Shown one piece after another: positions 1 to 47,945 of a stretch of 47,945 nt of DNA. The first letter of the stretch is position 1, and every line of letters begins with the position of its first letter. The notes below the pieces were generated by a model. It saw nothing but the letters and a program-made list of their open reading frames with translations, did not search any database and was not told the origin of the DNA. The DNA comes from Acidimicrobiales bacterium. Its GTDB lineage: Bacteria; Actinomycetota; Acidimicrobiia; Acidimicrobiales; AC-9. The DNA lies in the NCBI GenBank assembly GCA_036270875.1, contig DATBBR010000064.1:1-47945 (forward strand), in the 5' to 3' direction. Position numbers and translations under genes: made by a program.

Positions 1-709
1 CCATCTGCTGCTGGAAGCCCTGCCCGATCTCTCCGATGGTGTTGGCGACCGGGACGCGCACGTTCTCGAACGACAGCTCAGCCGTGTCGGACGACCAGTT
101 CCCGAGCTTCTCGAGCTTGCGACTGACGGTGAACCCCGGGAGGTCGGTCGGTACCACGATCTGTGACATTCCGTGATACCCACCGTCGCCCGAGGTCCTC
201 GCCAGCAGGCACAGCCAGTCGGCCTGGGCGCCGTTGGTGATGTACAGCTTGGTCCCGTTGACCACCCACTCGTCGCCGTCGCGCTCGGCCCGGGTACGCA
301 GCGAGGCGACGTCGGAGCCGGCGTCCGCCTCGGTGACGGCGATCGACGTCACCATCTCTCCCCGGATGGCCGGGGCGAGGTAGCGACGCTTCAGGTCGTC
401 GGTCCCGAAGCGGTGCAGAGACGGTGTCGCCATGTTGGTCTGCACGCTGATCGCCATCGGCACCCCGCCGCAGCCGATGCGCCCCAGCTCCTCGCCGGCG
501 ACGACCGTGTAGGAGTGGTCGGCCCCCTGCCCGCCGTAGCTCGGGTCGTACTCCAGCCCGAGCAACCCGAGCGCGCCCAGCTTGGGGAACAGCTCGTGGG
601 CCGGGAAACCCCCCTCCTGCTCCCACCGGTCGACGTGAGGCTCGATCTCCCGTTCCACGAAGTCCCGCACGGTCTTGCGAAAGAGCTGGTGCTCAGCCGA
701 GAAGTTCAT
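1..709 (-). CDS. acyl-CoA dehydrogenase, C-terminus beyond window
   Basis: FAD-dependent acyl-CoA dehydrogenase, which introduces the alpha,beta double bond into an acyl-CoA. Reading leftwards from the ATG at 709 the frame is open to the window edge, giving 236 residues of about 380. The N-terminal helical domain begins MNFSAEHQLFRKTVRDF. The family signature VTEADAGSDVASL is present, followed by the FAD-domain stretch VVNGTKLYITNGAQADW and the middle beta-domain. The C-terminal domain carrying the usual catalytic carboxylate lies outside the window, so activity and substrate cannot be judged. It is divergent from the small gene at 739, only 29 bp away. Family assignment is firm; the specific substrate is unknown. 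Confidence 0.93.
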   Translation of the reverse strand, partial: MNFSAEHQLFRKTVRDFVEREIEPHVDRWEQEGGFPAHELFPKLGALGLLGLEYDPSYGGQGADHSYTVVAGEELGRIGCGGVPMAISVQTNMATPSLHRFGTDDLKRRYLAPAIRGEMVTSIAVTEADAGSDVASLRTRAERDGDEWVVNGTKLYITNGAQADWLCLLARTSGDGGYHGMSQIVVPTDLPGFTVSRKLEKLGNWSSDTAELSFENVRVPVANTIGEIGQGFQQQM

Positions 710-738
710 GACGTCCGCTAGCGTGCCATGCTCGGTCC

Positions 739-1023
739 ATGGCCGACATTTCGATCACCCCGACGGGGCCGGGACAGTTCTCCGTGCGGCTCGAGGACGG
801 CCGGGGCTCGACCAGCCATCGGGTGACGGTGCCGCAGGCCATGCTGGACGACCCCGAGCTTCGTGCCGTGGACCAGGAGGTGATCGTGCGGCAGTCGATG
901 GAGTTCCTGCTCGAGCGGGAGCCGCCGACGTCCATCCTCTCGGAGTTCTCCCTCGATGTGATCCCCCGCTACTTCGGCGACTACCACGCCGAGCTGCGTC
1001 GGCGCCTGACTCTGGGCGGATGA
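739..1023 (+). CDS. small conserved hypothetical protein
   Basis: A 94-residue protein with no motif I can tie to a function. It starts at ATG 739, 29 bp from the divergent acyl-CoA dehydrogenase start, and ends 4 bp before the convergent gene at 1028. The N-terminal half looks like a short beta-rich segment (RLEDGRGSTSHRVTVPQ). The C-terminal half is acidic-basic helical (SMEFLLEREPPTSILSEF). From memory, similar small proteins with a LLERE-P-SILREF-like segment occur in other actinobacteria. I count it as real because of its clean spacing and codon-position GC, but assign no role. Confidence 0.7.
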   Translation: MADISITPTGPGQFSVRLEDGRGSTSHRVTVPQAMLDDPELRAVDQEVIVRQSMEFLLEREPPTSILSEFSLDVIPRYFGDYHAELRRRLTLGG

Positions 1024-1027
1024 GCCC

Positions 1028-2113
1028 TCAGCGGGTGAACACGGCGAGGAAGTCCCGGGAGCTCGGTTCGAGCCAGTGGGTGGGGCCGTAGTTCATGCCC
1101 GCGAGGAGCGGCGTCCCCTGCACCTGATCGGGCGGGGCGAAGGGTACGGGGACATAGGTCGAGAGGCTGACCCACTGTGGGTTGATGTCGAGCTCCATGG
1201 CCCGAACGCAGCCCGCCGCCACCAGGACCTGTGCCAGTCCGGCCGGGTCGAGCGCCGGTCCCGCGGCGTAGATGAGATTGCCGTCCGCGTCGACGCCGAC
1301 CGCAGAGCGCCAGACGTTGCTGCCGCCGCCCAGTGTGGCGCCCCAGCTCGAGCCCAGGTTGGCTGGCGCGCCGCCGTCGACCAGCAGATGCAGGTTCTGC
1401 CTGACCGAGACCACGTCGGGCGTGAGGGTCACGTCCCGCCCCCATTGGCCCACCGTCGCCGAGCCGTCGGCATGGATCACCAGGGAGGCGTAGCCGTCCT
1501 GGAGGGGCAGAGCCGCTCTCCCGTCCGCGTACCACCCACCCGATCCGGTCCCGAGGCGGAAGCCGGAGTTGAAGGCGGCCACCAGCTGCGGACGGAGGGA
1601 CGGGTCGATGGCCCCCTGGGCGGGCCAGGAGCCTGAGGGTTCATCCGTCCCGGCGTACTGCACTGTCTTCGTCAGCTTGGTATTGATCAGCGCCAAGCCC
1701 GTCGGTGACGACCCGCCACCCGGGCGGAGCGTGGTGGTGTAGACGACAGGGACGGTCCCGTTCGGCCGACCGTCCGGAGCCCAGACGGCAACGCGGCCAG
1801 CCGGGACCCAGTGCCCCTCGCCTGGAAGAGGGGGACTGACCAGGGGGCGGGCGTCGACGGGCGGTGGAGGCGGCGGAGGCGGCGGCGCCGTCGTCGTCGT
1901 TACCCGGCTCGAAGACGAACGTGACGGAGCACCCGGCTGGGCGCTGGCTGTTCGCGACGACCGGTCCGGTCCGGACGTGCCCGAGGTGGCCAGGAGGGCC
2001 GTCACCGCCGCCACGGCGACGACCACGGCGGCCACCGGGACGAACCAGAGGCGCCGCAGCCGTCGACGGGGCGGAGGGGACGCGGGCTCCTTCTGGGAGC
2101 CGATCAGCACCAT
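1028..2113 (-). CDS. membrane-anchored phosphodiester glycosidase-like (NAGPA/DUF2233) protein
   Basis: The protein has 361 residues. A basic N-terminus leads into one membrane segment at about residues 23-42. A Ser/Thr/Pro linker with a run of nine prolines at about 77-85 follows, and then an extracytoplasmic domain. That domain carries features of the phosphodiester glycosidase family (NAGPA-like, PF09992 type): AFNSGF near 180-185, VGVDADGNLIYAAG near 272-285 and ELDIN near 307-311. Members cleave GlcNAc-phosphodiester or related sugar-phosphate links, or act in envelope polysaccharide turnover; the substrate here is unknown. The start is ATG 2113. A 7-bp inverted repeat lies just upstream. 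The gene is downstream of lon on the same strand, 48 bp away. Confidence 0.75.
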   Translation of the reverse strand: MVLIGSQKEPASPPPRRRLRRLWFVPVAAVVVAVAAVTALLATSGTSGPDRSSRTASAQPGAPSRSSSSRVTTTTAPPPPPPPPPVDARPLVSPPLPGEGHWVPAGRVAVWAPDGRPNGTVPVVYTTTLRPGGGSSPTGLALINTKLTKTVQYAGTDEPSGSWPAQGAIDPSLRPQLVAAFNSGFRLGTGSGGWYADGRAALPLQDGYASLVIHADGSATVGQWGRDVTLTPDVVSVRQNLHLLVDGGAPANLGSSWGATLGGGSNVWRSAVGVDADGNLIYAAGPALDPAGLAQVLVAAGCVRAMELDINPQWVSLSTYVPVPFAPPDQVQGTPLLAGMNYGPTHWLEPSSRDFLAVFTR

Positions 2114-2117
2114 ATAG

Positions 2118-2139
2118 GGGGAGTATTGTCACACTCCCC
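2118..2139 (-). promoter_or_regulatory. inverted repeat between lon stop and the glycosidase start
   Basis: GGGGAGT (2118-2124) and ACTCCCC (2133-2139) are perfect 7-bp arms with an 8-nt spacer. The repeat sits between the lon stop (2162) and the downstream start (2113), 4 bp from the ATG. No U-tract follows on the minus strand, so an operator or a translation-control hairpin fits better than an intrinsic terminator. The structure is seen; its role is inferred. Confidence 0.35.
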
Positions 2140-2161
2140 GCCCACCTGCAGGGGGCAGGGG

Positions 2162-4513
2162 TTACGCCGCTGACCTCACCTCGGCGGCAGCGGGCTCGAG
2201 GGCCACGGCGAGGACCTCGGCGACGTCGTCCACCAGGTGGAAGGACAGCTGATCCCGCACCGCCTCGGGGACGTCATCGAGGTCTCCCCCATTGCGAGCA
2301 GGGAGGACGACCTCGGTGAGACCGGCTCGGTGGGCGGCCAGCACCTTCTGCTTCACGCCTCCGATCGGCAGCACCTTGCCCTGCAGCGTGACCTCTCCGG
2401 TCATGCCCACGGTCGACCGGACCGAACGCCCGGTCAGCAAGCTGGTCAGCGCGGTCGTCATGGTCACACCTGCCGACGGACCGTCCTTGGGAACGGCACC
2501 TGCCGGCACGTGGACGTGGAAGCGCCGCTTGGTGGCCGCCTCGGGGGACAGCCCCAGGGCATCCGCGTGCGAGCGCACGTAGGACAGGGCGATCTCGACC
2601 GACTCCTTCATGACGTCGCCGAGCTGGCCGGTCAGCACCAGCCCCTCGCCCTCCATCGAGGACGCCTCGATGAAGAGGACGTCTCCACCCGCCCCGGTGA
2701 CGGCGAGCCCCGTGGCCACCCCGGGCACCGAGGTGCGCTCGGCAGCCTCGGCGAAGAAGCGCGCCCGGCCGAGGTACCTGGCGACGTCGCCACCCTCGAC
2801 GACCACGGGGGTCGACTGGGAATCGGAGGCGATGGCCGTGGCGACCTTTCGCAGGAGCTTGCCCAGCTCCCGCTCCAGGCTGCGGACCCCCGCCTCGCGG
2901 GTGTAGTCGGACACGATGGCGCGCAGGGCGTCCTCGGTCACGGTGACGTCGTCGGGCACCAGCCCATTTCGCTGAAGCTGGCGAGCCAGCAGATGGTCCC
3001 GGCCGATGGCGACCTTCTCGTCCTCGGTGTAGCCGTCCAGGCGGACGAGCTCCATGCGGTCGAGCAAGGGCCCAGGGATCGTCTCGGAGACGTTGGCGGT
3101 GGCCAGGAAGACCACGTCGGACAGGTCCAGGTCGACCTCGAGGTAGTGGTCCCGGAAGGTGTGGTTCTGGGCCGGATCCAGCACCTCGAGCAGCGCCGAC
3201 GAGGGGTCACCCCGCCAGTCGGCGCCGATCTTGTCCACCTCGTCCAGCAAGAGCACCGGGTTCATGGTCCCGGCCTCGCGGATGGCACGCACGATCCGCC
3301 CGGCGGCCGCGCCGACGTAGGTACGGCGGTGGCCGCGGATCTCGGCCTCGTCGTGAACGCCGCCCAGGGCGACACGAACGAACTTCCGGCCCATGGCCCT
3401 GGCCACGGACTCGCCCAGGGACGTCTTTCCGACGCCCGGCGGCCCCACCAGGGCGACGATGGCGCCGGCACCGCGGCGGTCGTCCTCACTCAGGCCGCGG
3501 TCGGCCCGCAGCTTGCGAACGGCCAGGTACTCGATGATGCGGTCCTTCACGTCGGACAGACCGGTGTGGTCGGCGTCGAGAACCTCTCTTGCCTCCTCGA
3601 CGTCGAGGCGGTCCTCGGAGCGGACCCCCCAGGGCACGTCCAGGACAGTATCCAGCCAGGTCCGGATCCAGCCCCCTTCGGGGTTCTGCTCGCTGGTGCG
3701 CTCGAGGCGCTCGATCTCCTTCTCGATGGCCGTCCGCACGTCGGCGGGCAGATCAGCGGCCTCGACCTTGGCCCGGTACTCGGCCACCGGCCCCTCGGCG
3801 TCGCCGAGCTCGCCCAGCTCCTTGCGGATGGCGGCCAGCTGCTGACGGAGCAGGAACTCACGCTGGGTCCGCTCCATGCCCTCGGCCACGTCGGTGCGGA
3901 TCTGGTCCGCGACCTCGTGCTCGGCCAGGGCGTCACGCGCCCAGCCGAGGACCTTGCGCACGCGCTCCTCGACATCCAGGGTCTCCAGGACCTCGACGGC
4001 GCGGGCGACGGGAAAGTCGGTCCAGCCGCCGATGATGGCGTCGGCCAGGGCTCCGGGCTCGGTGGCGCTGGCGAGCGCCTCCGGCAGCCGCCGCGAACGA
4101 CGGCGCTCGGCCAGGGCGCTCACCACACCCCGCAGCTCCCGCGCCAGCTCGGCCAGACCGCCGGTGGCGACGGTCGGGTCCTCGATCCGCTCGGCCTGGA
4201 CCCAGAGCCCGGGGCCGGTACCGGCCACGCCGGTGCCGACGACGGCACGGGAGAGGCCTCTCAGCAACACGGCCTGCTGCCCGTTGGGCAGCTGGCCCAC
4301 CTCGTCCACCCGGGACACGGTCCCGACCTTGGCGTAGCGCCCGTCGATACGGGGCACGAGCAGCAGAAGCCCGTCGGCGGTGGACGCCGCCTGGATCGCA
4401 TTCTTCGCCTCGTCGGTGTCCGGAGCGAGCGTCACCACCATCTGAGGCAGCACGACGCCCACCTCGATGGGCAGCAGCGGCAAGCTCACGGTGTTGGGTT
4501 CGGTGGTCGGCAT
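2162..4513 (-). CDS. lon: ATP-dependent protease Lon (LonA)
   Basis: A 783-residue cytoplasmic AAA+ serine protease that degrades misfolded and regulatory proteins, full length for LonA. It has the N-terminal substrate-binding domain (from about residue 8, SLPLLPIEVGVVLPQ) and a coiled-coil region around 200-280. Walker A is GPPGVGKTS with Lys363, and Walker B is PVLLLDEVDKIG. The protease domain has the nucleophile Ser680 in PKDGPSAGV and the dyad Lys723 in GGVKQKV, exactly 43 residues apart as in E. coli Lon. It starts at ATG 4513 and is divergent from the penicillin-binding lipoprotein gene. Repeats rich in GGAGT/ACTCC just upstream may be a regulator site. No anomalies seen. Confidence 0.98.
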   Translation of the reverse strand: MPTTEPNTVSLPLLPIEVGVVLPQMVVTLAPDTDEAKNAIQAASTADGLLLLVPRIDGRYAKVGTVSRVDEVGQLPNGQQAVLLRGLSRAVVGTGVAGTGPGLWVQAERIEDPTVATGGLAELARELRGVVSALAERRRSRRLPEALASATEPGALADAIIGGWTDFPVARAVEVLETLDVEERVRKVLGWARDALAEHEVADQIRTDVAEGMERTQREFLLRQQLAAIRKELGELGDAEGPVAEYRAKVEAADLPADVRTAIEKEIERLERTSEQNPEGGWIRTWLDTVLDVPWGVRSEDRLDVEEAREVLDADHTGLSDVKDRIIEYLAVRKLRADRGLSEDDRRGAGAIVALVGPPGVGKTSLGESVARAMGRKFVRVALGGVHDEAEIRGHRRTYVGAAAGRIVRAIREAGTMNPVLLLDEVDKIGADWRGDPSSALLEVLDPAQNHTFRDHYLEVDLDLSDVVFLATANVSETIPGPLLDRMELVRLDGYTEDEKVAIGRDHLLARQLQRNGLVPDDVTVTEDALRAIVSDYTREAGVRSLERELGKLLRKVATAIASDSQSTPVVVEGGDVARYLGRARFFAEAAERTSVPGVATGLAVTGAGGDVLFIEASSMEGEGLVLTGQLGDVMKESVEIALSYVRSHADALGLSPEAATKRRFHVHVPAGAVPKDGPSAGVTMTTALTSLLTGRSVRSTVGMTGEVTLQGKVLPIGGVKQKVLAAHRAGLTEVVLPARNGGDLDDVPEAVRDQLSFHLVDDVAEVLAVALEPAAAEVRSAA

Positions 4514-4517
4514 GGTG

Positions 4518-4547
4518 GACTCCTAAATGAACTCCTCGTTCGGAGTC
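4518..4547 (-). promoter_or_regulatory. candidate operator upstream of lon
   Basis: Two overlapping inverted repeats share the arm at 4542-4547: ACTCC (4531-4535) with GGAGT (4542-4546), and GACTCC (4518-4523) with GGAGTC (4542-4547). The site ends 4 bp from the lon ATG and lies in an unusually AT-rich stretch for this window. In other actinobacteria lon is controlled by HspR or ClgR, but the half-site orientation does not match the HspR HAIR consensus. The binding protein is therefore unknown. Confidence 0.4.
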
Positions 4548-4659
4548 TTACAACATTACAGGTCTGCACATTTCTTCCCGCCGGTATGTGGGCAAACCGG
4601 GCACAGACAGCAGGGCCGCGCTCCGGGCGGTCACGTCGTCGGGGGTAGGGTCTGCGGCC

Positions 4660-6519
4660 GTGCCGCGCCGGTCTGCAGCCGTCCTCGTGGGCGCCGTGGC
4701 CACGGCGGCGGCCCTGCTCGCCAGCTGCTCCTCCGGATCGTCGGGCGCGCCGACAGCCAGCGCCTTTCTGTCGGCCTGGTCGAAGGGCGACCTCCAGGGG
4801 GCCGCGGGCCACACGGGTGCTCCGGACCGGGCCGTCGCCGACCTCCAGCAGGTGACGAACGACCTCCAGGTCGGCCACGCCGACCTGCGGCTGGGCGACG
4901 TGGGCGGATCGAGCGCCACCTTCTCGGCCGCCCTCACCCTGGCCGGCCTCGGCGTCTGGAAGTACCAGGGCCGGCTCGGCCTGCGGCAGACGGCCGGCGG
5001 TCAGTGGGTGGTCGCCTGGGCGCCCTCGGACATCTACCCGGGCCTCGGGCCCGGGCAGCGACTCGGGCGGACGAGGACACTCCCGGCCAGGGCCCCAATT
5101 CTCGACCGCACCGGCGCCCCGCTGGTGCTGCCGACACCCGTCGTCACCGTCGGCGTGGTGCCGGGCAAGCTCACCAACCCGGCCGCCGCCATCGCCGCCC
5201 TCCAGGCCACGACCGGGACGGATCCAGCCCGCGTGCAGCAGCTCCTCGCCGGGGCCAAGCCCGACCAGTTCATCCCTGTCATCACCCTGCGCCAGGCCGA
5301 CTACGCCAGGGCCAAGCCGGTCCTCTACCCGATCCCCGGCCTGTCCTTCCAGCAGAAGACCGAGAACCTGCCCCCGACATCCACCTTCGGCCGGGCCGTG
5401 CTGGGCCAGATCGGGCAGGCCACGGCCGACGCCCTCAAGCAGGCGGGGCCCGGCTTCGAGGCAGCCGACGACGTCGGCCTCTCCGGCCTCGAGCTCACCT
5501 ACCAGCGCCAGCTGGCCGGCACCCCCTCGGGGTCGGTCGTCGTGCTCGACGCCCAGGGCCAGGCGGTCCGGACCGCGTTCTCGGTCACAGGACAGCCGGG
5601 CCACGCCGTCCAGACCACGTTGGACCAGCGCCTCCAGACGGCGGCCGAGACCGCCCTCGCTACCACGCCGCACCCGGCGGCCCTGGTCGCCGTCCAGCCT
5701 TCGACCGGCCAGCTGCTGGCGGTCGCCAACACCCCTCCCGACTCCTCGTTCGACCGGGCCCTCAGCGGGCAGTACCCGCCGGGCTCGTCGTTCAAGATCG
5801 TCACGACCACCGCCCTCATCCCCACGGGGGTCACCCCCGACACCCCCGCGGCCTGCCCGCCCAGCGTCACCGTCGGGGGCAGGTCCTTCACCAACTTCGA
5901 GGGAGAGACCTCGGGAACGGTCCCCTTCTCGGTCGACTTCGCCCGATCGTGCAACACGGCGTTCATCGGGTTGGCATCCCGCCTCAACGCCGATCAGCTC
6001 CAGACGGCGGGCCGCTCGCTCGGCATCGGCACGGGCTGGAAGCTCCCGCTCCCCGCCTTCACCGGGCAGATCCCGACGACCAGCGACCCGACCGAGCTGG
6101 CTGCGGACGCCATCGGCCAGGGCCGCGTCCTCGCCAGCCCGGTGGCGATGGCGCTGGCGGCCGGCGCCATCGACGCCGGCCAGTGGCGGACGCCGGTCCT
6201 CGTCACCGACCCCGCCAACGCCTCGACCCCCCCGGCCCAACCTCCACCGTCTCTGCCGCCCGGCGCGGCGAGGACCCTCGCTCAGCTGATGCGGGGGGTC
6301 GTCACCGGCGGAACCGGCACGGCGGCCAACGTGCCCGGCCCGCCCGTCTTCGGCAAGACGGGCACAGCCGAGTTCGGCTCGGGTCAACCTCCGCAGACTC
6401 ACGCCTGGTTCATCGGCTACCGCGGCGACGTCTCCTTCGCCGTGATCGTGGAGGGCGGCGGCGTCGGGGGCGCGGTCGCCGCCCCCATCGCCGCCGGCTT
6501 CCTGCAGGCCACGGGCTGA
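4660..6519 (+). CDS. penicillin-binding lipoprotein, transpeptidase (PbpLipo-type)
   Basis: A cell-wall DD-transpeptidase. From GTG 4660 it has 619 residues with a lipoprotein signal ending in lipobox LLASC, then an NTF2-like MecA_N domain (about 27-130), a PBP dimerisation region, and the transpeptidase domain. The three active-site motifs are intact: SSFK (Ser376, Lys379), SCN (430-432) and KTG (566-568). An upstream in-frame GTG at 4588 would add 24 residues and bury the signal peptide, so 4660 is preferred. M. tuberculosis Rv2864c has the same architecture. Acts outside the membrane on peptidoglycan stem peptides. Divergent from lon; the SDR at 6550 follows 30 bp downstream on the same strand. 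Confidence 0.92.
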   Translation: MPRRSAAVLVGAVATAAALLASCSSGSSGAPTASAFLSAWSKGDLQGAAGHTGAPDRAVADLQQVTNDLQVGHADLRLGDVGGSSATFSAALTLAGLGVWKYQGRLGLRQTAGGQWVVAWAPSDIYPGLGPGQRLGRTRTLPARAPILDRTGAPLVLPTPVVTVGVVPGKLTNPAAAIAALQATTGTDPARVQQLLAGAKPDQFIPVITLRQADYARAKPVLYPIPGLSFQQKTENLPPTSTFGRAVLGQIGQATADALKQAGPGFEAADDVGLSGLELTYQRQLAGTPSGSVVVLDAQGQAVRTAFSVTGQPGHAVQTTLDQRLQTAAETALATTPHPAALVAVQPSTGQLLAVANTPPDSSFDRALSGQYPPGSSFKIVTTTALIPTGVTPDTPAACPPSVTVGGRSFTNFEGETSGTVPFSVDFARSCNTAFIGLASRLNADQLQTAGRSLGIGTGWKLPLPAFTGQIPTTSDPTELAADAIGQGRVLASPVAMALAAGAIDAGQWRTPVLVTDPANASTPPAQPPPSLPPGAARTLAQLMRGVVTGGTGTAANVPGPPVFGKTGTAEFGSGQPPQTHAWFIGYRGDVSFAVIVEGGGVGGAVAAPIAAGFLQATG

Positions 6520-6549
6520 GCGAACCCGACCCGGCTTGTACGCTGCACC

Positions 6550-7296
6550 GTGGACCTGAACGGGCGTGTCGCGCTCGTCACCGGCGGCTCGAGCGGGATC
6601 GGGGCGGCCGTCGTGCAGCGGCTGCAGCACGCCGGCAGCCGGGTGGCGGTGCTCGACCTCCAGGCCGATGCCGACGACGGCGATCTGGCGTTGGCGTGTG
6701 ACGTGGCCGAGGAAGACCAGGTCGTCAAGGCCGTGAGCCACGCCCATCGGTCACTCGGCGGCCTGGACGTCGCCGTGCTGGCCGCGGGCGTGGGCGGCAT
6801 GTCGGCCGTCGCCGACATGTCCAGCTCGGAGTGGGACCGGGTCCAACGCGTCAACCTCCGGGGCACGTTCCTCTGCCTGCGGGAAGCGGCCCGCGCCATG
6901 CGCCAGGCGGACGCGGGAGGGGCCATCGTGGCCCTCACGTCGGTGTCGGGCTTCCTGGCCGACCGGCTCATGGCGCACTACTGCGTGTCGAAGGCGGGCG
7001 TGGCCGCCCTCGTGCGGGTGGCGGCGAGAGAGCTCGGGCCCGCCCGCATCCGGGTCAACGCAGTGGCGCCAGGCACGACGGACACGCCGATGTTCGACGC
7101 CGCCCGCCGCCTACCGGGCTACGAGGAGCAGGTGACCGGACGAACCCCGTTGGGCGGGTTGGGATCGCCCGGACAGGTGGCCGAGGCGGCGGTCGCCCTG
7201 GCCGGGCTGGATTGGGTCACCGGCCAGATCGTGGCCGCCGATGGAGGCCTCTCGCTCTGGAGCCCGATCGATCCCGCCGAACGCCTGCCCGGGTAA
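6550..7296 (+). CDS. short-chain dehydrogenase/reductase
   Basis: A classical NAD(P)-dependent SDR of 248 residues starting at GTG 6550. It has the cofactor loop TGGSSGIG (residues 11-18), a stretch VLAAGVGG equivalent to the NNAG motif, and the catalytic Tyr144-x3-Lys148 in YCVSK. Near the C-terminus, VTGQIVAADGG is the family's typical ending. After beta2 the sequence has an acidic residue (VLDLQAD), which usually favours NAD over NADP. The substrate is unknown. It begins 30 bp after the penicillin-binding protein stop and converges with the thiolase at 7330. Confidence 0.9.
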   Translation: MDLNGRVALVTGGSSGIGAAVVQRLQHAGSRVAVLDLQADADDGDLALACDVAEEDQVVKAVSHAHRSLGGLDVAVLAAGVGGMSAVADMSSSEWDRVQRVNLRGTFLCLREAARAMRQADAGGAIVALTSVSGFLADRLMAHYCVSKAGVAALVRVAARELGPARIRVNAVAPGTTDTPMFDAARRLPGYEEQVTGRTPLGGLGSPGQVAEAAVALAGLDWVTGQIVAADGGLSLWSPIDPAERLPG

Positions 7297-7329
7297 GCCG
7301 GCCACTGAGCTCATCGCGACGCTGCCCGG

Positions 7330-8473
7330 CTACCGCTTCAGCACCACGACCGACGCGTTGGCACCTCTCCCGACAGTGTGCGCCAGCGCCGTCGTCGCCC
7401 CCGTCACCTGCCGGGCCCCGGCGTCGCCGCGCAGCTGGAGCGTGAGCTCGACCACCTGACCCAGCGCCGAGGCGCCCAGTGGCTCGCCCTTCGACAGCAG
7501 GCCCCCGCTCGGGTTCACCGGCAGCCGGCCGCTCATCTCCGTGGCCCCGTCCTCGACCGTCTTGCCTGCGTCACCCCTGGGGCAGAGCCCGAGCTCCTCG
7601 TAGGAGAGGAGCTCCCGAGCGGCGTCGGTGTCCTGGCATTCGACGACGTCGAGATCCGACGGGCCCAGCCCCGCGGCCTCGTAGGCCGCCCGGGCAGCCA
7701 AGGTCGTGGGCGGTGGAATGCTGTCGTCGACCCGCCCGGACATCGGAGTGGCCTCGCTCACCACGTTGCCCGGGAGATGCGATCGAAGGACCGCGGCGGC
7801 GACCTTCACGGACGCGCCGGAGGCGCCGGACGAGCGCCGCAGCACGACGGCGGCCGCACCCTCGTTGGGAGAGCACAGCATCCACAGTCGCAGCGGCTCG
7901 CACACGACCCGCGACGCCAGCACGTCCTCGGCGGTGACCGCCCGTCGGAACATGGCGGCCGGATTGTCCACCCCGTGGCGACGGTTCTTCACCACGACCT
8001 GGGCCAGGTGGTCCAGGGTCACACCGGACTCGTGCATCAGGCGCTGGGCCCGCAGGGCGAAGTAGGCGGGCGTCGCAGCCAGGCCGGCCTCCTCACGCCA
8101 TGGCTCGAAGAACGACGACCTGATGATGCCCTTGGGCATCTTCTCGATGCCATACACCAGCGCCGTGTCGTGCTGGCCGGCGCGAATGGCATCGGCCGCG
8201 AGGATCAGCGCGGCAGCGCCGCTGGCGCAGCCGGCCTCCACGTCGAAGATCGGCACGCCCGTCAGGCCCAGGGCGTCGAGGACCTTGTGACCGGCAGCCA
8301 CTCCTCCGTAGGCAGTGCCACAAAAGGCGGCCTGGAAGCCCCCCCCGGCCGACGCCCGCCTCAGCCAGGCTCGCCCGCACGGCCTCCACCCCCATCTCGG
8401 TCACCGACTTGCCGTCGAACCGCCCAAACGGATGGATCCCGATACCGGCGATCTCGACGTCGGTCCCGGTCAT
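7330..8473 (-). pseudogene. SCP-x/Ltp-type thiolase, frameshifted at a G8 tract
   Basis: A thiolase-superfamily protein of the lipid-transfer (SCP-x/Ltp) type, expected to condense or cleave acyl-CoAs. The N-terminal part (MTGTDVEIAGIGIHPFGRFDG) runs from ATG 8473 in one frame. The rest, from about GFQAAFCGTAYGGVAAGHK and including the nucleophile-type segment VEAGCASG, lies in another frame down to 7330. The frames meet at eight consecutive Cs at 8339-8346 (eight Gs in the gene). With seven the gene would read through as about 380 residues. All family landmarks on both sides are intact, so this is either a sequencing or assembly error or a very recent mutation. It overlaps the upstream DUF35 gene by 4 bp, suggesting they act as a complex. 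Confidence 0.88.
8339..8346. repeat. C8/G8 homopolymer at the thiolase frameshift
   Basis: Eight consecutive C on the plus strand mark the point where the reading frame of the minus-strand thiolase changes. Removal of one base restores a continuous gene. Confidence 0.9.
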
Positions 8474-8862
8474 CGCTCGTCCGGGCCGAAGGCGTAGGTG
8501 ACCACGGGCCGACCGTCCTCACCCATGTGAAGGGGGACGATCTCGAGTCGCATGACCTGGCCGCGACGCAAGCGGGCCGGGTCGGCCTCGGTGATCCGGG
8601 TGATGACCCGGATCCGCTCGGGCAGCTCCACCACGCCGAAGCCGAAGGGCACCTCGCCGCGGTAGCCGGGGGGCGGGGCCGTCACTGCTGTCCACGACCA
8701 CAGCGTGCCCGTCGGCGACAGCGGAGCCTCGATGACGTCCTCGGCCGAGCAGTACGGGCAGCAGGCAGTCGACGGAAAGTGGTGCTCACCGCAGCTGCCG
8801 CACCGACCTCCGAGCAGGCGGACAGAGCCATCCTTCACCTCCGTGAACAGCCCGTCCCGCAC
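8470..8862 (-). CDS. Zn-ribbon/OB-fold protein (DUF35), thiolase partner
   Basis: A 130-residue DUF35 protein: an N-terminal rubredoxin-like zinc ribbon with Cys21, Cys24, Cys35 and Cys38 (CGSC...CPYC), followed by an OB-fold (about 47-110). In actinobacterial steroid catabolism such modules pair with Ltp-type thiolases or MaoC hydratases (for example the ChsH2 DUF35 domain with the aldolase Ltp2) and are needed for activity. Here the stop codon overlaps the start of the thiolase by 4 bp (ATGA), strong evidence of translational coupling and a joint complex. It starts 31 bp after the 6-phosphogluconate dehydrogenase gene, so all three may be one transcript. Confidence 0.93.
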   Translation of the reverse strand: MRDGLFTEVKDGSVRLLGGRCGSCGEHHFPSTACCPYCSAEDVIEAPLSPTGTLWSWTAVTAPPPGYRGEVPFGFGVVELPERIRVITRITEADPARLRRGQVMRLEIVPLHMGEDGRPVVTYAFGPDER

Positions 8863-8893
8863 CGGGACACCTGGGCGGGACTCGCCCCTGACC

Positions 8894-9907
8894 TCAACCG
8901 GATCGCTCGTCGTGGCCTCCGAACTCCTTGCGCATGGCGGACAGTATCCGGTCGGCGAAGTCGCCCTCGCCCCGGGAGCTGAAGCGCTCGTACAACGCCG
9001 TCGTCAGGACGTGGGCCGGGATGCCCTCGTCGATGGCGGCCATCGAGGTCCAGCGCCCCTCTCCGGAGTCGGACACCCGCCCGGTGAAGCTCGACAGATC
9101 GGGATCCTGGAGGAGGGCGGAGGCGGTGAGATCCAGCAGCCACGACGCCACCACGCTCCCCCGCCGCCACACCTCGGCCACCTCCGTGGTGTCGATGTCG
9201 TAGCGGTAGTACTCGGGATCCCGCAGCGGAGTGGTCTCGGCGTCCGAGACCTCCTTCTCCTTGCCGATGTTGGCCCGACGAAGGACGGCGAGTCCCTCGG
9301 CGTAGGCGGCCATGATCCCGTACTCGATCCCGTTGTGGACCATCTTGACGAAGTGGCCGGCGCCGTTCGGCCCGCAGTGGAGGTAGCCGTTCTCGGATGT
9401 GGAAGGCGGCCCCTGGCGACCAGGCGTCCGTTCGATCGAGCCTGCTCCTGGGGCAATGGTGGCAAAGACCGGATCGAGGTGGCGGACCACGTCGGCCTCG
9501 CCTCCGATCATGAGGCAGAAGCCGCGCTCGAGTCCGAACACGCCGCCGCTCGTGCCGACGTCCACGTAGTGGATGCCTTTGCCCCCGAGGGCCTTGGCCC
9601 TGTCGATGTCGTCGCGATAGTAGGAGTTGCCGCCGTCGATGATGATGTCACCGGGCTCCATCTTCTCGGCCAGATCCGACACCATCTTGCCCGTGCCGGC
9701 GGCGGGCACCATGAGCCACGCCGCCCGGGGCGGCGCCAGCTTGGCAACGAAATCGTCCAGGGCGGACGTTCCCGTTGCGCCCGCTTCGGCGAGATCCTTC
9801 ACCTTCGGCGGGTTGCGGTCGTAGACCACGCACTCGTGGCCGTCCCGCATGAGCCTGCGCACGAGGTTCGCCCCCATGCGGCCGAGGCCGATCATTCCGA
9901 GCTGCAT
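8894..9907 (-). CDS. gnd: 6-phosphogluconate dehydrogenase, short decarboxylating type
   Basis: Oxidatively decarboxylates 6-phosphogluconate to ribulose 5-phosphate in the pentose phosphate pathway. At 337 residues it is the short form, not the approximately 470-residue form. It has the Rossmann motif GLGRMG (7-12), [10 protein letters not shown] (88-97), the substrate loop TSGG (119-122), and the catalytic region [13 protein letters not shown] with Lys188. ATG 9907 is preceded by a good AGGGAGG ribosome site. The polyphosphate glucokinase gene lies just upstream on the same strand (67 bp), so the two may supply and oxidise glucose 6-phosphate together. Short forms are often NAD-preferring; that is family knowledge, not read here. 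Confidence 0.94.
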
Positions 9908-9974
9908 ACGCCGATCCCTCCCTCTCCGTTGGTCCGCCGAGTGTTCGAGCCCGGCCCGCTCTCGATCTCAGAGG

Positions 9975-10808
9975 CTACTGCCGCTCCCAGAGCTTGATCC
10001 CCCCGAGGATGCCCGCCTCGTTGTCGACGATGGTGGCCTTGGGGCCCAGGTCGGCGGTGACTCGCTTGGAGTTGCCGCCTCCGAGGTAGACCTGGTCGTA
10101 GAAGAAGAGAGCATCGAGGGTCTCGACGGCAAGCTTGACCCGCTTGTTCCACTTCTTGTCGCCGATGCGCTTCCGGGCGGCGTTGCCGATGTAGTCGTTG
10201 TAGGACTCGTTGTTGTGAAGCGGATGGTGCGCGAGCTCCATGTGCGGCGTCAGGCGGCCGTGGAAGAACAGGCCCGTGCCGACGCCGGTGCCCAGGGTGA
10301 CCACCAGCTCGAGGCCCTTTCCCTTCACCACGGCCGCGCCCTGCAGGTCCGCGTCGTTGACCACCTTCGTTGGCTTGTCGAGCGCGGCCTCCAGCGCGGC
10401 GGCGAGATCGAACCCGCTCCACGCCGTGACGAGCTCGGGCACGGTCTTGGAGCCCGGGCCCGACTCGGTGACGAAGTGTGGGGCCGACAGCACACGGCCG
10501 TCCCGGACCATGCCCGGAAAGCCCACGGAGACCCTGTTGTAGACGGGGAGCGGCTGGACGAGCTGCCGCAGGGTCTCGACGAGCCCGGTGGGCGGGCAGG
10601 GGTAGGACGTGGACACCCGGACGCGGTCCACCTCCATGGCCCCGGCCGGATCGAGGACCGAGGCCTTCAGGCCGGTGCCGCCCACGTCGATCGCCAGTGT
10701 CGCCGCCTTCTTGGCGCTGCCCGCCCGGGCCGGCGCCTTCTTCTTCGCAGTCGTAGCTCGGGCTGGCTGTTTCCGGGTGGTGCCGGGTGCGCTGCGGTCG
10801 GCCGCCAT
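9975..10808 (-). CDS. ppgK: polyphosphate glucokinase (ROK family)
   Basis: Phosphorylates glucose using inorganic polyphosphate and often ATP. The start is set at ATG 10808, which has a perfect AGGAGG 8 bases upstream (10817-10822); an upstream in-frame ATG at 10862 lacks this. The 277-residue product has a lysine/alanine-rich tail (about 1-36), then the phosphate-binding motif IDVGGTGLK (40-48). Further on are GFPGMV, VVNDAD, TLGTGVGTGLF and YLGGGNSKR, all typical of actinobacterial PpgK. The basic tail is longer than in the enzymes I remember and could touch polyphosphate or nucleic acid. It lies upstream of gnd on the same strand, 67 bp away. Confidence 0.95.
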   Translation of the reverse strand: MAADRSAPGTTRKQPARATTAKKKAPARAGSAKKAATLAIDVGGTGLKASVLDPAGAMEVDRVRVSTSYPCPPTGLVETLRQLVQPLPVYNRVSVGFPGMVRDGRVLSAPHFVTESGPGSKTVPELVTAWSGFDLAAALEAALDKPTKVVNDADLQGAAVVKGKGLELVVTLGTGVGTGLFFHGRLTPHMELAHHPLHNNESYNDYIGNAARKRIGDKKWNKRVKLAVETLDALFFYDQVYLGGGNSKRVTADLGPKATIVDNEAGILGGIKLWERQ

Positions 10809-10816
10809 GCAGGAAG

Positions 10817-10822
10817 CCTCCT
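10817..10822 (-). promoter_or_regulatory. ribosome binding site fixing the ppgK start
   Basis: AGGAGG on the minus strand, 8 nt from ATG 10808. It decides against the longer in-frame start at 10862. Confidence 0.75.
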
Positions 10823-10892
10823 GACGGGACGAGGGTGCCCGGCCATTGTGTCTCGCGGCCACGGGTCCATGTCGGGCGATGTCTCGCTCCGC

Positions 10893-10909
10893 CCGCGGCG
10901 AAGCCGCGG
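10893..10909 (-). other. GC-rich hairpin in the 113-bp gap after the SGNH gene
   Basis: CCGCGGC (10893-10899), loop GAA, GCCGCGG (10903-10909): a perfect 7-bp stem 12 bp beyond the SGNH hydrolase stop. There is no U-tract on either strand, so it may be a pause or mRNA-end structure, not a full intrinsic terminator. The rest of 10823-10921 shows nothing else I can name. Confidence 0.35.
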
Positions 10910-10921
10910 AAGCAGCGTCGA

Positions 10922-11662
10922 TCAGCCGGTCTTGGCCAGGAGCGTGGCCGTGATGGCGTCGGCGAAGCGTTGCGTGCCCGCCGGGACGGCGAGGTGCACA
11001 CCATCGGGCATGCGCAGCGGAACCTGCTTGCCGTCAGGGCCCACGATTGACGCCAGGTACCGGCCCTGGGCGTCGACGAACGGCTTGACCTCGTCGACGA
11101 AGAGCGGTCGGCGCGCGGGCGAGGCGGGCGCCCGGAGGGACAAGTAGATCATGTCCAGTGTCGTGACCTTCTGCTCCATCGCCGGCATGGCCATCGGCGG
11201 TCCCAACACCCAGTACACCTGGGCGTGGTCCGAGCTGAGGATGTCGGTGGCCTGCTGCGCCGCCGCCGCCCAGGCGGCATAGAACTGTGGCGTCATGGCG
11301 GCGATGCCGGGCCGGGTGCCGAACAGGCCGTAGTTGCCGACGAACTCGACGACCACGATGTCGGGCTGGTACTGAGCGACGAGCTGGCGCATCTTCGTCA
11401 ACCAGTCGAACCTCGTATCGAGCAGCCCCGTGCCGAAGAACGCCGCCACCTGGACCTGGAAGCCCTGGCGCTGCAGCTCGCCCGTGGCAGCGGGCCCAGC
11501 CGACTGCATGATCGAATCGCCGATGAGCAGCACCTTGCGGTGCGATGTCAGCACGATCACCACGGCGCCCAGGCCGAGCACGATCACCACGATGGCGGCA
11601 AGCGCAGCGAGGGTTACCCGCCTCCGTCTCGACCGGTGGGCTGCGCCCACATGGTGATCCAC
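10922..11662 (-). CDS. membrane-anchored SGNH/GDSL-like hydrolase
   Basis: A 246-residue protein with a basic N-terminus and one membrane segment (about 17-38), then an extracytoplasmic SGNH-hydrolase fold. Block I is LLIGDS with Ser50 as probable nucleophile. FVGNYG supplies the oxyanion Asn110, and PDGVHL gives the Asp220-x2-His223 pair. Members hydrolyse ester bonds in lipids, acetylated polysaccharides or cell-wall components; which one is not visible. The start is GTG 11662. It is 63 bp downstream of the HpnA-like gene on the same strand. Confidence 0.82.
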   Translation of the reverse strand: MDHHVGAAHRSRRRRVTLAALAAIVVIVLGLGAVVIVLTSHRKVLLIGDSIMQSAGPAATGELQRQGFQVQVAAFFGTGLLDTRFDWLTKMRQLVAQYQPDIVVVEFVGNYGLFGTRPGIAAMTPQFYAAWAAAAQQATDILSSDHAQVYWVLGPPMAMPAMEQKVTTLDMIYLSLRAPASPARRPLFVDEVKPFVDAQGRYLASIVGPDGKQVPLRMPDGVHLAVPAGTQRFADAITATLLAKTG

Positions 11663-11725
11663 GGCCGCCCCTTATCCGCGTCGTTCGGCAACCAGTCGGT
11701 CGATGGCTGCGGTCCTCGCCGTTCG

Positions 11726-12787
11726 CTACGGCCGGCGGTCCGGGCCAGGTGTCTGCGACATCCGCTGCAGACGCTCGGGCCGGACGTAGCCCTCGCTCAT
11801 GTACCAGTCTGCGGACCGGCGGATGGCACCGGGGGACGGCATGCTGGTGTAGCCCAGCTCCCGGCGGGCCCGCGAGTCGTCGAAGACCATCCTCGTGGTG
11901 GACATGCGCGCCGCTTCCATCGGGACCGCTGGCGACCGATGGAGCAGCCGACCCTGGATCAGCTCGCTGGCGCGCCCGGCGCCGAGGGCGGCGGCGGCGG
12001 GGATCCTCCCCAGGGGCCGCGCCAGACCCGTGTGGTCGGCCAGCACGCCCAGGATGTCGACCAGCTCCATGTTCTCGCCGCCGAGGATGTAGCTCCGCCC
12101 CGACCGGCCCCGCTCGGCGGCCAGGAGGTGGCCCTCGGCAACATCGTCCACGTCGACCACATTGAGCGCCGTGTTCACGTAAGCGGGAATTCGGCCGTTC
12201 AGGAAGTCCACGATCAGCTTGCCAGTCGGCGTCGGCACCCGATCCCCGTCGCCGAGGGGGAAGGTCGGATGGGTGATGACGACGGGCAGGCCCGCGGCCG
12301 CGTGGCGCAAGGCCTCGTGCTCGGCCACGTACTTCGAGCGCTTGTAGCCGCCGAAGAGGTGCTCGATGTCGGCTACGTCATCCTCGTCGGCTGGCGCTCC
12401 GTCCGCACGCAGGCCGATCGTGCCCACCGTGCTGGTGTAGACGACCTTGGACCCCGACGCGGCCGCGGCAGCCAGCACGTTGCGCGTGCCGCCGACGTTG
12501 ACCTCGTAGAAGAGCTCGGGCCGACGCGCCCAGAAGCGGTACAGCGCCGCGGTGTGGAACACGACGCGGATGCCGGTCAGGGCTCGACGCACGGCGTCGC
12601 CGTCGCGCACATCCGCCTCGACCATCTCCGCGTCGAGCTTCTCGATGTTCGTCCGGTCGACGGCGGGCTCCACCATCGCCCGCACGGGACAGCCCCGGCC
12701 CGCGAGCGCCCTGACGATGGCCGAACCGATGAAACCAGTGGCGCCCGTGACGCAGACCGGGTCAGAGTCGCCGAGCGGGCTCGTCAT
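11726..12787 (-). CDS. hpnA: HpnA-like NAD-dependent epimerase/dehydratase
   Basis: An extended SDR of 353 residues with TGATGFIG (14-21) and the catalytic Tyr148-x3-Lys152 (YKRSK). The long middle part (PTPTGKLIVDFLNGRIPAY, then NVVDVDDVAEGHLLA and YILGGEN) matches my memory of the hopanoid-associated sugar epimerase HpnA better than plant-type flavonoid reductases or 3beta-HSD. HpnA genes sit in bacterial hopanoid clusters, but the step is not settled. It begins 11 bp after the aminotransferase stop, so the two form an operon. No squalene-hopene cyclase is in the window, so the hopanoid link is inference. The alternative is a generic NAD-dependent epimerase. Confidence 0.75.
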   Translation of the reverse strand: MTSPLGDSDPVCVTGATGFIGSAIVRALAGRGCPVRAMVEPAVDRTNIEKLDAEMVEADVRDGDAVRRALTGIRVVFHTAALYRFWARRPELFYEVNVGGTRNVLAAAAASGSKVVYTSTVGTIGLRADGAPADEDDVADIEHLFGGYKRSKYVAEHEALRHAAAGLPVVITHPTFPLGDGDRVPTPTGKLIVDFLNGRIPAYVNTALNVVDVDDVAEGHLLAAERGRSGRSYILGGENMELVDILGVLADHTGLARPLGRIPAAAALGAGRASELIQGRLLHRSPAVPMEAARMSTTRMVFDDSRARRELGYTSMPSPGAIRRSADWYMSEGYVRPERLQRMSQTPGPDRRP

Positions 12788-12798
12788 GGGCTGGGCGC

Positions 12799-14193
12799 TC
12801 AGACCGTCTCACGCTTGAGCGCGCTCTTGGCGACCGTCCGTCCAAAGTCCCACGCCAGGCCCGGATAGCGATGCGCGTCCGCCACGACGTCCTGGAAGGC
12901 GTCGACGAACAGGTCGACCTCCTCCTGCCCCGCAACCAGGGGGGGGAGGATCTTGAGGATGTTCATGTTGTCGCCGGCGACCTGGGTCAGGATGCGGTGG
13001 CGGTGGAGCATGGGCACCACGATCATCTGCGTGAACAGGCCGGGTCGGAGCCGCTCCATCATCCGCCAGCCCGATCGCAGCTTGAGCGACCGGGGTTCGC
13101 CGAACTCGATGCCGATCATCAGGCCCTTGCCGCGCACGGCACGCACCAGCTCGAACTTCTCGACCAGCGGCTCGAGCGCCGACATGAACGCCTCACCGGT
13201 CGCGTCGGCCCGCTCGACGAGGTGCTCGTCGTCAAGGACGCGAAGCGTGGCCAGACCTGCGACCATCGCCAGATCGTTCTCCCCGAACGTCGAGCTGTGC
13301 ACCACGGCCCGCTCCATGTGGTCGAAGACGCGGTCGAAGATGTCGGCCCGGGTAAGGAGCGCCCCCACGGGCACGTAGCCGCCTGAGAGCGCCTTGGCCA
13401 CAGTGATCATGTCCGGCTGCGCCTCCCAGTGCTCGAGGGCCAGGAACCTGCCCGTGCGACCGAGTCCGGTCTGCACCTCGTCGATCACGAGGAGGGCGCC
13501 GTGGCGCGAGCAGGCTTCCCGGGCCCGGGCGAGGTAGCCCTCGGGTGCAAGGTGCACCCCCTTGCCCTGTATCGGCTCGACGATGAAGGCGGCCACGTCG
13601 CCGCTGGCGAGCTCGGCCTCCAAGGCGTCGGCGTCGCCGAAGGGGACCTCGACACAGCCGGGCAACAAGGGCCCGAAGCCGTCACGAAATTCTCTCCCCC
13701 CGTTGACGGACAGGGCGCCGTTGGTCAGCCCGTGGAAGGCGTGGTCGCAGTAGACGATCCGCGTCCGGCCCGTCGCCCGGCGGGCGAACTTGATGGCGCC
13801 CTCCACCGCCTCGGCGCCGCTGTTGGTGAAGAAGCAGCGGTCGATCCCGGCCGGGACCCGTTCGAGCAGGGCTTCGGCCAGGAGACCGGACAGGAGCGAG
13901 CAGTCCATCTGGACCAGGTTGGCGAAGTCGGCGTCGACGGCGTCGTGAAGCGCCTGCTTGACCACCGGATGGGACCGTCCCAGGCCGAAGACCCCGAAGC
14001 CGGCGAGGAAGTCGAGATAGCGGGAGCCATCCCGATCGAAGAGATAGCAGCCCTCGCCCCGCTCGTAGAAGCGATCGAACCCGATCGTGCGGAGCACCTT
14101 CACCATCTGCGGGTTGAGATGGGCCGAGTGCAGGCGGAAGTCCTCCCCCCGCCGCTCAGTCACCGTGGTCCGCAGGTCGAACGTCATCCGCAA
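12799..14193 (-). CDS. class III PLP aminotransferase (possible HpnO)
   Basis: A PLP-dependent fold-type I aminotransferase of the ornithine/acetylornithine group, 464 residues. It has [14 protein letters not shown] (122-135), the cofactor Asp in [13 protein letters not shown] (236-248), and PLP lysine Lys267 in TVAKALSGG. Its extended C-terminus and the N-terminal stretch [18 protein letters not shown] are unlike ArgD. Partnered with the HpnA-like gene, it could be HpnO, which makes aminobacteriohopanetriol from ribosyl hopane; this is inferred from context. The start at 14193 overlaps the end of dtd by 10 bp; an ATG two codons on (14187) is also possible. Confidence 0.85.
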
Positions 14194-14630
14194 CCCTCCA
14201 CCTCAAGCAAGATCGTCACCGGACCGTGGTTGACGAGCTCGACATCCATCATGGCGCCGAACGTGCCCGTCTCCACCTTCGCCCCCAGACCCTCGAGCGC
14301 CTCACCGAAGGCGGTCACCAGCGGTTCGGCCCGGTCTGCGGGTGCGGCGGCCGCCCAGGACGGTCTTCGTCCTCGGGACACGTCGGCGTACAGCGTGAAC
14401 TGGCTGACCACCAGCACCGAGCCGCCGATGTCGGCCAGCGACCGGTCCATCCGGCCGTCGGTTCCGAGGATACGCAGATGCCAGACCTTCTCGGCCAGCC
14501 GGCGGGCGGTGGCTTCGTCGTCGCTGTGGGTCACGCCGACCAGGACGCACAATCCCGGACCGATCTCCCCCGTCACCCTGCTGCCCACGATCACCCGGGC
14601 CCGGTCGACCCGCTGCACCAGCCCTCGCAT
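14184..14630 (-). CDS. dtd: D-aminoacyl-tRNA deacylase
   Basis: Hydrolyses D-amino acids, and misattached glycine, from tRNA. The start is placed at ATG 14630 (MRGLVQRV), the family's usual beginning; a start at 14654 would add eight residues. The 148-residue product has the two signatures that line the active site: SQFTLYAD (76-83) and GPVT (136-139). RGRRPSW corresponds to the usual KGRRPSF. The gene overlaps the aminotransferase start by 10 bp, suggesting coupled translation. Confidence 0.96.
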
Positions 14631-14650
14631 CCCGCAACCTGTCCCAGCGC

Positions 14651-15025
14651 TCACCCCAGAGGCAGCGCTGGCGGAAGGCTAGGGAGCGCGCGTCCGTTGG
14701 GCAACCTCATGTCGGTACGTCGACGGCGACGTAAGGCCAGGTCTTCCCGCCGGTCGATCAGCATCTGCCAGGCCCGCCGCAGGATCTCGCCCCGCTCCCG
14801 GGGCGGATGAGTCGCCCAGGCGGCCTGGGCCTCGGCGGCGGCGTCGAGCGCCGCGAGGGCATCGTCCTCGGTGGCGTCGGCGACCCGACAGATGACCTCA
14901 CAGGTGGCGGGGTCCTCGACGGCGGACGACGCCCCGCCTGACGCGTCACGCCACTCACCCCCGATCTGGAGGCGGGGAACCACCGCCTCATCGATCACCC
15001 GTCGCTCGTGGGCACTGGTGGTCAT
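14651..15025 (-). pseudogene. aldehyde dehydrogenase remnant (N-terminal fragment)
   Basis: The first roughly 95 residues read as the N-terminus of an NAD(P)-dependent aldehyde dehydrogenase: IGGEWRDAS, VEDPATCEVICRVADAT, WATHPPRERGEILRRA. A normal enzyme has about 480 residues. After REDLA the frame continues for about 27 unrelated residues (LRRRRRTDMRLPNG) and stops. Neither other frame resumes aldehyde dehydrogenase sequence. The catalytic Cys and NAD-binding domain are therefore gone, probably by an internal deletion ending near 14730. It lies directly upstream of dtd, so the surviving start and promoter may now serve dtd. Confidence 0.8.
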
Positions 15026-15092
15026 ACCTGGTGACCTACCCGTTCTGCCCCGACCCCAGCGCGTCCGGCTGCCGGTCGCGCCGCGGCGCCGG

Positions 15093-15434
15093 TCAGGAGG
15101 ACCAGCTGCCCCGCTTGTTCACCACGTACGGGCCCACGGTCACCCGCACCCGAGCCGACGGGTCGTCATGCACCAGCTGGGCGGCCAGCTTCTGCACCGC
15201 GGGATGGGCTCGATCGACGTATGCCGAGGCTTCCTCCCTGGTCAGGGCCGACCCAGCGAGCCGATCCGTCTCGACCTCGACCTCGGCCTGCACCATGAGC
15301 GTCACCGTGGGGGGCTTGGGGACCACGGCCCCGGCGCCGGTCAGGACCCGCACGTCCTGGTTGTCCCCCGTGGCGGGCGGCTCAGGCGCCGGCCGTTCGC
15401 CGATGACCTTCACTGCCTGGTGTTGCTCCGCCAT
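15093..15434 (-). CDS. hypothetical protein, 113 residues
   Basis: Start chosen at ATG 15434, which has GGAGGAGAG a few bases upstream; the open frame extends to 15518 without a better ribosome site. The N-terminal third is Pro/Ala-rich and looks disordered (AEQHQAVKVIGERPAPEPPAT). The middle has an alternating beta-like segment (VTLMVQAEVEVETDRL) and the C-terminus is VRVTVGPYVVNKRG. No recognised domain, signal peptide or membrane segment. It is 67 bp upstream of the aldehyde dehydrogenase remnant on the same strand. Confidence 0.6.
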   Translation of the reverse strand: MAEQHQAVKVIGERPAPEPPATGDNQDVRVLTGAGAVVPKPPTVTLMVQAEVEVETDRLAGSALTREEASAYVDRAHPAVQKLAAQLVHDDPSARVRVTVGPYVVNKRGSWSS

Positions 15435-15712
15435 CAGCTCTCCTCCAGCCGAATTCCGCTGGTGCGCTCGGTGACGAGCCCTGCCCCCCGCCGAACCCAC
15501 CTTAGACGCCAGACCCACGTGTCCTCCTCCCGCCCCCGCCCAGGCTAGGCCCGAAACCGTCGATATGCACAGCGGCGGGCGAGAAATCCACAGGCGACCC
15601 GGGCCAGCGGACCGTACGAGCGCGTACCACCTGGGAGGGAAGCCCGATCACCATCCCGCGTACCCTTTCCCGCCATCCGTCCGCGGCCTATCGTTTGGGG
15701 TCCTGCCCTCGC

Positions 15713-15726
15713 CTGGGAGGTCCCAG
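15713..15726 (+). promoter_or_regulatory. hairpin over the STAS gene ribosome site
   Basis: CTGGGA-GG-TCCCAG is a perfect palindrome just before GTG 15733 and contains the only Shine-Dalgarno-like bases (GGGAGG). As RNA it gives a 5-bp stem with loop AGGT that would mask the ribosome site. A -10-like TATCGT lies about 25 bp upstream. The rest of the 298-bp gap 15435-15732 shows nothing else I can name. Confidence 0.3.
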
Positions 15727-15732
15727 CGGACA

Positions 15733-16224
15733 GTGCAAGATCACGAGGTCACACAGCACGAGGTCACGTCGTCCACGGCGCGTGTCCTGCCCCGCTTTCA
15801 GGTCGGCACCTGGGTGGAAGAGTCCAAGGCGATCGTCTTCGTGTGGGGCGAGGTCGACTGCGCCACCGCGCCGCGGCTGGCGGCGACCCTGGCCGACATG
15901 ACCGAGCAGGGCCGGCTGAACCTGGTCGTCGACCTCAGCGGCGTCTACTTCATGGACTCGACCGGGCTGGCGGTGCTGGCCGTTGCCCACAAGCGGCTCC
16001 TGCAGGCCGGCGGCGGCCTCGTGCTGGCCGGGCCGACCCCTGCCGTGCGGCGGTCGGTCGAGATCACCGGGCTCGACAAGATGATGCCGGTGACCGACGC
16101 CCTCCCGAAGGTCGCGTCGGCCCTCCTCGAGTCGACACGGGCCCGGGATCAGGTTCCCGACGTCGACGAGGACGACAACCAGCACGACGACACTCAGCAG
16201 GAAGAGCCCGACCCGACCCCGTAG
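15733..16224 (+). CDS. STAS-domain protein (anti-sigma factor antagonist type)
   Basis: A 163-residue protein from GTG 15733. Residues about 22-125 form a STAS domain: VFVWGEVDCATAPRLAATL, VVDLSGVYFMDSTGLAVLA, then GGGLVLAGPTPAVRRSVEI. The conserved phosphorylatable Ser of anti-sigma antagonists is present in MDSTGL. In SpoIIAA/RsbV-like proteins this Ser is phosphorylated by an anti-sigma kinase and controls release of a stress sigma factor. No kinase or sigma gene is nearby. The C-terminal 30 residues are a strongly acidic, probably disordered tail (DVDEDDNQHDDTQQEE), not usual for the family. It converges with the CDF gene 28 bp away. Confidence 0.88.
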   Translation: MQDHEVTQHEVTSSTARVLPRFQVGTWVEESKAIVFVWGEVDCATAPRLAATLADMTEQGRLNLVVDLSGVYFMDSTGLAVLAVAHKRLLQAGGGLVLAGPTPAVRRSVEITGLDKMMPVTDALPKVASALLESTRARDQVPDVDEDDNQHDDTQQEEPDPTP

Positions 16225-16252
16225 CGAGGCTCGGCCCGCTGCCGGCGGGCGG

Positions 16253-17335
16253 TCAGGCCGTCGGCCGCTTCCAGGACACCCGGTGGTGCGCGACCTCTGC
16301 ATGGTGGTCCACGCCGTGGCCGTCCGCGGGGTCGACGTGCACCAGGGCCGAGGTGAGCCGGGGGACGTCGTGCAGCAGCGCGTGCCGGGCCTGCTCGGCG
16401 ATGTCGTGGCCCTCGCTCACGGTGAGCTCGCCGCTCACCGCCACTTCCGCCTCGGCCCAAAGGGCGTGGCCGATCCAGCGTAGGCGCAGGTCGCCGACAC
16501 CTCGAACACCGGGCACCGCAGCGAGGACCGACGCGCAGCGGTCGACCAGCTCGGGCTCCACGGCGTCCATGAGCCGACGAAACACATCCCGCGCCGCCTC
16601 CCGCCCCACCAGGACGATGGCAACGGTGATCGCCAGCCCGGCGATCGGATCGGCCAGACGGAAGCCGGCCGCCACGCCCGCCGCGCCCAAGAGCACTGCC
16701 AGCGAGGTGAGGCCGTCGGTACGCGCGTGGAGCCCGTCCGCGACCAACGAGGCCGAGCCGATACGGCGTCCGACCGTGATGCGGAAACGAGCCACCCATT
16801 CGTTCCCCAGGAACCCCAGCACGGCGGCGGCAGCCACGGCGCCGAGCAGCTGCACGTGCTGGGGATGCAACAACCGGTTCACCGACTCGTAGCCGGCAGC
16901 GACGGAGGAGGCGGCGATCGCGGCCACCACGGCCAGCCCGGCGAGGTCCTCGGCGCGCCCGTAGCCGTAGACGTAGCGGCGACTCGGCGGCCTGCGGCCC
17001 ACGAGGAATGCCAGCCCGAGGGGGACGGCCGTCAGAGAATCGGCCAGGTTGTGCAGGGCGTCTCCCAGCAGGGCCACCGATCCGCTCACGAGGAAGACGG
17101 CCAGCTGGGCCGCAGCTGTCAGCGCCAGGCCGAACAGAGAAAGCCGCACCGCCCGCATTCCTTCCCGGCTTCCCTGGAGGACCTGGTCGACCTCCCCGAG
17201 GGCTCCGTGCGAGCCGTGCGCAGGGTGGGCGTGGTGCGCGTGGTGCGCCATCAGCTCGCCCAGGCGACCGATCCATCCCCGCCGACCGTGGTCGTGGTGC
17301 GGGTGCCCGTCGCCGCTGTGGCCACGCGTCCCCAT
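16253..17335 (-). CDS. cation diffusion facilitator metal exporter
   Basis: A CDF-family proton-coupled exporter of Zn2+, Co2+, Fe2+ or Cd2+, 360 residues. The N-terminus is very His-rich (HPHHDH at 11-16, HHAHHAHPAH at 31-40), suggesting metal sensing or loading. Six membrane segments follow. The transport-site motifs are intact: DALHNLAD with His95/Asp99 in TM2 and DGLHARTDG with His203/Asp207 in TM5. The C-terminal cytoplasmic dimerisation domain (about 260-340) has HVDP and a final His-rich stretch. Divergent from the P-type ATPase at 17595, with a 259-bp shared gap that holds a palindrome; the two are probably co-regulated. Confidence 0.93.
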   Translation of the reverse strand: MGTRGHSGDGHPHHDHGRRGWIGRLGELMAHHAHHAHPAHGSHGALGEVDQVLQGSREGMRAVRLSLFGLALTAAAQLAVFLVSGSVALLGDALHNLADSLTAVPLGLAFLVGRRPPSRRYVYGYGRAEDLAGLAVVAAIAASSVAAGYESVNRLLHPQHVQLLGAVAAAAVLGFLGNEWVARFRITVGRRIGSASLVADGLHARTDGLTSLAVLLGAAGVAAGFRLADPIAGLAITVAIVLVGREAARDVFRRLMDAVEPELVDRCASVLAAVPGVRGVGDLRLRWIGHALWAEAEVAVSGELTVSEGHDIAEQARHALLHDVPRLTSALVHVDPADGHGVDHHAEVAHHRVSWKRPTA

Positions 17336-17372
17336 GGCGATCTCAGGCTACCTGCCCCCTCGCGCACTCCCC

Positions 17373-17396
17373 GTGACCGCGATCGACGGCGGTCAC
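17373..17396. promoter_or_regulatory. palindrome in the CDF/P-type ATPase divergent promoter
   Basis: GTGACCGC (17373-17380) and GCGGTCAC (17389-17396) are perfect 8-bp arms with an 8-bp spacer, 37 bp upstream of the CDF ATG. It is a good size for a dimeric repressor (metal sensor of the ArsR, CsoR or Fur type), but no regulator gene is adjacent. I saw nothing else definite in the rest of 17336-17594. Confidence 0.45.
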
Positions 17397-17594
17397 GCCC
17401 GGCGCCGGCGAGCTATTCAACCTATCCTGCCGGGATGGCTCCGCCCGGCTGGGCGTCTTGACCGGGCGCGACGTTTGTTCACTCCGGCCAACTTCCCGCA
17501 AAGTACCCGGCCTCGCCCGCTCCGGTAACGCCCTGGTGACGGGCTGATCGGGCTGCCCGCCCTGCGCCGCCCCCTACTGAGCCTGCCCCGCGCC

Positions 17595-20500
17595 GTGCGG
17601 CCCGTGACAGACCTCGTCGGCCAGGCCGTCGACCTCGGTGCCCATCAGGTGGCCGCGGTGCGCCGGCAGCTCCATGGATCCGGCCGGGCGCACCGTCGCA
17701 GCTGGGTCGGCAACGGCCGGGCTCACATCGAGGTGCGGGCCGTCGACCGTTCCACTGGGCAGGCGCTGGCCCGTCGGATCGAGCACGATCTCGAGGCCAT
17801 AGGGGGTGTCGACTGGGCCACGGTCAACGCCGTGCTGGGTCGGGTCGTCGTCGCTTTCGACGAAGACGAGACCCCTTTCGACAGGCTGCTGGCCACGGTC
17901 GAGGCCGCCGAGATGGCCTGCGACGTGGCCCAGGAGCAGTTCCCGCGCGACCGCCCTCCGCTCCCTGGCGACTCGGAGCCCCTGCTCCGCAACCTCACCG
18001 CCCTCGGCGCCGACACGGTCGGGCTCGGCGTGAGCGTGTTCGGCCAGATCCTCCGGACAACTCCGATCCCAGGCGAGCTGGCCTCGGTCATCGCCCTGGC
18101 GGACAGCCAGCCGCGCGTCCGCCACCTCCTCGAGAGCCGCATCGGCTATCCCGCGACCGACCTGGGGTTCGCCCTGGCCAGCGCCCTCGCCCAGGCTCTC
18201 GGCCAGGGACCGCTGGGTCTCCTGGTGGACATGGGTCACCGGGCGAACCTCGTGGGAGAGATCCGGGCCCGCCAGCGAGCGTGGGACAGTCGAGAGCCGG
18301 AGCTCGTCGCCCAGAAGGGACGCCCACCCGTCCCGCCGATCGAGACACGAGGACGCCCCACCGCCCTGCCCAGAGGTCCGGTCGAGCGGCACGCCGATCG
18401 CGCGTCCCTGGCCGCCTTCGGCGTGTTCGGACTCTCGTTCGCGGCCACGAAGGACCCGCGGAGAGCGGCCAACACGTTGATGGCGGCGGCACCGAAGGCC
18501 GCCCGTCTCGGAAGGGAGGCGTTCGCCGCTCGGCTGGGGCGCGATCTGGCCAACCGTGACGTCATCGTCCTCAACCCTTCCGCCCTCCGCCATCTCGATC
18601 GCATCGACACGGTCATCGTCGACCGCTCGGCCGTCTGGGGCGAGCGGACCCTCGACCCACTCGCTGACGCCTTCGTCGCCCGCGTGCGCGACGCCGGCTA
18701 CAGCCTCGTCGTCTCCGGCGTCGACCGACAGGGTCGGCTCCGCCTCGGTGCCGAACGCTCCATTCCCGGGGGCGCCGAGCTGGCCGGCTCCATCCGCTCA
18801 CTGCAGCGTGAGGGTCGGGTCGTCGCCTGTGTCTCGGCCACCGCCGACGCCGCGCTGCGGGCCGCTGACTGCGGGATCGGCCTGACGAGGCCGTCCTCTC
18901 CCCCGCCGTGGGGCGCCGACCTGCTCTGCGGCCGGGGCCTAGAGGCGCCGTGTCGCATCGTCGAAGCCGCCGCTGCGGCGCGGCTCGCCAGCCGTCGTAG
19001 CACGCTCCTGGCCGCCGGCGGGTCGGCGATCGGTGCCGTCGGCGTCCTGCTCGGACCCGGTCGGGGCGCTGCACAGCGAGGCCTGCTCCCGGTCAACGCC
19101 GCTGCCCTCCTCGCCGAGGCGGCCGGGACCTGGTCGGCGGCCGAGGTGGCACGGCGGGCCCGCCCGGTGCCGAGCGGCCTGCCGGACTGGCACGCCATGG
19201 GGATCGAAGAGACCCTCACCGCCCTGGGGAGCTCCCGCACCGGTCTGACCAGGGCGGAGGCGGCGAAGCGGGCGGCAACCGCCGCCGACAACGCCGCCAT
19301 GCAGGGGTCGTCGAACCTGGCATCGGCCCTCGTGGCGGAGCTGGCCAACCCTCTCACTCCCCTGCTCGCCCTTGGCGCCGGGCTGTCTGCGGCCGTCGGG
19401 TCCGTCATGGACGCCGCGCTGGTGGGAAGCGTCGTCGCCATCAACGCCGGCATCAGTGCCGCCCAACGGCTGCGGACCGAGCACTCGCTGGAGGAGCTCA
19501 CCCGGACGACGGCGGTGAAGGCGACGGTGGCCCGAGGGGGAGATCTCGTCGAGGTGCCGGCCGACGTGCTCGTCGTCGGCGATGTGGTGCGGGTCACCGC
19601 GGGCGAGGTCGTCCCGGCCGACTGTCGGCTGCTCGAGGCGGCGTGGTGTGAGGTCGACGAGTCCAGCCTCACCGGCGAGTCGCAGCCCGTGGCCAAGGAC
19701 CCGGAGCCGGTTCCCGACGGCGCCGTGGCCGAGCGCCGCTCCATGTTGTACGCCGGCACCACGGTCGTCGCCGGCAGCGCCCTGGCCGTTGTGGTGGCCA
19801 CCGGGACGGCGACCGAGGCGGGTCGCAGCGTGGCGAGCGTCGGCGATCCTCCGCCCAGCGGCGTCGAGGCTCGCCTCCACGCGCTCACCATGGCCACCCT
19901 GCCCGTGACGCTCCTCAGCGGCGCTGCCGTCGGCACCATGGGCTTCCTCCGGCGCCGCCCCCTTCGTGAGTCGGTGGGATCGGGCGTGAGCCTCATGGTG
20001 GCGGCCGTACCCGAGGGATTACCGCTGCTCGCCAGCGTGGCCCAGCAGTCAGCCGCCCACCGTCTCTCCCAGCACGAGGCGCTCGTTCGCAATCCGCGCA
20101 CCATCGAGGCTCTCGGCCGGGTCGACCTTCTCTGCTTTGACAAGACCGGCACCCTGACCGAGGGCAGGATCGGCTTGCAGCGAGTCTCCGACGGCATCGT
20201 CGACGAGGCCGTGGACGCCCTCGGACCCGGCCGCAGGGCGGTGCTGGCGGCGGCGCTGCGAGCCAGCCCACGCCCAGGAGACGGCGAGGTGCTCACTCAC
20301 GCCACCGATCGGGCAGTGGTCGACGGTGCCGCCGCGGTCGGCGTCGCCGCTGGCGACGGCCTGGGCGGCTGGGAACCGGAAGGTGAGCTGGCGTTCGAGC
20401 CCGGCCGGGGCTTTCACGCCGTCCTGGGTCGAGCCCCGGACGGTTTCCGGATCGCGATCAAGGGTGCCCCGGAGTCGGTGCTGGCGCGCTGCAGCGCCTA

Positions 20501-21854
20501 CCGAGGCCCGGGTGGCGGTCGTCAGCCGCTCGACCGGCGCACTCGGAAGCGGCTCGATGCCGAGGTCGAGCGGCTCGCCCAGCAAGGCCTGCGGGTGCTC
20601 GCGGTCGGGGAGCGACGCTCGACTGGTGCCGACGAGCTCGAGGAGGACCAGCTGCGCGACTTCGAGCTGCTGGGCTTCGTCGCCCTGGCGGACCTCGTCC
20701 GCTCGACGGCCGCCGCCGCCGTTCGCACCCTCCGTCGCGCCGGTGTCGATGTGGCCATGATCACGGGGGACCATCCGAGCACCGCCGAAGCCATCGCCTC
20801 CGAGCTGGGCATCCTCAACGGCGGACGCGTCCTCACCGGACCCGACCTCGAACGGCACGGCGAGGCCGAGCTGGATGGCGCAATCTCCGACGCGACCGTG
20901 TTCGCCCGTGTGACCCCGGCCGACAAGGTGCGCATCGTCGAGGCCTTCCAGCGGACGGGGCGCGTGGTGGCGATGACGGGCGACGGTGCCAACGACGCCC
21001 CGGCCATCCGGCTCGCCAACGCGGGGATCGCCCTCGGCCGACGGGGCACCCCCGCCGCCCGGGCCGCGGCCGACCTCGTCGTGACCGACGACCGCATCGA
21101 GACGATCATCGACGCCATCGTCGAGGGCCGGGCCATGTGGGCCAGGGTGCGGGACGCCCTGGCAATACTCGTCGGCGGCAACCTCGGCGAGGTGGCCTTC
21201 ACCCTGGCCGGGACTGCGATCGCCGGGCGATCCCCCCTCAACGCCCGCCAGCTGCTGCTCGTCAACCTGCTCACCGACATGGTGCCGGCGATGGCCATCG
21301 CCCTCCAGCCTCCGGAGAAGACCTCGCCCGAGGCCCTCCTGCACGAGGGACCCGAGGCGTCCCTCGGCGCAGCCCTCACCCGCCAGATCGCGCTGCGGGC
21401 GGCCACGACGGCGGGCGGGGCCACCGCCGCCTGGCTGGTGGCCAGCGGCACCGGCCGCCCGACCAGGGCCCGGACCGTCGGCCTGGTCGCCGTCGTCGGC
21501 ACCCAGATGGGTCAGACCATCGTGGCCGGCAGGCGCAGCCCGGCCGTCATCGCCTCGGCCCTGGCCTCGGCCGGGCTGCTCGTGCCCATCATCCAGGTCC
21601 CGCCCCTCAGTCGGTTCTTCGGGTGCACTCCTCTCGGGCCCGTCGGCTGGACCACCGCCGTCGTCTCGGCGTCGGCTGCAACGGGGGCGTCCATCGCCGT
21701 GCCGTGGGCGGCGTCGCGGGTGTTGGGAAGCCGGTCCCGCCCGGCGTCGAATCCTCGGGCCGATCAAGAGTCGGAGGGTGATCACGGCCCAGGCGACGAA
21801 CAAGAGGTCACCAGTCGTCGCCGCAGCGCGTCGCCCTCGTCGGCGTCAGGGTGA
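17595..21854 (+). CDS. giant P-type ATPase with an N-terminal pseudo-pump half (CtpI-like)
   Basis: 1419 residues, nearly twice a normal P-type ATPase. Residues about 38-110 resemble a heavy-metal-associated domain without its CxxC. Residues about 120-520 resemble a second, decayed pump: where a working one has DKTGT, this reads VIVDRSAVWGERT (Asp343), with no TGES or GDGxND. From about 540 the C-terminal half is complete: TGES 693-696, PEGLP 806-810 in TM4, DKTGT with Asp849, KGAPE from Lys956, MITGDHPSTA, and GDGANDAP 1129-1136, then the last membrane helices. PEGLP in TM4 points to type II (Ca/Mg-like) ions, not Cu/Zn. M. tuberculosis CtpI is a comparably long relative. GTG 17604 is an alternative start. 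Confidence 0.92.
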   Translation: MRPVTDLVGQAVDLGAHQVAAVRRQLHGSGRAHRRSWVGNGRAHIEVRAVDRSTGQALARRIEHDLEAIGGVDWATVNAVLGRVVVAFDEDETPFDRLLATVEAAEMACDVAQEQFPRDRPPLPGDSEPLLRNLTALGADTVGLGVSVFGQILRTTPIPGELASVIALADSQPRVRHLLESRIGYPATDLGFALASALAQALGQGPLGLLVDMGHRANLVGEIRARQRAWDSREPELVAQKGRPPVPPIETRGRPTALPRGPVERHADRASLAAFGVFGLSFAATKDPRRAANTLMAAAPKAARLGREAFAARLGRDLANRDVIVLNPSALRHLDRIDTVIVDRSAVWGERTLDPLADAFVARVRDAGYSLVVSGVDRQGRLRLGAERSIPGGAELAGSIRSLQREGRVVACVSATADAALRAADCGIGLTRPSSPPPWGADLLCGRGLEAPCRIVEAAAAARLASRRSTLLAAGGSAIGAVGVLLGPGRGAAQRGLLPVNAAALLAEAAGTWSAAEVARRARPVPSGLPDWHAMGIEETLTALGSSRTGLTRAEAAKRAATAADNAAMQGSSNLASALVAELANPLTPLLALGAGLSAAVGSVMDAALVGSVVAINAGISAAQRLRTEHSLEELTRTTAVKATVARGGDLVEVPADVLVVGDVVRVTAGEVVPADCRLLEAAWCEVDESSLTGESQPVAKDPEPVPDGAVAERRSMLYAGTTVVAGSALAVVVATGTATEAGRSVASVGDPPPSGVEARLHALTMATLPVTLLSGAAVGTMGFLRRRPLRESVGSGVSLMVAAVPEGLPLLASVAQQSAAHRLSQHEALVRNPRTIEALGRVDLLCFDKTGTLTEGRIGLQRVSDGIVDEAVDALGPGRRAVLAAALRASPRPGDGEVLTHATDRAVVDGAAAVGVAAGDGLGGWEPEGELAFEPGRGFHAVLGRAPDGFRIAIKGAPESVLARCSAYRGPGGGRQPLDRRTRKRLDAEVERLAQQGLRVLAVGERRSTGADELEEDQLRDFELLGFVALADLVRSTAAAAVRTLRRAGVDVAMITGDHPSTAEAIASELGILNGGRVLTGPDLERHGEAELDGAISDATVFARVTPADKVRIVEAFQRTGRVVAMTGDGANDAPAIRLANAGIALGRRGTPAARAAADLVVTDDRIETIIDAIVEGRAMWARVRDALAILVGGNLGEVAFTLAGTAIAGRSPLNARQLLLVNLLTDMVPAMAIALQPPEKTSPEALLHEGPEASLGAALTRQIALRAATTAGGATAAWLVASGTGRPTRARTVGLVAVVGTQMGQTIVAGRRSPAVIASALASAGLLVPIIQVPPLSRFFGCTPLGPVGWTTAVVSASAATGASIAVPWAASRVLGSRSRPASNPRADQESEGDHGPGDEQEVTSRRRSASPSSASG

Positions 21855-21870
21855 GCTGCGCCTCACCCTG
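21847..21870 (+). other. perfect hairpin across the P-type ATPase stop codon
   Basis: CAGGGTGAG (21847-21855), loop CTGCGC, CTCACCCTG (21862-21870): a 9-bp perfect stem that includes the TGA stop at 21852-21854. No U-tract follows (AAGAGGG), so it may be a processing or stability element at the mRNA end, or the first stem of the structured RNA that follows. Confidence 0.5.
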
Positions 21871-22060
21871 AAGAGGGAGCGCCAGACCCGTTCCGGTAGT
21901 TCCGCGATCGTTTCCCACTCGCTTGTTTGATCGCTGGTGGCCTTGGGTACTGGTCGTTGCCGGGAACCAGTGCCCGCCAAGCTGGTTCCGTAGAGCGCCA
22001 GGATCCGCCGCCTGGTTCGCTCCGCCAGCGGCGCCCTTTCGGGCGCCGTTGGTGTTTTTA
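21871..22060 (+). ncRNA. candidate structured small RNA ending in an intrinsic terminator
   Basis: About 190 bases with no plausible gene but serial perfect stems on the plus strand: GCGATC/GATCGC (21904-21909 with 21929-21934), GGAACCAG/CTGGTTCC (21963-21970 with 21982-21989), CCAGG/CCTGG (21998-22002 with 22011-22015), and the terminator at 22029. A competing stem, ACTGGT (21949-21954) with ACCAGT (21966-21971), shares bases with the second, so two folds are mutually exclusive. It could be a small RNA, a 3' UTR of the ATPase mRNA, or a processed product. I do not recognise a known RNA family; a tRNA cloverleaf does not fit. Confidence 0.4.
22029..22060 (+). terminator. intrinsic (Rho-independent) terminator
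   Basis: CGGCGCCC (22029-22036), loop TTTC, GGGCGCCG (22041-22048), then a T-rich tract TTGGTGTTTTT: a textbook plus-strand terminator. It sits 175 bp after the P-type ATPase stop and ends either that mRNA or a small RNA. A separate 7-bp hairpin, CCGGTTC/GAACCGG (22066-22072 with 22078-22084), follows and may serve the opposing minus-strand gene. Confidence 0.85.
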
Positions 22061-22131
22061 CGGGCCCGGTTCATCCGGAACCGGCATCGGCTGTGGTGAA
22101 CCCAGGGGCTCTCGGCGCCGACGTGTCCTGG

Positions 22132-22797
22132 TTACGACCCGATCGTCACCAGGTCGGCCATGACGAACACCTCTCCGGCTGGCGTCCCGAACACGACGAC
22201 GGGGCCTGTGAGGCCGAAGGTCATCCGGTCCAGCACGACGCTCCCCACCAGGATCTGGCGTCGCAGCGCCTGCACCCAGTACGACCCCGACGAGCCTCGG
22301 CAACACAGGACCACCGTGGTCCCGTCGGCGAACCGCACCCGCAGCGTCTCGGCCCTGTGCCCGGCGCCGGTCGAGCAGACCTCGTGGACCGGCACGGCCG
22401 AGCTCCGCAGCCTCGCCGCCGCCGCCGAGGCCAGCGCTCGCAGGTGGTCCAGCTCCTCGCTGTGGGCCTCGGCGAAGGCAGCTTCGAGCTCTCGGCGCTC
22501 CTCGGACGAGAACAGCCGGTCGAAGTCGCTCTGCGGTTCGCCCCCATCACCCAGCTGCGCAGCCCCGTCCGAGTCGGGGTCCCGGCGGGTGCGGCGGCCC
22601 TGACGCGTGCGGCCGCCTCCGCTGCCGCCGCGGACCTTGGGCTCGACGGTCCCGCCCTCCGGCAGGCCGCGACCCAACCTCCACTCGGTGAGCACTCCGG
22701 GCAGCGCGAGCCCGGCCAACAGGCCGACCACTACCACCAGCATCACCAGCCTGACCAAGGTGCTCACTGGCGATCGCACTCCCCAGATCAGTGTCAC
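22132..22797 (-). CDS. hypothetical single-span membrane protein
   Basis: A 221-residue protein with one hydrophobic segment near the N-terminus (about 13-37, LVRLVMLVVVVGLLAGLAL). A Gly/Arg-rich linker (about 42-75) and an acidic helical stretch (SSEERRELEAAFAEAHSEELDH) follow. The C-terminal domain has alternating beta-like sequence and two cysteine spots (VHEVCSTG, VVLCCRG). I recognise no family. It converges with the plus-strand RNA/terminator region and starts 70 bp beyond the acyl-CoA dehydrogenase stop at 22868 on the same strand. Confidence 0.65.
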   Translation of the reverse strand: MTLIWGVRSPVSTLVRLVMLVVVVGLLAGLALPGVLTEWRLGRGLPEGGTVEPKVRGGSGGGRTRQGRRTRRDPDSDGAAQLGDGGEPQSDFDRLFSSEERRELEAAFAEAHSEELDHLRALASAAAARLRSSAVPVHEVCSTGAGHRAETLRVRFADGTTVVLCCRGSSGSYWVQALRRQILVGSVVLDRMTFGLTGPVVVFGTPAGEVFVMADLVTIGS

Positions 22798-22867
22798 AAC
22801 AGCCCGATCTCCGGTGCTTACCCTCAGAGCGCGAACGACAACCGGGTTGCGCCCGGCCCAAGCGCCG

Positions 22868-23920
22868 TTAGACGACGCTCCCCCCGGACTCGACCCGGGT
22901 CCGCAGCAACCGGGCGAGCCGTTCGCGGTGCAAGGCGGCGTCGCCGAAGCTGACCTGGTCGAGCTGGGCGCGTTTCAGGAAGAGGTGCAGGTCGTGCTCC
23001 CACGTGAAGCCGATCCCACCGTGCACCTGGAGGCAGGACGCCATCACCCTCGTCGCGGCGTCGGAACACCAGACCTTTGCCGCCGAGGCAGCGACGGCGG
23101 CGTCGGGATCATCGGCGGAGATGCACCACGCGGCGTGGTAGACGCTCGAGCGCATGCCCTCGACGTCGACCAGCATGTCGGCGCAGCGATGCTTGACGGC
23201 CTGGAAGCTGCCGATGGGTCGGCCGAACTGGACCCGGTCCTTGGCGTGCTCGACGGCCATCTCCAAGGCCCTACCTGCACCCCCAAGCATCTCCGCTGCG
23301 TGGGCGGTTGCCCCGCGGTCGATCATCGCCTCCACCGCATCGGGTCCTCCGAGCCGGACCGGCGACAAGCCCTCCAGCTCGACCCAACCCAGCTCCCTGG
23401 TGAGGTCCATGGCCGGCTGGCGTGGGGGGCGCCGGTCGGCGGGAACCTCGGCGCCAACAAGGGCAGGAACGCCGTCGTCGTCCTCCCCGCAGGCCACGAT
23501 CACGTCCGCCGATGGCGCGAAGAGCGCCGGGGCGAGCGGGTCCCAGACGACGGCGGCGATCGCCTCGCCGCTCACCAGCGCCTCCACCCAGGGCTCGGCC
23601 CACGCGACACCAGAGGCCGCGGCCCGGGCGAGGGCACCGACGGCGAGCAGGCTCGAAAGGAACGGCGCCGGCGCCACGTGCCGGCCGACCTCCTCCAGGA
23701 GGACGGCGGCCTCGACGGGTCCTAGCCCGAGGCCCCCCTGGACCTCGGGCACCTCGACGCCCATCCAGCCCTGGACGGCCATCGCCTTCCACAGCCCGTC
23801 GTCGAACCCACCGCCCCGGTCGACCACCGACCTGACCCGAAGCGGCGACGACAGGTCGTCGAGCAGCCCCCGAGCGGCCTCACGCAGCGCGAGCTGATCC
23901 TCCGACAGCTCGAAGTCCAT
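22868..23920 (-). CDS. acyl-CoA dehydrogenase, shorter subunit of a divergent pair
   Basis: A 350-residue acyl-CoA dehydrogenase. ATG 23920 (MDFELSEDQLALREAARGLL) is the family's usual start; the frame is open to 23956. It lacks the classic TEPxAGSD signature and has a weak middle domain. The C-terminal part is good: RVQFGRPIGSFQAVKHRCADM, then QVHGGIGFTWEHDLHLFLKRA. This pattern is that of the smaller member of the alpha2beta2 heterotetrameric dehydrogenases of steroid side-chain oxidation (ChsE types: FadE26/27, FadE28/29). Its probable partner is the divergent gene at 24024, 103 bp away. Pairing and substrate are inferred. Confidence 0.92.
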   Translation of the reverse strand: MDFELSEDQLALREAARGLLDDLSSPLRVRSVVDRGGGFDDGLWKAMAVQGWMGVEVPEVQGGLGLGPVEAAVLLEEVGRHVAPAPFLSSLLAVGALARAAASGVAWAEPWVEALVSGEAIAAVVWDPLAPALFAPSADVIVACGEDDDGVPALVGAEVPADRRPPRQPAMDLTRELGWVELEGLSPVRLGGPDAVEAMIDRGATAHAAEMLGGAGRALEMAVEHAKDRVQFGRPIGSFQAVKHRCADMLVDVEGMRSSVYHAAWCISADDPDAAVAASAAKVWCSDAATRVMASCLQVHGGIGFTWEHDLHLFLKRAQLDQVSFGDAALHRERLARLLRTRVESGGSVV

Positions 23921-23945
23921 GGCCAGAGTGTCGAGGGTCACGGAC

Positions 23946-23995
23946 CGGGCCGTCAACGTGACGGCCGGCGGCGGGCCGTCAACGGGCCCGCCGCC
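23946..23995. promoter_or_regulatory. repeats in the divergent acyl-CoA dehydrogenase promoter
   Basis: Two identical 13-mers CGGGCCGTCAACG (23946-23958 and 23972-23984) lie 26 bp apart. The second is embedded in an inverted repeat GGCGGCGGGCC (23967-23977) / GGCCCGCCGCC (23985-23995). The palindrome CCGTCA-ACG-TGACGG (23951-23965) is also present. A -10-like TACCAT (24009-24014) sits 9 bp before GTG 24024. Multiple regulator sites are likely; they differ from the TGAC-N6-GTCA site seen further right. Confidence 0.5.
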
Positions 23996-24023
23996 ACACC
24001 CCCTCGCCTACCATCGGCCCTCA

Positions 24024-25208
24024 GTGGACCTGTCCCCCACCCCCTCCGAGGAGGAGTTCCGCGGCGAGATGCGGGAGTGGCTGCACGGCCATCTCCCGTG
24101 GGAGTACGGCACGGGCCTGCCGCCCCGTTTCCAGGACCTGGCCGAGGAGGTGGCCTTCCTGCGGCGGTGGCAGGCGAGCCTCGCCGCGGGCCGGTGGATC
24201 GGCGTCTCCTGGCCGGCGGAGTTCGGCGGGCGGGGAACGGGGCCGGCCGAGCACTACATCGTGCAGGAGGAGCTGGCGCGGGCCCGAGCGCCCGAGCTCG
24301 TGGGCCGCATCGGGATCAACCTGGTGGGCCCCACCCTTCTCGCCCACGGCAGCCCTGAGCAACGGCGACGCTGGCTGGCCCGGATCCTCACGGCCGAGGA
24401 GCTGTGGTGCCAGCTCTTCAGCGAGCCCGGGGCGGGCAGCGACCTGGCGTCGCTGTCGACCCGCGCCGAGCGCGCCGAGGGCGGCTGGTTGCTGACCGGC
24501 GAGAAGGTGTGGACCTCCTACGCCCAGTTCGCCGACTGGGGCGTGTGCCTGGCTCGCACTGACGCGTCGGCACCCAAGCACCGGGGCATCTCCTACCTGG
24601 TGGTCGACATGCGGGCGCCGGGGGTCGAGGTGACACCCCTCGTGCAGCTGACGGGGGAAGCCGAGTTCAACCAGGTGTTCCTGAACGACGTCTTCGTCCC
24701 CGAGGCCCAGCTGATCGGCGAGGAGAACCGGGGTTGGCAGGTGGCGAGCTCCACCTTGTCCCACGAGCGTGGGACCAGCCCCCGCCAGCTCGTGATCCAC
24801 ACCCAGCTGCTGGCCGAGCTCCTCCGCCTGGCAGCCGAGTCGGGGGCGTACGACGACCCGCGGATACGCCCGCGCCTGGCGCAGGCGTTCGTCGAGCTGC
24901 GCCTCTTCAGGCTCCACAACTGGCGCACGCTGTCGCGACTGGAGAAGGGACTCGACCCTGGGCCCGAGGGCAGCCTGCTCAAGCTGTACTGGAGCGAGAT
25001 GAGCCAGCGCCTGCACGACCTCGCCATGGCCGTCCTCGGCCCGGCCTCCTCATTGGCCCGCGGTGCCCGGGACAATCCGGGAGATGGGAGCTGGCAGCGC
25101 TCGTGGCTCTATTACCACGCGGCATCCATCTTCGCCGGCACCAACGAGATCCAGCGCAACATCATCGCCGAGCGCGTCCTCGGCCTGCCGAGGGAGCCGG
25201 TGGCCTGA
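24024..25208 (+). CDS. acyl-CoA dehydrogenase, longer subunit of a divergent pair
   Basis: 394 residues from GTG 24024 (MDLSPTPSEEEFRGEMREWL); the frame is open further upstream but that sequence is non-conserved and crosses the promoter repeats. It has the signature QLFSEPGAGSDLASLSTRAE, then GEKVWTSYAQFADWG, and ends with AGTNEIQRNIIAERVLGLPR as in FAD-binding acyl-CoA dehydrogenases. A -10-like TACCAT 9 bp upstream and no ribosome site suggest a leaderless mRNA. It heads an operon with the enoyl-CoA hydratase (25241) and the CaiB/BaiF gene (26089), and is probably a heterotetramer partner of the divergent gene at 22868-23920. Confidence 0.94.
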   Translation: MDLSPTPSEEEFRGEMREWLHGHLPWEYGTGLPPRFQDLAEEVAFLRRWQASLAAGRWIGVSWPAEFGGRGTGPAEHYIVQEELARARAPELVGRIGINLVGPTLLAHGSPEQRRRWLARILTAEELWCQLFSEPGAGSDLASLSTRAERAEGGWLLTGEKVWTSYAQFADWGVCLARTDASAPKHRGISYLVVDMRAPGVEVTPLVQLTGEAEFNQVFLNDVFVPEAQLIGEENRGWQVASSTLSHERGTSPRQLVIHTQLLAELLRLAAESGAYDDPRIRPRLAQAFVELRLFRLHNWRTLSRLEKGLDPGPEGSLLKLYWSEMSQRLHDLAMAVLGPASSLARGARDNPGDGSWQRSWLYYHAASIFAGTNEIQRNIIAERVLGLPREPVA

Positions 25209-25240
25209 GTCGTGCGCAGCCCTTGAGAAGGAGGTACGAC

Positions 25241-26089
25241 ATGGACCTGGCTACGGTCCTCTACGAGGTCGACGGACCGGTGGCGACCATCACCATGAAC
25301 CGGCCCGAGGTGGCCAACGCCCAGGACACCGCGCTCATCGACGACCTGGACGCCGCCTTCGACGCCGCCGACGCCGACGACGCGGTGCGCGTCGTGATCC
25401 TCGCCGGCGCCGGGCGCCACTTCTCGTCCGGCCACGACCTCAAGGCGCTGGTAGGGCAGAGCGAGCCCGACGAGTGGGTGCGGATGCGGGAGACCCCCGA
25501 AGGAAAGCGCCGCCACGAGCAGGTCATGTACTTCGACCGGTGCGTGAAGATCTACCACTTCCGCAAGCCGACGATCGCCGCGGTGCATGGCAGCTGCATC
25601 GCCGCCGGCATGATGCTGGCCTCGATGTGCGACATCATCGTCGCGGCCGAGGACTCCGTGTTCCAGAACCCCGTCCTGCGCATGACGGGCGCGGGCGTCG
25701 AGCTCCTCGTCGAGCCGTGGGAGCTCGGCATCCGCAAGGCGAAGGAGTTCCTCCTCACCGGAGACCCGATCGACGCATCCGAGGCCTGGCGACTGGGGAT
25801 GGTCAACCGGGTCGTGGCGAACGACAGGCTCATGGAGGCAACCAGGGAGATGGCCGACAAGATCGCGCTCGTCCCCCCCGTGACCGCTCAGGTGGTGAAG
25901 GACTCGATCAACCACACCTTCGAGCTCATGGGCAAGGAGCAGGCCTGGAAGTACCACTTCATCGCCCATCACTGGATGCACAACACGGCGACGGCGCAGG
26001 GCGCCCTCGCCCAGCGCCAGACCAAGGCCTCGATGAAGGACGTGTTCGCCGACCGCGACCGGGGCGACGTGCCCACGTCGGGCCAGTAG
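25241..26089 (+). CDS. enoyl-CoA hydratase/isomerase (crotonase family)
   Basis: A crotonase-fold protein of 282 residues beginning at ATG 25241 behind AAGGAGG. The oxyanion-hole segments are SSGHDLKAL (about 64-72) and HGSCIAAGMMLASMCDI (about 113-129). In place of the usual Glu pair of hydratases the region reads RMTGAGVELLVEPWELG, so hydratase versus isomerase or other crotonase chemistry cannot be decided. It has an extended C-terminus (KYHFIAHHWMHNTATAQGAL). It lies between the acyl-CoA dehydrogenase (32-bp gap) and the CaiB/BaiF gene (stop and start share one base), so all three are one operon. Confidence 0.93.
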   Translation: MDLATVLYEVDGPVATITMNRPEVANAQDTALIDDLDAAFDAADADDAVRVVILAGAGRHFSSGHDLKALVGQSEPDEWVRMRETPEGKRRHEQVMYFDRCVKIYHFRKPTIAAVHGSCIAAGMMLASMCDIIVAAEDSVFQNPVLRMTGAGVELLVEPWELGIRKAKEFLLTGDPIDASEAWRLGMVNRVVANDRLMEATREMADKIALVPPVTAQVVKDSINHTFELMGKEQAWKYHFIAHHWMHNTATAQGALAQRQTKASMKDVFADRDRGDVPTSGQ

Positions 26090-27282
26090 TGCCGGGGCCC
26101 CTCGAGGGCCTGCGGGTGATCGACGTCGGTACACGCCTCGCAGCTCCCTTCTGCGCCGGGCTCCTCGGCGAGATGGGGGCGGACGTGGTCAAGGTCGAGC
26201 AGCCCTCGGGCGGTGACTTCATGCGCACCATCGGACCTTTCGAGGATGGCTACTCGCTGTTCTGGGCGGTCGAGGGCCGTGGCCGGCGGAGCGCGACACT
26301 CGACCTGCGCCAGCCGCGAGGCCAGGAGCTGTTCCGACGGCTGGCAGCGCACGCCGACGTGGTCTGCGAGAACTTCCGGCCCGGGACGATGGAGGGATGG
26401 CACATCGGGCCGGCGGACCTCGATCCCCGGCTGGTGATGGTGCGCATCAGCGTCTTCGGCCAGGACGGGCCCAAGGCGCAGCGGCCCGGTCTCGACCGCA
26501 TGGGCATCGGCTACGGCGGCCTGATGCACCTGACCGGCTATCCGGACACGCCACCCGTGCGGCCAGGCGTGACGGTCTCGGACTATCTGACCGGGGCCTT
26601 CTGCGCCCATGCTGCGGTCGCCGCCCTCTACGGCCGGGACGCCCACCGGCGAGGCTCGGGGGCCGGCGCGGTGATCGACGCCTCCCTCTACGGCTCGATC
26701 CTGCGCATCCTCGAGTGGACCATCGCCGCCTACGACCGGCTGGGCATGGTGCGCCAGCGCGAGGGCAACCGCCTGGCCAACTCGGCGCCGCTCGACAACT
26801 ACCCGACGGCCGACGGCGGCTACATCTGCATCGTCGCCGGTTCGGACGCCAACTTCGCCCGCCTGTGCCGAGCTATGGGCCGGCCCGAGCTCCTCGATGA
26901 TCCGAGGTTCACCACGCTGGCCGAGCGAGCGGCGAACGCGGACCTTATCAACGGCATCGTCGCCGAGTGGACCTCGGCCCGGCCGGCAGCCGACGTGGAG
27001 GCGGCCTGCGTCAAGGCCGACGTTCCGGTCGCCAGCGCCTACAGCGTGGCCGACATCGTCGCCGACGAGCAGGTGGGGGCGCGCGGTGACCTCGTCACCA
27101 TCGACGATCCCGTGCTGGGCGCAGTCCGCCAACAGGCGCCGTTCCCCCGGGTCGTCGGCACCCCGACGGTGGTGCCGTCGGGCGCGCCCCGCCTCGGCGA
27201 GCACAACCGGGAGATCTGGTGCGACCTCGTCGGCCTCTCCGGGGCCGAGCTCGCCGATCTCGAGGCGGGCGGGGTCGTCTGA
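26089..27282 (+). CDS. CaiB/BaiF family III CoA-transferase
   Basis: A family III CoA-transferase that moves CoA between carboxylic acids, 397 residues. It starts at GTG 26089, sharing its first base with the hydratase stop (TAGTG). It begins LEGLRVIDVGTRLAAPF. GADVVKVEQPSGGDFMR is the CoA-binding loop, and Asp165 in VTVSDYLTG aligns with the catalytic Asp of formyl-CoA transferase. VIDASLYGSI follows. It would activate or exchange the carboxylate of the substrate processed by the two upstream enzymes. Converges with the cupin gene 15 bp away. Confidence 0.94.
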   Translation: MPGPLEGLRVIDVGTRLAAPFCAGLLGEMGADVVKVEQPSGGDFMRTIGPFEDGYSLFWAVEGRGRRSATLDLRQPRGQELFRRLAAHADVVCENFRPGTMEGWHIGPADLDPRLVMVRISVFGQDGPKAQRPGLDRMGIGYGGLMHLTGYPDTPPVRPGVTVSDYLTGAFCAHAAVAALYGRDAHRRGSGAGAVIDASLYGSILRILEWTIAAYDRLGMVRQREGNRLANSAPLDNYPTADGGYICIVAGSDANFARLCRAMGRPELLDDPRFTTLAERAANADLINGIVAEWTSARPAADVEAACVKADVPVASAYSVADIVADEQVGARGDLVTIDDPVLGAVRQQAPFPRVVGTPTVVPSGAPRLGEHNREIWCDLVGLSGAELADLEAGGVV

Positions 27283-27297
27283 CGCCCGGCAGGCCGC

Positions 27298-27681
27298 TCA
27301 GTGGGTCGTGTAGTCGATAGCTCCCGCGCCCTTGACCCCGACGGCGAAGCAAAAGCAGTGGATCGAGGCGTTGTCGCTCACCGGCTTCAGGCTGTGCACG
27401 GCGTCAGGAGGTATGTGCACGAGGTCGCCCTGGGCGATCTCCGCCTCGTCGCCCTCGATGGTCATGATGCCCCGCCCCGAAGTGACGTAATAGAACTCGT
27501 GCGTCGGGTGGGTGTGGGGGTACACGGCCCCGCCGCCAGCCACCTCGAACTCGTTCACCAGCTCGAGGTACCCGCCGTCCGTGATCTCCTTCATCTCCTG
27601 GGGGCGGACCAACCACCAGACCGGAACGGTGCCGTTGTGCTCGACTTCCGGCGCCACCTCGACGATCGATCTGACATCCAT
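27298..27681 (-). CDS. small cupin-domain protein
   Basis: A 127-residue single-domain cupin. ATG 27681 is preceded by GAGGAGG, which fixes the start although the frame is open far upstream. Metal-binding cupin motif 1 is HTHPTHEFYYVTSGRG (two His, one Glu visible). Motif 2 is GDLVHIPPDAVHSLKP. Such proteins can be mononuclear metal dioxygenases, isomerases or sugar/acid-binding regulators; which is not decided. A large inverted repeat lies about 145 bp upstream in the gap to the CoA-transferase gene. Confidence 0.9.
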   Translation of the reverse strand: MDVRSIVEVAPEVEHNGTVPVWWLVRPQEMKEITDGGYLELVNEFEVAGGGAVYPHTHPTHEFYYVTSGRGIMTIEGDEAEIAQGDLVHIPPDAVHSLKPVSDNASIHCFCFAVGVKGAGAIDYTTH

Positions 27682-27822
27682 GTATCGGCCTCCTCTGGGA
27701 TCGGGACAGTCTCCATCACCGGTTTCCTGACCGCACGACCGGGCGCCACGTTCCTGGGTCCCGCGGCGGCGGCCGCTGGCGCCCGAGCCCGCCTTAGGGG
27801 CGGGCGCGGGGTTCATCCTTCT

Positions 27823-27881
27823 GTTCCACCTTTGGTCGAAAGCAGCTGCCGGCCGTGTGTCTTTTCGACCAAAGGTGAAAC
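27823..27881. repeat. 19-bp inverted repeat with 21-bp spacer
   Basis: The arms at 27823-27841 and 27863-27881 match at 18 of 19 positions, with 15 consecutive perfect bases (CACCTTTGGTCGAAA, 27827-27841, against 27863-27877). The sequence is markedly less GC-rich than its surroundings. It lies in the 254-bp gap 27682-27935 between two minus-strand genes. Nested GC hairpins (GCCCGCC/GGCGGGC, 27787-27805) lie closer to the cupin gene. No U-tract follows, so a paired operator for the cupin gene or a structured leader is more likely than a terminator. Confidence 0.7.
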
Positions 27882-27935
27882 ACGACAACAACGCCGAGGC
27901 TCCCACCGACGGAACGCCGCGCCCGGCCGTCCCCG

Positions 27936-29633
27936 TCAGGCGCGCGCGCGCAAGAACCAGCCGTGAGGGTCCCACGACCGCAGGGCGAGGAGCTCCTCGG
28001 CGGTCGGCGGCGGGAGCTCGGCCACCGAATCCGCGACCTCCAGGCCCCAGCCGCACGCCGCCCGGGCCACCTCGATCCGCTCTCGCAGGGGCGCCGGCCC
28101 CGACGTCACCGCAGTCAGCTCGAGCTCGTCGCCGCCCGCCTTCTCCAGGAGCCCGAGATCCGTGGCCACGGCGCTGACCCGATCGCCTGGTGAGGTGACG
28201 TAGCCCAGCTTCTCCGGCGTCCTCGCCGGGGTGAGCGTCGCCACGATCACGGCGTCGGAGCAGCCGCTGGCCACGTCGTTGCCCCCACCCGAGCCCACGA
28301 GGAACGGCCCGCCGGGGATGATCGTGGAGTTGATGCTTCCCCACCGGTCGAACTGGGCCGCGCCCAGGCAGGCCACGGTCGACGTCCCCGCTCCCCCCAC
28401 CAGCATCCCCAGCACCGCCGAGGTGTCCGTCGCCATTGTGGCGGTCGGGAAGTTGCGGTGGTTGAAGACGTAGGGGTCGGCCGGCCGGGGCTCGTAGCCC
28501 CACAGTCCCAGCTCGGCCACGAGCTGGACACCCGAACCGGCCTCCCGGGCCTGGGCCACCCCCAGCCAGGCGGCCAGGTTCGCCACTCCGGCGCCGGCCA
28601 GCACGGCGTGGGCCGCGGTCGCCCGAACGGACTGGGCGATGCGGCGTGCGCCGTGGACGGCGGCCACCTCCCAGCTGTTTGGCGGCCCGGAGACGTCGGG
28701 ACGCATGGCGTCGCGCTCAGCCTTCCACGACGAGGGGTCGGCCTTGCGGCGCAGCGCGGTGATCCGCTCGTCACCGAGCCGGGCCAGGTACTCCTCCTGG
28801 GTGGCGGGCTCGCGCACCCAGTGTCGGATCCACTCGTCGAACTGGTCGCCCCGCGACGCCGCCCGCGCCTGCACCCAGAACTCGTAGTCCTCGCCGTAGG
28901 CGTCGACGGGCAGGTCGGCGGCGTAGAGGCCCCCGGGGTGGGCGCCCATCGGGGTCTCGGCCACGGCCAGCACGCGGTGGGCGGGCAGCAGCACGAGATG
29001 GGCCCAGGGCCGGATGTCCTCGACTACCCGCTCGACCGTCACGACCGCGCCCCGCCTGGCGGCCAGCGCCCCCCAGACGCCCTCGAGGAGCGGGGGGTTG
29101 AGCGCGACGTTGCCATCGGCGTCGGCGACCACCCCGTGGAGCAGGGCCACGTCGGGTACCAGCGGGGCGAGCACGCCGAGCTCGCCGAAAGGGGAGCTCA
29201 CTCTGGCGTAGGCCTCGTTGCCCGCCATCGACGATCCGCCGAGCGACCGGGTCACCACCGCCGGAAGCCCGCGCGCCGCGCACTCCAGGCGCTGGGCGAA
29301 GGTAAGGAACGACCAGTGCTCGACCTCCACCTCGCCGCTCGCGTAGGCGCGGGCGAAGACCGGGTTGGGGGTGAAGTTCGGGAAGGTGTCGCCCGAGTAG
29401 CCGGTGATCACCTTGCGTACGAGTCCCCCCCGGAACAACACCGCCCCCAGGCTCGACAGGCTCAGCATGCACAGCGTGAAGCCGGGGTCCCGGCCCCAGA
29501 AGTGGCGAGCCAGCGCGCGCGTGGCAGCGGTCCAGCGGGTGTGGCCCACCATGACGTGGACGACATCGCCGGGCACCACGTTGTCGGCGACGGCCCGCTC
29601 GAGGTCCACGAGCTTCGACGCGCCCGTTGCCAC
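27936..29633 (-). CDS. fused alpha/beta CoA-transferase (family I, IpdA-IpdB-like)
   Basis: 565 residues joining both halves of a family I CoA-transferase. The alpha half (about 1-280) has DNVVPGDVVHVMVGHTR, then VPDVALLHGVVADADGNV and AHRVLAVAETPMGAHPGG. The beta half (about 320-565) has Glu374 in VAELGLWG, a candidate catalytic residue, and STVACLGAAQFDRWGSINS. In M. tuberculosis the related IpdA and IpdB are separate subunits that open the last steroid ring as a CoA-ester hydrolase. Start GTG 29633 is chosen because it follows the acyl-CoA dehydrogenase stop by 5 bp; an ATG at 29684 would overlap that gene by 46 bp. The two genes form an operon. Confidence 0.88.
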   Translation of the reverse strand: MATGASKLVDLERAVADNVVPGDVVHVMVGHTRWTAATRALARHFWGRDPGFTLCMLSLSSLGAVLFRGGLVRKVITGYSGDTFPNFTPNPVFARAYASGEVEVEHWSFLTFAQRLECAARGLPAVVTRSLGGSSMAGNEAYARVSSPFGELGVLAPLVPDVALLHGVVADADGNVALNPPLLEGVWGALAARRGAVVTVERVVEDIRPWAHLVLLPAHRVLAVAETPMGAHPGGLYAADLPVDAYGEDYEFWVQARAASRGDQFDEWIRHWVREPATQEEYLARLGDERITALRRKADPSSWKAERDAMRPDVSGPPNSWEVAAVHGARRIAQSVRATAAHAVLAGAGVANLAAWLGVAQAREAGSGVQLVAELGLWGYEPRPADPYVFNHRNFPTATMATDTSAVLGMLVGGAGTSTVACLGAAQFDRWGSINSTIIPGGPFLVGSGGGNDVASGCSDAVIVATLTPARTPEKLGYVTSPGDRVSAVATDLGLLEKAGGDELELTAVTSGPAPLRERIEVARAACGWGLEVADSVAELPPPTAEELLALRSWDPHGWFLRARA

Positions 29634-29638
29634 GACGA

Positions 29639-30733
29639 TCAGCCGGAGGCGAGCACCAGGTCGGCCAGCCGCCGGCGATGCCACGCCTGATGACCGAGCA
29701 GGAGATCATTCTGCTTGACCCGGCGAAAGAAGAGATGGGCGTCGACGTCCCAGGTGAAGCCCATCCCGCCGTGGATCTGGATGTCCTGTTCGGTGATGGA
29801 CACCGAGGCCTCCCCGACGTAGCCCTTGCTCATGGCCACGGCCATCTCCCGCTGAGGATCGTCGACGTCGGAAGCCCACGCTGTGTAGAGGATCCCTACC
29901 CGGGCCAGCTCCAGCTGGTGCAGCATGTCCACGGCCTTGTGCCTGATGACCTGGAACCTGGCGATCGGCCGGTCGAACTGGACGCGGTTCTGCGCGTACT
30001 CCACCGCCTCGCGGAAGGCCTGGTCACACGCACCCACCGTCTCCGCCGCCAGGGCGACCGTGGCGTCGTCGAGGACCCGGCGCAGCAGGCCGGTCTGGTC
30101 CCCGTCCGGGCCCAGGCGCCGGGCGGGCGTCTGCTGGAGCGAGAGCCGGGCGACCTTGCGGGTCACGTCGAGGGTCGGGACGAGCTCGGCCGGCGGCGCC
30201 TCCACGAGGAACCCGGCGAGGCCGCCGTCGGCGTGGGCGACGACGATCGCCCAGTCGGCCGTGTGGCCATCGACCACGACCGGCTTGAGCCCGTCGAGCA
30301 CCCACCCGCTGGCCGACTGGGTGGCCGTCGTCGTCAGCCCGTCGAGGGGGTCGCCCTGGCCCAGCTCCTCGACCGCCAGCGTCCCCCGCGTCGCACCGGC
30401 AGCCAGCCCCGGCAGCAGGTCCGTCGCTCCGAGCGCCATCGCCGCCGACGTCGCCATGACCGCGGAGGAGAGATACGGGCCCGGGAACAAGGCCTTGCCC
30501 ATCTCCTCCTGGACCACGACCAGGTCCACCAGGCCGAGCCCCAGGCCGCCGTGGGCCTCAGGGACGAGCAACCCGAGCCAGCCCAGGTCGGCCAGCTTCG
30601 CCCACAGCTCCTCGGTGAAGCCGTGCTCGTCGTCGATCATGCGCCGCACGTAGGGCATCGGCGCCTCGGCGCCAAGGGTCGTCGCCACGGCGTCGCGCAG
30701 CGCCTCCTGCTCGGCCGAGAGGGCGAAGTCCAT
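29639..30733 (-). CDS. acyl-CoA dehydrogenase, shorter subunit of the second divergent pair
   Basis: 364 residues from ATG 30733 (MDFALSAEQEALRDAVATTL); an in-frame ATG three codons upstream is less typical. Like the gene at 22868, it lacks TEPxAGSD but has a strong C-terminal part: NRVQFDRPIARFQVIRHKAVDM and QIHGGMGFTWDVDAHLFFRRV. Where the other short subunit has TWEHD this has TWDVD. It is divergent from the 399-residue dehydrogenase at 30779, with a TGAC-like palindrome in the 45-bp gap, and is followed 5 bp later by the fused CoA-transferase. Probably the beta partner in a heterotetramer; inferred. Confidence 0.93.
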   Translation of the reverse strand: MDFALSAEQEALRDAVATTLGAEAPMPYVRRMIDDEHGFTEELWAKLADLGWLGLLVPEAHGGLGLGLVDLVVVQEEMGKALFPGPYLSSAVMATSAAMALGATDLLPGLAAGATRGTLAVEELGQGDPLDGLTTTATQSASGWVLDGLKPVVVDGHTADWAIVVAHADGGLAGFLVEAPPAELVPTLDVTRKVARLSLQQTPARRLGPDGDQTGLLRRVLDDATVALAAETVGACDQAFREAVEYAQNRVQFDRPIARFQVIRHKAVDMLHQLELARVGILYTAWASDVDDPQREMAVAMSKGYVGEASVSITEQDIQIHGGMGFTWDVDAHLFFRRVKQNDLLLGHQAWHRRRLADLVLASG

Positions 30734-30745
30734 GGCCCGCAAGAC

Positions 30746-30759
30746 TAACGCTCGTGTCA
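30746..30759. promoter_or_regulatory. TGAC-N6-GTCA-type operator (one mismatch) and -10 for 30779
   Basis: TAAC-GCTCGT-GTCA lies midway between two divergent acyl-CoA dehydrogenase starts. The inner bases GCTCGT are identical to the site at 42166. A -10-like TAACAT follows at 30765-30770, eight bases before GTG 30779, so that mRNA is probably leaderless and the palindrome would occupy its -35 region. Confidence 0.6.
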
Positions 30760-30778
30760 GGTTCTAACATCGGCGTCC

Positions 30779-31978
30779 GTGGATTTCGCCTTTACGCCTG
30801 AGGACGACGCCTTCCGCAACGAGCTGCGGGCGTGGCTCGAGGAGAACCTGGCAGAGTTCCGCGAAGGGGAACAGGAGGGCAACCGGGGCGGAACGGCGCT
30901 CATGTCCACCATGGAGCGGCGGCGGGCGTGGCAGCGCCGGCTCAACGAGGGCCGGTGGGCGGCCATCAACTGGCCGACGGAGTGGGGCGGGCGCGAGGCC
31001 ACGATCATGCAGAACGTCATCTACTCCGAGGAGATGGCGCGGGCCCGGACGCCTGGGATCTACAACGCCAACGGCATCTGGCAGATCGGCCCGATGATCA
31101 TCCGCTGGGGCACGCCCGAGCAGCAACAGCGGTGGCTGCCGGGCATCCTCTCGGCCGAGGACCACTGGTGCCAGGGCTTCTCGGAGCCCGAGGCCGGCAG
31201 CGACCTGGCCAACCTGCGCTGCTCGGCGACCCAGGACGGAGACGAGTACGTCCTCGAGGGGCGCAAGATCTGGATCTCGACTGCCCACATCGCCCAGTGG
31301 GGCCTCTTCCTCGTGCGCACCGATCCCACGGCCATCCAGCGCAAGGCGAAGCACGAGGGCATCACGGCCCTCATCGTCGACATGGGCGCGCCGGGCATCG
31401 AGTGCCTACCCCTCCGCGACATCACCGGTGACGCAATGTTCAACGAGGTCACCTTCAGCGGTGCGCACGTGCCGGTGGCCTACCGCCTGGGCGAGGAGGG
31501 CCAGGGCTGGCAGGTGGCCATGGGCACCCTCGGGCACGAGCGGGTCGGCACCTCGGGACTGTCCATCACCCTTGCGACCGAGCTCGAGAGGTTGATCGCC
31601 ACCGCCCGCAAGCACAACCCGGCGGCCCTCGAGGACCCGGCGATCAAGGACCGCTTGGCTCGGATCTGGACCCAGATCACCCTCACGCGCCTGCTCAACT
31701 ACCGGGCCCTCTCCAAGGTGCTGAAGGGTGAGAAGAACTGGCCCGAGGTCCCCCTCGCCAAGCTCCAGTGGAGCAGCCTGTCCCAGACCCTGGCCGAGCT
31801 CGGGTGCGACATCCTCGGCCCCGCCGGCATCCTCGCCCGCGGCGGCGCCGACGCCGTGGACAACGGGCACTGGACCCACCAGTACTGCTGGCAGCGCTAC
31901 ACGTCAATCGGCGCCGGCACCACCGAGGTGCAGAAGAACATCCTCGCCGACCGCGCCATCAGGCTGGCCCGCCAATGA
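30779..31978 (+). CDS. acyl-CoA dehydrogenase, longer subunit of the second divergent pair
   Basis: 399 residues from GTG 30779 (MDFAFTPEDDAFRNELRAWLEENL). It has the signature QGFSEPEAGSDLANLRCSAT, then GRKIWISTAHIAQWG and, near the C-terminus, SIGAGTTEVQKNILADRAIRL. It is the counterpart of the gene at 24024 and probably forms an FAD heterotetramer with the divergent product of 29639-30733. It begins about eight bases after a -10-like TAACAT with no ribosome site, so the mRNA is likely leaderless. Converges with the SRPBCC gene 19 bp away. Confidence 0.95.
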   Translation: MDFAFTPEDDAFRNELRAWLEENLAEFREGEQEGNRGGTALMSTMERRRAWQRRLNEGRWAAINWPTEWGGREATIMQNVIYSEEMARARTPGIYNANGIWQIGPMIIRWGTPEQQQRWLPGILSAEDHWCQGFSEPEAGSDLANLRCSATQDGDEYVLEGRKIWISTAHIAQWGLFLVRTDPTAIQRKAKHEGITALIVDMGAPGIECLPLRDITGDAMFNEVTFSGAHVPVAYRLGEEGQGWQVAMGTLGHERVGTSGLSITLATELERLIATARKHNPAALEDPAIKDRLARIWTQITLTRLLNYRALSKVLKGEKNWPEVPLAKLQWSSLSQTLAELGCDILGPAGILARGGADAVDNGHWTHQYCWQRYTSIGAGTTEVQKNILADRAIRLARQ

Positions 31979-31997
31979 GCACCGGTGCGGTTCGGGC

Positions 31998-32561
31998 TCA
32001 ACCTCCGCCTCCAGCACCGGGGCCTTGCGCACCGCCTGGAGCAGCTCCGGGCGATGGTCGAGGCCGCGCCTCCTGAGGATGGGCCGCCCGCTCCCTGAGA
32101 GCGCGCACGCCGCCTTCGATCGCCGACGCAATTTGCTGGTCGTTGCCCTTGGAGATGTGGCTGTGCACCCGGCGCTCCAGCAGTGGACGCAGGACCGGGT
32201 TGAAGGCGTGATAGGTCTCGCGAAAGTGGATGCGCGTGCGACCGTCGCCCAGATCCTCGAGCCGGGTCCACCCGCTGGCCCTTGACCACAGCGGCTTGCC
32301 CACGGCGTCGTAGCGCCACGAGACGCCGGGCTCCATCTCGCTGATCCACTCCCAGGAGACACCGGTCCCGCCGGACAGCAGGTACCGGGGCACCGGGAAG
32401 GTGCAGTGGCGGACCAGGCCCAGCCCGTGCTCGTCTCCGGGGAGGAGGATCTCGATGGTGACATCACCATGGCGGCGCCGTCCGGAGCGGTTGGACCAGA
32501 ACACCCGCCACACCTCCGCGGGCGTGGCGTCGACCTCGATCGAGAAGCCGTGGTCCTGCAC
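31998..32561 (-). CDS. SRPBCC-domain protein (polyketide cyclase/START-like)
   Basis: A 187-residue START/Bet v1-like ligand-binding protein. Opening residues VQDHGFSIEVDATPAEVWRVFW are typical of the SRPBCC superfamily, followed by antiparallel strands (EWISEMEPGVSWRYDAVG, TRIHFRETYHAF) and the long C-terminal helix (VHSHISKGNDQQIASAIEGG). The last 25 residues are a Pro/Gly/Ala tail. GTG 32561 is chosen as the start because the frame upstream overlaps the thiolase stop at 32582. It follows that thiolase by 20 bp and probably binds or presents a hydrophobic intermediate; the ligand is unknown. Confidence 0.85.
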   Translation of the reverse strand: MQDHGFSIEVDATPAEVWRVFWSNRSGRRRHGDVTIEILLPGDEHGLGLVRHCTFPVPRYLLSGGTGVSWEWISEMEPGVSWRYDAVGKPLWSRASGWTRLEDLGDGRTRIHFRETYHAFNPVLRPLLERRVHSHISKGNDQQIASAIEGGVRALRERAAHPQEARPRPSPGAAPGGAQGPGAGGGG

Positions 32562-32581
32562 GGGGAGGCCCCGCGACCCTC

Positions 32582-33799
32582 TTACGGCAGCCGCTCGATG
32601 ACCGTGGCGTTCGCCTGACCGCCGCCCTCGCACATGGTCTGGAAGCCGTAACGCCCGTCGATCGACTCGAGCTGGTTGAGCAGTGTGGTCATGATGCGCA
32701 CCCCGCTGGCGCCCAGCGGATGGCCGATGGCGATCGCACCGCCCCTCGGGTTGAGGCGGTCGAGGTCCTCGGGCCGCGACCCCGGCCCGGCTGCATCGGG
32801 GAGGAACTCACGGGCCCACATCAGGGCGATGGCCGCGAAGGCCTCGTTGCACTCCATGGCGTCGAAGTCTCCGATCGTCATGTTCGTTCGGGACAACAGC
32901 TTGCGGGTGGCCGGGTTGGGGGCCGACAGGACCAGGATCGGGTCCTCGGCCGCCACCACGAAGTGCACCAGGCGGGCCCGCACAGGCAGGCCCAGCCGCT
33001 CGGCCGTCTGGCGGCTGGCGATCAACATGGCTGCGGCCCCGTCGGACATCTGCGACGAGTTGCCCGCCGTGATGTCGGGCGCCAGCGACGGATCCCAGCT
33101 GGCCGCGCTCGGCAGGGCGCCGAGCTTCTCCATCGACGTGTCCGGCCGAATGCCTTCGTCGGCTTCGAGCACGGCGCCGGTGGGCCGGCCCTCCTCGTCC
33201 TTGACGGGCACGGCCACGAGCTCTCGGGCGACCCGGCCGGCCTCGGTCGCCCGCGCCGCCCGTCGGTGGCTCTCCAGGGCGAAGGCGTCCATGTCCTCGC
33301 GGCTGATCTTCCACTGGTCGGCGAGGATCTGGGCCACCTCGAACTGGGTCTTGAGCTGGTTGTCGATCACGGCCATGAACTCGCCGCTGAAGGGGCCCTT
33401 GCCACCCTTGGCGTTGGAGGCCAGCGGCGTCCTCGTCATCGACTCGACACCGCAGGCCACGACGACGTCGTAGGCGCCGGCCATCACTCCCTGGGCGGCG
33501 AAGTGCACCGCCTGCTGGGACGAACCGCACTGACGGTCGACCGACGTGGCGGGCACGTGCCAGGGCAAGCCGGCACCCACCCAGGCGTTGCGGGTGACGT
33601 TGGTGCTCTGCTCGCCGACCTGGGTCACACAACCCCCGACGACGTCGTCGACGATCCCGGGGTCCACGCCCGACCGCTGGACGAGGGTGCTGAGCACGTG
33701 GCCGAGCAGGTCAGTGGGATGCCAGCCGGCGAGGGCGCCGTTGCGCTTGCCGATCGGCGTGCGCACGGCGTCGACGATCACCGCCTCCCGGGTCTCCAT
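32582..33799 (-). CDS. thiolase (acetyl-CoA C-acyltransferase), FadA5-like
   Basis: Degradative thiolase of 405 residues that cleaves 3-oxoacyl-CoA with CoA. Nucleophile Cys91 in VDRQCGSS, His360 in GHPLGASG and Cys390 in CEGGG are all in place. The N-terminal half (RTPIGKRNG, GGCVTQVGEQS, GLPWHV) is very like M. tuberculosis FadA5, the steroid side-chain thiolase, as I remember it. The start ATG 33799 has GGGAGGAGG upstream. It is divergent from the NDP-forming acyl-CoA synthetase, with a perfect TGAC-N6-GTCA palindrome between them, and is followed by the SRPBCC gene in an operon. Confidence 0.95.
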   Translation of the reverse strand: METREAVIVDAVRTPIGKRNGALAGWHPTDLLGHVLSTLVQRSGVDPGIVDDVVGGCVTQVGEQSTNVTRNAWVGAGLPWHVPATSVDRQCGSSQQAVHFAAQGVMAGAYDVVVACGVESMTRTPLASNAKGGKGPFSGEFMAVIDNQLKTQFEVAQILADQWKISREDMDAFALESHRRAARATEAGRVARELVAVPVKDEEGRPTGAVLEADEGIRPDTSMEKLGALPSAASWDPSLAPDITAGNSSQMSDGAAAMLIASRQTAERLGLPVRARLVHFVVAAEDPILVLSAPNPATRKLLSRTNMTIGDFDAMECNEAFAAIALMWAREFLPDAAGPGSRPEDLDRLNPRGGAIAIGHPLGASGVRIMTTLLNQLESIDGRYGFQTMCEGGGQANATVIERLP

Positions 33800-33824
33800 C
33801 AGCGTGCCTCCTCCCGCAGGAAAC

Positions 33825-33838
33825 TGACATGATAGTCA
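33825..33838. promoter_or_regulatory. TGAC-N6-GTCA operator, thiolase / acyl-CoA synthetase
   Basis: CTGAC-ATGATA-GTCAG, a perfect palindrome in its outer five bases on each side, lies in the short gap between the divergent genes at 33799 and 33847. It contains an ATG at 33829, in frame with the synthetase, that would be a start only if the operator were transcribed. It also contains a TATCAT -10 for the minus strand and a GATAGT -10-like hexamer for the plus strand. Confidence 0.65.
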
Positions 33839-33846
33839 GCAATCGC

Positions 33847-36015
33847 ATGTCCCGGACCGCCCGACACCCGACAGCCATCCGCCTCGACGTGACCGGGCGC
33901 CCGGTCCAGTTGCGCTCGATCGACCTCGACACCTTCTTCCGCCCCCGGAGCGTCGCCGTGGTCGGGGCATCCGACACACCGGGCCGCCCGAACACCGTCA
34001 TGACCCGGAAGATCCGGGGCTGGGCCGAGCGCGCCGGCGCCTCCATCTATGCCGTCAACCCCAACCGGAAGGAGGTCGACGGGCTGCCCAGCGTCCCCAG
34101 CATCCTCGACGTCCCCGTCGACGTCGACCTGGCGGCCATCCTGGTGGGCGAGGCGGTCGACGCCCTCGAGGAGGCGGTCGAGAAGAAGGCGCGGTTCGCG
34201 GTCATCTTCGCCGCCGGCTTCGCCGAGGTGGGCGGCGAGGGCACGCGACTGCAGGCGCGACTCGAGAAGCTGGTGCGGTCGGGCGAGCTCCATCTGCTGG
34301 GCCCCAACACCAATCTCAACGCCTTCGAGACCTTCCGCGACGACCTGCCGCCGCCCAAGATCGCCCTCATCACCCAGAGCGGCCACCAGGGTCGTCCCAT
34401 CTTCCAGGGCCAGGAGCTCGGCATCGCCCTCTCGCACTGGGCCCCGACCGGCAACGAGGTCGACCTCGAGGTCGCCGACTTCATCCGCTACTTCGCCGAT
34501 CAGGACGAGGTCGGTGTCATCGCCGCCTACGTCGAGGGCTTCAAGGACGGGCGCACCCTCATGCTGGCGGCGGACCACGCGGCCAGCAGGGGGGTCCCCA
34601 TCGTCGTGGTGAAGGTGGGCCGGACCGACGAGGGCAGGGACATGGCGATGGCCCATACCGGACACCTGGCGGGATCCGACGCCGTGATCTCGGCGGCGCT
34701 GCGCCAGCTCGGTGTGGTGCGCGTCGACGGCCTTGACGAGCTGCTGGACACCTCGGCAATGCTGGCCCGGAGCAAGCCGCCGTCACGACCCGGGGCCTCG
34801 GGCGCGGCGTCGGTCGGCGTCTGTGTGTACTCCATCTCCGGTGGCACGGGGGCCCACATGGCCGACCTCGTGGCAGCAGCGGGGCTGCGACTTCCCTCCC
34901 TCGCCCCGGCCACCCAGCAGCTGCTGCGCCAATGGATCCCGCCGTACCTGCGGGTCTCCAACCCGGTGGACAACGGCGGCCATCCCGCTGGTGACTGGCG
35001 GGGGCGCAAGATCCTCGACGCCATCGTGTCCGACCCCCGCATCGACGTCGTCATCTGTCCTATCACGGGCGCCCTGCCGTCGATGGGCGAGCGCCTGGCC
35101 CAGGACCTGGTGGACGTGGCCGCCACCACGGACAAGCCCGTGTGCGTCGTGTGGGGCTCCCCCGTCGAGGACGATGTCGCCTACAAGGAGATCCTTCTCG
35201 GGTCGCGGGTACCGGTGTTCCGGACCTTCGCCAACTGTGTGCGGGCGGTGCGGTCCTACGTCGACTACCACGAATTTCGCCGACGCCACGTGTCGCCGTT
35301 CTCACGGCCCGCGATGAAGCCCTCGGCGGCGGCGGGCCGGGCCCGACCGCACCTTCAGCCGGGGGAGGCGCTGTCCGAGCACCGGTCCAAGGCCGTCCTG
35401 GCCGCCTACGGGATTCCCGTCACACGCGAGGTGCTGGCGACCAGCGCAGCCCAGGCCGCTCGGGCCGCCGCCGATCTCGGGCCCGGGGTGGTCATGAAGA
35501 TCAGCTCACCCGACCTCGCCCACAAGGCCGACCTCGGCCTCGTCGAGGTCGATGTGGCCGGCGCCCGCGAGGTGCGCGCCGCCTACGGTCGCCTGCTCGA
35601 GCGGGCCGAGGCGGCGGCGCCCACCGCCGTTCTCGAAGGTGTGCTGGTGTCGGAGCTGGTGACCGGCGGGACCGAGACCGTGCTCGGCGTCGCCGACGAC
35701 CCGCTCTTCGGCCCGACCGTGATGCTCGGCCTCGGCGGCGTCTTCGTGGAGGTCCTGGGCGACGTCACCTTCCGGGTGCCACCGTTCGACCGGGCCGACG
35801 CCCGCCGGATGATGAGCGAGCTCAGGGGGGCGTCCCTCCTGACCGGCGCCCGAGGCCGCCCGCCGGCCGATGTCGGTGCCCTGGTCGACGTCATCATGCG
35901 AGTCCAGCGCCTCGCTGTCGATCTCGCCGGCGAGGTCGCCGAGTTGGACATCAACCCCCTGATCGTGAGACCAAAGGGTGCGGTAGCCGTGGACGCGCTG
36001 GTCGTGTGCCGATGA
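33847..36015 (+). CDS. acyl-CoA synthetase (NDP-forming type, ACD)
   Basis: Forms acyl-CoA from acid, CoA and NTP by a succinyl-CoA-synthetase-like mechanism, with phosphate released and a phospho-His intermediate. 722 residues. Domains: CoA-binding (about 20-130, FFRPRSVAVVGASD, YAVNP), two flavodoxin-like ligase domains with ITQSGHQG and AHTGHLAGSDA (about 165-450), and a C-terminal ATP-grasp domain (about 500-722, GVVMKISSPDLAHKADLG, GLGGVFVEVLGD, ELDINPLIV). ATG 33847 is preferred; ATG 33829 lies inside the operator and conservation begins later still. Probably activates the side-chain or ring acid feeding the downstream hydratase and thiolase genes. Confidence 0.92.
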   Translation: MSRTARHPTAIRLDVTGRPVQLRSIDLDTFFRPRSVAVVGASDTPGRPNTVMTRKIRGWAERAGASIYAVNPNRKEVDGLPSVPSILDVPVDVDLAAILVGEAVDALEEAVEKKARFAVIFAAGFAEVGGEGTRLQARLEKLVRSGELHLLGPNTNLNAFETFRDDLPPPKIALITQSGHQGRPIFQGQELGIALSHWAPTGNEVDLEVADFIRYFADQDEVGVIAAYVEGFKDGRTLMLAADHAASRGVPIVVVKVGRTDEGRDMAMAHTGHLAGSDAVISAALRQLGVVRVDGLDELLDTSAMLARSKPPSRPGASGAASVGVCVYSISGGTGAHMADLVAAAGLRLPSLAPATQQLLRQWIPPYLRVSNPVDNGGHPAGDWRGRKILDAIVSDPRIDVVICPITGALPSMGERLAQDLVDVAATTDKPVCVVWGSPVEDDVAYKEILLGSRVPVFRTFANCVRAVRSYVDYHEFRRRHVSPFSRPAMKPSAAAGRARPHLQPGEALSEHRSKAVLAAYGIPVTREVLATSAAQAARAAADLGPGVVMKISSPDLAHKADLGLVEVDVAGAREVRAAYGRLLERAEAAAPTAVLEGVLVSELVTGGTETVLGVADDPLFGPTVMLGLGGVFVEVLGDVTFRVPPFDRADARRMMSELRGASLLTGARGRPPADVGALVDVIMRVQRLAVDLAGEVAELDINPLIVRPKGAVAVDALVVCR

Positions 36016-36049
36016 CCCACGACGGCGCCTGAACGACGCAAGGAGTGGT

Positions 36050-36898
36050 ATGAGCGAGGACGAGCGGCCGCTCGAAGAGCTGGTTCGCTACCAGGTCGAC
36101 AACGGCGTGGCCCGCATCACCATCGACCGACCGGAGATGGGCAACGCCCTCACGACAGCGATGCGAGACCGGATAGCCGAGCTCTTCGAAGCGGTGTCGG
36201 GGACCCTGGCGGTGCGGTCCGTGCTGCTGTCGGGCACGGGCCGGGCCTTCTGCACCGGCGCCGACCTGCGCGGGCCGCAGGCTCAGGCCCCCCCGATCCC
36301 CGGCAACGAGCGGCCGTCCGGAGCGCCCGAGCGCACCGCCGGCGACGGCGCCCGCATGATCCGGCGGGGATGGCAGCGGCTCATCGCCGCCGTCCTCGAT
36401 GCCGAGAAGCCCGTCGTGTGCGCGTTGAACGGCACGGCGGCGGGCGGCGGCGCCCACCTGGCCCTGGCCTGCGACCTCATCGTCATGGCCGAGGAGGCCC
36501 GCCTCATCGAGGTGTTCGTGCGGCGGGGCATCCTTCCCGACGCCGGTGGCTGCTTCATCCTGCCTCGCATCGTGGGGGTCCAGCGGGCGAAGGAGATCAT
36601 GTTCTTCGGTGACGACGTGAGCGCGGCTGCGGCGGAGCGGATCGGTCTGGTCAACGCCGTCGTGCCCACCTCGGAGCTGGACAAGACGGCGAGCCAGTGG
36701 GCGGAGCGGCTGGCGACCGGGCCCACCAAGGCCATCGCCCTCACCAAATGGCTGCTCAACCGGTCGCTGGACTCAGACCGTTTGACCGCCTTCCAGGAGG
36801 AGTCCTGGGCCCAGGAGGTGGTGACCGGCACGGCGGACTGCATGGAAGGGCGCACCAGCTTCGCGGAGCGGCGCCCCCCCGCATTCAAGGGCTGGTAG
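36050..36898 (+). CDS. enoyl-CoA hydratase/isomerase (crotonase family)
   Basis: A crotonase of 282 residues starting at ATG 36050 behind AAGGAG. The oxyanion-hole segments are FCTGADLRGP (about 67-76) and NGTAAGGGAHLALACDLIV. The second catalytic region RRGILPDAGGCFILPRIVG has Asp where many hydratases have Glu, as in isomerases and some mycobacterial EchA proteins. A Pro-rich insert (QAPPIPGNERPSG) lies after the first motif. It sits 34 bp after the synthetase and 8 bp before the Ltp-type gene, so the three form an operon. Confidence 0.94.
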   Translation: MSEDERPLEELVRYQVDNGVARITIDRPEMGNALTTAMRDRIAELFEAVSGTLAVRSVLLSGTGRAFCTGADLRGPQAQAPPIPGNERPSGAPERTAGDGARMIRRGWQRLIAAVLDAEKPVVCALNGTAAGGGAHLALACDLIVMAEEARLIEVFVRRGILPDAGGCFILPRIVGVQRAKEIMFFGDDVSAAAAERIGLVNAVVPTSELDKTASQWAERLATGPTKAIALTKWLLNRSLDSDRLTAFQEESWAQEVVTGTADCMEGRTSFAERRPPAFKGW

Positions 36899-36906
36899 GA
36901 ACGGCC

Positions 36907-38058
36907 ATGCTGAAGGATCGGGCCGCCATCGTCGGCATCGGCCAGACGCCGTACGCCAAGTCGCTCCCCGGCACGGAGCTGTCGATGGCCTGCCAGGCCA
37001 TCACGGCGGCGTTGCAGGATGCGGGCATCGCGCCCGGCGACGTGGACGCGCTCTCTTCCTACGCGATGGAGCAGAACGTGGAGGTGGAGGTCGCCCGCAA
37101 CGTCGGCATGGGCGACATCACCTACTTCAGCCAGGTCGGCTACGGCGGGGGCGCCGGGTGCGCGGTCGTCGGCCACGCGGCGATGGCGGTGGCGACCGGC
37201 CAGGCCGAGGTGGCCGTGGCCTGGCGATCACGCAAGCGGGGCTCGGCCGCCAGTCGCCCCTGGTCCCAGGTCGCCCCGAGAGTGTCAGGTCCCGGCCAGT
37301 GGTCACGACCCTGGGGCCTGCTGCGCCCGGTCGACGAGATAGCGATGCTGGCCCGGCGCTACATGCACGAGTACGGGGGCACGCGGGACCACCTGGCCAA
37401 CGTGGCGCTGGCCTTCCGCAAGCACGCCAACCGCAACCCGGCCGCAACCATGCACGACAAGACCATGAGCCGCGACGACTACATGGGCGCCCGATGGGTG
37501 TCGGAGCCGCTCTGCCTGTTCGACAACTGCCTGGAGACCGACGGTGCCGTGGCCTGCGTGGTCGTGGCCGCCGAGCGGGCGGTCGACCTTCCGCAGCCGC
37601 CTGTCTACATCCACGCCTTCGGCCAGGGTCTCAACACCCAGCACCAGACGATGACCAACTACCACCGTGACGACCCGCTGACCGGTCCGGCCTGGGCGTG
37701 CAGCCGGGTGCTCTGGCGCAACGCCGACATCGGTCCCGCGGATGTCGACGTGGCCCAGCTCTACGACGCCTTCAGTCCCCTGATACCGCTGTCGCTCGAG
37801 GGCTACGGGTTCTGCAAGCGGGGTGAGGGCGGGGACTTCACCAACGACGGCAACATCGAGTGGCCCGACGGCGACCTCCCGGTGAACACCTCCGGCGGCG
37901 GCATGTCCGAGGCCTACGTCCACGGCTTCAACCTGATCGCCGAGGGCGTGCGTCAGGTGCGCGGCACGTCGACCTCGCAGGTCGCGGGGGCGGAGACCTG
38001 CCTTGTCACCAGTGGAGAGGGCGTCCCGACCAGCGCCCTCCTGCTCCGCCGAGGCTAG
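36907..38058 (+). CDS. Ltp-type thiolase-fold protein (lipid-transfer/aldolase family)
   Basis: 383 residues of the SCP-x/Ltp thiolase class, starting at ATG 36907 (MLKDRAAIVGIGQTPYAK). The nucleophile region is QVGYGGGAGCAVVGHA, less standard than CASG, as in Ltp2-like enzymes that act as retro-aldolases, not condensing thiolases. Further conserved parts are AQLYDAFSPL, VNTSGGGMSEAYVHG and CLVTSGEGVPTSALLL. Ltp2 needs a DUF35 partner; none is adjacent here, and the only DUF35 gene in the window is 28 kb away at 8470. It ends flush against the convergent amidohydrolase (38059). Confidence 0.88.
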   Translation: MLKDRAAIVGIGQTPYAKSLPGTELSMACQAITAALQDAGIAPGDVDALSSYAMEQNVEVEVARNVGMGDITYFSQVGYGGGAGCAVVGHAAMAVATGQAEVAVAWRSRKRGSAASRPWSQVAPRVSGPGQWSRPWGLLRPVDEIAMLARRYMHEYGGTRDHLANVALAFRKHANRNPAATMHDKTMSRDDYMGARWVSEPLCLFDNCLETDGAVACVVVAAERAVDLPQPPVYIHAFGQGLNTQHQTMTNYHRDDPLTGPAWACSRVLWRNADIGPADVDVAQLYDAFSPLIPLSLEGYGFCKRGEGGDFTNDGNIEWPDGDLPVNTSGGGMSEAYVHGFNLIAEGVRQVRGTSTSQVAGAETCLVTSGEGVPTSALLLRRG

Positions 38059-39237
38059 CTACTCCCCCAAGCGGAAGATCCGGGCTGCGTTGGCGCCCAC
38101 GATGCGGCGCCGCTCGTCCCGGTCGATGCTCGACATCATCGAGTCGATCGTCATCCGCGAGTACGGCCAGTCGTTGCCGTGGTGCGGGTAGTCGGACGAC
38201 CACATCATGTTGTCGACCCCGACGCCGTACCGGTTGGCGACGCCGTTGCGATCAGTGATGAAGGTCGCCGACATGTTGCGGAACCAGTAGAAGCTCGGCG
38301 GCTCCTTGATGGGGATGTTGCCCCAGGACCGGTTGCGCCAGTAACGGTCGTCGATCTGCTCGAGGAAGTGCGGGATCCAGCCGACGCCGGTCTCGATCAT
38401 GGCCACGTGCAGCTCGGGGAAGCGCTCGAAGGTGCCGGTGAAGATCAGCTGGCCGATCGTGCTGGGCACGGTCGCGAACACGCCCCCGAGCCCGGCCACG
38501 GCCTTGGCGTTGGCCTTGGCCGCCTTGCCCCCGTAGATGCCGCCGCCGCCCTTGGCGGCGGCCGCCTCCGCCGCCCGCCGCTGGCTCTGGCGGGCGCGCC
38601 GTGACACCAGGTTGATGTGGATGCAGACGGGGATGCCCTCGTCGGAAGCCGCGGCCCAGAACGGGTCGTCGGCATCGGAGATCGAGTCGCCCCCCGAGGG
38701 CCAGCAGGACGTGACGACGCCCTTGAAGCCGCGAGCCTTGGCCTTGCGCAGGGCATCGACGGCGTCGTCGATGCCGGTGGAGGGCATCTGTGCCATCCCG
38801 ATGAGCCGGTCCCGGTCGGGCGCGCTGAACTCCTCCCACAAGAAGTTGTTGTAGGCCTCGATGCCGGCCAGCACGAAGGCGTCGTCCTCGTCGCCGAGGA
38901 AGTGGCCGACGGTGCGCTGAGGCGGGAACAAGACCTCGGCATCGACGCCGTCGATGTCCATGTCGGCCAGCCGCTCGGCTCCTATGTAGCAACCTCGCCT
39001 GGCGTCCTCGTAGGCGACACCTGTCCAGCGGAACTCGTCGAAGGGCTTCCCCGGCGTCGACACCAGACCGATCGGATCAGGGTCTGCACCGCCGGCGAAC
39101 TGCCAGGCGTCGCCCCCGTCGACGTCCTTGACCAGCTTCGGCGCCCTGTCCTGGAGCTCCTTGGGCAGCCAGTTCTGCCAGATGTCCGGAGGCTCGAGGA
39201 TATGGCAGTCGCCGTCGACGATGTCGTACTCGGCCAT
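38059..39237 (-). CDS. amidohydrolase-superfamily protein (amidohydrolase 2, ACMSD-like)
   Basis: A 392-residue TIM-barrel metalloenzyme. ATG 39237 (MAEYDIVDGDCHILEPPDIW) is the family's normal beginning. The first metal motif is DGDCHILE in place of DxHxH. HINL (about 192-195), DIDGVDAEVLFPPQR and SSDYPHHGNDWP complete the barrel's metal and acid positions. An Ala/Lys/Gly-rich insertion (about 200-225, RAAEAAAAKGGGG) is unusual. Members hydrolyse or decarboxylate, often aromatic or ring-derived acids. Divergent from the double CaiB gene with a TGAC-N6-GTCA site between them; substrate unknown. Confidence 0.9.
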   Translation of the reverse strand: MAEYDIVDGDCHILEPPDIWQNWLPKELQDRAPKLVKDVDGGDAWQFAGGADPDPIGLVSTPGKPFDEFRWTGVAYEDARRGCYIGAERLADMDIDGVDAEVLFPPQRTVGHFLGDEDDAFVLAGIEAYNNFLWEEFSAPDRDRLIGMAQMPSTGIDDAVDALRKAKARGFKGVVTSCWPSGGDSISDADDPFWAAASDEGIPVCIHINLVSRRARQSQRRAAEAAAAKGGGGIYGGKAAKANAKAVAGLGGVFATVPSTIGQLIFTGTFERFPELHVAMIETGVGWIPHFLEQIDDRYWRNRSWGNIPIKEPPSFYWFRNMSATFITDRNGVANRYGVGVDNMMWSSDYPHHGNDWPYSRMTIDSMMSSIDRDERRRIVGANAARIFRLGE

Positions 39238-39315
39238 GAGCGGTGACGTCCTCCCGGATCGACTTCCTCGGCCCCACGGTCTCGGAGCGAGGACCCCACC
39301 AAGTCTCCGTCTGCC

Positions 39316-39329
39316 TGACGCGCGTGTCA
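39316..39329. promoter_or_regulatory. TGAC-N6-GTCA operator, amidohydrolase / double CaiB
   Basis: TGAC-GCGCGT-GTCA, 25 bp upstream of ATG 39354 and 79 bp from the divergent start at 39237. A -10-like TATCGT (39342-39347) lies six bases before ATG 39354, which again suggests a leaderless mRNA with the palindrome over the -35 region. Confidence 0.65.
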
Positions 39330-39353
39330 ACTTTCTCCGCCTATCGTTGCGCC

Positions 39354-41678
39354 ATGGCTGAGCGTCTGCTGGAGGGGATCCGGGTGGTCGACGTGGCCGC
39401 CCCGCCGGCCCAGATGACGGGGAGGATCCTCGCCGATCTGGGCGCCGATGTGCTCAAGGTCGAGCCCCCCGGGGGGGACCCGGCGCGCGGCGAGCCCCTG
39501 CGCTTCGCGGCGTGGAACGCGGGGAAGACCTCGGTCGTGCTCGGGCCCGACGACGCCGAGCTGCCCGAGCTGCTCGGGGGCGCCGACGTGGTCATCGAGA
39601 CGCCCGGCTGGCGGGGCGGACCGTCGCTCGACCGGGGACTGGCGCCGTCGGCGGTCTGGGTGAGCATCACACCCTTCGGCCTGCACGGACCGCGAGCCGC
39701 CTGGCGGGCGAGCGACCTGGGCATCATGGCCGCGAGCGGCAACATGTACGCCACCGGGGACGGAGACCGGCCCCCGGTGCGCTGCACTCAGCCGTCGGGC
39801 TACGCGCACCTTGGCTCGGAGGCGGCCATGGCGGTGCTCACCGCTCTCGCCTCGGGTCGGCCCCAGCTGGTCGACGTCGCCGGCCAGGAAGCGGTGATGG
39901 CGGCCGACATGTGCGCGCCGGCGACTTTTGTGCGAACTGGAGCGCGCGGGACACGCCGCGGCGCCAACATCGGACGCAGCCGGGAGATCTGGCCGTGCCG
40001 TGACGGGTTCGTGTCGTTCGGCTTGCGCGGCGGCAAGGCGCGGGTGCCGAGCCTGCAGACGATCACCCGGCTGGTCACCGAGGCGGGCATGGCCACCCCG
40101 GCGCTCACCGAGCGGGACTGGACGACCTACTCGCACGTCACCGCCACCGACGAGGAGCTGGCGGCCATCGAGCGGCCGGTAGCGGCCTACTTCGCCAGCC
40201 GCACGATGGCCGAGCTGTACGAGGTGGCCTGCGAGACGAACCTCATGCTCGCTCCGGCCAACACCCCGCCTCAGATCTACGACAGCGCCCAGCTGACCGC
40301 CCGGGAGATGTTCGGACCGGTGGGCAGCCACGAGCGGTTCCCGCTGCGGTTCGTGCTGGCGCACGGCCCCGATGGGGCGGTGATCCCGGTGACCGCTCGC
40401 GGTCCCGCCCCGGGCGCTCCCGTCGCAGGCGGTCGGCCCGGCTGGACACCACGACGACCGCCGGCGCCTGCACCGGCCCACGGGCCGGCGTGGGCCGGAA
40501 CCAAGATCCTCGAGCTGGGCTCCGGCGCCGCCGGCCCCATCGCGACGCGCTATTTCGCCGAGCACGGCGCGACCGTCATCCGCATCGAGTCCCCGAGCAG
40601 ACCCGACTTCCTGAGGGTGTACGCGCTCGGGCCCGACAATCCCCACGGGCTCGAAGGCTCGACGCTCTTCGACGGGCTCAACCCGGGCAAGCTCAGCGTC
40701 ACCTTGAACCTCAAGCACCCGGATGGTGTCGCCCTGGCCCGTCGCCTGGTGGCCTGGTCGGACGCGGTCGCCGAGAACTTCGCTCCGAAGGCCATGCGCG
40801 CCTTCGGCCTGGACTACGAGCGTCTGGCTGCCGATCGCCCCGACCTGGTCATGGTCAGCGCCTGCCTCAACGGCCAGACCGGCCCCCACCGGGACTACCC
40901 GGGCTTCGGCGGACAGGGGGCAGCCCTGTCCGGCTACAACGCCCTGACCGGGTGGCCGGACCGGGAGCCCGTCGGGCCCTTCGGCACCATCACCGACTCG
41001 CTCTCGCCCCGCTTCGTGGCCACCGCCCTGGCCGCCGGGCTGTTGTACCGGCGGCGAACCGGCCGCGGCGTCTACCTCGACGTGTCCCAGGTGGAGGCGG
41101 CCGTCTACACCCTCTCGCCCTGGCTGCTCGACTTCGCGCACACCGGCGTGGTCGCCGAGCGCGACGGCAACCGGTCGCCAGGCGCGGTCCCCCACGGAGC
41201 CTTTCCCTGCCAGGGCGAGGACCGCTGGGTCGCGCTGGCCGCGTGGGATGACGACGAGTGGGCCCGGCTGGCCGAGCTCATCGGCGTGGATGATCCGTCC
41301 TTGGCGACCCTCGACGCCAGACTGGCGCGCATCGAGGAGGTGGAAGGGGCCGTGGCCCAGTGGACGGGAGCCCGGGCGGTCGACGATGTCGTCGCCACGA
41401 TCCAGAGCCTGGGGATCGAGGCCGTGCCGGTGCAGGACTTCGGCGACGTGGTCGCCGACCCGCAGCTCGCAGCCCGGGGCCACTTCGTCACCCTCACCCA
41501 CCCGGCCATGGGCGAGGGCATCTACGAGCGCAACGGCTTTCGCCTGAGCGACGCCCCCTCCGGCTACACCCGCACGGGGCCGACCCTCGGCCAGGACAAC
41601 GACCACGTGCTGCGGGAGATCCTCGGGCTGAGCACGACCGAGATCGACAAGCTGGCCGCGGACGGCGCCCTCGACTGA
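39354..41678 (+). CDS. double CaiB/BaiF CoA-transferase, first half degenerate
   Basis: 774 residues: two family III CoA-transferase domains in tandem. Domain 1 (about 1-370) begins LLEGIRVVDVAAPPAQM and has GADVLKVEPPGGDP. At the position of the catalytic Asp it reads PSGYAHLG (150-152), so it probably cannot do the reaction. A Pro/Ala linker (about 355-380, RPPAPAPAHGPA) follows. Domain 2 (about 383-774) begins GTKILELGSGAAGP and keeps Asp548 in GTITDSLSPR, then YLDVSQVEAAVY. Family III enzymes are interlocked dimers, so the fusion may be a covalent heterodimer with one active site. ATG 39354 is likely leaderless. Confidence 0.92.
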   Translation: MAERLLEGIRVVDVAAPPAQMTGRILADLGADVLKVEPPGGDPARGEPLRFAAWNAGKTSVVLGPDDAELPELLGGADVVIETPGWRGGPSLDRGLAPSAVWVSITPFGLHGPRAAWRASDLGIMAASGNMYATGDGDRPPVRCTQPSGYAHLGSEAAMAVLTALASGRPQLVDVAGQEAVMAADMCAPATFVRTGARGTRRGANIGRSREIWPCRDGFVSFGLRGGKARVPSLQTITRLVTEAGMATPALTERDWTTYSHVTATDEELAAIERPVAAYFASRTMAELYEVACETNLMLAPANTPPQIYDSAQLTAREMFGPVGSHERFPLRFVLAHGPDGAVIPVTARGPAPGAPVAGGRPGWTPRRPPAPAPAHGPAWAGTKILELGSGAAGPIATRYFAEHGATVIRIESPSRPDFLRVYALGPDNPHGLEGSTLFDGLNPGKLSVTLNLKHPDGVALARRLVAWSDAVAENFAPKAMRAFGLDYERLAADRPDLVMVSACLNGQTGPHRDYPGFGGQGAALSGYNALTGWPDREPVGPFGTITDSLSPRFVATALAAGLLYRRRTGRGVYLDVSQVEAAVYTLSPWLLDFAHTGVVAERDGNRSPGAVPHGAFPCQGEDRWVALAAWDDDEWARLAELIGVDDPSLATLDARLARIEEVEGAVAQWTGARAVDDVVATIQSLGIEAVPVQDFGDVVADPQLAARGHFVTLTHPAMGEGIYERNGFRLSDAPSGYTRTGPTLGQDNDHVLREILGLSTTEIDKLAADGALD

Positions 41679-41686
41679 GGGGTGCC

Positions 41687-42187
41687 TCAGCCGGAGCGGT
41701 GGATGAGGTTCATCCTCGCGGTGAGCACCGGCTCGCCCGTCCGCTCGTCGGTGTAGCGGGTCTCGGAGACGAGGAAGGTCATCGTCTTCCCCTTGCTCTC
41801 CTTCTCGTAGACGTCGGTGATGCGACCCTCGGACGCGAGGACGTCGCCGACCACGACCGGGCGGTGATACTCGAACTCCTGCTCGCCGTGGAGGACCAGG
41901 CCGCCCTTGGCCATGAGGCCCCCGATCACCCTCATGACGGCGCCGCTGTCCACTTCGGGATCCGGGGGCGGCTGGTTCTCGGGGAACGTGCCCCAGTGGG
42001 CCATGGCGAACCCGAAGGTCGGAGGGGCGGGGATCGAGTCGAACCCGGCGTCGACCGCCGTCCGCACGTTCTGATAGACGGGGCTGTCGTCCTTGATCGC
42101 CTTGGCGAAGTTCGACACCGGTCCCCGCTCGACGGCGAGGCGAGACGATCCGGTCTTCTTCCCGATGACGCTCGTGTCAACTGCCAT
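41687..42187 (-). CDS. FAS1-like/MaoC-type dehydratase domain protein
   Basis: 166 residues with a hotdog fold of the FAS1-like dehydratase (MaoC N-terminal) group: IGKKTGSSRLAVERGPVSNF, PAPPTFGFAMAHWG, HGEQEFEYHRPVVVGDVLAS and FLVSETRYTDERTGE. Such domains usually pair with a MaoC domain that carries the Asp-His catalytic pair to make an (R)-specific enoyl-CoA hydratase, as in ChsH1/ChsH2 of steroid side-chain degradation. I see no separate MaoC partner in the window. It starts at ATG 42187, with a TGAC-N6-GTCA site over codons 3-8, and converges with the double CaiB gene 8 bp away. Confidence 0.88.
   Translation of the reverse strand: MAVDTSVIGKKTGSSRLAVERGPVSNFAKAIKDDSPVYQNVRTAVDAGFDSIPAPPTFGFAMAHWGTFPENQPPPDPEVDSGAVMRVIGGLMAKGGLVLHGEQEFEYHRPVVVGDVLASEGRITDVYEKESKGKTMTFLVSETRYTDERTGEPVLTARMNLIHRSG
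42166..42179. promoter_or_regulatory. TGAC-N6-GTCA site overlapping the dehydratase start
   Basis: TGAC-GCTCGT-GTCA is identical in its inner six bases to the site at 30746. It lies within codons 3-8 of the minus-strand dehydratase, 8 bp inside the start codon. It may block early elongation or be a secondary site for the SDR promoter 100 bp away. Overlap with coding sequence means chance is possible. Confidence 0.45.
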
Positions 42188-42280
42188 GCCGTGACGGTAG
42201 GGGCCGCCCTGCGCCCGCCGCAAGCCCGGAGATCACCGTCCGACCCGGTTGCCGACCCTCCGGGACCCCGCCTACGTTTG

Positions 42281-42294
42281 TGACGTACGCGTCA
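42281..42294. promoter_or_regulatory. TGAC-N6-GTCA operator before the first MFE-type SDR
   Basis: TGACG-TACG-CGTCA, five-base perfect arms, ending 24 bp before ATG 42319; the spacing to the start is nearly the same as at 39316. The 131-bp gap 42188-42318 between divergent genes holds this and no other element I can name. Confidence 0.65.
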
Positions 42295-42318
42295 GGTTTT
42301 CAACCGGAGGGTTTCGTG

Positions 42319-43251
42319 ATGCCGCTGCTCGAGGACAAGGTCGCCATCGTGACTGGCGCTGGCCACGGCGTGGGGCGCGGTGAGGCGCTCGAGCTCGCTG
42401 CCGAGGGGGCCCGGGTGGTCGTCAACGACCTCGGTGGCTCGGTAAGTGGTGACGGCGCCGACAAGCGCCCGGCCGAGGAGGTGGCCGAGCTCATCCGCAG
42501 CCGTGGTGGGGAGGCGGCAGCCAACTACGACGATGTCGCCGACTGGAAGGGGGCCGCCAGCCTGATCCAGCAGGCGGTGGACACCTTCGGGCGCCTCGAC
42601 GTGCTGGTCAACAACGCCGGCATCCTCAGGGACAAGATGATGTTCTCGATGACCGAGGACGACTTCGACTCGGTCATCAGGGTCCACCTCAAGGGCACGT
42701 TCGCGACGACCCACCACGCCTCGGTGTACTGGCGGGAGCAGTCGAAAGCGGGCACCCAGCCGCGGGCGGCCGTCGTCAACACCGTCTCCAGCGCGGGTCT
42801 GCAGGGCAACGTGGGCCAGGCCAACTACGGAGCGGCCAAGGCCGGCATCGCCTCACTCACCATCATCACCAGCCTGGAGCTCGCTCGCTACGGCGTACGG
42901 GCCAACGCCATCGCCCCGGGCGGGATGACCCGCATGTCGGGAGCGGTGGTGAAGGACATGGAGCTCAAGGAGCCGGAAGAGTACGAGAAGTTCGACCCCA
43001 TGAACCCGGGCAACTCGGCGCCGATGGTCGCGTGGCTCGCCTCGGACGAGGCCCTGCACGTGACGGGCCAGGTGTTCCGGGCCGTAGGCTCGACGATCAC
43101 CCACTACGCCCCGTGGACGCTGGGCGAGGGCATCGACGCCCCCGGGGAGCCGGCCAAATGGAGCCCGGGCGACATCGGCCCGGCGCTCAACGCTTCGGTG
43201 TTCCACTCCCGCCATCCCGGCCTCCAGATGGGCCGGGCGCGAGGCAGATAG
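42319..43251 (+). CDS. MFE-type short-chain dehydrogenase (Hsd4A-like), copy 1
   Basis: A 310-residue SDR of the multifunctional-enzyme type 2 class, which oxidises 3-hydroxyacyl-CoA. ATG 42319 has GGAGGG 7 bp upstream. Cofactor motif TGAGHGVG (12-19), NNAGILRDKM, and catalytic Tyr170-x3-Lys174 (YGAAK) are present. The C-terminal extension after residue 230 (ALHVTGQVFRAVGSTITHYAPW) is the part that distinguishes this class from plain SDRs. M. tuberculosis Rv3502c (Hsd4A) acts in steroid side-chain degradation and is the closest named protein I can suggest. A paralogue follows at 43373. Confidence 0.93.
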   Translation: MPLLEDKVAIVTGAGHGVGRGEALELAAEGARVVVNDLGGSVSGDGADKRPAEEVAELIRSRGGEAAANYDDVADWKGAASLIQQAVDTFGRLDVLVNNAGILRDKMMFSMTEDDFDSVIRVHLKGTFATTHHASVYWREQSKAGTQPRAAVVNTVSSAGLQGNVGQANYGAAKAGIASLTIITSLELARYGVRANAIAPGGMTRMSGAVVKDMELKEPEEYEKFDPMNPGNSAPMVAWLASDEALHVTGQVFRAVGSTITHYAPWTLGEGIDAPGEPAKWSPGDIGPALNASVFHSRHPGLQMGRARGR

Positions 43252-43299
43252 CCTCGGCGCCAGCCCGGGCCGCGCCCGGCGACAGAGCTACGAGACTTG

Positions 43300-43358
43300 C
43301 GAGGCCGGCCCGGGAGGGCGGCCCAGATGACGAGGCCGGCCCGGGAGGGCGGCCCAGA
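43300..43358 (+). repeat. tandem 28-bp repeat (31-bp period) between the two SDR genes
   Basis: Two identical 28-base units (43300-43327 and 43331-43358) sit in the 121-bp gap. Each has a palindromic core GGCCGGCC and a GGGAGG that could act as a ribosome site. The true GGGAGG for GTG 43373 lies just after the second unit. The unit is likely to be either a recent slippage duplication or a paired regulatory element. Confidence 0.8.
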
Positions 43359-43372
43359 GGCAGGGAGGACGA

Positions 43373-44290
43373 GTGGGCCTGCTCGACGGGAAAGTTGCGA
43401 TCGTCACCGGCGCCGGTCGGGGTATCGGCCGGGCCGAGTCGCTCCTGCTGGCATCCGAAGGCGCCAGCGTGGTCGTCAACGACCTCGGTGGCGATTGGAC
43501 CGGCGAGGGCAAGGACGATCGTCCCGCCCAGCAGGTGGTCGACGAGGTGGAGGCGGCCGGTGGCACCGCGGTCGCCAACTACGACGACGTGGCCAGCTGG
43601 AAGGGCGCCGAGAGCCTCGTCCAGCAGGCGGTCGACACCTACGGGGCCCTCGACGTGCTGGTGAACAACGCCGGCATCCTCCGGGACAAGATGTCGTTCA
43701 ACATGACCGAGGACGATTGGGACGCGGTCATCAAGGTGCACCTCAAGGGCCACTTCTGCCCCTCACGCATCGCCGCCGCCCACTGGCGGCAGCGCTCCAA
43801 GGAGAGCGGCGCGCCGGTCTCGGCCGCCATCGTCAACACGTCGTCCGAGTCCGGGCTCTACGGCAACGCCGGCCAGCTCAACTACGCGGCAGCCAAGGCG
43901 GGCATCGCGGCGATGACGATCGTGCTGGCGCGAGAGCTCGAGCGAGTCGGCGTCCGGGTCAACGCCATCGCTCCGGTGGCCCGGACCCGGCTCACCGAGT
44001 CGCTGGGGGGCGGCTTCATGGCGCAGAAGGAGGGCGACTTCGACCGGTTCGCCCCGGACAACGTCGCTCCCGTCGTGGCCTGGCTGGCCTCCGACCTGGC
44101 GGCCGGTGTGTCCGGCCAGGTCGTCAAGGTCCAGGGCGGCGTGCTCCAGCTGGTCCAGGGCTGGCGCCCCGTCACCGAGGTCAAGGCGGACAAGCCCTGG
44201 ACCGTCGACGCCGTGGACGAGGCCCGCTCCGCCCTCTTCACCCGCTCCGAGCCGGGCGTGCCGCCGTTCATGTTCGACGTGGAGGACTAG
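43373..44290 (+). CDS. MFE-type short-chain dehydrogenase (Hsd4A-like), copy 2
   Basis: A 305-residue paralogue of the preceding SDR, with GTG 43373 behind GGGAGG. Cofactor motif TGAGRGIG (12-19); shared central block ANYDDVASWKGAESL and NNAGILRDKM; catalytic Tyr171-x3-Lys175 (YAAAK). The same C-terminal extension (GVSGQVVKVQGGVLQ) is present, but loops that line the substrate pocket differ (GGGFMAQKEGDFDRF here against KDMELKEPEEYEKFD), so it probably handles a different acyl chain. The acyl-CoA dehydrogenase at 44294 begins 4 bp after its stop, so they are co-transcribed. Confidence 0.93.
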   Translation: MGLLDGKVAIVTGAGRGIGRAESLLLASEGASVVVNDLGGDWTGEGKDDRPAQQVVDEVEAAGGTAVANYDDVASWKGAESLVQQAVDTYGALDVLVNNAGILRDKMSFNMTEDDWDAVIKVHLKGHFCPSRIAAAHWRQRSKESGAPVSAAIVNTSSESGLYGNAGQLNYAAAKAGIAAMTIVLARELERVGVRVNAIAPVARTRLTESLGGGFMAQKEGDFDRFAPDNVAPVVAWLASDLAAGVSGQVVKVQGGVLQLVQGWRPVTEVKADKPWTVDAVDEARSALFTRSEPGVPPFMFDVED

Positions 44291-44293
44291 CCC

Positions 44294-45484
44294 GTGCGGC
44301 TGGCCTGGGGGCCCGCGGTCGACGAGTTCCGCGCCGAGCTGGTCGACTTTCTCGAGGAGCACGCCCCCCCGGAAGCCAAGGCCCTCAAGAGCTCTGGCAC
44401 CCTGTCGGACAGCGGTGACGAGGAAGGCGCGTCGATCATCCCCGACTGGGCGCGGCGCTGGCAGGCGACCCTGTTCGACCACGGCTGGATGGTCCCGGGG
44501 TATCCGCCCCAGCTGGGCGGCCGCGACGCGACGCCCGTGCAGACCCTCGTCTACCTGCAGGAGCTGGCGGCGCGGGGCATCCCCCGCTCGCTGCACTTCC
44601 CCGGTTACGCCATCGTCGCGCCGAGCCTCCTCGAGTTCGGTAACGAGAGCCAGCGCCGCCTGGCGCCCGCCGCCATCCGGGGCGACGACGTGTGGTGCAT
44701 CGGGATGAGCGAGCCCAACGCCGGCTCCGACCTCGCCGGCCTCCAGACCAGGGCCGTCCTCGACGGCGACGCGTTCATCGTCAACGGCCAGAAGGTCTGG
44801 ACGTCCTATGCCACGGTGGCCGAGCGGTGCTTCTGCTACGTCCGCACCGATCCCACGGCGCCGAGGCACCAGGGCATCAGCGTGCTCATCATCGACATGG
44901 CCACACCCGGTATCGACGTCAGGCCGCTCCGGCAGTTCTCGGGCGCGGCCCACTTCGCCGAGGTCTTCTTCTCCGATGTCGTCGTGCCCGCGACAAATCT
45001 GGTCGGCGAGGTCAACGACGGGTGGCGCATCACGATGGGGTCGCTGGCGCATGAGCGCGGCGGCCTCTGGGTCCAGTCGGTGTCGCTGGTGGAATCCACA
45101 CTGGACGACCTCGTCACCTTGTGCCGCCGCCGTGGGCTGACCGAAGACGCCGGCGTCAGGCGACGCCTGGCCGAGGCCTACGAGCAGGTATCGAGCCTGC
45201 GGGCCCTGGGCTACAAGGGGTTCACCAGCTTCGCCCGCACCAGCTCGGCGCCCGAGCACTCCTACCTCAAGCTCGCCACGTCGGAGCTCGGCAAGTCGCT
45301 CTACGAGCTGGGCATGGAGCTCCTCGGCCCCGACGGTGTGGTCATCGACGCCGAACGCGGGGAGGAGGGAGGCCGCTGGGTGCGGGGCTTCTTCTTGAGC
45401 TTCGCCAACACGATCGCCGGCGGCAGCTCCGAGATCCAGCGCAACATCATCGCCCAGCGGGTCCTCGGCCTCCCGAGAAGCTGA
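44294..45484 (+). CDS. acyl-CoA dehydrogenase
   Basis: 396 residues from GTG 44294. It has CIGMSEPNAGSDLAGLQTRA, then GQKVWTSYATVAERC, and ends SSEIQRNIIAQRVLGLPRS. An insert GTLSDSGDEEGASII near residue 35 is unusual. It is closest in layout to the longer subunits at 24024 and 30779 but has no short partner beside it, so it may be a homotetramer or use one of the other short subunits. It is the last gene of the SDR-SDR-dehydrogenase operon and converges with the tetR gene 32 bp away. Confidence 0.94.
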   Translation: MRLAWGPAVDEFRAELVDFLEEHAPPEAKALKSSGTLSDSGDEEGASIIPDWARRWQATLFDHGWMVPGYPPQLGGRDATPVQTLVYLQELAARGIPRSLHFPGYAIVAPSLLEFGNESQRRLAPAAIRGDDVWCIGMSEPNAGSDLAGLQTRAVLDGDAFIVNGQKVWTSYATVAERCFCYVRTDPTAPRHQGISVLIIDMATPGIDVRPLRQFSGAAHFAEVFFSDVVVPATNLVGEVNDGWRITMGSLAHERGGLWVQSVSLVESTLDDLVTLCRRRGLTEDAGVRRRLAEAYEQVSSLRALGYKGFTSFARTSSAPEHSYLKLATSELGKSLYELGMELLGPDGVVIDAERGEEGGRWVRGFFLSFANTIAGGSSEIQRNIIAQRVLGLPRS

Positions 45485-45516
45485 GGCGGGAGGATCCTCA
45501 CCGACCAGCTCCCCGG

Positions 45517-46221
45517 TCAGCGGCGGCCGGCTCGCCCCGAAGGCGCCCGGCGCGCCGGGCGCCCCCCGAATATCCCCGTGTGCAACACCGCCGCCAGCGT
45601 GTCCACGGCGACGGCGTCGTCGACGGACAAGCCGCGGGAGAGCACGAAGTAGTTGACGCGCTCGAGCATGGCGATGAAGGCGAAGGCCGCCGGCTCGGGA
45701 TTCACGCCGGGCGGGCGCGACGCCTCTCCGATCCGCTCGGTCAGCTTGGATGTGATCCTCCGCAACGAGCGCTGGCCCAGTCGGGCGAGCGCCGGGTCCG
45801 ACACCTGGCTCTCGCTCCAGGCCCGGACGACCGACCCGTAGCGGCGGTACACCTCGACGAAATGCTGCACCCACGCGCGCAGCTGGGCCCGGCCCTCGGC
45901 GCCGGGGCCGACGGGGCCGAGGCTGTCCGCCAGCGCCTCCATCTCGGTGGCGCACTCCTTGGCCAATGCCGCCAGGAGGTCCTCCTTGCTGGCGAAGTAC
46001 AGATAGAACGTCCCATGCGAGGTGTCGGCTATCCGAACGATGTCGTCGACTCTCGTCGCCGCGTACCCGATCGTCTCGAACGCTCTGAGCCCGGCGTCGA
46101 GCAGGCGGACCACGGTGCGCCGGCCCTGGGCGCGCAGGTCACGTTGCTGGGCGGGCGTACCCCCAGCGCGGACGGGGGCCTGTCGCCGTGCAGCTTGTCG
46201 ATCCCGATAGTCTGACGTCAC
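45517..46221 (-). CDS. TetR-family transcriptional regulator
   Basis: A one-component regulator, 234 residues from GTG 46221; a longer frame to 46245 exists. The helix-turn-helix is at about residues 40-75 (AFETIGYAATRVDDIVRIADTSHGTFYLYFASKEDLL), a standard TetR DNA-binding domain shown here in two joined helices: residues VDDIVRIADTS are the positioning helix and HGTFYLYF the recognition helix. The C-terminal two-thirds form the ligand-binding dimer domain, probably for an acyl-CoA. A short Arg/Gly-rich end follows. The start overlaps a TGAC/GTCA palindrome shared with the divergent acyl-CoA synthetase, as expected for autoregulation. It is the only DNA-binding regulator in the window. Confidence 0.93.
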   Translation of the reverse strand: MTSDYRDRQAARRQAPVRAGGTPAQQRDLRAQGRRTVVRLLDAGLRAFETIGYAATRVDDIVRIADTSHGTFYLYFASKEDLLAALAKECATEMEALADSLGPVGPGAEGRAQLRAWVQHFVEVYRRYGSVVRAWSESQVSDPALARLGQRSLRRITSKLTERIGEASRPPGVNPEPAAFAFIAMLERVNYFVLSRGLSVDDAVAVDTLAAVLHTGIFGGRPARRAPSGRAGRR

Positions 46222-46225
46222 GTCA
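46213..46225. promoter_or_regulatory. TGAC-N5-GTCA variant at the tetR / acyl-CoA synthetase promoter
   Basis: TGAC-GTCAC-GTCA, the same half-sites as the other palindromes but with a spacer one base shorter; the site also contains a complete TGACGTCA. It overlaps the tetR GTG start. A -10-like GATAGT (46206-46211), as also seen at 33831, precedes it on the plus strand. Confidence 0.5.
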
Positions 46226-46228
46226 CCC

Positions 46229-47758
46229 GTGCGCCCGCACGTCACCAGGATGCTCGACGAACTCCCTCACGAGGCTGCGAAGCGCTTCGGCGATGCTACC
46301 GCCTATGTCTCTGCGGGCGGTTGGGACGTGTCCTACCGCCAGCTCGACCGGCTCTCCGACGAGGCCGCCGTCGGGTTGGCTCGTCGGTCGATCGGACCCG
46401 GAGACGTGGTGGCGCTGGCCATGCCGTCGCTCCCGGAGTACGTCGTCGCCTATCTGGCGCTGGCGAAGCTGGGCGCCGTCACAGCGGGTGTGAACGATCG
46501 TCTGTCCGAAAGGGAGCGCTCCGCAGTCCTGTCGGTCGCCCACCCCCGTCTCGTGCTCGCCACCCCTGGAGCCGTGCCCGATGGCCCCTCCCAGGGGGCG
46601 GACCTGGTCGAGGTGCGCCCGGCTGACCACCTCGGCGGCGTCCTGGCGGACATCCGCGAGCGGGACGAGTCGCCCCCGCCGCTGCCACCGGACCCCGACC
46701 GGCCCGTGGCCATCGTCTTCACGTCGGGGACGACCGGCACGCCGAAAGGGGCCGTCTTCGGCAACCGCCAGCTCCAAGCCATCACCGCGGCCGATCTGGG
46801 CGACCGGTGGGGAGGCGGCGGGCGAACCATGGCCGGTACATCGTTCGCGCACCTGGGCTTCATGACCAAGCTCGCTGGCGCGCTCCGGTCCGGGGGAACG
46901 ACCTTCCTGATCAACCGGTGGCGGGCGGCGGAGGCCATCGAGCTGACCGAGCGCCACCGCCTCACCAACATCGGTGGCATCCCGACCCAGATCGCGCTCA
47001 TGCTCCAGTCACCGGGGTTCGACCACCGCGACCATTCGAGCGTAGGACTCATCGTCATGGGCGGCGGGCCGGCCACGGCAGCGCTGGTGCGTGCAGCTCG
47101 CGCCGGCTTCGACGCCCCTGTGTGCGTGCGCTATTCGTGCACCGAGACCGGCATCGGCCTCGGCACCGCACCCGACGACCCCGACGAGGACGCCGAGGTC
47201 AGCGTCGGCCGGGTGCGCCCCGGTATAGAGCTGACCGTGCGCGACGAAGAGGGGCGGGCCATGGCTCCGGGCCAGGTCGGCGAGGTGTGCCTGCGGTCGG
47301 CGGCCGTCATGGCCGGCTACCACGGAGACCCAGACGCCACCCGGGCGGCGTTCACGACCGACGGCGCGGTGCGCACCGGCGACCTCGGATGGGTGGACGA
47401 CCGGGACCGCCTGCGACTTGTGGGCCGGACCAAGGAGATGTACGTGCGCGGCGGCTACAACGTGTACCCCATGGAGGTGGAGGGCGTGCTGGCCGAGCAC
47501 CCCGGCGTCGCCGAGGTGGCGGTCGTGCCCCGGCCCGACCCGGTCATGGGAGAGATCGGGGTCGCCGTCGTCGTCCCCCGCCAGCCCGGGCGCGGGCCCG
47601 AGCTCGCGGAGCTGCGGGCCTTCGCCGCTTCCCGTCTGGCCGCCTACAAGCTCCCCGAAGCCGTGGACGTGGTCGACGCCCTCCCCCGCACGCCCATGGA
47701 GAAGGTCGACCGCCGCGCCCTACAGCAGACGCTGGCGGAGCCACAAGAGCTAGGCTGA
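46229..47758 (+). CDS. acyl-CoA synthetase (AMP-forming, ANL superfamily)
   Basis: Activates a carboxylic acid to its CoA ester through an acyl-AMP. 509 residues from GTG 46229; ATG 46250 is an alternative, and conservation starts near it. It has P-loop TSGTTGTPKG (165-174), YSCTETG, the adenylate motif TGDLGWVDDRDRLRLVGRTK, the hinge region VRGGYNVYPMEVEG, and catalytic Lys492 near the C-terminus (PMEKVDRRAL). At about 510 residues it is of ordinary FadD-like length. Divergent from tetR with a shared palindrome, and its stop overlaps the palindrome before the last amidohydrolase gene. Confidence 0.95.
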   Translation: MRPHVTRMLDELPHEAAKRFGDATAYVSAGGWDVSYRQLDRLSDEAAVGLARRSIGPGDVVALAMPSLPEYVVAYLALAKLGAVTAGVNDRLSERERSAVLSVAHPRLVLATPGAVPDGPSQGADLVEVRPADHLGGVLADIRERDESPPPLPPDPDRPVAIVFTSGTTGTPKGAVFGNRQLQAITAADLGDRWGGGGRTMAGTSFAHLGFMTKLAGALRSGGTTFLINRWRAAEAIELTERHRLTNIGGIPTQIALMLQSPGFDHRDHSSVGLIVMGGGPATAALVRAARAGFDAPVCVRYSCTETGIGLGTAPDDPDEDAEVSVGRVRPGIELTVRDEEGRAMAPGQVGEVCLRSAAVMAGYHGDPDATRAAFTTDGAVRTGDLGWVDDRDRLRLVGRTKEMYVRGGYNVYPMEVEGVLAEHPGVAEVAVVPRPDPVMGEIGVAVVVPRQPGRGPELAELRAFAASRLAAYKLPEAVDVVDALPRTPMEKVDRRALQQTLAEPQELG

Positions 47759-47769
47759 CGCCAGCGTCA
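47756..47769. promoter_or_regulatory. TGAC-N6-GTCA operator before the last amidohydrolase
   Basis: CTGACGC-CA-GCGTCAG, the most symmetric of the set (7-bp perfect arms), overlaps the stop codon of the acyl-CoA synthetase and lies 25 bp before ATG 47795. Its placement suggests an internal, separately controlled promoter for the downstream gene. Confidence 0.65.
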
Positions 47770-47794
47770 GAGATTCGCATGAGGGGAGACGCCG

Positions 47795-47945
47795 ATGCGC
47801 ACCGAGGACCTCATCCTGGTCAGTGTCGACGACCACACCGTCGAGCCGCCGGACATGTTCGCCAACCACCTCCCGGCCAAGTTGAAGGACCTGGCGCCCA
47901 GGAGCGTGAAGAAGCCTGACGGTACCGACGTGTGGGTCTACGAGG
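47795..47945 (+). CDS. amidohydrolase-superfamily protein, N-terminal part
   Basis: Only 50 residues are in the window. ATG 47795 is preceded by GAGGGGAGA; an upstream ATG at 47779 overlaps that ribosome site and is less likely. The opening (LILVSVDDHTVEPPDMFANH, then LPAKLKDLAPRSV) is typical of the same amidohydrolase 2 family as the gene at 38059-39237, with VDDHTVEPP at the first metal motif. It starts 36 bp after the acyl-CoA synthetase stop, with a TGAC-N6-GTCA palindrome in between. Function beyond the family cannot be given. Confidence 0.85.
   Translation, partial: MRTEDLILVSVDDHTVEPPDMFANHLPAKLKDLAPRSVKKPDGTDVWVYE

Follow-up and report, generated by a model that had tools for sequence, protein, structure and literature searches.

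A double P-type ATPase, probably of the CtpH/CtpI family: an active P2-type pump fused to a pseudo-pump of probable P1B descent

What is the large N-terminal half of a double-length P-type ATPase, and why is it kept? The question is raised by a gene at 17595..21854 (+) of the window, the whole 47,945-nucleotide stretch of DNA that was analysed. The gene is one open reading frame with a GTG start and encodes 1419 amino acids, compared to ~900 in the nearest normal relatives. The position of the start codon is uncertain by ~20 codons because the frame stays open for 22 codons upstream of the GTG and no obvious ribosome-binding site was seen near the start. The product unites two P-type ATPases in one chain and is a probable member of the CtpH/CtpI (FUPA24, TC 3.A.3.24) family; as the open reading frame, Pfam, profile comparison and AF2 modelling indicate, a P1B-derived pseudo-pump is fused in it to an active P2-type pump. 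The identity of these parts is well supported, and their function is inferred.

CtpH and CtpI have been described as P-type ATPases of about twofold length with catalytic motifs only in the C-terminal part and a large N-terminal segment (PMC3573892), and a 2023 review treats them as uncharacterised proteins that stand apart in the phylogeny and may make up a P-type ATPase family of their own (PMC10654040). Within the literature searched, we found neither a description of a fused pseudo-P-type ATPase nor experimental work on the N-half of any family member. Queries for FUPA24, and for pseudo-ATPase combined with P-type ATPase, had no match in a body of text from which most subscription articles are missing, the Saier FUPA paper among them, and this negative is therefore weak. 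Pseudo-enzymes are well known among kinases.

The active C-terminal half

The functional P-type motifs of the protein are confined to its C-terminal half, as in FUPA24. The active P2-type pump spans residues ~532-1376 (19188..21722, +), as delineated by Pfam, motifs and PDB relatives, and matches E1-E2_ATPase, Hydrolase, Cation_ATPase_N and Cation_ATPase_C, all above the Pfam cut-off. A sequence-only reading of this DNA had placed every catalytic motif here, and all of them are found on the + strand: TGES (residues 693-696, 19671-19682), DKTGT (849-853, 20139-20153), KGAPE (956-960, 20460-20474) and GDGANDAP (1129-1136, 20979-21002). These ~845 residues also keep the cation-site residues that Ca2+ pumps have in M4, M5 and M6, namely PEGLP in M4 (806-810, 20010-20024, +), the N and E of GGNLGE in M5 (21174-21191, +) and the N/T/D of LLLVNLLTD in M6 (21252-21278, +). 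The PEGLP glutamate is present in 90/90 C-halves of the homologues and the M6 N/T/D in 87-88 of 88.

The closest solved structures are those of the Listeria Ca2+-ATPase (LMCA1) and SPCA1. With these and SERCA, that is with the P2A Ca2+-ATPases, the C-half shares PEGLP, GGNxGE, NLLTD, TGES, DKTGT, KGAPE and GDGAND; the protein differs from them in the pseudo-pump fused in front, and its substrate is a prediction from motifs. On this reading of the motifs the active half is likely to transport Ca2+ or Mn2+, and it would work as an exporter of Ca2+, possibly of Mn2+. Ca2+-dependent ATPase activity or transport has been stated for CtpH (PMC9180918).

The N-terminal half and its P1B ancestry

Residues ~36-523 are a catalytically dead P-type pump. 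It opens with an HMA-like domain (residues ~36-115; 17700..17939, +) that forms a strand-helix-strand-strand-helix unit in the model and matches Pfam HMA (PF00403) at E=0.0038, weaker than the Pfam cut-off. It corresponds to the metal-binding-like domain without cysteines of the sequence-only reading; it lacks CxxC, which occurs in 0/95 homologues. Four helices follow, MA, MB, M1 and M2 (residues ~128-238; 17976..18308, +), assigned from AF2 and hhalign; M2 carries E222, which hhalign aligns with the M2 glutamate of P1B pumps. In place of the actuator (A) domain, hhalign, AF2 and motif counts find a short linker (residues ~239-261; 18309..18377, +). Helices M3-M4 (residues ~262-320; 18378..18554, +), positioned by residue counts and by the P-to-D spacing, contain P300-K301-A-A-R304; the spacing of 43 residues is the same in P1B pumps and in the C-half. 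The pseudo P-domain (residues ~338-445; 18606..18929, +) keeps D343 and has lost KTGT, GDGxND and the N domain, the latter being reduced in other homologues. Helices M5-M6 (residues ~450-519; 18942..19151, +) are seen in AF2, and the alignment of the N-half with its own C-half reaches this far. In the AF2 model, the pseudo-pump retains the HMA-like domain, eight helices and the P-domain, with the actuator and nucleotide domains gone.

The loss of catalytic chemistry extends across the family. DRSAVWG (343-349) stands where DKTGT should, as first noted from the sequence, and the absence of the actuator TGES, likewise anticipated, was borne out: TGE[SAP] and DKTGT are found in 0/95 N-halves, and the lysine of DKTGT never appears at its alignment column. 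The one GDGxND match among the 95, in L044, falls within a stretch that was translated although it precedes the gene, and it was rejected as an artefact. The path of decay is visible because the divergent homologues L183-L188 still carry an actuator remnant, with DGLPTPV for TGEPLPV, and have DGPRVLT where DKTGTLT would stand.

The likeness to P1B ATPases was recovered by profile and structure methods, a PDB search with the N-half sequence having returned nothing significant. Profile-profile comparison by hhalign matched the N-half to P1B pumps with 98.2% probability (E=3e-14, 473 columns) and to its own C-half with 97.4% (E=9e-12), and five column-shuffled controls gave 0.0-0.3%. The N-half HMM also matches ordinary ~700-950-aa pumps across Actinomycetota, with E values down to ~1e-16. 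The sequence-only reading had staked itself on a P-type ATPase-like fold for this half, and the AF2 model (pLDDT 89, pTM 0.88) has one: its best 11 Foldseek matches in the PDB are all P1B ATPases (ATP7B, CopA, HMA4, ZntA). The layout said to match that of the C-half is thus a genuine P-type layout, but it is closer to a P1B pump and lacks both the A and N domains. A tandem duplication of one pump was rejected, since the N-half aligns over its full length with P1B pumps, whereas its alignment with the C-half of the protein covers no more than the stretch between the P-domain and M5/M6.

The N-half shares with CopA, ZntA and ATP7B the order HMA-like domain, MA-MB-M1-M2, M3-M4, P-domain, M5-M6, the M2 glutamate and the M4-to-Asp spacing, whereas it lacks the A domain, N domain, CxxC, CPx, DKTGT and GDGxND of these pumps and has Lys/Arg in place of the CPx cysteine. 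Fold and topology here speak for descent and not for function; as judged from its sequence, the N-half cannot work as a P1B pump. We are nearly certain that a P1B heavy-metal ATPase, by loss of the A domain, the N domain and the phosphorylation chemistry, gave rise to the pseudo-pump that makes up the N-terminal ~490 residues. This gives the N-half an identity.

Retention of the pseudo-pump and its possible roles

The N-half is dead yet not decaying. It is under purifying selection, with a dN/dS of 0.22 compared to 0.18 for the C-half between the window protein and its same-genus homologue L038, and values below 0.45 in all 18 pairs, so that the earlier term "decayed pump" holds for catalysis and not for sequence. 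Position 301 in M4 is basic in 95/95 homologues (K87/R8), position 300 is P94/A1 of 95, E222 is invariant (95/95) and D343 is kept in 90/95. Among close relatives the fusion is obligatory: every C-half relative scoring above 700 bits is either a long form or truncated by a contig end, and the next ones (≤567 bits) are ordinary ~900-aa pumps. The halves are inherited together, with N- and C-half distances correlating at r=0.95, a value reached in 0/2000 permutations. The loss of all catalytic motifs and of two domains would fit functionless evolutionary debris, but the dN/dS of ~0.2, the invariant columns and the lack of any close relative without the N-half reject this reading in essence and leave it hardly credible.

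Such long preservation suggests that the dead half may control or support the working half. Purifying selection is expected of any folded structural domain and is, alone, no proof of regulation. The N-half could serve purely structural ends, as a scaffold or as an aid to folding and targeting; it would then receive no signal and would simply pair with the active half in a pseudo-dimer that keeps the latter stable in the membrane. Its strongest conservation lies in the membrane-proximal stretch from M4 to the P-domain (mean major-residue frequency of 0.63 for residues 261-345, compared to 0.52-0.55 elsewhere in the N-half), and the missing CxxC leaves no conserved ligand site in evidence. A near-invariant charged signature (P-K-A-A-R, E222, D343) and an HMA-like domain, however, exceed what a scaffold needs, and the N-half occurs twice as a protein of its own, with no active half attached, which also weighs against the cis role favoured below; we hold a pure scaffold to be possible at best. 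As a sensor, the N-half would take up an ion or nucleotide at its HMA-like domain or its pseudo P-domain and so act as an on/off switch for the active half, which appears rather unlikely: the HMA-like domain is kept and D343 persists despite loss of the remaining phosphorylation motif, which may leave residual Mg2+ or ligand binding, but cysteine ligands are lacking and the nucleotide-binding N domain is missing or reduced.

The residue at position 301 sits exactly at the ion-ligand position of active pumps, which is Cys in P1B and Glu in P2. Since an invariant Lys/Arg occupies the site of the transported ion, the pseudo-pump would be non-transporting, and it would not hydrolyse ATP either. 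The same charge makes a passive or coupled ion path, with transport through both halves as in KdpA/KdpB, very improbable; an eight-helix bundle fused in cis and the match of E222 to the P1B glutamate speak for such a path, while the active half has a full cation site of its own and the pseudo-pump helices are poorly hydrophobic. M2 and M4 in particular fall clearly short of the active half's helices in hydrophobicity, which counts against assured membrane insertion. Earlier topology work on CtpH/CtpI disagreed over the number of membrane segments (PMC3573892), and eight weakly hydrophobic helices are a possible explanation.

We favour, on balance, an exporter of Ca2+ (or Mn2+) that is regulated or scaffolded in cis by a pseudo-pump which itself transports nothing; that this cis role is the reason for the retention of the N-half is about an even call. 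Like a built-in subunit, the pseudo-pump would lie alongside the active half within the membrane, and its HMA-like and pseudo P-domains might contact the domains that the active half exposes to the cytoplasm and bias the E1/E2 cycle of that half. A model of both halves (residues 32-1230) reached a pTM of 0.75, which is only moderate and does not settle their packing. The alternatives named by the sequence-only reading, to regulate, scaffold or sense, become testable because specific positions are invariant, including the Lys/Arg that replaces the ion ligand in M4; with a candidate partner protein also named (below), the role of the N-half can be addressed directly.

Relatives and gene neighbourhood

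The Mycobacterium-like homologues L191 and L192 are likewise built of two halves and have the P-[K/R] motif; they score 332 and 270 bits against the N-half HMM and 963 and 810 bits against the C-half HMM. Synteny and an EsxB-like neighbour make them candidates for CtpI/CtpH, and L192 may be the ctpH locus, as its xthA-152aa-pump-93aa order suggests. The window protein differs from CtpH/CtpI of Mycobacterium in its Acidimicrobiia-like genome, its shorter length and the loss of a ~90-residue remnant after the pseudo phosphorylation site, which most homologues keep. No full homologue was found in the plasmid collection.

Many homologues have a small neighbour, a ~90-aa hydrophobic-hairpin protein, which probably joins the complex in these relatives; none was found next to the pump gene of the window. 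More tentatively, the CtpH/CtpI group might form a distinct P-type ATPase family whose hallmark is a P1B-derived, ion-mimicking pseudo-pump (the invariant Lys/Arg standing for the transported ion) that is fused to a P2 calcium-type pump and assembles with this hairpin subunit. The two pumps would then be an obligate active/inactive pseudo-dimer, in which the dead partner sets how the live pump cycles through its conformations. A CDF transporter lies near the window gene at 16253-17335; L038, from the same genus, is the only other locus to share it, and it was dropped as a neighbourhood clue. All 46 HMM matches of the small membrane protein sit within ~1.4 kb of a pump, and one is fused to it.

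Fold and origin of the N-terminal half

The giant pump gene (17595-21854, + strand) encodes 1419 residues, and the motifs listed in the sequence-only reading were all found in place. Its start codon is placed to within ~20 codons; the upstream frame is open for 22 codons, no obvious ribosome-binding site was noted upstream of the gene, and the conserved alignment of the family starts near residue 30. The Pfam families E1-E2_ATPase, Hydrolase, Cation_ATPase_N and Cation_ATPase_C match residues 532-1362. Residues 1-523 have no Pfam match above cut-off (an HMA match at residues 59-105, E = 0.0038, falls under the HMA cut-off) and no significant match in the PDB by plain sequence search.

A profile of this N-terminal half and one built from 21 P1B heavy-metal ATPases align along 473 columns (98.2%, E = 3e-14), from the HMA-like domain, skipping the A domain, to the end of the P-domain. 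Compared with the profile of its own C-terminal half, it scores 97.4% (E = 9e-12), the match being confined to the stretch from P-domain to M6. Five column-shuffled control profiles gave 0.0-0.3%. The AlphaFold2 model of the half (79 homologues; pLDDT 89, pTM 0.88) displays an HMA-like domain, helices MA, MB, M1 and M2, a short linker at the expected A-domain position, M3, M4 (broken), a small P-domain of Rossmann type that lacks an N domain, M5 and M6. Its best Foldseek matches in the PDB are ATP7B, CopA, HMA4 and ZntA (lowest E, 6e-7). Because the profile alignments, the model and the structural matches agree, the N-terminal half is a P1B-derived pseudo-pump joined in front of a P2 pump. The earlier proposal of a decayed pump is thus borne out as to the pump-like fold, which is P1B-derived; a decayed twin of the C-terminal half is ruled out by the differing extents of the two profile matches.

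One divergent clade (L183, L184, L185, L186 and L188) represents evolutionary intermediates. Its proteins carry two HMA-like domains each and a still recognisable A-domain remnant, e.g. AGERTPLAAEVIEGTG...DGLPTPVAPG, which lacks TGES and corresponds to PGERxPxDG...TGEPLPVxKxPG of active P1B pumps. At their phosphorylation site, DKTGTLT is replaced by DGPRVLT (by DDPRALT in L183), and SDNANAAAAF or similar occupies the GDGxNDAPAL position. The ~90 residues past the pseudo-phosphorylation site, kept in most other homologues, are lost in the window protein and in those closest to it.

The protein belongs to the known family FUPA24, CtpH/CtpI. In the part of the literature covered, we found no paper naming the N-terminal segment a P1B pseudo-pump, and this reading may be the new part.

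Conserved residues and the ion sites of the two halves

Residue conservation was counted in 95 aligned N-terminal halves, mycobacterium-like and divergent members included. TGE[SAP] and DKTGT each occur in 0 of 95; a single GDGxND match was discounted, as it sits in a translated stretch that precedes a gene. Glu222 is invariant (95/95), and Pro300 and Asp343 are found in 94 and 90 sequences, respectively. Position 301, one residue past the M4 proline that lies 43 residues ahead of Asp343, is Lys in 87 sequences and Arg in eight; at ungapped spacing PK occurs 80 times and PR eight times, the other seven being off by one residue. The equivalent M4 positions are P-E in 90 of 90 C-terminal halves spanning the site, where the Glu is the Ca2+-pump glutamate, and P-C (19) or P-H (2) in the 21 P1B pumps. 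On these counts, every dead half carries a positive charge in place of the ion-binding residue of live pumps. In the profile alignment, Glu222 matches the conserved M2 glutamate of P1B pumps, which is the metal-entry glutamate in LpCopA.

Hydrophobicity is lower in the N-terminal helices than in the helices of the active half, most markedly in M2 and M4, which makes their insertion into the membrane putative. This weak hydrophobicity could account for the disagreement among published topology predictions for CtpH/CtpI (PMC3573892).

The nearest solved relatives of the C-terminal half are the Listeria Ca2+-ATPase and SPCA1. PEGLP in M4, GGNxGE in M5 and NLLTD in M6 are found family-wide; M8 reads Gln, whereas SERCA has Glu there. 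We infer from these residues that the active half exports Ca2+, possibly Mn2+.

Selection and linkage of the halves

Between the window gene and its same-genus homologue L038, dN/dS is 0.22 for the N-terminal and 0.18 for the C-terminal half, and the N-terminal value is below 0.45 in all 18 independent pairs. The N-terminal half evolves ~1.6x faster than the C-terminal half, and the pairwise distances of the two are correlated (r = 0.95; Mantel, 0/2000 permutations). In a C-terminal-half search of 246 genomes, which revealed no loss of the N-terminal half, all matches above 700 bits were long-form or cut off at a contig end, with ordinary ~900-aa pumps following at <=567 bits. Since the distances are correlated and only long or contig-broken forms exceed 700 bits, the fusion is ancient. 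Stand-alone N-terminal halves occur at L095 (7803-9338, +, 512 aa) and L117 (2060-3766, +, 569 aa), and neither locus contains an active half; each assembly also holds a full-length copy (L093 and L083, respectively).

The dead half, devoid of the requirements of the P-type cycle, is conserved and, in close relatives, inseparable from the active half, on which it would act in cis. The model of residues 32-1230 has a moderate pTM of 0.75, which is compatible with a defined packing of the halves and is no proof of it.

Distribution and a candidate partner protein

Scanning GTDB genome contigs with the N-terminal half gave 80 loci, mostly Acidimicrobiia-type MAGs, along with Actinomycetospora, Actinomadura, Streptomyces, Sinomonas, Nitriliruptoria-type MAGs and MAGs labelled Lujinxingiaceae and Polyangiaceae. 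High-scoring matches occurred in ~30 of 396 drawn Actinomycetota genomes; the lower-scoring ones were ordinary 700-950-aa pumps. A second full-length copy, the paralogue L035 (on G000:C137; 1499 aa frame), is present in the genome of the window (2.99 Mb, 155 contigs); it shares 53% identity with the window protein across residues 347-1370.

A ~90-aa protein with two hydrophobic segments (a hairpin) and the core FYGGLAA...G.IDWPLA..IGAGV, matching no Pfam family in any of 20 members checked, is a likely partner of the giant pump. It adjoins the pump in 39 of ~99 loci (among them L041, L050, L061, L064, L065, L071, L078, L091, L101, L192, L194, L197 and L201), and is fused to the pump's C-terminus in L197. 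All 46 HMM matches, counted in loci extending up to ±8 kb, lie within ~1.4 kb of the pump. The window copy has no such neighbour; in the same genome the small protein follows the second paralogue (G000:C137:128-259). Some genomes also hold pump-distant copies (G426:C127:198650-198892, G000:C32:2365-2589).

A cation diffusion facilitator (CDF) transporter gene (16253-17335, − strand) is divergent from the window's pump gene, a neighbour common, among the loci compared, to the window and same-genus L038 only.
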